Source of the DNA: a virus
DNA: 21,506 nucleotides
Direction: 5' to 3' (one strand)
Virus record (IMG/VR): IMGVR_UViG_3300042894_001776
Coordinates: 1-21,506 of that record
Notes under the pieces: model-generated
What the model saw: only the letters and a program-made list of their open reading frames with translations
Database searches by the model: none
Told to the model about the DNA's origin: nothing
Part shown: positions 1 to 21,506 of the stretch, one piece after another
How the letters are laid out: the number at the start of each line of letters is the position of its first letter
Numbering within the stretch: position 1 is the stretch's first letter
Translations under genes and position numbers: made by a program

Positions 1-771
1 GTCGAGTGGGGAGCCCCAGACGCTGCAACCCAGTATTACTGGTGCGTCCACACCATCGCGGTCAATGCTCCGTCACTTGAGGAAAGCCCGACGTTTGAAG
101 GTGGGCCTTACGGGGAGCTGTTGCACGAGCTTCAGGCCCGTGGAGCTTATCCCAACATTCCAGGACGCCCGCGAATCATGAACGGCGTGACCGCTTTCAA
201 CGCGAGTCAAACCCCGCAATCAACGGACCCACTCGGCATCGTCGGCAACCCGATGCTCGGGCACGCGCCCTACGGCATGCCGTCGCCGTTCATCACCAGT
301 CGCCTCACGGGAGTTATCCAACGTAACACGGCAGCACTTCCATCGGTGGCACCATCGTCAGATGCGGTGCTTCATTCCATTGCTCGAATGGGAGCGCTGG
401 CAACCTCGACGGGAGCGAATTACGCCGCTGGGGCATTCTGGAAGACCACCTACATGGGCCAGTTTGGTGCCAACGCGAACAACAAGCGGATCAAGATTGT
501 CCGCTCGGCGGGTGGCGCGACGCGTTTTGATTCAGGCATTCTCACCGCAAATGCGGAGCAGTTCACGCTGGTTCATTACGAAATCCGCCTTGCCGCAGGA
601 TACATCTACATCACCAGCCTCGAATGGTCGGACGCGGCGGGCGTGGTCAAACGGATTCAGACCTACGACGCATCGGCAAGCGGTGCTGACAACCAACTTC
701 TCGTCACCGGCACGGCACTAGGAGATGTGACCGTGTATTTCCATTTCACAGAGTGTCACCCAGTGCCTTGA
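1..771 (+). CDS. Unknown protein, 5'-truncated, GC-rich segment
   Basis: The frame is open from the first base of the window to TGA at 769-771, so the gene begins upstream; a TTG at 121 is a possible internal start but nothing requires it. I do not recognise the product. About 256 residues are visible. The first half is rich in Pro, Gly and Ala. The second half, roughly residues 140-255, alternates hydrophobic and polar residues (KRIKIVRS, FTLVHYEIRL, YIYITSLEW, VTVYFHF), which suggests a beta-rich C-terminal domain such as those of phage appendage proteins; that is only a guess. Codon use is strongly GC-rich (41 G+C in 60 bases at 241-300), unlike everything after about 960. It probably does not belong to the same replicon as the T4-like genes. 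Confidence 0.6.
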   Translation, partial: VEWGAPDAATQYYWCVHTIAVNAPSLEESPTFEGGPYGELLHELQARGAYPNIPGRPRIMNGVTAFNASQTPQSTDPLGIVGNPMLGHAPYGMPSPFITSRLTGVIQRNTAALPSVAPSSDAVLHSIARMGALATSTGANYAAGAFWKTTYMGQFGANANNKRIKIVRSAGGATRFDSGILTANAEQFTLVHYEIRLAAGYIYITSLEWSDAAGVVKRIQTYDASASGADNQLLVTGTALGDVTVYFHFTECHPVP

Positions 772-1006
772 CCATGAAACTCACCCTCATCCTCGTTTTT
801 CTAGCCGCTTACGTCCTTTAGACGATAGCCTTCTGACCTAATCCGACATGAAAGACAACACCGTAAACTCACCATTCTCGGCATTATTGGCGCCGCTGAC
901 GACCCTGCGTGGAACCTTACTATTGCGGAAATAGCTGACGCCACCGATGCCAGTATACCCATTCCTCGTTTAATTAACTACTCTAATAAATTAAACATAA
1001 TTGATA
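772..1006. other. Non-coding or decayed stretch with abrupt composition break
   Basis: No intact gene is visible. A 15-codon frame at 774-821 (MKLTLILVFLAAYVL) looks like the start of a signal peptide but stops at once. A stop-free frame at 829-1041 encodes a plausible protein start (KLTILGIIGAADDPAW, then NLTIAEIADATD), but it has no usable start codon; ATG 848-850 is one base out of register with it. The frame crosses the composition break: G+C is 33 of 60 at 901-960 and 12 of 60 at 961-1020. The likely junction between GC-rich and phage DNA is about 955-975. Confidence 0.55.
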
Positions 1007-1882
1007 TTAATAGTAAGTTCCGTAAATACTGGTATCGTTGACACTGTTGTCAAATACATTATCCTTGGAATACTGATCAACATCAAACGTATACGACTTA
1101 GGATTGCTGCTCAACTGCGGTGTTGTAACACCTGTTAGTATGAGAGGGTCATTATCTTGCGTTATAAGATAATCTCCTGATTCAGTCTGTAGATCTAAGA
1201 TTTCTATACTAGGTATTTCTATATTAGAACTCAATATACCACTAAAGCTATTATCATATACTTGATTGTTGCCTTGCTCACCTGCTAAGCCAGGTTCAAA
1301 TGAACCTTCGTATCTCTTAGCCTTTAATCTATAAACATAGTGACCAAGTAGAGGGTTAAGTGAAGCGACATCTTGATCTACTCGTTCTGTTATTTCGAAC
1401 CACTTAGCACCTCTACCATTAGGTCTATCGCATCCTAGAGCTGTAACTTCTATAATGTCACCTGACTTAGGCTCAATAGACTGATTAAACTCCGCGTAAT
1501 TAATAACAGCAGAAAATGTAGTTGTAAATGTATCTATATGAAGATATGCGGTTAATTCATCATCAGACGCGAAACCAAATCGTGATAAGTTTATAGCGTT
1601 CTCTATTAACTCAATATAGGAAATAATACTTACAGGTCCGAGGTAAGGTGCAATAGGGTGTTCACCATATAATAAATCGGCAGATAATACATTAAATGTA
1701 TTTACATAATAATTAATAGGTACCCCGTAACTGTTAATTAAATCACTAAACGCAGCATCGTAAATTAACTGCTCTGCTTGAAAATTAGCGGGGTTGAAAA
1801 ATTGAGAGCAACCTGGCGCTGCAACAGCAGCAAATACTGTCGAAGGAGTGCAGGACTGTCTTGATGGGCTACAATTACTCAT
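1007..1882 (-). CDS. gp14: Neck protein, T4 gp14-like
   Basis: Putative head-tail connector (neck) protein, 291 aa, close to the usual length of the T4 gp14 family. Recognised from conserved pieces: an N-terminal segment around residues 35-60 with a tyrosine-glycine turn (NSYGVPINYYVNT), then LYGEHP, an acidic FASDDELTAYLHI segment, GDIIEVTALG in the middle, and the WFEIT...HYVYRLKAKRYE block, which parallels the FEI...YVYxL pattern of gp14. In T4 the protein completes the head so that the finished tail can join. It is last in a minus-strand unit and overlaps the preceding gene by 8 bp (ATG at 1882), so translation is probably coupled. AGAAAGG lies six bases before the ATG and is the best Shine-Dalgarno-like sequence in the window. 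Assignment is from pattern recall, not alignment. Confidence 0.65.
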   Translation of the reverse strand: MSNCSPSRQSCTPSTVFAAVAAPGCSQFFNPANFQAEQLIYDAAFSDLINSYGVPINYYVNTFNVLSADLLYGEHPIAPYLGPVSIISYIELIENAINLSRFGFASDDELTAYLHIDTFTTTFSAVINYAEFNQSIEPKSGDIIEVTALGCDRPNGRGAKWFEITERVDQDVASLNPLLGHYVYRLKAKRYEGSFEPGLAGEQGNNQVYDNSFSGILSSNIEIPSIEILDLQTESGDYLITQDNDPLILTGVTTPQLSSNPKSYTFDVDQYSKDNVFDNSVNDTSIYGTYY

Positions 1883-2210
1883 TGGGTGCCTTTCTAACTC
1901 TAGCGTATTTTACACCTTCACTGTCTATATACATCTCTATAGTTGATTTAGAATTTCCGAGATGCTTCACACCAGGTTCAAATATTAGTTTATAATCCGA
2001 TAGTAACTTACTTAGGCTAGCTCCAGATATGACACCATTTGGTATATTGTGACGAGATTTGTAACCTTTAGCTATAGTATTAGTATGCTTACGTAAATGT
2101 GCACGATCAAACGATTTACCGTTTATACCGTCTTTGATACCAGCAATACCAGAAATCATAGCATTCTGTTTCGTTTTATACTCTAGTAAGTATTCCTTAA
2201 AACTAACCAT
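1875..2210 (-). CDS. Unknown small late protein with possible capsid-targeting N-terminus
   Basis: A 111-aa protein I cannot assign. It begins MVSFKEYLLEYKTK; the first ten residues resemble the capsid-targeting peptides of T4 internal head proteins (MKTYQEFIAE), including an L-x-E site after which the prohead protease could cut. The remaining ~101 residues are Lys/Arg-rich, as in T4 internal proteins. This is an inference; many T4-like virion proteins of unknown role carry similar N-termini. The gene has its own late promoter, follows a terminator, and is coupled to the neck-protein gene downstream by an 8-bp overlap. That suggests a head or neck role. Confidence 0.6.
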   Translation of the reverse strand: MVSFKEYLLEYKTKQNAMISGIAGIKDGINGKSFDRAHLRKHTNTIAKGYKSRHNIPNGVISGASLSKLLSDYKLIFEPGVKHLGNSKSTIEMYIDSEGVKYARVRKAPNE

Positions 2211-2215
2211 ACTAT

Positions 2216-2223
2216 TATTTATA
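2216..2223 (-). promoter_or_regulatory. T4-type late promoter, TATAAATA
   Basis: Perfect TATAAATA on the minus strand, exactly five bases before ATG at 2210 and just downstream of the terminator hairpin at 2231-2259. By T4 geometry transcription would start at or next to the A of the ATG. Confidence 0.75.
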
Positions 2224-2224
2224 C

Positions 2225-2259
2225 AAAAAAAACGCCTAGTAGGTAATCTACTAGGCGTT
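2225..2259 (-). terminator. Intrinsic terminator, minus strand
   Basis: Perfect 12-bp arms AACGCCTAGTAG (2231-2242) and CTACTAGGCGTT (2248-2259) enclose a 5-base loop. On the minus strand the stem is followed by a run of T (A-run 2225-2232 on the plus strand). It lies just past the stop of the acidic protein gene (2289) and ends that transcript two bases before the next late promoter. Confidence 0.85.
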
Positions 2260-2288
2260 CTTAAATTATTTTTTAAAAATGTTAAGTA

Positions 2289-3164
2289 TTATTGCTCAAA
2301 CATTGATTTATTAACCTTTAGGTTACCGACTTTGTTGCTCTTACCCATGTTAGGTTGCTTAGCATTAACAAGAGCGTGACCGTAATCACCGTCATCACCT
2401 TGCTTGGTAGTATACTTAGAAGAAGCACCACCTGATTGAGTCTTGAGATTACCGACCTTGTTGTTCTTACCCATGTTAGGCTCCTTAGCATTAACGTTGG
2501 TGTGACCAAGATCTTCTTCGTCTTCTTCATCGTCAAAACCTTCATCTTCACCCATGTCTTCGTCGCTCATGTCACCTTCCATGTCGAAGTCTTCGTCTCC
2601 CATGTCTTCTTCACCACCTAGAGCACCTTGAAGTACATCAATTAGCTTTTGTGCAGTTTCACGGTCAAGAGTAAAGGTAACATCAGCACCTTCATCTTCT
2701 CCCATTTCGTCTTCGCCTTCGATTCCGAGAGCATCAAGCTCATCAGTTTCACCCATTTCAGAACCCATAGAATCACCACCTGTAGGAGCGCCGCCACCTA
2801 GTGGTCCACCTGACATGACGTTTTCATAGAGCTTATCAAAGATTGATTTTTTTCTCATAAACTTATTTATACTCTCCTTGGCTATTTTCTTGGTTTCTTT
2901 GACACTTTCTTCATCTTGAGATAAATTGTCTATATTATAGGCATTTTCTTTAGATTTAGGTTTTTTGTTTCTCTTGTCAATTCTAGATTTAGAGAATCCA
3001 CTCTTTTCTTGAGGGCCACCATCGAGTAACTTTACATCGCCAATTTCTCCAGCAGCGACTTTAGGTCCGATTTTGCCTTCTGAAACTAGTGCCTTTTTCA
3101 AGTTAGATAACATACCACCATAAACTTGACCGATATTTGCAAAGTCATTTTTAGCTTTTGACAT
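2289..3164 (-). CDS. Acidic probable virion/prohead protein with C-terminal repeats
   Basis: 291 aa from ATG 3164 (MSKAKNDFANIG). An in-frame TTG at 3182 would add six residues, but the ATG sits five bases after TATAAATA, so I choose it. Residues 1-120 are basic and probably helical, ending in NKFMRKKSIFDKLYENVM. Residues 138-220 are extremely acidic (runs of E, D, G, M) around a short ordered segment VTFTLDRETAQKLIDVLQ (162-179). The C-terminus has two copies of NAKEPNMGKNNKVGNLK / NAKQPNMGKSNKVGNLK (225-241 and 268-284). Similar KSIFDKLYE...VTxxLDRExAQKL layouts occur, as I recall, in structural proteins of marine T4-like phages, so a scaffold or virion role is likely. No enzyme motif is visible. 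It is divergent from the terminase gene. Confidence 0.6.
   Translation of the reverse strand: MSKAKNDFANIGQVYGGMLSNLKKALVSEGKIGPKVAAGEIGDVKLLDGGPQEKSGFSKSRIDKRNKKPKSKENAYNIDNLSQDEESVKETKKIAKESINKFMRKKSIFDKLYENVMSGGPLGGGAPTGGDSMGSEMGETDELDALGIEGEDEMGEDEGADVTFTLDRETAQKLIDVLQGALGGEEDMGDEDFDMEGDMSDEDMGEDEGFDDEEDEEDLGHTNVNAKEPNMGKNNKVGNLKTQSGGASSKYTTKQGDDGDYGHALVNAKQPNMGKSNKVGNLKVNKSMFEQ
2321..2496 (-). repeat. Imperfect direct repeat, ~50 bp, offset 126 bp
   Basis: The segments at about 2321-2370 and 2447-2496 are near-identical and in the same reading frame, giving the two NAK(E/Q)PNMGK(N/S)NKVGNLK copies near the C-terminus of the acidic protein. Differences are mostly synonymous or conservative, so the peptide appears to be kept by selection. 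Confidence 0.75.
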
Positions 3165-3169
3165 ACATA

Positions 3170-3177
3170 TATTTATA
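3170..3177 (-). promoter_or_regulatory. T4-type late promoter, TATAAATA
   Basis: Perfect TATAAATA on the minus strand, five bases before ATG 3164. It lies in the 17-bp gap between the divergent acidic-protein and terminase genes; on the plus strand the same bases read TATTTATA just before the terminase ATG, so one element may affect both starts. Confidence 0.75.
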
Positions 3178-3181
3178 TACA

Positions 3182-4891
3182 ATGGCGAAAAAAGAAGCTA
3201 AAACCAAATATTACCTAGGTAATCCTAATTTACCCGTGGCTGATGCTCAGATTGAATTCGAGCCCTGGATGATAAAAGAAATATCTAAAAGTAGGCAAAA
3301 TTTATTACATTTCGCTGAAAATTTCTTCTATATAATTGACCCTGAAAAAGGCAAAAAGCAAGTTATTAAATTATTCCCGTATCAAAGAAAAATATTAAGA
3401 ACTCTAAGAGATAATAACAAAGTAATATTACTTGCATCAAGACAATGCGGTAAAACTACGCTACTAACTATATATGCCTTATGGGTTGCATGCTTTAATG
3501 ATTATCAAAATATAGTTATTGTTGCTAATAAAGAAGCTACCGCAATTGAAGTATTTAGACGTATAAAACTAGCGTACGAAGAATTACCTTTATGGATAAA
3601 ACCAGGTGTATTATCATTTGCTACAACAGCGTGTGAATTTGACAACGGTTCAAGAATATCTATTTCAACAACTACAGGTTCTGCAGCGCGTGGTATGACA
3701 ATCACATGCCTTTTACTTGATGAATTAGCTTTCATTGAACCTGCATCAATTCTCGAAGATTTCTGGCGCTCTGTTTATCCTACTATATCCAGATCACCAG
3801 TCGCAAAAGTATTAATAGCATCAACACCAAACGGTACAGGTAATCTATTTCATAAGTTATTTGATGGAGCGGAAAAACAAGAAAATGGATTCGTTTATGA
3901 ACGTGTACGTTGGTATGATTTACCAGGTCGTGATGAAGAATGGAAGCAGCGAGAAATAAAATCGATGGGGTCGCATGAATCTTTTTTACAAGAATACGAA
4001 ACCGTTTTCCTTAATACAGGTGAATCTTCTATTGATGATGTTTTGTTTGAGGAAATGCTTTTAAAATGCACAGAACCTAAAATAGTTTTAGATGAGGGTA
4101 ACTACAAAATATGGGAAGAACCAGACTCTACAAGAGTTTATGTAGCTGGTGTTGATATATCTGAAGGTGTTGGTATAGATGCATCTGTTATGCAAATACT
4201 GGATATAACAGATATCAAAGATATTAGACAGGTAGCTGTATATCATAATAGGCACATACCACCTCTAGAGTTTGCTAATAAAGTATATACAATCTTAAAG
4301 AACTGGGGATCTCCATTAGCTCTTATAGAGCGTAATAATTGCGGCGCACAAGTAGTTGATCGCCTTGCTTTTGATATGGGGTATGCGGGTATTGTATCAT
4401 ATGGAGCTAAAGTGGCTAATAGATCAAAACCTCAAATGGGTATGATAGCTCATACTAACACAAAGTATAAAGGTGTTATGAATATGAGATACTTTATAAA
4501 TGAAGTTCGCTCTGTAACTATTCAGGATATTGATACACTAAAAGAGTTAAGAGACTTTGTTAGATATCCTAATGGTACATGGAAAGCTAAGGGTGGTTAT
4601 CATGATGATAGAGTTATGTCACTAATCTATGCATTGTATATACTAGAGAAAGAGCTAACAGAAAGATATTTTGAAATTATTGAATTAGATGATCACGGAA
4701 AGCCGTGTAATATAGAAGTAATGGATTATGGTGTTGCTAGCTTCGAAGAAGCTACATCTATCTATAATGATTTTGAAGTAGTTGGTGTAAATAATGTGTA
4801 TATGACACCTATTGTTTTCGGTATGGGTCAAACAGATCAATTAGCTGAAATCGAATGGTTACAACAGGAAGGATGGACACAACTAAACTAA
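3182..4891 (+). CDS. gp17: Terminase large subunit (DNA-packaging ATPase and nuclease)
   Basis: Packaging motor that pumps DNA into the prohead and cuts the concatemer. 569 aa from ATG 3182 (MAKKEAKTK); an upstream in-frame ATG at 3158 would overlap the divergent gene and is less likely. ATPase domain: Walker A ASRQCGKTT (85-93), Walker B CLLLDE with D180/E181, coupling motif ASTPNG (213-218). RNase H-like nuclease domain: GVDISEG with D325, ALIERNN with E383, and GGYHDDR with D475/D476. All catalytic positions are present and the length is close to T4 gp17 (610 aa). No Shine-Dalgarno or plus-strand TATAAATA precedes it. The partner small subunit is not next door but at 18377-18826 on the other strand. 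The following gene begins one base after its stop. Confidence 0.95.
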   Translation: MAKKEAKTKYYLGNPNLPVADAQIEFEPWMIKEISKSRQNLLHFAENFFYIIDPEKGKKQVIKLFPYQRKILRTLRDNNKVILLASRQCGKTTLLTIYALWVACFNDYQNIVIVANKEATAIEVFRRIKLAYEELPLWIKPGVLSFATTACEFDNGSRISISTTTGSAARGMTITCLLLDELAFIEPASILEDFWRSVYPTISRSPVAKVLIASTPNGTGNLFHKLFDGAEKQENGFVYERVRWYDLPGRDEEWKQREIKSMGSHESFLQEYETVFLNTGESSIDDVLFEEMLLKCTEPKIVLDEGNYKIWEEPDSTRVYVAGVDISEGVGIDASVMQILDITDIKDIRQVAVYHNRHIPPLEFANKVYTILKNWGSPLALIERNNCGAQVVDRLAFDMGYAGIVSYGAKVANRSKPQMGMIAHTNTKYKGVMNMRYFINEVRSVTIQDIDTLKELRDFVRYPNGTWKAKGGYHDDRVMSLIYALYILEKELTERYFEIIELDDHGKPCNIEVMDYGVASFEEATSIYNDFEVVGVNNVYMTPIVFGMGQTDQLAEIEWLQQEGWTQLN

Positions 4892-4892
4892 T

Positions 4893-5474
4893 ATGTCAGA
4901 TCAATATCAACAATCTCTATTAAACAAGGCACGTAGCGATAAGTTCTTACTTGTCTTTGATGTACCACCTATTTTAAAAACATTTGCTGCACCTCTTAAT
5001 AGTAAAATAAGCAATAATACTATTATTCCTGATTCTGTTCAGTTTTCCATTTTTGGTACTGTTGTACCTGAAATAATAGTACCTGCAATAGAAAATAGAT
5101 ACGCTGGTAACACACTGTATGTGTCATCTAATTCAAAAAACTCATACCCACCTGTAAATGTAAAATTTGCTGTTGATAATCAATTCAAAAACTACTGGGT
5201 AATATATCAGTGGCTTAATCTTCTACACGATCAACGTGAAGGTAGATATAACGCTAAAGATATACAAATAGACAGTAACTTTACAGATTATCAAACTATT
5301 TTAACTATATATGGTGTTGACGAGTTTGATAATAAACGCATTAAATTTAACTATATTGGTGCATTTCCAACGTCAATTGATGGCGTCGATTACAATTATC
5401 AAACCAGTGGTGAAATCATTGGAGGCTTTACTTTTGTATACTCTCAGATGCATATAGAGTTGCTTGATTTATAG
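4893..5474 (+). CDS. Tail-tube-fold protein, probable tail/baseplate component
   Basis: 193 aa, starting one base after the terminase stop, so translation is probably coupled. An AGGAAGG at 4866-4872 is 20 bases upstream, too far to be a normal ribosome site. The sequence resembles tail-tube-like structural proteins of T4-like phages: an N-terminal KFLLVFDVPPIL strand, VQFSIFGTVVPEI followed by ENRYAGNTLYVSS, WVIYQWLNLLHD in the middle, and IKFNYIGAFPTS with a beta-rich C-terminus ending FTFVYSQMHIELL. The AFPT...F(T/S)F pattern is shared with gp19-type tubes. It is distinct from the canonical tube gene at 10008, so it may be a tube-end or sheath-terminator protein (a gp15-type role is possible but not shown). 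Confidence 0.6.
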   Translation: MSDQYQQSLLNKARSDKFLLVFDVPPILKTFAAPLNSKISNNTIIPDSVQFSIFGTVVPEIIVPAIENRYAGNTLYVSSNSKNSYPPVNVKFAVDNQFKNYWVIYQWLNLLHDQREGRYNAKDIQIDSNFTDYQTILTIYGVDEFDNKRIKFNYIGAFPTSIDGVDYNYQTSGEIIGGFTFVYSQMHIELLDL

Positions 5475-5496
5475 AAAAAGAAATTGATTTTCTATA
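5470..5496. other. Hairpin overlapping stop codon and late promoter
   Basis: Perfect 9-bp arms TATAGAAAA (5470-5478) and TTTTCTATA (5488-5496) with a 9-base loop. The left arm holds the TAG stop (5472-5474) of the previous gene and the right arm runs into TATAAATA (5493-5500). It is AT-only apart from one G-C pair and has no T-run after it, so it is not a standard terminator. Confidence 0.55.
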
Positions 5497-5500
5497 AATA
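5493..5500 (+). promoter_or_regulatory. T4-type late promoter, TATAAATA
   Basis: Perfect TATAAATA, five bases (CTTGT) before the sheath ATG at 5506. Confidence 0.8.
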
Positions 5501-5505
5501 CTTGT

Positions 5506-8151
5506 ATGGCAGTACCAACTATAAAATCTCCTGGTGTTGAAATCGTAGAAAAAGACTTATCACTAGTCGCCCCAACAAACTTTGGAACAAGCGTTTTTGT
5601 TCCGGGTTTCGCGAATCAAGGGCCTATTGACGAAGTTATTCAAATCTCTTCAAGAGAAGAGCTTGATTTAGTCTACGGTACACCGACTAACGCAGCAGAA
5701 AGATACTTCTACTATACAGTAGACGAACTATTAAGATCACCAAGTAACATTTACACTTCACGTCTTCCATATGGAGCTAGTACAGGTGTTGGATTTGGTT
5801 CTAAATACTCCGCACTAGCTTATCCAGTAAAATTTGTATCTTCTCTACAGAGTTATACCTTTAGTACATCAGCTACTACAGCACAGAATTTATCTGCTGC
5901 TAATTTTAGCTTAACACTATCTAATAACACATCATATACTTTCGGATTCAGTGCAACTACATTCAACCCACTCGTTTCCACATATAACGCATATGTTAGG
6001 TTGACAGGTACAACACCGTTTGCATCACCAGCTCTTATTAACGCGCTATCTGCTGCTATTAATAGTATAGATACAAGTGTTACATTCCAATCTGCAGGTC
6101 CAATTCTTACAGCCACTCTTTCAGCTGAAGTTTTACCAATTTATAACTTTGGAAGTGTTCCTACAAATAATACATTTACTGGTGTACAGAGTGCATCAGA
6201 TAACCTTAATCTCTCACAAGGTACATATGTACTAGGTCAACCTACTCACGTAGAACTTACATATGATGAGTATCAATCAGTGCTTGATGGATCAGGCTTT
6301 ACATGGAGTCCAAAAGCTTCTGCAGCTTCTGCAATAGGAACTGTTGCTTCTCTAGGTGGCGCTGGTGTTATTGTACTAAACAAAGCACAAACAACACTTA
6401 ACGACAGATATGAGGGTTATTATGTTGGTTTAGTTGATAACACAAACGTTAACCCTGGTACAAACTACGATGGTATTCTTAATGTTAAGTCAATTAACTC
6501 ATCACTATCATCTACTTCATCATATCTCACTATTCCTGAGCAAACTCTAATATTCTCCTTATCTTCTGATTATAGATACGGTCCAACAAATAGTGTTTCA
6601 CAGGTAATGGAAACACTAACAGACTACAACATTGATAATCGTCAAGATGACGATCTTCTCAATGTAGGTATCTTTAAACTACGTAAGTCTATTTTCTCTA
6701 CTGAATCATTCAAACTTGATTACAGCTTAGAAGATAGAATCGTTGGTTCTATTGACTACTTCAGAACAACAAATAGCGAAAGCGGTGGACCTGCTGTTAA
6801 CTTCTTCTTAGAAGCAGCGGATACTAAGTCACGTAACGTTGAGATTCTAGTTAACGATTATATTTCAAATCGTAATAGCTCTACTTCAATCGATGAAAAT
6901 GGTCTACCTAAGAAGAAAATAAGAATTCTTACTAAGCAGCTTACTACTAACACAGCCGTTGCTGCGACTGGTATTGCACCTTCCTTCATGGGTACTCTGA
7001 CAGGTAGTATTGGATATGCAGATAGCTTATTCTCTCTTGGTGCATTTAGTAATACAACAGTAACTACTAAGAATCTCGGTGATATTCCAGCGAAACTTGA
7101 TAGAGCATTAGATGGTATTCGTAACGAAGACATCTACGATCTAGATGTTGTTGTTGAAGCTGGTCTTGGTACTGTATATGTTACTAAACAAGCTACTGGA
7201 TTAGATTACTTCGATGATACAACTTATAGTGGTACATTATCCGCGCAAGTCGAAGCATTAAGAACATCTGGTACACTAGGTACTGCAGGTGAAACAATTA
7301 GAGCTAACTACGCTACTATCTTTAATAAGCTTGAATCATTCTGCTCTCCATCTTATATTGGTGGTGGTCGTGGTGATTGTATTCTTATTGCAGATCCTAT
7401 TCGTCAGATACTTGTTACAGGTAGCAATACTAAGGTAATGTCAAATAGATCAAGAATCTTCCAGAAGGATCTTTACTGGGCTATTAGACACCAGTTTGAA
7501 CTTGAGAATACATCATATGCAACCACATATGGTAACTGGTCCAAGACATATGATTCCTTCACAGGTCAGAATGTATGGGTGCCGTTCTCTGGTTACGCTG
7601 CAGCTGCAATGGCTAGAACAGATGCTGCAAGATTCCCTTGGATTGCGCCAGCTGGCTTCACTAACGGTCTATTACCTAATGTTATAGATCTAGCAATTAA
7701 TCCTAATCAAAAGCAACGTGATGAGCTTTACAGATCAAACATTAACCCTGTTTCGTTCTTCCCATCACAAGGTCAAGTTATTTACGGTCAAAAGACTCTA
7801 AGTAAGAAGCCAAGCTCATTTGATAGAATTAACGTTAGACGTCTATTCCTCGCACTTGAGAGACCAACTCGTAAAGCTGCTCAATTCTTTGTATTCGAAC
7901 CTAATACAACGTTTACACGTACAAGACTTGTTAATACTCTAACTCCTATATTTGAAAGAGCTAAGAATAACGAAGGTCTTTACGATTACTTGATTGTTTG
8001 TGATGAGCGAAATAATACTGCTGATGTTATAGATAATAATCAGCTAGTTGTTGATATCTACATCAAGCCTGTAAGAGCAAGTGAATTTATATTAATTAAC
8101 TTCTTTGCAACAAGAACAGATGCAAGCTTCCAAGAAATTGTAGGTGCATAA
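5506..8151 (+). CDS. gp18: Tail sheath protein
   Basis: Contractile sheath subunit, 881 aa, clearly longer than T4 gp18 (659 aa). The N-terminus (SPGVEIVEKDLSL, then SVFVPGFANQGPIDEVIQI and FYYTVDELL) is the standard gp18 start, and the C-terminus (INVRRLFLALERPTRKAAQF, then YIKPVRASEFILINF) is the conserved arm that links neighbouring subunits. The extra length lies in a Ser/Thr/Asn-rich middle region, about residues 100-460, presumably surface domains on the outside of the tail. Its base composition is richer in G+C than the endonuclease next to it (31 of 60 at 7561-7620 against 8 of 60 at 8881-8940), consistent with a highly expressed gene. It has its own late promoter and an intrinsic terminator, so it is probably transcribed as a single-gene unit. 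Confidence 0.95.
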   Translation: MAVPTIKSPGVEIVEKDLSLVAPTNFGTSVFVPGFANQGPIDEVIQISSREELDLVYGTPTNAAERYFYYTVDELLRSPSNIYTSRLPYGASTGVGFGSKYSALAYPVKFVSSLQSYTFSTSATTAQNLSAANFSLTLSNNTSYTFGFSATTFNPLVSTYNAYVRLTGTTPFASPALINALSAAINSIDTSVTFQSAGPILTATLSAEVLPIYNFGSVPTNNTFTGVQSASDNLNLSQGTYVLGQPTHVELTYDEYQSVLDGSGFTWSPKASAASAIGTVASLGGAGVIVLNKAQTTLNDRYEGYYVGLVDNTNVNPGTNYDGILNVKSINSSLSSTSSYLTIPEQTLIFSLSSDYRYGPTNSVSQVMETLTDYNIDNRQDDDLLNVGIFKLRKSIFSTESFKLDYSLEDRIVGSIDYFRTTNSESGGPAVNFFLEAADTKSRNVEILVNDYISNRNSSTSIDENGLPKKKIRILTKQLTTNTAVAATGIAPSFMGTLTGSIGYADSLFSLGAFSNTTVTTKNLGDIPAKLDRALDGIRNEDIYDLDVVVEAGLGTVYVTKQATGLDYFDDTTYSGTLSAQVEALRTSGTLGTAGETIRANYATIFNKLESFCSPSYIGGGRGDCILIADPIRQILVTGSNTKVMSNRSRIFQKDLYWAIRHQFELENTSYATTYGNWSKTYDSFTGQNVWVPFSGYAAAAMARTDAARFPWIAPAGFTNGLLPNVIDLAINPNQKQRDELYRSNINPVSFFPSQGQVIYGQKTLSKKPSSFDRINVRRLFLALERPTRKAAQFFVFEPNTTFTRTRLVNTLTPIFERAKNNEGLYDYLIVCDERNNTADVIDNNQLVVDIYIKPVRASEFILINFFATRTDASFQEIVGA

Positions 8152-8156
8152 TTTAT

Positions 8157-8189
8157 AAAACCAGGAAGTTCGCAAAACTTCCTGGTTTT
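8157..8189 (+). terminator. Intrinsic terminator after the sheath gene
   Basis: Perfect 14-bp arms AAAACCAGGAAGTT (8157-8170) and AACTTCCTGGTTTT (8176-8189), loop CGCAA, followed by ATTTT. It starts six bases after the sheath stop codon. Confidence 0.9.
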
Positions 8190-8220
8190 ATTTTGTGTTT
8201 ATATTAAATATGATGTAATC

Positions 8221-9978
8221 ATGTACACTAAATTAATCACACAAATAAACAATAGGTTAGTAGGTAGTACAGGTAAGATTTCAACAGCTAAAATACGCTC
8301 AAAAAGTAACAGTGATTTAATCCAATCTATTCTTGCATCTACTAGCTTTTTAGATAATGAATCTTCTATTACAGAACGTATCTACTGTATTCGTAATGAT
8401 ATTACTGCACCTCCTGTTTGTATCATTACGAATACACCTCTAAGATATAACAATAATACACACTGCTATAATACAGCTAATCAACACACACCTCGCAATA
8501 AAGCTGTAGCTAGTGTACTTAAGTTTAAAAATACTATTACAAATAGACACAGTGATATAGTATCTAACCTTATTACTATATATACTAGTAACTCTTATAA
8601 TCTTAAAAGTGTTAATGAAACAAAGGAATTTATAAGGTATTTTAAGCAGACATATAAAAACATTAAACCTGCAATAATATCCAAACATACAGATAATATT
8701 TGTAGTGTTATTTTTTATACAGATAAAGGTTTTTTAAAAGGTAACTACGAGTTAAAGTTATTTGGAGAAAGGTGCTATTTAATAATGAAAGATTTATTTG
8801 AAGCGCCATGCTGTATTGATGATTCTAATACTAAAGCACATTATGAAAACTATAATGTTGGTTATCGTAAAATAACAACAAATAAAAATAGAATTAATTT
8901 ATATAACAATATAATTAAAGAAAAAATACAATCTCAAGGATTTGTTATTAATAACAGTAATGAAATATATAACCTTAAAGATTGTGAGTTTAATGTTACT
9001 TGCATAACTTGTAATGTTACTCAAACTAAGTGTCTAACTAATGGTAGATGGAAAGATATATACTGCTCAGGTTGTTATGGAAAGGTAGGTCGGTCAAAGC
9101 AAGAGGATGAAATAGTGGATTATATTAAATCTGTTAAAGATATAGAAATAATAACTAACTACAAACTTACAACAACTGGTAAGGAACTAGATATATACAT
9201 ACCTGATCTTAAAGTTGGTATTGAGTATAACGGTATTGTTTGGCATAGCTATGGTAAAACGCACCCAAACAATATTAAAAATATAAGTAATAAATTTCAT
9301 ATTAATGAAAAGCGTTTAATGTGTAATAAGTTGGGTATAAGGGTGATTAATATATTTGATAGTGAATGGTTATTCAAAAAAGACATAGTAAAATCAATGA
9401 TAAGTAGTAAATTACACTTACCCTTAAATACAATATTCGCAAGAAAGTGTACAATTCAGCAGATAGATAAGCAGACTAAAGGACTATTTCTTAAAAATAA
9501 TCACATTCAAGGAAATGATAATTCTAGTGTGTGTTTAGGTTTATTTTATAATAATGAGATAGTTTCAGTAATGACGTTTGGAACTAGAAAAATAACAGGT
9601 AAAGTATCGTTTGAGCTTATTAGGTTCTGTAATAAAATTAACACACACATCCCCGGTAGCGCGAGTAAATTATTCAAACACTTTTTAAAAAATATATGGC
9701 AGGGTGAAACTATAGTAACATACGCAGATCTAAGATTTAGTGAAGGTGTCTTATACAATAATTTAGGATTTACATTTAAACACGACAGCTCACCTAATTA
9801 CTTTTATACTAAAGATTGTCTAACTTTAGAAAATAGGGTAAATTATCAAAAACATAAACTTGCAACTAAATTAGAAAGCTTTAATGAGTTAAATACAGAA
9901 CTGTGCAATATGTTAGATAATGGATATCGTATTATATACGATTGTGGTAATAAGGTGTATGAGTACAGACTTATCTAA
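8221..9978 (+). CDS. Putative homing endonuclease, VSR-like nuclease
   Basis: 585 aa free-standing endonuclease. A zinc-ribbon is visible as C261-x2-C264 and C282-x2-C285. It is followed by a VSR/EDxHD-type nuclease core: E295/E297 in SKQEDE, D324 in ELDIYIPD, E335 in GIEYNG and H342 in WHS. An N-terminal module (about 1-110) has PPVCIITNTPLRYNN, seen in related phage nucleases. The C-terminal third (about 410-560: NNHIQGND, LGLFYNNEIVSVMTFG, YADLRFSEG, LYNNLGF) resembles the GNAT-like domain often fused to this nuclease type. It lies between sheath and tube genes in the same orientation, after the sheath terminator. It has no TATAAATA-N5 start; an ATTAAATA at 8203-8210 is ten bases from the ATG. 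Strongly AT-rich, which fits later arrival. Recognition target cannot be told. Confidence 0.75.
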   Translation: MYTKLITQINNRLVGSTGKISTAKIRSKSNSDLIQSILASTSFLDNESSITERIYCIRNDITAPPVCIITNTPLRYNNNTHCYNTANQHTPRNKAVASVLKFKNTITNRHSDIVSNLITIYTSNSYNLKSVNETKEFIRYFKQTYKNIKPAIISKHTDNICSVIFYTDKGFLKGNYELKLFGERCYLIMKDLFEAPCCIDDSNTKAHYENYNVGYRKITTNKNRINLYNNIIKEKIQSQGFVINNSNEIYNLKDCEFNVTCITCNVTQTKCLTNGRWKDIYCSGCYGKVGRSKQEDEIVDYIKSVKDIEIITNYKLTTTGKELDIYIPDLKVGIEYNGIVWHSYGKTHPNNIKNISNKFHINEKRLMCNKLGIRVINIFDSEWLFKKDIVKSMISSKLHLPLNTIFARKCTIQQIDKQTKGLFLKNNHIQGNDNSSVCLGLFYNNEIVSVMTFGTRKITGKVSFELIRFCNKINTHIPGSASKLFKHFLKNIWQGETIVTYADLRFSEGVLYNNLGFTFKHDSSPNYFYTKDCLTLENRVNYQKHKLATKLESFNELNTELCNMLDNGYRIIYDCGNKVYEYRLI

Positions 9979-9994
9979 AAAATACAGTAAGAAG

Positions 9995-10002
9995 TATAAA
10001 TA
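9995..10002 (+). promoter_or_regulatory. T4-type late promoter, TATAAATA
   Basis: Perfect TATAAATA, five bases (ATATT) before ATG 10008 of the tail tube gene. It frees tube transcription from the endonuclease gene upstream. Confidence 0.8.
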
Positions 10003-10007
10003 ATATT

Positions 10008-10544
10008 ATGGCAACAACAATTACCACATTCTTTGAACAAGCAATAAAAAGACAATTTGCTCGTGATTTCCTTTTCCGTGTAAAGCAAATTAATCTTGCA
10101 GGCGGACTTCAATTTAATGGTGAAACAGATCTTGTATATGCTAGATCCGCAAGTCTACCTGGTAGAGCGATTGAGAACAAAACTGTTAATTATGTAGGTC
10201 AGCAATTCAACGTTCCTGGTAAGTCTTCTTATACAAACTCTGAAGGTTATTCTATTGAATTCTACCATGATGAGGCTATTGATTTACGTAAGAAGTTTGA
10301 GCGTGCCTCACGTGCAGTATTTGATAATACTACATCAACTGGTGACTACAGTATGCCAGGTGAGGAGAGCACTATTTTACTATCTGTTCTAAATAGACAG
10401 CTTGAAGAAACTGCAACTATTGTACTTGTAGGTGCATCTATTAGAGATATCGGCGAAGTAAGCTACACTATAGCAGATGGTACTGGTGAGATATTGACCT
10501 TCCCTGTTACATTCTCATACCACTTCTACAAAGATCGTATCTAA
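10008..10544 (+). CDS. gp19: Tail tube protein
   Basis: Major inner-tube subunit, 178 aa (T4 gp19 is 163). Family features: an N-terminal helix then FARDFLFRVKQINL, the loop ARSASLPGRAIENKTVNYVG, FNVPGKSSY, YSIEFYHDEAIDLRKKFE, and a C-terminal VGASIRDIGEVSYTIADGTG followed by FPVTFSYHFY. Tube rings stack inside the sheath and carry DNA out at infection. The gene has its own late promoter and a strong terminator just downstream, so, like the sheath, it appears to be a single-gene high-expression unit. Start chosen from the promoter spacing; no Shine-Dalgarno is present. Confidence 0.9.
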   Translation: MATTITTFFEQAIKRQFARDFLFRVKQINLAGGLQFNGETDLVYARSASLPGRAIENKTVNYVGQQFNVPGKSSYTNSEGYSIEFYHDEAIDLRKKFERASRAVFDNTTSTGDYSMPGEESTILLSVLNRQLEETATIVLVGASIRDIGEVSYTIADGTGEILTFPVTFSYHFYKDRI

Positions 10545-10565
10545 TTAATATATACATATACTTCT

Positions 10566-10601
10566 AAAAGCTATAGAGTTTTAAACTCTATAGCTTTTTT
10601 T
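10566..10601 (+). terminator. Intrinsic terminator after the tail tube gene
   Basis: Perfect 16-bp arms AAAAGCTATAGAGTTT (10566-10581) and AAACTCTATAGCTTTT (10583-10598) around one central base, ending in a run of seven T. The flanking A and T runs would let it work in both directions, but only plus-strand genes lie beside it. Confidence 0.9.
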
Positions 10602-10603
10602 AT

Positions 10604-10611
10604 CATAAATA
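10604..10611 (+). promoter_or_regulatory. T4-type late promoter, CATAAATA
   Basis: One-base variant of TATAAATA, five bases (TCCTT) before ATG 10617 and just after the tube terminator. It probably drives the long tail/baseplate run that follows. Confidence 0.75.
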
Positions 10612-10616
10612 TCCTT

Positions 10617-11285
10617 ATGGAATATACAGGTAAGTTTTTAGATAAATTTTCTAACGACAGAAGATTTTCGCTACCACTACCCTTTCAATGGACTGTTACA
10701 ATAGATACTAGTTCTGGTCTAGTAAGCGAGATTAAAAACGCTTTAGGTAAGATCAATCAGTCATGGGCAGTTCAAGATAGCTCTCTTTGGACAGATAAAG
10801 AAGCAAACAATATATTAGTAGCGCAAGAGGTAACGCTGCCACCTGAATCCTTTGAAGCTACGGTGTTAGGACAGGAGAATAGAGGAGCATTCATGCCGGG
10901 GTATGGAACAGTGCAGCGTACGGATTTCCTATCAAGAAACATAACTATCAACTTCTTGGAGACAGAGAGAGATATTGAAACGGAATTGTTTAGACCATGG
11001 CTTATAGCTCTTTCAATAGAAGGACTAATTAATAGTAGGCTTAAATCAACTATCAATGTTACTCAGTATACTAAAGATATGAAGCCACGTAGAAAATATA
11101 CATTTAATAATGTATTTCCTACTAACTCTGAAGGTTATACCATAAATTATGGTGATCAAGAATTCTTCCAGAAAACAGTAACATTTGGCTATAACAACTA
11201 CTATATAGAAGAAATTGGACCCACATACATAGCCCCAAATATAGATGTTGGACCGAATTTGACTTTCCCTCAAAACTTAGCATAA
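10617..11285 (+). CDS. Second tail-tube-fold protein (gp54/gp19-like)
   Basis: 222 aa. N-terminal FSLPLPFQWTVTID, then VTLPPESFEATVLGQ, SRNITINFLETERDIETELF, and a C-terminal block STINVTQY...RRKYTFNNVFPTNSEG...VTFGYNNYYIE. The order (LP-E loop, edge strand with acidic helix, FP-T loop, final FxYxxY strand) is that of the tail-tube fold shared by gp19, gp48 and gp54. Position directly after the tube gene and before the assembly genes suggests a tube-end or tube-initiator protein such as gp54. The exact member is inference. Confidence 0.65.
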   Translation: MEYTGKFLDKFSNDRRFSLPLPFQWTVTIDTSSGLVSEIKNALGKINQSWAVQDSSLWTDKEANNILVAQEVTLPPESFEATVLGQENRGAFMPGYGTVQRTDFLSRNITINFLETERDIETELFRPWLIALSIEGLINSRLKSTINVTQYTKDMKPRRKYTFNNVFPTNSEGYTINYGDQEFFQKTVTFGYNNYYIEEIGPTYIAPNIDVGPNLTFPQNLA

Positions 11286-11288
11286 TAT

Positions 11289-12071
11289 ATGCACATAGTA
11301 ACATTACCATACTCTAATAAAACATTCAGTATACCTACATTTACATTTAAAGATGTATTTAATTTAGCTAGACTTGAATATAATAATAATAATGTTGGTT
11401 ATATTTCTTATATATGTAATACTTTAAATATAACTAAGCTAAATATTGTTGATAAACTTTTTGTAGTACTTAAAGTACGTGAATTTTTTATAGATGATAA
11501 TATTGCACTAAGTCTTGATGGTAAGGTTAAAAACTTGCTAATAAGCTCGGTAATAGATAAGTTTAAAGATATACCAAATATAGAACAATATATTGAATAT
11601 ACAGATAGTCTTTCTACTGTAATTGGGGTTGATATACCAACAGCTATTGTAACACCAGAAGCAATAAGTGATATCTACCTACAGGTTATTAAGTATATTG
11701 AGTTTAATTCTAAAAGATATAATATATCGACTGATGAAGATATAATAGGAATAAGTAATTTCTTAGGCGCTTCGTTAATGACTGATATTATTAATTTTAT
11801 AAAGGTATCAGATTGCGTTCTCTATATTTACGAGGATAAAAATACAAGTATTAATGTCAATTTCTTATCCTCAGATCCTTGGCTGTTTATTAAAGCTATA
11901 CTATCTGATTATGACTATATAGGATGTAGAGAAATTTTATTTAGATTGTCAAAGAGATTAAGTAGTGAGACTATACTTGATTCTACTCCAAAAGATATTA
12001 AATTCTTTATAGAAGAATACCAAGCTGAGAATAAATCAGGTAGCAGTGGCAATTCTATGCTTAACATTTAA
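11289..12071 (+). CDS. Unknown tail/baseplate assembly protein
   Basis: 260 aa, beginning three bases after the previous stop, so probably coupled; no late promoter or Shine-Dalgarno is visible. The protein starts with a beta hairpin (HIVTLPYSNKTFSIPTFTFK) followed by helices rich in Asn, Ile and Asp, with no catalytic motif. It and the next gene precede the tape-measure-like gene, the usual place for tail assembly chaperones, and both resemble in layout T4 gp26/gp51-type baseplate assembly proteins. That role is inferred from position and overall pattern only. Confidence 0.5.
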   Translation: MHIVTLPYSNKTFSIPTFTFKDVFNLARLEYNNNNVGYISYICNTLNITKLNIVDKLFVVLKVREFFIDDNIALSLDGKVKNLLISSVIDKFKDIPNIEQYIEYTDSLSTVIGVDIPTAIVTPEAISDIYLQVIKYIEFNSKRYNISTDEDIIGISNFLGASLMTDIINFIKVSDCVLYIYEDKNTSINVNFLSSDPWLFIKAILSDYDYIGCREILFRLSKRLSSETILDSTPKDIKFFIEEYQAENKSGSSGNSMLNI

Positions 12072-12074
12072 ATA
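12067..12074 (+). promoter_or_regulatory. Late promoter-like TTTAAATA
   Basis: TTTAAATA, five bases (CAATT) before ATG 12080, overlapping the stop of the preceding gene. Weaker match, same spacing as the perfect copies. Confidence 0.5.
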
Positions 12075-12079
12075 CAATT

Positions 12080-12820
12080 ATGTCAGAAACATCAATTAAG
12101 GACTTTTTAGCAAAAATATCTTCTGGAGTAAAGGATACTGTGGATGTTACTTTACAGTCTTCAGGTAAGACTGTAAAGTGTAATATCTTATCTTTAAAAC
12201 AACAAAAAGACATTATTTCGTGTGTAGCTGATGGTCTAGTCGGTATTGTATCATTTACTCGTATAATTAATAACATTATTGAAGAAGTTTCAAGTTGTAA
12301 TGATATTCTTATAACAGATAAGCCTTATGTAATTATACCTCTTAGATTTAATGCTCTAGGTACATCATATAAAAATGAAGATGGTATATCTCTAGATATA
12401 AGTTCTATTTTAGAAACTCTTAAAACAAAGAAGCTTTCTGCTAAGACATCGGACTCTATTACATTTAATAACATAACAGTTAATGTTAGAGTTCCTACAA
12501 TTAAAGAGGAAAGTGATATCACTAAGAAACTAGAGGACGAGATAAAACGTAACGGTGAAAAGAATAATACTAAAAATTTAGGTAGCATTTATATTTATGA
12601 GATACTTAAATATATTAAGTCTTTAGAATTTGATGATAGTGTATTAAACTTCGAAAAATTACCTATTAAAGATAAGCTTGAAGTAATAGAATCTTTACCG
12701 CTAGCACATAACAAGTTAATTATTCAGTTTATTGAGGCTATTAGAGCGGAAGAGAGAGACTTACTTACAGTTAAAGATACAGTAATTGAGATAAACCCTG
12801 GATTCTTTAATACCGACTAA
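12080..12820 (+). CDS. Putative baseplate hub/tail assembly protein (gp26-like)
   Basis: 246 aa. After a short helix the protein has VDVTLQSSGKTVKCNILSLK, then QQKDIISCVADG, an Asn/Ile helix, and ITDKPYVIIPLRFNALG. This order (extended N-terminus, QQKxL/I helix, DK...L.LR.xxLG) is what I recall for the T4 base plate protein family that includes gp26 and the baseplate proteins of marine relatives. It ends with VIEINPGFF. The gene directly precedes the tape-measure-like gene, which fits a chaperone or hub-assembly role. The start is fixed by late promoter spacing. Moderate confidence in the family, low in the exact function. Confidence 0.55.
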   Translation: MSETSIKDFLAKISSGVKDTVDVTLQSSGKTVKCNILSLKQQKDIISCVADGLVGIVSFTRIINNIIEEVSSCNDILITDKPYVIIPLRFNALGTSYKNEDGISLDISSILETLKTKKLSAKTSDSITFNNITVNVRVPTIKEESDITKKLEDEIKRNGEKNNTKNLGSIYIYEILKYIKSLEFDDSVLNFEKLPIKDKLEVIESLPLAHNKLIIQFIEAIRAEERDLLTVKDTVIEINPGFFNTD

Positions 12821-12823
12821 ATA
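12816..12823 (+). promoter_or_regulatory. Late promoter-like ACTAAATA
   Basis: ACTAAATA, five bases (TATAT) before GTG 12829. It supports GTG as the start of the tape-measure-like gene; the nearby ATG at 12827 is out of frame and meets a stop at once. Confidence 0.45.
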
Positions 12824-12828
12824 TATAT

Positions 12829-14946
12829 GTGAGTGAATTAGATAGTGAATCTGCATCAATGATGACAAAGTTTTTAAACTCTGTCTCTGCTTTTACTGGA
12901 CCTAAAGGTGTCCCATCACAAGATGATAGTACCTCACGTAAAGTTATACCTAATAAGAGTTCTCGTAGACCGCCTATAAATCCTATTCTGTCTGGCAATG
13001 AAGAAAGGTATTTTTTTAACGTAGGTACTTCTATAGCGGAAGCTTTTGTTAATTTGTTTAAAAAAACAAAGGGTGATACGAGTAAACCACAAACAATAAT
13101 TAGTGAAAAGCAAAAGCAAGTAGAAGAGTCTAAGACATCTAATTTGCCAAAATTACCCTCACCTTCTGAATTTAGTATTCTCTCTATCCTCGCTGCAGGT
13201 ATTGTAGCTCTCGCGGTTTATATATCAAAGATATTTGGACCAACAGGTGAATTTATTTTAAAAGTTATAACTAAAATACAAGGTGCTATATTTTTATTAA
13301 GTAAGCTTAAAATAGGTGAAAAAATAACAGGATTTTTTACAAGGATAGTTAAGTTTATAAGTGAAATGGATATAGGTAAGAAACTATCTACTATGTTTGA
13401 TAGTGTTAAGGGTATATTTAATAAGATGCCTCTCTTAGGTAAAATTGGTGGTAAGCTAGGATTAGTCTTCAAAAGTGTTGGCAAATTTATTGCTAGTAAA
13501 CTAGGCTTTATTGTTAGAAGAATACCTTTAATTGGTGCGCTAATTAATTTTACATACGCTTATCAGCGATGGCAAAAAGGTGAATATATAAAGAGTGTAC
13601 TTGAAATATTATCAGGTATAGCCAATATAAGTGTAATGTTTGGATTTCTACCAGGAGCTGCTATATCACTAGCGATAGATGGTCTATTACTAGTATCTGA
13701 TTTATTGGAAGAAAAAGATGTTGGTGCTAAAGCTAGTGCTGCTGTAAAAGGTACTAAATTAGGTGCCAAATTACTTATAGGTTATTTAAAGAAGACTGCG
13801 AGTGAAATAGGTCCTAAATTACTTAAAGTAATAAAATGGCTACCGTTCGTAGGTGGAGTTGCTGGCTTGGCTCTTGCATATTTACGTTTTAAAGAAGGTG
13901 ACTGGATTGCAGGTATTTTTGAATTAGTAGGAGCTGTAGCTGATTTTATACCAGGTGCTGGTACTGTTGTATCTTGGATTATAGATGGTGGTCTATTACT
14001 TTACGATATACTTAAAACACCTAAGGTAGAAGGTCAAGAAGGTAAACCTACGACTACTACGACTAACTTCATGTCAACAATGAAAGATCTAGCTAAAACA
14101 GTTGGTAATAAGCTAGTATCTGCTATGTGGTATATACCAGGTATTTCGTCTATACTATATTTCGGTCAAGGCATTAAAAAAATTAAGAGTGGTGATATAT
14201 TAAACGGTCTAAAAGACATAGGATCTGCAATGTTAGCATTTGCAGGTGGAAAGGCTTTGGTTGAATCTATATCGTGGCTTGTAGGTTTATTTAGCGCACC
14301 AAAAACCGAGACAGGAGAAGTTACCGCTAAGAAAATAACATTTGGAGATATAATCCAATCTTCTATTCTATCACTAATTGATATGATAGCCAATGCTGTT
14401 ACTAGCATAGTAGATTGGGGTAAGACAATAATTAGTGAAACTTTAGATAAAGTTAATGAGTATAATCCCGTCGCTATTGGATTTCAAGCAGCACATGATA
14501 AAAAAATGGCAGAGTTCGCTGAGCGGGATATAAAAACTGAAGCTGAGTTAAAAGTAGCGAGAGCAAGAGCTGCTGAGCGCGCTAAAGAGCGTGAAAGAGA
14601 TAAAGCCTCAGGTAAAGAATTGTCTCCACTTGAGCAAAGAATTGAAGATCGTAGAGAGCGTAATAAAACAACAGCTGCAGCAATCACTACTGCTAATACG
14701 AGTATAGATCCTAAATTAGATGAACAAACAAATCTTATAAATCTACAAAATCAAATTTTACTACAACTCCTAGGCACATCGAAAGAGCAACTAAATGTAA
14801 CTAAAAAGCAAAAACCTACTGTTATAGCTGATACAAATAATACACAATCAAATGTATCAGCTAATTTAAATAACGCATTTAGTACATCTAAGCAGGATAG
14901 TAGAGGTATGTATACTTCTTCGCCATATAGCTTATCTCCTGCTTAA
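12829..14946 (+). CDS. Tape-measure-like protein with three hydrophobic repeat modules
   Basis: 705 aa from GTG. Residues 1-110 are polar; 118-140 form a hydrophobic segment (SILSILAAGIVALAVYISKI). Three related modules of about 100 residues follow, opening at residues 232 (IPLIGALINFTYAYQRWQKG), 338 (LPFVGGVAGLALAYLRFKEG) and 436 (IPGISSILYFGQGIKKIKSG). Each continues with (E/D)-x-I-x-x-(V/I/L)-x-(E/D)-(I/L) and a second hydrophobic stretch. The C-terminal ~200 residues are charged and Ala/Lys/Arg-rich (coiled-coil-like, about 555-610), then polar. Length, hydrophobic segments and position after two assembly genes fit a tail length-determining protein (T4 gp29 is 590 aa), but it could also be a membrane-active ejection protein packed in the tail. 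No lytic domain is visible. Confidence 0.65.
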   Translation: MSELDSESASMMTKFLNSVSAFTGPKGVPSQDDSTSRKVIPNKSSRRPPINPILSGNEERYFFNVGTSIAEAFVNLFKKTKGDTSKPQTIISEKQKQVEESKTSNLPKLPSPSEFSILSILAAGIVALAVYISKIFGPTGEFILKVITKIQGAIFLLSKLKIGEKITGFFTRIVKFISEMDIGKKLSTMFDSVKGIFNKMPLLGKIGGKLGLVFKSVGKFIASKLGFIVRRIPLIGALINFTYAYQRWQKGEYIKSVLEILSGIANISVMFGFLPGAAISLAIDGLLLVSDLLEEKDVGAKASAAVKGTKLGAKLLIGYLKKTASEIGPKLLKVIKWLPFVGGVAGLALAYLRFKEGDWIAGIFELVGAVADFIPGAGTVVSWIIDGGLLLYDILKTPKVEGQEGKPTTTTTNFMSTMKDLAKTVGNKLVSAMWYIPGISSILYFGQGIKKIKSGDILNGLKDIGSAMLAFAGGKALVESISWLVGLFSAPKTETGEVTAKKITFGDIIQSSILSLIDMIANAVTSIVDWGKTIISETLDKVNEYNPVAIGFQAAHDKKMAEFAERDIKTEAELKVARARAAERAKERERDKASGKELSPLEQRIEDRRERNKTTAAAITTANTSIDPKLDEQTNLINLQNQILLQLLGTSKEQLNVTKKQKPTVIADTNNTQSNVSANLNNAFSTSKQDSRGMYTSSPYSLSPA

Positions 14947-14949
14947 ATA
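14942..14949 (+). promoter_or_regulatory. Late promoter-like CTTAAATA
   Basis: CTTAAATA, five bases (ATGTT) before ATG 14955, overlapping the stop of the tape-measure-like gene. Confidence 0.45.
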
Positions 14950-14954
14950 ATGTT

Positions 14955-15758
14955 ATGAGTATAATTAATGTTGTAGAAGACGCTAAATATAAGTGGACGA
15001 CAACAACAGGTGACTATCTTAAAGAAGCACCGCGTATAATTGCAACTACATATAAAGTATCTAATAACGCTATATTACAAACAGTTAAATCTTATTATGA
15101 ATTAGCACAAACAGGACTTTTTGGAGCGGATGTAAGCGGTACAGGTTATTATAATAAATTACACACAGCAGAAGTCATGGATAAATATGTGCTTCCGTTT
15201 TTTGGAGATGAGGTTCGTGGCTTTAATAACACATGGGGTGACTCATATGTAGGTTCAACGAATGGATCACAAGCAGCAGGTAGTTCTTTTTTAGGTGATG
15301 TTCAAAAGCTTGCTGATACAGTAATGACAACAGCATCTCAATTTAACGCGTTAAAGGATAACAAACCAGGTGCTTTATTTGAACCACCTAAGTACTATAA
15401 CTATAGTGCTGATGATAGTTCATTAACTGTTGATTTTATATTAATAAATACAGAAGAGGATGCATACAACGAACACTACAAACTTGTTAAAAAGCTTATA
15501 ACAGAGAATAGATTTACCCGTGAAGACGGTAACGCGTTTATCGTAACACCGCCATATCTGTGGAGTGTTATAGTTCCAGGTTACAGAGCGATTAGATGGG
15601 CGTCGTGTAGTGTTAGTATAAATTTAATAGGCTCACGTAAATATAACTCTAGACTTAAAGCACTTATACCAGAAGGTTATAGAGTGTCATTAACCTTTAA
15701 CTCACTATACACAGAACCAAGTAATTTTAGCGAAAGTTACAATAGCCAAACACTATGA
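14955..15758 (+). CDS. Putative baseplate tail-tube cap/junction protein (gp48-like)
   Basis: 267 aa. The C-terminal half carries the recognisable part: VDFILINTEEDAYNEHYKLV, then PPYLWSVIVPGYRAIRWASC and IPEGYRVSLTFNSL. This matches the closing pattern of T4 gp48/gp54-type proteins (P-x-x-W-x-V, then I(P/A)xx(Y/F)x(V/L)xLTxxSL), which join the tube to the baseplate. The N-terminal half is Ser/Gly/Thr-rich without a clear fold. It overlaps the gp53-like gene by four bases (ATGA), indicating coupled translation within a baseplate cluster. Confidence 0.5.
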   Translation: MSIINVVEDAKYKWTTTTGDYLKEAPRIIATTYKVSNNAILQTVKSYYELAQTGLFGADVSGTGYYNKLHTAEVMDKYVLPFFGDEVRGFNNTWGDSYVGSTNGSQAAGSSFLGDVQKLADTVMTTASQFNALKDNKPGALFEPPKYYNYSADDSSLTVDFILINTEEDAYNEHYKLVKKLITENRFTREDGNAFIVTPPYLWSVIVPGYRAIRWASCSVSINLIGSRKYNSRLKALIPEGYRVSLTFNSLYTEPSNFSESYNSQTL

Positions 15759-16156
15759 GCACTTTAGGATCATATCAAAACGATATAGTAAACTTACCTA
15801 AACTCGATTTAGAGTTATATGAGCGTATATTTAAAGTATACAACACTACAGGTAATGATAAGACGTTTCAATTTTATAATATACTTAAGAAGATTGAAAT
15901 GCCCACTAATATTGATTCTAATATAGTGGATTTTTACACCGTTCAATCTTCTATACCTACGACTACTATATCGTATAGAATTTATCAGGATATTAGATTA
16001 TGGTGGTTAATATATCTCCTTAATAAAGATGTGATAGGATCTAACATATTTGTTATACCGCCTGGTACACAGCTTAAGTATATTAAACCACAGTTTCTCG
16101 AAATCGTATTCAATCAAATAACTAACTTAATTGTATTCAATGGTAGGCATTTCTGA
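15755..16156 (+). CDS. gp53: Baseplate wedge protein, gp53-like
   Basis: 133 aa, start overlapping the previous stop (ATGA). The core TISYRIYQDIRLWWLIYLLN, followed by NIFVIPPGTQLKYI, is the small wedge-protein pattern of gp53 relatives: a SxxxY...D.xWW.I...N helix pair and then a LysM-like IP-x-G-x-x-L turn. T4 gp53 (196 aa) closes the ring of wedges around the hub; this version is shorter. Its end overlaps the next gene by 17 bases if that gene starts at 16140. Confidence 0.65.
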   Translation: MSTLGSYQNDIVNLPKLDLELYERIFKVYNTTGNDKTFQFYNILKKIEMPTNIDSNIVDFYTVQSSIPTTTISYRIYQDIRLWWLIYLLNKDVIGSNIFVIPPGTQLKYIKPQFLEIVFNQITNLIVFNGRHF

Positions 16157-17447
16157 AATTAACGGTACAAAATACGAATATGAGTATTTATTGTCTAACT
16201 CTACAGGTGAAATTAGTTTCACCGACGGAGTCATTTTAGCTTTTGATATAACTGATAATTTATTCAATCCCTTTTTAAGTGGTTATATAACAATTTCAAA
16301 CCCCTACAATGTAATAGAGTCAACATTCTTATTACGTGGTGATGGTACTGATAAATTAAAAATACGCTTTAACCCTAAAGATAATAAAGATAAAAAGATA
16401 GAACAAGAGTATATTGTAATTTCTGAATCTAATTTTATTGATGATGGAACACCTCTTAAAAATACTAAAACATATTTGCTAAACACAGTCGAAGAAGGTC
16501 TGCTAACAGCAGAGTTTCCATATAATGAAAAATATAATGGTTACGCTGGTGATATAATTAAGAGTATCTTTACTAAATTTAAATTTCCTACAGATAATTT
16601 TGATCCAGGTAATTTCATTATAAATGAATATCCTGAATATATAATACCACCTAACTCATTTAGATACATCGATGTGCTATATTACTTTCTCAAGTATTAC
16701 TACTATCAAGACGGTGATCTAGCTGTTAAAGGCTTTCTCAAAAAAGATTCAGACGGTAAGTTTAGATTAAAAATATTAACTAAAGATATTTTTAATAAAA
16801 ACGAAGAATTAGTATATGAAGGCTTTAATTCAGGTGAGTTAGTATCTTCATCTGTCTCTAACCCTAATAACCCTCCACCTGTAGCTGAGACAAAGCCATA
16901 TATTAATAATATTATGAGTAATAGTCTTACAACACCCTCTACAGAATTTTCCAATACATTCTTTATGAATACAATCGTATCTGGATATGATCCTATTTTA
17001 GGTGAATCAGAGATGATAGAATTGAGATTAAAAGATGTTCGAAAGAAATGGAAAACGAAATTTGTGGATGTATTTAAGAGTGTAGGTGGAAAAGTTAAAC
17101 AACACTTAAATTTAACTGATTTAAAAATAAAAGGTGAATTTAAACTTACAAGATTACCATTTAAAACAAAAGACAGCGCTAAGATTATAGAGGCTAATAT
17201 GGTAAATGACTTTACTTTCTACAATCTACAGTTAAACATAAACGTTATTGGCGATCCAGGTAGAACATCAGGTACATTTATTGATGTCTTCAAGTTAAAG
17301 AACGATAAATCAAAAAGTGATGAAAAATTACTAGGTAGATGGTTAGTAACTTCAGTCAGACACGTAAAGTTACTAAATACATACAGAAATGAAATTTATT
17401 GCGTAAAAACATACGTAGGTCCTAACTTCGACGAAAAAGATGTCTAG
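16140..17447 (+). CDS. Baseplate hub protein, gp27-like
   Basis: 435 aa from ATG 16140 (MVGISEINGTKYEYE); an in-frame TTG at 16131 would add three residues but ATG is preferred. N-terminal domain: ISFTDGVILAFDITDNLFN followed by SGYITISNPYNVIE, a pattern common in contractile-tail hub proteins. The C-terminus (LQLNINVIGDPGRTSGTFID, then GRWLVTSVRHVKLLNTYRNE) matches the last domain of gp27/gpD-type hubs: v.G....R.G, then (G)(R/x)WLV..V.H and a Y-x-x-x-(I/L) strand. A Pro/Asn-rich linker lies near residues 238-250. It shares an 8-bp overlap with the next gene. No lysozyme domain is attached. Confidence 0.6.
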   Translation: MVGISEINGTKYEYEYLLSNSTGEISFTDGVILAFDITDNLFNPFLSGYITISNPYNVIESTFLLRGDGTDKLKIRFNPKDNKDKKIEQEYIVISESNFIDDGTPLKNTKTYLLNTVEEGLLTAEFPYNEKYNGYAGDIIKSIFTKFKFPTDNFDPGNFIINEYPEYIIPPNSFRYIDVLYYFLKYYYYQDGDLAVKGFLKKDSDGKFRLKILTKDIFNKNEELVYEGFNSGELVSSSVSNPNNPPPVAETKPYINNIMSNSLTTPSTEFSNTFFMNTIVSGYDPILGESEMIELRLKDVRKKWKTKFVDVFKSVGGKVKQHLNLTDLKIKGEFKLTRLPFKTKDSAKIIEANMVNDFTFYNLQLNINVIGDPGRTSGTFIDVFKLKNDKSKSDEKLLGRWLVTSVRHVKLLNTYRNEIYCVKTYVGPNFDEKDV

Positions 17448-18390
17448 TATAAACAAAAAAGTTGAACGTTTAAGAGCTGTAGAGACAACAGCTCAACAGG
17501 TTAGTGCGTTAGTTGTTAATTTGTCTGCTTTAGGTGACTTTAATGAAGCTGATTTAAAGTTAATGGAGTCATTTAAGAGTATATTTCATTTAGGCACCAA
17601 TCAATTAGACAAGTTTGTTGAGCTATTAGATGAAAAGGGTAAAGATGTTGATGATTATACCATTTATTACTATACTAATCAGTTAAGACAAGGCCCACTA
17701 AAATTCTTTGTAAGTCAACTTGTAGACTCTAATGGTGGTAAAAAATATTGGAAGCTTTCACCTGATATAATGGGATGCTTAGGTAATAGAAATCTGTCTC
17801 AAGTCAATATACCACTATTTACTGCAGATATACCAGATGTTAATGTTAATAGTAAGACCAAATTACCTGAGTTTATGTTAACGAACATTAATGATAGTAA
17901 CTCAATATGTAATAATATTCAAGCACTAGCTTTTACAGGTTTTTTAGAGTTAGATGAAGGTGAAACATCGGAAAGATTTGATCTCGAACCGCAAGGTACA
18001 TATAATAAAACTCCACACGGTAGTTATAGTGTATCTGATGTAGAGACTAAAATAACAAATCAAGAGTTAACAGATCCAATAGAACAAGAAGTAATAACAT
18101 ACTTAGGAGAAGATGATTATAGGCTGTATTTACTTAAAAAAGGTTTTAATCCTTATAGTAGTACACTTAACAACAATAAAACGACTAATATTAAAGTTCA
18201 GCGTATCATTTCACCAGATACAATTATAGAAACTGATCTTATTGGTAATACTTTTGAAACAGATGAAGCAAGAGCGTTTACGATTAATGTTATTACAGCG
18301 GATAAGAATATTAAAGCGAGTCTTCACACTGTAGACGGTCAATTAGGTAGCGCGCAGCAAATAAAGCGTGAACCTATTACACTTCAATAA
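17440..18390 (+). CDS. Unknown protein at the end of the baseplate cluster
   Basis: 316 aa, ATG 17440 inside the last codons of the hub gene (8-bp overlap), so translation is coupled. I do not recognise it. Residues 1-70 look helical (KKVERLRAVETTAQQVSALV, then DFNEADLKLMESFKS); residues about 100-200 are mixed; the C-terminus is beta-rich and polar (IKVQRIISPDTIIETDLIGN). Close linkage to the hub gene suggests a hub-associated or spike-base protein. Its end overlaps the convergent small terminase gene by 14 bp. Confidence 0.6.
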   Translation: MSSINKKVERLRAVETTAQQVSALVVNLSALGDFNEADLKLMESFKSIFHLGTNQLDKFVELLDEKGKDVDDYTIYYYTNQLRQGPLKFFVSQLVDSNGGKKYWKLSPDIMGCLGNRNLSQVNIPLFTADIPDVNVNSKTKLPEFMLTNINDSNSICNNIQALAFTGFLELDEGETSERFDLEPQGTYNKTPHGSYSVSDVETKITNQELTDPIEQEVITYLGEDDYRLYLLKKGFNPYSSTLNNNKTTNIKVQRIISPDTIIETDLIGNTFETDEARAFTINVITADKNIKASLHTVDGQLGSAQQIKREPITLQ

Positions 18391-18826
18391 TATTTGAATC
18401 ATCTGATTCAGTAGATTGATTGAAGAGCTCTTTCATAATTTCTTTACGTGATAGTAGAAATACTGCATTGTCTTGAGTATTAGTCTTTTCTCTTGAATCA
18501 ATATCCATTTGCTTTACCTCTTTTGTTGTCTTGTTCTTTTCGAGAGATATGTAAATTTTATTGAGTGATTCCATACTACTTGATGCTGCTTTAAGTAATT
18601 CAGCAAAAGCAGCGACGTCTTTTGCGTCTGGTGCAGATGAAATGTATGTTTGAACATTATCAACAATACCTAGTGTTTTAGTAATTAGCTTACCTGATGT
18701 TTTTATAATAAATTCTTCAAGATTGTCTTTACTTAAATCTTCTGTGGGTTCTACTGCTGTAAGTGTTTGGGTTTGTTTAAGCTGTGCGATTATATCATTT
18801 ACCGCTACATCTAATTCATAATTCAT
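18377..18826 (-). CDS. gp16: Terminase small subunit, gp16-like
   Basis: 149 aa (T4 gp16 is 164). The central helices APDAKDVAAFAELLKAASSS, followed by MESLNKIYISLEK, parallel T4 gp16 (DSPRHMEVFATLMGQM, then a helix with LHKDM), and the C-terminal DNAVFLLSRKEIMKELF parallels gp16 NATVFMGSPTELMDEI at the same place in the protein. The small subunit recognises DNA for packaging and stimulates the large-subunit ATPase. The N-terminus is variable, as expected. An AATAAATA lies seven bases before the ATG. It is about 13.5 kb from gp17 and on the opposite strand, unlike T4 where 16 and 17 are adjacent. Assignment is by motif recall. Confidence 0.65.
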   Translation of the reverse strand: MNYELDVAVNDIIAQLKQTQTLTAVEPTEDLSKDNLEEFIIKTSGKLITKTLGIVDNVQTYISSAPDAKDVAAFAELLKAASSSMESLNKIYISLEKNKTTKEVKQMDIDSREKTNTQDNAVFLLSRKEIMKELFNQSTESDDSNIIEV

Positions 18827-18833
18827 ACACTGA

Positions 18834-18841
18834 TATTTATT
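18834..18841 (-). promoter_or_regulatory. Late promoter-like AATAAATA
   Basis: AATAAATA on the minus strand, seven bases before ATG 18826 of the small terminase gene. The spacing differs from the usual five. Confidence 0.45.
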
Positions 18842-18869
18842 CTTGATTTCAGTATATCAATACTATATC

Positions 18870-18885
18870 ATAGTTATATAACTAT
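18870..18885. promoter_or_regulatory. Perfect 16-bp palindrome abutting the dUTPase start
   Basis: ATAGTTATATAACTAT is its own reverse complement and ends directly at ATG 18886. Such a site could be an operator or an RNA hairpin hiding the start codon. It lies in the divergent gap between the small terminase and dUTPase genes. Confidence 0.5.
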
Positions 18886-19344
18886 ATGGACTACGAATAC
18901 ACAGAAACAATGCAGCTAGACGCTGAAATCTTATTTGAGAAGACACACCCTGATGCAAAAATACCATCTAAGAACAACCCATCAGATACAGGCTTTGATG
19001 TGTCTTGTGTGGAAGACAAACTTATTCCTGCACGTGGTAGTGCAGTAGTGGACGCCGGTCTAAATTTTGCTTATATCACTCCAGGGTTTTGGGTTAAAAT
19101 TGAAGGTCGTTCTGGTTTAGGATTTAAACACGGCATTACTCCTCATCCAGGTATTATTGATCAAGGCTACAGGTCTACAGCAGGTATTAAGCTGTATAAT
19201 AATACTGATACAGACTACACCGTTGCAAAGGGAGACCGAATTGCTCAATTAGTAGTCTATAGGAACTATACTACAATTATGAGTGAAGGTACGGTTCAAA
19301 CCTCGGACCGCGGTGATAAGGGTTTTGGTTCTTCTGGAAAGTAA
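18886..19344 (+). CDS. dut: dUTP diphosphatase (dUTPase), trimeric type
   Basis: Hydrolyses dUTP to dUMP and pyrophosphate, keeping uracil out of phage DNA and feeding dTMP synthesis. 152 aa, normal length. All five motifs are visible: I SDTGFDV (33-39, D38), II EGRSGLGFK (73-81), III GIIDQGYRSTAGIKLYN (89-105, D92 and Y95), IV GDRIAQLVV (116-124), V RGDKGFGSSGK (142-152). Motif III reads YRSTAG where YRGE is more usual. This is the homotrimeric family, not the T4 gp56 dCTPase/dUTPase. No TATAAATA precedes it, so earlier expression than the virion genes is likely. The next gene starts six bases after its stop. Confidence 0.95.
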   Translation: MDYEYTETMQLDAEILFEKTHPDAKIPSKNNPSDTGFDVSCVEDKLIPARGSAVVDAGLNFAYITPGFWVKIEGRSGLGFKHGITPHPGIIDQGYRSTAGIKLYNNTDTDYTVAKGDRIAQLVVYRNYTTIMSEGTVQTSDRGDKGFGSSGK

Positions 19345-19350
19345 ATATAT

Positions 19351-20271
19351 ATGATTGATTTTAACAAAATTTGGGCAGAAAAATATCGACCGCATACATT
19401 AGATGATCTAATTATTTCTGATCGGAATAGAGAGATTTTATCTGGATTTAAGGACGAAATACCTAATTTACTTTTTACAGGAAGTCCTGGAACAGGTAAG
19501 ACATCTCTAGCTAAGATTCTTGTTAATGATGTATTGAAGTGTAACTTTCTTTACATTAACGCATCTGATGAGTCTGGTATTGATACTATTCGTCACAAGG
19601 TTACTAACTTCTCTCAAACCAAATCGTTTGATGGTAAAGTTAAGGTGGTAATTTTAGACGAAGTTGACGGGACTTCCGTACAAGCGCAGAGCGCATTACG
19701 TAATACCATGGAGTCGTTTGCAAAGTATACACGATTTATTCTTACTGCAAATTACAAACATAAAATTATTCCAGCATTGCAGTCGAGGTGTCAATTTATT
19801 GATATTAAGCCTACTATTGAAGGAGCAGTAAAGCGTTGTTATAGTATCTTAATTAAAGAGGAAATTAAGATTGAAGATGCACAGAAGAAGAAGTTTGTTG
19901 AACTAATTAAGGCTAACTTTCCTGACTTACGTAAGTGTATTAACGAAGTTCAGAAAAACTGTATAGATGGCGCGTTGTGTATTACAAATGTATCCGTTAA
20001 TACTGAGTTGCTAGATCATATCTTAAGTGATATCACTAGTAAAAATACTATTAACCTTAGAAAGTATCTAATAGAACACGAGGATACTTTCTACGGAGAC
20101 TATGATAACTTAATGCGTGAGTTTCTTAACTATATATACTTGCAAAATATAGCAGATCTCAAAAAGAAAGAGATGATCGCTATTACTGCAGATCATCTCT
20201 ATAAGTCAGTTTTTGTCTTAGATAAAGAAATTAACTGTTTTGCTTGTTGGATTGCGCTTGAACGGGTGTAA
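19351..20271 (+). CDS. gp44: Sliding-clamp loader AAA+ ATPase subunit, gp44-like
   Basis: 306 aa (T4 gp44 is 319). Loads the DNA polymerase clamp at primer ends. N-terminal WAEKYRP (8-14) is the clamp-loader signature. Walker A GSPGTGKTS (44-52), Walker B VVILDEVD (99-106), sensor 1 LTAN (131-134) and the SRC motif (145-147, with R146 the arginine finger) are all present. The C-terminal ~90 residues form the helical collar. The gene follows dUTPase with a six-base gap (GTAAAT is in the gap but not at late-promoter spacing), so the two form a replication/nucleotide pair. T4 has gene 62 next to 44; here the next gene is convergent and no gp62 is visible. Confidence 0.92.
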   Translation: MIDFNKIWAEKYRPHTLDDLIISDRNREILSGFKDEIPNLLFTGSPGTGKTSLAKILVNDVLKCNFLYINASDESGIDTIRHKVTNFSQTKSFDGKVKVVILDEVDGTSVQAQSALRNTMESFAKYTRFILTANYKHKIIPALQSRCQFIDIKPTIEGAVKRCYSILIKEEIKIEDAQKKKFVELIKANFPDLRKCINEVQKNCIDGALCITNVSVNTELLDHILSDITSKNTINLRKYLIEHEDTFYGDYDNLMREFLNYIYLQNIADLKKKEMIAITADHLYKSVFVLDKEINCFACWIALERV

Positions 20272-20308
20272 ATTTTAAATTTAAATAACCATTCAACAGC
20301 TGTCTATA

Positions 20309-20536
20309 TCAGGTTTCGATAATATCTAAAATGTCAGGGTCGTCTAACATATCTAATCTCAAAGCGACTGTTCTTAATCTGTCTGTAAGGGCTTTGACTT
20401 TTTGCGTATCTCCAGATTTTCTAGCGTGTTTGATATGTAAAATCAAATTTTTAGGATCATCCATAGCAACATTAGTGGTATGAACTTCACCATACGCTTC
20501 AACTAACTGTTGTTGATCTTGCTTTTTAAATCTCAT
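20309..20536 (-). CDS. Small unknown late protein
   Basis: 75 aa, charged and mostly helical (MRFKKQDQQQLVEAYGEV, then LILHIKHARKSGDTQKVKAL and TVALRLDMLDDPDILDII). Not recognised. A perfect late promoter lies five bases before its ATG, so it is probably made with virion proteins. L11-V12-E13 followed by Ala could be a prohead-protease site. It is convergent with the clamp loader, with 37 bases between stops, and downstream of the 196-aa gene. Confidence 0.6.
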   Translation of the reverse strand: MRFKKQDQQQLVEAYGEVHTTNVAMDDPKNLILHIKHARKSGDTQKVKALTDRLRTVALRLDMLDDPDILDIIET

Positions 20537-20541
20537 ATAAT

Positions 20542-20549
20542 TATTTATA
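20542..20549 (-). promoter_or_regulatory. T4-type late promoter, TATAAATA
   Basis: Perfect TATAAATA on the minus strand, five bases before ATG 20536, in the 20-bp gap after the 196-aa gene. Confidence 0.75.
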
Positions 20550-20556
20550 GTTAAAG

Positions 20557-21147
20557 TTAGTATTTCTCGATATCCTTGAGATACATTTGAGTACCAGGTG
20601 CTCCAACGGTCATAGGAGATGGTGCTTTAGGTGACGGTATATTTGTATTAGCAGTAGCTAAAGAAATTTCTGTGTCAGATAAGGTACCATCTCCTTTATC
20701 AGTCTTATTAGTAATATTGTCCTGTCTTTTTAGCTCTTCTGGCTTAATATTAACGTTATTCTTACGAATAACAGCGTCGGGAATAGGTGGAAGGTTAGGA
20801 TAATATGTCTCAGGTGTACCTAGGTCAGGTGTAATATTAACATAGTGTGAATAGCGACCGCCGCCATTATCGAGCGCAAGAGTTAACTCAACATCGTTTG
20901 AAGATGTCTGAGGGTTACCAGGATATCTTGGTGAAGTAGTGTCTTTAATACCAACAACACGTACATTAAGACCAGTCTCAATCATTTGATCGATCATATC
21001 ACGTGTATTAACTCCGAGCTTCTTATAACCTTCAGTAGACTTAAACTTTGCATCAAATTTAAATACATCACCTACAAGAAAACCTCCTCTTTCAAAACGT
21101 GAAAGGTAGGCTTCTACAAGTGTTAGGTACTTCTGTTGTTTTGACAT
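20557..21147 (-). CDS. Probable virion structural protein, conserved type
   Basis: 196 aa. The start (YLTLVEAYLSRFERGGFLVG, then DVFKFDAKFKS) and the middle (GLNVRVVGI, GGGRYSHYVNITPDLGTPET) match a protein of unknown function that I recall from marine T4-like phages, where it accompanies head and neck genes. The end is Pro/Thr/Asn-rich and probably flexible. There is no enzyme motif. L10-V11-E12 followed by Ala is a possible prohead-protease site, as in its neighbour. CATAAATA five bases before the ATG marks it as late. Confidence 0.6.
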   Translation of the reverse strand: MSKQQKYLTLVEAYLSRFERGGFLVGDVFKFDAKFKSTEGYKKLGVNTRDMIDQMIETGLNVRVVGIKDTTSPRYPGNPQTSSNDVELTLALDNGGGRYSHYVNITPDLGTPETYYPNLPPIPDAVIRKNNVNIKPEELKRQDNITNKTDKGDGTLSDTEISLATANTNIPSPKAPSPMTVGAPGTQMYLKDIEKY

Positions 21148-21152
21148 AACAA

Positions 21153-21160
21153 TATTTATG
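21153..21160 (-). promoter_or_regulatory. T4-type late promoter, CATAAATA
   Basis: CATAAATA on the minus strand, five bases before ATG 21147. Back to back with a plus-strand copy at 21170-21177. Confidence 0.7.
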
Positions 21161-21169
21161 CTATTACAC

Positions 21170-21177
21170 TATAAATA
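21170..21177 (+). promoter_or_regulatory. T4-type late promoter, TATAAATA
   Basis: Perfect TATAAATA on the plus strand. Predicted transcription start is near 21183, four bases before ATG 21187 and 34 before ATG 21217, so here the spacing differs from the five-base rule. Confidence 0.65.
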
Positions 21178-21186
21178 TAAGAATAA

Positions 21187-21506
21187 ATGAGGTACAGTAT
21201 AATAAATTTTGCTACTATGAAATACTCATCAGTTCCTGTTATATTCGGAGGTAAGTTAGTTGTAGATATAGCCTTTGTAGAAGACTTTATAACGAGAGAA
21301 CCATTACCTAAGGTAATTAAATATCCAAATGGCGTTATTGAGGCCTACAGTGATAAAAATAACCGACCTGTATACAAAAAATTTCGTGTGTTTATACCAG
21401 AAACACACACACTCTTTAATTTACCTTTATTAGATCACTATGTTGATCAAGATACTTTTGATTTTAACGTAAATGTAAAAGATTATACTCTAGTAACTAC
21501 TAAAAT
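21187..21506 (+). CDS. Unknown protein, 3'-truncated by window end
   Basis: Open from ATG 21187 (MRYSIINFATMKYSSVPV) to the end of the window; ATG 21217 (MKYSSVPVIFGGKLVVDIAF) is the more natural protein start and leaves room for a 34-base leader after the late promoter. 96 or more residues are visible, mixed alpha/beta, with no motif I recognise (KVIKYPNGVIEAYSD, FRVFIPETHTLFNLPLLDHY). A late role is suggested by the promoter. Confidence 0.5.
   Translation, partial: MRYSIINFATMKYSSVPVIFGGKLVVDIAFVEDFITREPLPKVIKYPNGVIEAYSDKNNRPVYKKFRVFIPETHTLFNLPLLDHYVDQDTFDFNVNVKDYTLVTTK

Follow-up and report, generated by a model that had tools for sequence, protein, structure and literature searches.

Does a hydrophobic module repeated within a phage tail protein serve to measure the tail, or to insert into a host membrane? 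The question is raised by an ORF at positions 12829-14946 (+ strand) of a virus record of 21,506 bases, the whole of which was analysed and is referred to here as the window. The original prediction described its product as a tape-measure-like protein with three repeated hydrophobic modules, which could scale tail length or form membrane-inserting segments. Tape measures with hydrophobic regions, muralytic domains and short tandem units are known, while the tape measure's help in the passage of phage DNA across the inner membrane is a matter still unsettled. We lean towards reading the ORF as the tail tape measure gene of an uncultured, contractile-tailed virus related to T4, the hydrophobic core of the encoded protein being a duplicated helical and probably membrane-inserting module.

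Gene neighbourhood and domain layout

The window carries a T4-like packaging and tail gene set, including genes for the large terminase, tail sheath, tail tube, gp26/gp51-like hub proteins, a gp53-like wedge protein and a phrog_350 tail protein. The ORF starts with GTG, encodes 705 aa and lies between a gp26-like gene and a gene for a 267-aa protein, a location that we call the slot. Directly before it stand two adjacent gp26/gp51-like paralogues (11289-12820): one at 11289-12071 (+; HHalign to T4 gp26, 94.9%) and the baseplate hub protein gene at 12080-12820 (+; PF12322, E = 3.9e-8; HHalign to T4 gp26, 96.4%). It is followed by the 267-aa gene (p267, 14955-15758, +), assigned by conserved gene order as the gene after the slot ORF in relatives, a gp53-like baseplate wedge gene (15755-16156, +; phrog_7145, E = 1e-5, with PF11246 below its cut-off) and a tail/hub gene (16131-17447, +), identified by gene order and a phrog_350 profile match, whose HMM matches cyanophage T4-GC_15 proteins. 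The slot thus comes after the tube and chaperone genes and before the baseplate genes, as expected for a tail tape measure protein. Gene order, together with the PHROG matches of orthologs described below, makes the slot ORF a probable tail tape measure gene.

Several other features of the window were seen. A homing-endonuclease-like ORF (8221-9978; phrog_3339, E = 8.7e-89) lies between the sheath and tube genes, and in some relatives different ORFs are inserted at this site or, in one (L043), separate the slot ORF from the gp26-like gene. A Head closure Hc2-like protein (1007-1882, - strand; phrog_679, E = 2.3e-8) is encoded on the opposite strand near the terminase. The first 1000 bases have a GC content of 0.56, compared with 0.27-0.39 in the rest of the window, and may mark foreign DNA or a join made during assembly; the open ORF at 1-771 within them had no match in phage records or PHROGs. 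Because LNIYV-like residues are common upstream of the start codon among orthologs, we also counted CTAAATA, which we take to be a late-promoter motif. The window has 9 occurrences where 10.25 are expected, and with no enrichment this reading was rejected.

A whole-protein search with the slot ORF product found a single relative, a 100%-identical IMG/VR contig. No Pfam domain was matched, muralytic domains included, and the PHROGs matched (phrog_35997, 23178, 790, 18972, 34252 and 38472) are only unnamed, endolysin-named or peptidase-named families, over stretches that overlap the modules. The protein opens with an N-terminal region (12829-13173, +; VIP...P.L...ER.R...A..F) common to orthologs with and without modules, followed by a single hydrophobic segment at residues 115-133 (13171-13227, +; Kyte-Doolittle 19-mer mean of 2.3). 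Modules M1 (residues 219-296; 13483-13716, +), M2 (residues 326-398; 13804-14022, +) and M3 (residues 423-494; 14095-14310, +) come next, M3 being a diverged copy of what we call the C-type, the type amplified in relatives L027 and L030. A C-terminal region (14701-14943, +; QTxLIxxQNQ...KEQL...SRxMYxSSPYxLS) is again common to orthologs.

The repeat is real and old

The repeat unit is one module of ~74 residues, present in three copies. The predicted openings at residues 232, 338 and 436 were confirmed as I232-P233, L338-P339 and I436-P437, and these positions bear out the spacings of 106 and 98 residues. The motif IDG-x-LL(V/L)xD(I/L)L, said to be common to the first two copies, is found at 283-293 and 385-395 and is absent from the third. 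In pairwise Smith-Waterman alignments M1-M2 scored 110, against 27.6 ± 4.9 for shuffled sequences, of which 0 of 1000 scored as high. M2-M3 scored 65 (0 of 1000 shuffles as high) and M1-M3 scored 45 (8 of 1000). We then scored the copies with a leave-window-out profile HMM, built from 52 of 55 modules with the window and its 100%-identical contig (L002/L017) excluded. M1 received 60.0 bits, M2 88.2 and M3 63.9, with E-values, calculated for one sequence, between 1e-20 and 1e-29, while two further stretches of the same protein received just -1.8 and 0.1 bits and the best shuffle of the hydrophobic core 7.8 bits (980 of 1000 shuffles gave any alignment). The three repeated hydrophobic modules of the original prediction are therefore significantly similar to one another, and the shuffles and the leave-window-out profile reject chance or composition as the source of the repeat.

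A profile made from 15 distant single-copy modules also finds the window protein, giving 48.5 bits for M1, 62.8 for M2 and 13.8 for M3 (best shuffle, 11.6), so that the window protein carries the module of single-module hub and muralytic proteins. The low score of M3 with this profile marks it as a diverged subtype. At the DNA level the three copies are just 53-64% identical, which indicates that the duplication is old rather than recent in this virus.

Each module consists of three helices, the first containing a Pro and a Gly; a G-D/E turn separates the first two, and a turn rich in Gly, often PGxG, precedes the third. A model of the full-length protein contains helices only, although its mean pLDDT is 43.5, with three predicted helices in M1 and M2 and two in M3, where the second and third are fused. 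The helices break at the same turns in each copy, and at this pLDDT the model offers a weak test against unrelated folds for the three segments. An AlphaFold model of a single module, based on 101 sequences, combines a long helix with a helical hairpin (pLDDT 69.5, with core blocks at 82-89). No structure in BFVD or the PDB matched its fold at E = 0.001. The top BFVD rows include module-carrying cyanophage M23 proteins and Campylobacter phage proteins.

Orthologs share their ends and differ in the middle

Relatives were gathered via the sheath gene, yielding 80 loci (the best 80 of 93), and identical sequences were removed before alignments and counts. As far as the contigs reach, the shared order is terL, tube-like, sheath, tube, tube-like, gp26-like, gp26-like, slot ORF, p267, gp53-like, hub438 and p316. 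The exceptions are ORF insertions, a small number of distant loci, and nine loci with a different gene of 303-337 aa after gp26 (e.g. L031, L044 and L055-L057), which fell below our 450-residue limit and were left out. N- and C-terminal motifs are common to the slot ORFs of the clade, including module-free ones such as L021, L035, L063, L070, L083 and L085; the C-terminal motif is absent from the slot ORFs of L080, L081 and L106. Between these shared ends the middles are interchangeable.

Among 24 distinct complete orthologs, an iterated profile counted no module in eight, one in three, two in seven, three in five and four in one. Six copies occur in L025, L026, L027 and L092, whose ORFs are cut by the contig end, so the number of modules in the clade ranges from 0 to at least 6; scans with multi-copy queries found no protein with more than six among the ORFs counted. 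When the leave-window-out HMM was run over 7013 ORFs, 42 slot ORFs matched at E < 1e-3, several of them from the same contigs. At E up to 1 nine other ORFs matched, namely that of L043, where slot and gp26 are kept apart by an additional ORF, and eight isolated-phage proteins missed by the slot rule (L003-L005, L009, L010 and L013-L015).

Copy number in the clade changes partly by tandem duplication. The last three copies of L092 and L027 lie 91 residues apart, with DNA identities of 81-88%, and for the last two copies the identity is 91% in L030, 90% in L053 and 77% in L040. A tree of the modules, built on 46 rows and 88 columns, has good support on 20 of its 42 inner branches. In it the window's M1 groups with the first module of L030 (98/95), M2 with the second modules of L030, L032 and L034 (99/96), and M3 with the C-type copies of L030 and L027 (99/97), while extra copies cluster by virus (L030, 99/94; L027, 100/99). 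The tree and the DNA identities together point to an old triplet and then repeated amplification, mostly of the last module.

Many contigs end within the slot gene, several of them at module or rod repeats (L025, L026, L027, L028, L029, L092 and L229/L238), and one contig of 207 kb has both of its ends in this gene. Assembly is probably interrupted by the repeat arrays.

A single module in other phages

Outside the clade, tblastn against phage records found the module in T4-like cyanophages and in phages X1, ACP17 and V45v66. These proteins carry the same module as the window protein, and at 12 of the 13 loci (L003-L015) the retrieved sequence includes a gp26-like gene. They differ from the window protein in having one module each, at 13 of 13 loci, rather than three, and in that seven of the 13 carry a muralytic or endolysin-like domain (four through a Pfam match or resemblance to a domain so matched, three only through resemblance to a domain in cyanophage proteins annotated as lysozyme or endolysin), whereas no Pfam domain is found in the window protein. 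A scan of IMG/VR with canonical single-copy modules, which biases it towards single copies, confirmed at least 479 loci, of which the best 80 were kept. Among 84,980 species genomes of bacteria and archaea, seven loci were confirmed, all on metagenome-assembled contigs, a disparity suggesting that the module is mainly viral. In the census of these loci (best 80 from IMG/VR plus those of the genome scan), which shares the bias towards canonical modules, 86 of 87 module ORFs have a single copy and one has two. A gp26-like gene lies upstream of 61 of the 87, and none is visible on the other 26 fragments. The 74 complete module ORFs span 330 to 993 aa.

Where muralytic or endolysin-like domains could be located, in seven of 113 distinct module ORFs, they are C-terminal of the module in all seven. 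They include VanY (L007), phage tail lysozyme (L008) and M23 (L015 and L009) domains, and in X1, V45v66 and ACP17 a domain resembling one in cyanophage proteins annotated as lysozyme or endolysin. Five of 62 census ORFs have a muralytic Pfam domain, of the SLT, lysozyme or M23 kind; the domain order given here covers the set of seven above. The sole ADP-ribosyltransferase domain, in S-PM2, sits N-terminal of the module. The S-PM2 protein concerned, S-PM2p209 (L008, 2970-6473), has an ADP-ribosyltransferase-like domain, the module and a phage tail lysozyme domain in a single chain, and is possibly an effector delivered with a tail protein.

Evidence for a tape measure in the slot

Is the slot ORF a tape measure? 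No tape-measure profile in PHROGs or Pfam matches the window protein, and, unlike some orthologs, it has no rod repeat, so this part of the original prediction is carried by context: gene order, the shared ends, and the properties of orthologs and of more distant cyanophages. Of ten slot orthologs scanned, four (L061, L063, L070 and L105) match PHROGs annotated 'tail length tape measure' (best E = 9.7e-7) and six have no such match. These matches are weak and may be partly compositional, yet they recur in several families. The module-free ortholog L083 matches a tail-associated-lysin PHROG (E = 0.00099). Rod-like repeats occur in L092 (period 22 and 11), L025 (11/22), L030 (22) and L047 (33), and units of 11 residues have been described in tape measures (PMC3271669). 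The L092 protein, a tape measure candidate, has a tandem 11-residue repeat (GAKEKVSGVYE) at residues ~846-1062, after its six modules.

Three cluster C cyanophages allow a comparison with tail length. The slot ORFs encode 1565 and 1456 aa in S-CREM2, 933 and 722 aa in S-N03, and 936 and 735 aa in S-H34, and the tails are reported as 418 nm, 138 nm and 129 nm, respectively (PMC10665884); S-CRM01, with a tail of 140-170 nm in the same table, stood outside the comparison. Slot lengths thus grow 1.7- and 2.0-fold for a threefold tail, in three phages whose slot proteins carry no module. By comparison, the hub gene encodes 235 aa in all three, the tail protein 426, 419 and 419 aa, and the gene that follows encodes, if anything, a shorter product in S-CREM2 (812 aa vs. 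893 and 901). As these slot proteins lack the module, the trend supports the slot, and not the module, as the ruler. Both S-CREM2 slot proteins were detected in the virion, with 73 and 71 unique peptides, by the study that names them endolysins (PMC10665884). These proteins, gp208 and gp209 (L217, 4484-13555), look like the tape measures of S-CREM2; gp209 has 13-residue repeats, with autocorrelation at 13 and 39. Counting against the tape-measure reading, several cyanophages have two large slot proteins, either of which is a ruler candidate. A tape measure role of the protein in the window's virus is an inference.

Do the modules measure the tail?

The original prediction suggested that the modules could scale tail length. 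In the 24 complete orthologs, copy number and ORF length rise together (Spearman 0.76, nominal p = 2e-5), in a set of related sequences uncorrected for kinship. Lengths were taken stop to stop, a few residues above protein length, and the set excludes ORFs running off contig ends, hence the six-copy proteins, and the isolated-phage loci L003-L015. When 90 residues per copy are subtracted, the remaining length falls with copy number (-0.48, nominal p = 0.02, the same 24 ORFs). More copies thus go with a longer protein in this clade; in the canonical-biased sample from outside it the module is nearly always single.

It is unlikely, in our view, that the modules are ruler units, each copy adding ~90-105 residues to the tape measure and a fixed step to the tail. 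The joint increase of copy number and length would fit such a ruler, as would the six-copy proteins, which reach at least 1062 aa although cut by contig ends, and the duplication of the last module in several relatives (77-91% DNA identity between copies). Against these stand the canonical-biased census, single-copy in all ORFs but one, the S-CREM2 slot proteins, which lack the module despite a 418-nm tail, the kinship of the 24 ORFs, which are not independent, and the separate rods of 11, 22 and 33 residues in some orthologs, which are better ruler material. Eight of the 24 orthologs manage without any module. The module is probably not the basic unit of a ruler, since it stays single across a threefold range of ORF length and the phage with the longest tail has none in its slot proteins. 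Extra modules could still make the protein longer, and with it the tail if the protein is a tape measure; we read this lengthening as a consequence of the modules and not as their basic function. A more far-reaching version, which we regard as rather improbable, has one repeat array governing tail length as well as how large or deep a membrane-crossing channel is, the repeat being an unnamed membrane-penetration module of marine T4-like viruses whose copy number is adjustable by tandem duplication in one uncultured clade.

Two other roles must be weighed. The modules might bind the tail assembly chaperone or each other, keeping a long hydrophobic protein soluble and packed while the tube assembles. 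The two gp26/gp51-like paralogues just upstream, T4 gp51 being annotated as a chaperone, are consistent with this, as is the need of a longer protein for more copies that the correlation with length would reflect, and a role of this kind, the recruitment of chaperone, is reported to be the one favoured for the hydrophobic regions of the TP901-1 tape measure (PMC5099701). The conserved charged and turn residues of the module (R, G-D, E, S and D), however, suit a defined domain better than a generic sticky stretch, and its order relative to muralytic and ADP-ribosyltransferase domains looks domain-like, and we hold chaperone binding to be a doubtful explanation. Least credible to us is that the protein is distinct from the tape measure, a hub protein that is ejected on its own account and has lost the enzyme of its cyanophage-type muralytic ancestors. 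Some relatives of the module are indeed annotated as transglycosylase or peptidase or fall in endolysin PHROGs, the lysin match of L083 points the same way, and several T4-like cyanophages have two large slot ORFs. Yet the window's clade has one long slot ORF with conserved ends, four of ten scanned orthologs match tape-measure PHROGs, and there is no second long helical candidate in the 21.5 kb of the window, itself an incomplete genome.

A probable membrane segment

We favour membrane insertion of the modules within a tape measure, on the basis of hydrophobicity and domain order. Hydrophobicity is moderate, with module means of 0.41-0.85; hydrophobic 19-mers reach 1.6 or more within M1 and M2 and none does in M3, and the stronger segment lies N-terminal of the array. 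An N-terminal ADP-ribosyltransferase and C-terminal muralytic domains would fit an orientation with the N-side towards the cytoplasm, the module in the inner membrane and the C-side towards the cell wall. In the mechanism we envisage, the conserved ends would anchor the protein to the tail, and the middle would be an exchangeable cassette, here with three tandem copies of the module. The modules would ride inside the tail tube until the protein is ejected ahead of the DNA, and would then insert into the host inner membrane and help to build the path of DNA entry. Several copies may give a larger or more robust membrane segment.

Several observations weigh against this, among them the moderate hydrophobicity and the low confidence of the structure models. 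The module is missing from eight of 24 complete distinct orthologs and so is not indispensable. In TP901-1, the first hydrophobic region of the tape measure is reported to be essential, while removal of the second barely affects infection (PMC5099701); such a nearly dispensable hydrophobic region argues against a membrane role.

Relation to known proteins

As in the Staphylococcus phage and TP901-1 tape measures, which are built of 11-residue units, 11-residue rods occur in the orthologs L025 and L092, and the TP901-1 protein likewise has essential ends, variable repeats and hydrophobic regions. The repeat of the window protein differs in being a hydrophobic module of ~100 residues instead of a short coiled-coil unit. 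The gene for T4 gp29 (phrog_1283) lies near the gp26 and gp51 genes in the corresponding hub cluster, and gp29 has by eye a hydrophobic central stretch. In its gene (L110, 5879-7651) this stretch is followed by a GDWGG motif that resembles the module by eye. Identity with gp29 was not supported: HHalign gave no match above 20%, with gp29 as a single sequence, and the module HMM had no match in gp29. HTVC008M was scanned over 60-109 kb only for this comparison.

Bacterial membrane proteins of the DUF4112 family (PF13430) have a short IPGxG(D/T) motif in common with the module, and weak DUF4112 Pfam matches were seen in 5 of 16 and 2 of 7 members. As a bacterial relative DUF4112 was rejected, since its HHalign value of 5.6% was exceeded by the best of 60 column-shuffled controls, at 10.9%, in a test with 18 loci from 17 genomes of one phylum, of which 14 of 18 proteins were used (L205, L208, L210 and L215 were missed by the motif filter). 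Matches to Pfam 'Apolipoprotein' (2 of 16 members) and the NCBIfam matches of L092 fall, where placed, in the 11-residue repeat of L092 and were not read as homology. No named family for the module was found in Pfam or NCBIfam. A literature search of partial coverage, judged mostly by titles and the openings of abstracts, turned up no paper that we recognised as being about it, and the terms gp29 and tape measure are absent from the main text of a study of T4-like cyanophages (PMC3037559).

With its clear signature, at least 479 IMG/VR loci and natural copy numbers from 0 to 6, the compact module is a defined piece for study. Natural near-pairs, such as L047 with two copies and L053 with three, suit the question of whether repeat number alters tail length. 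The module may also help to annotate ORFs of T4-like cyanophages that are now called endolysin, peptidase or hypothetical.
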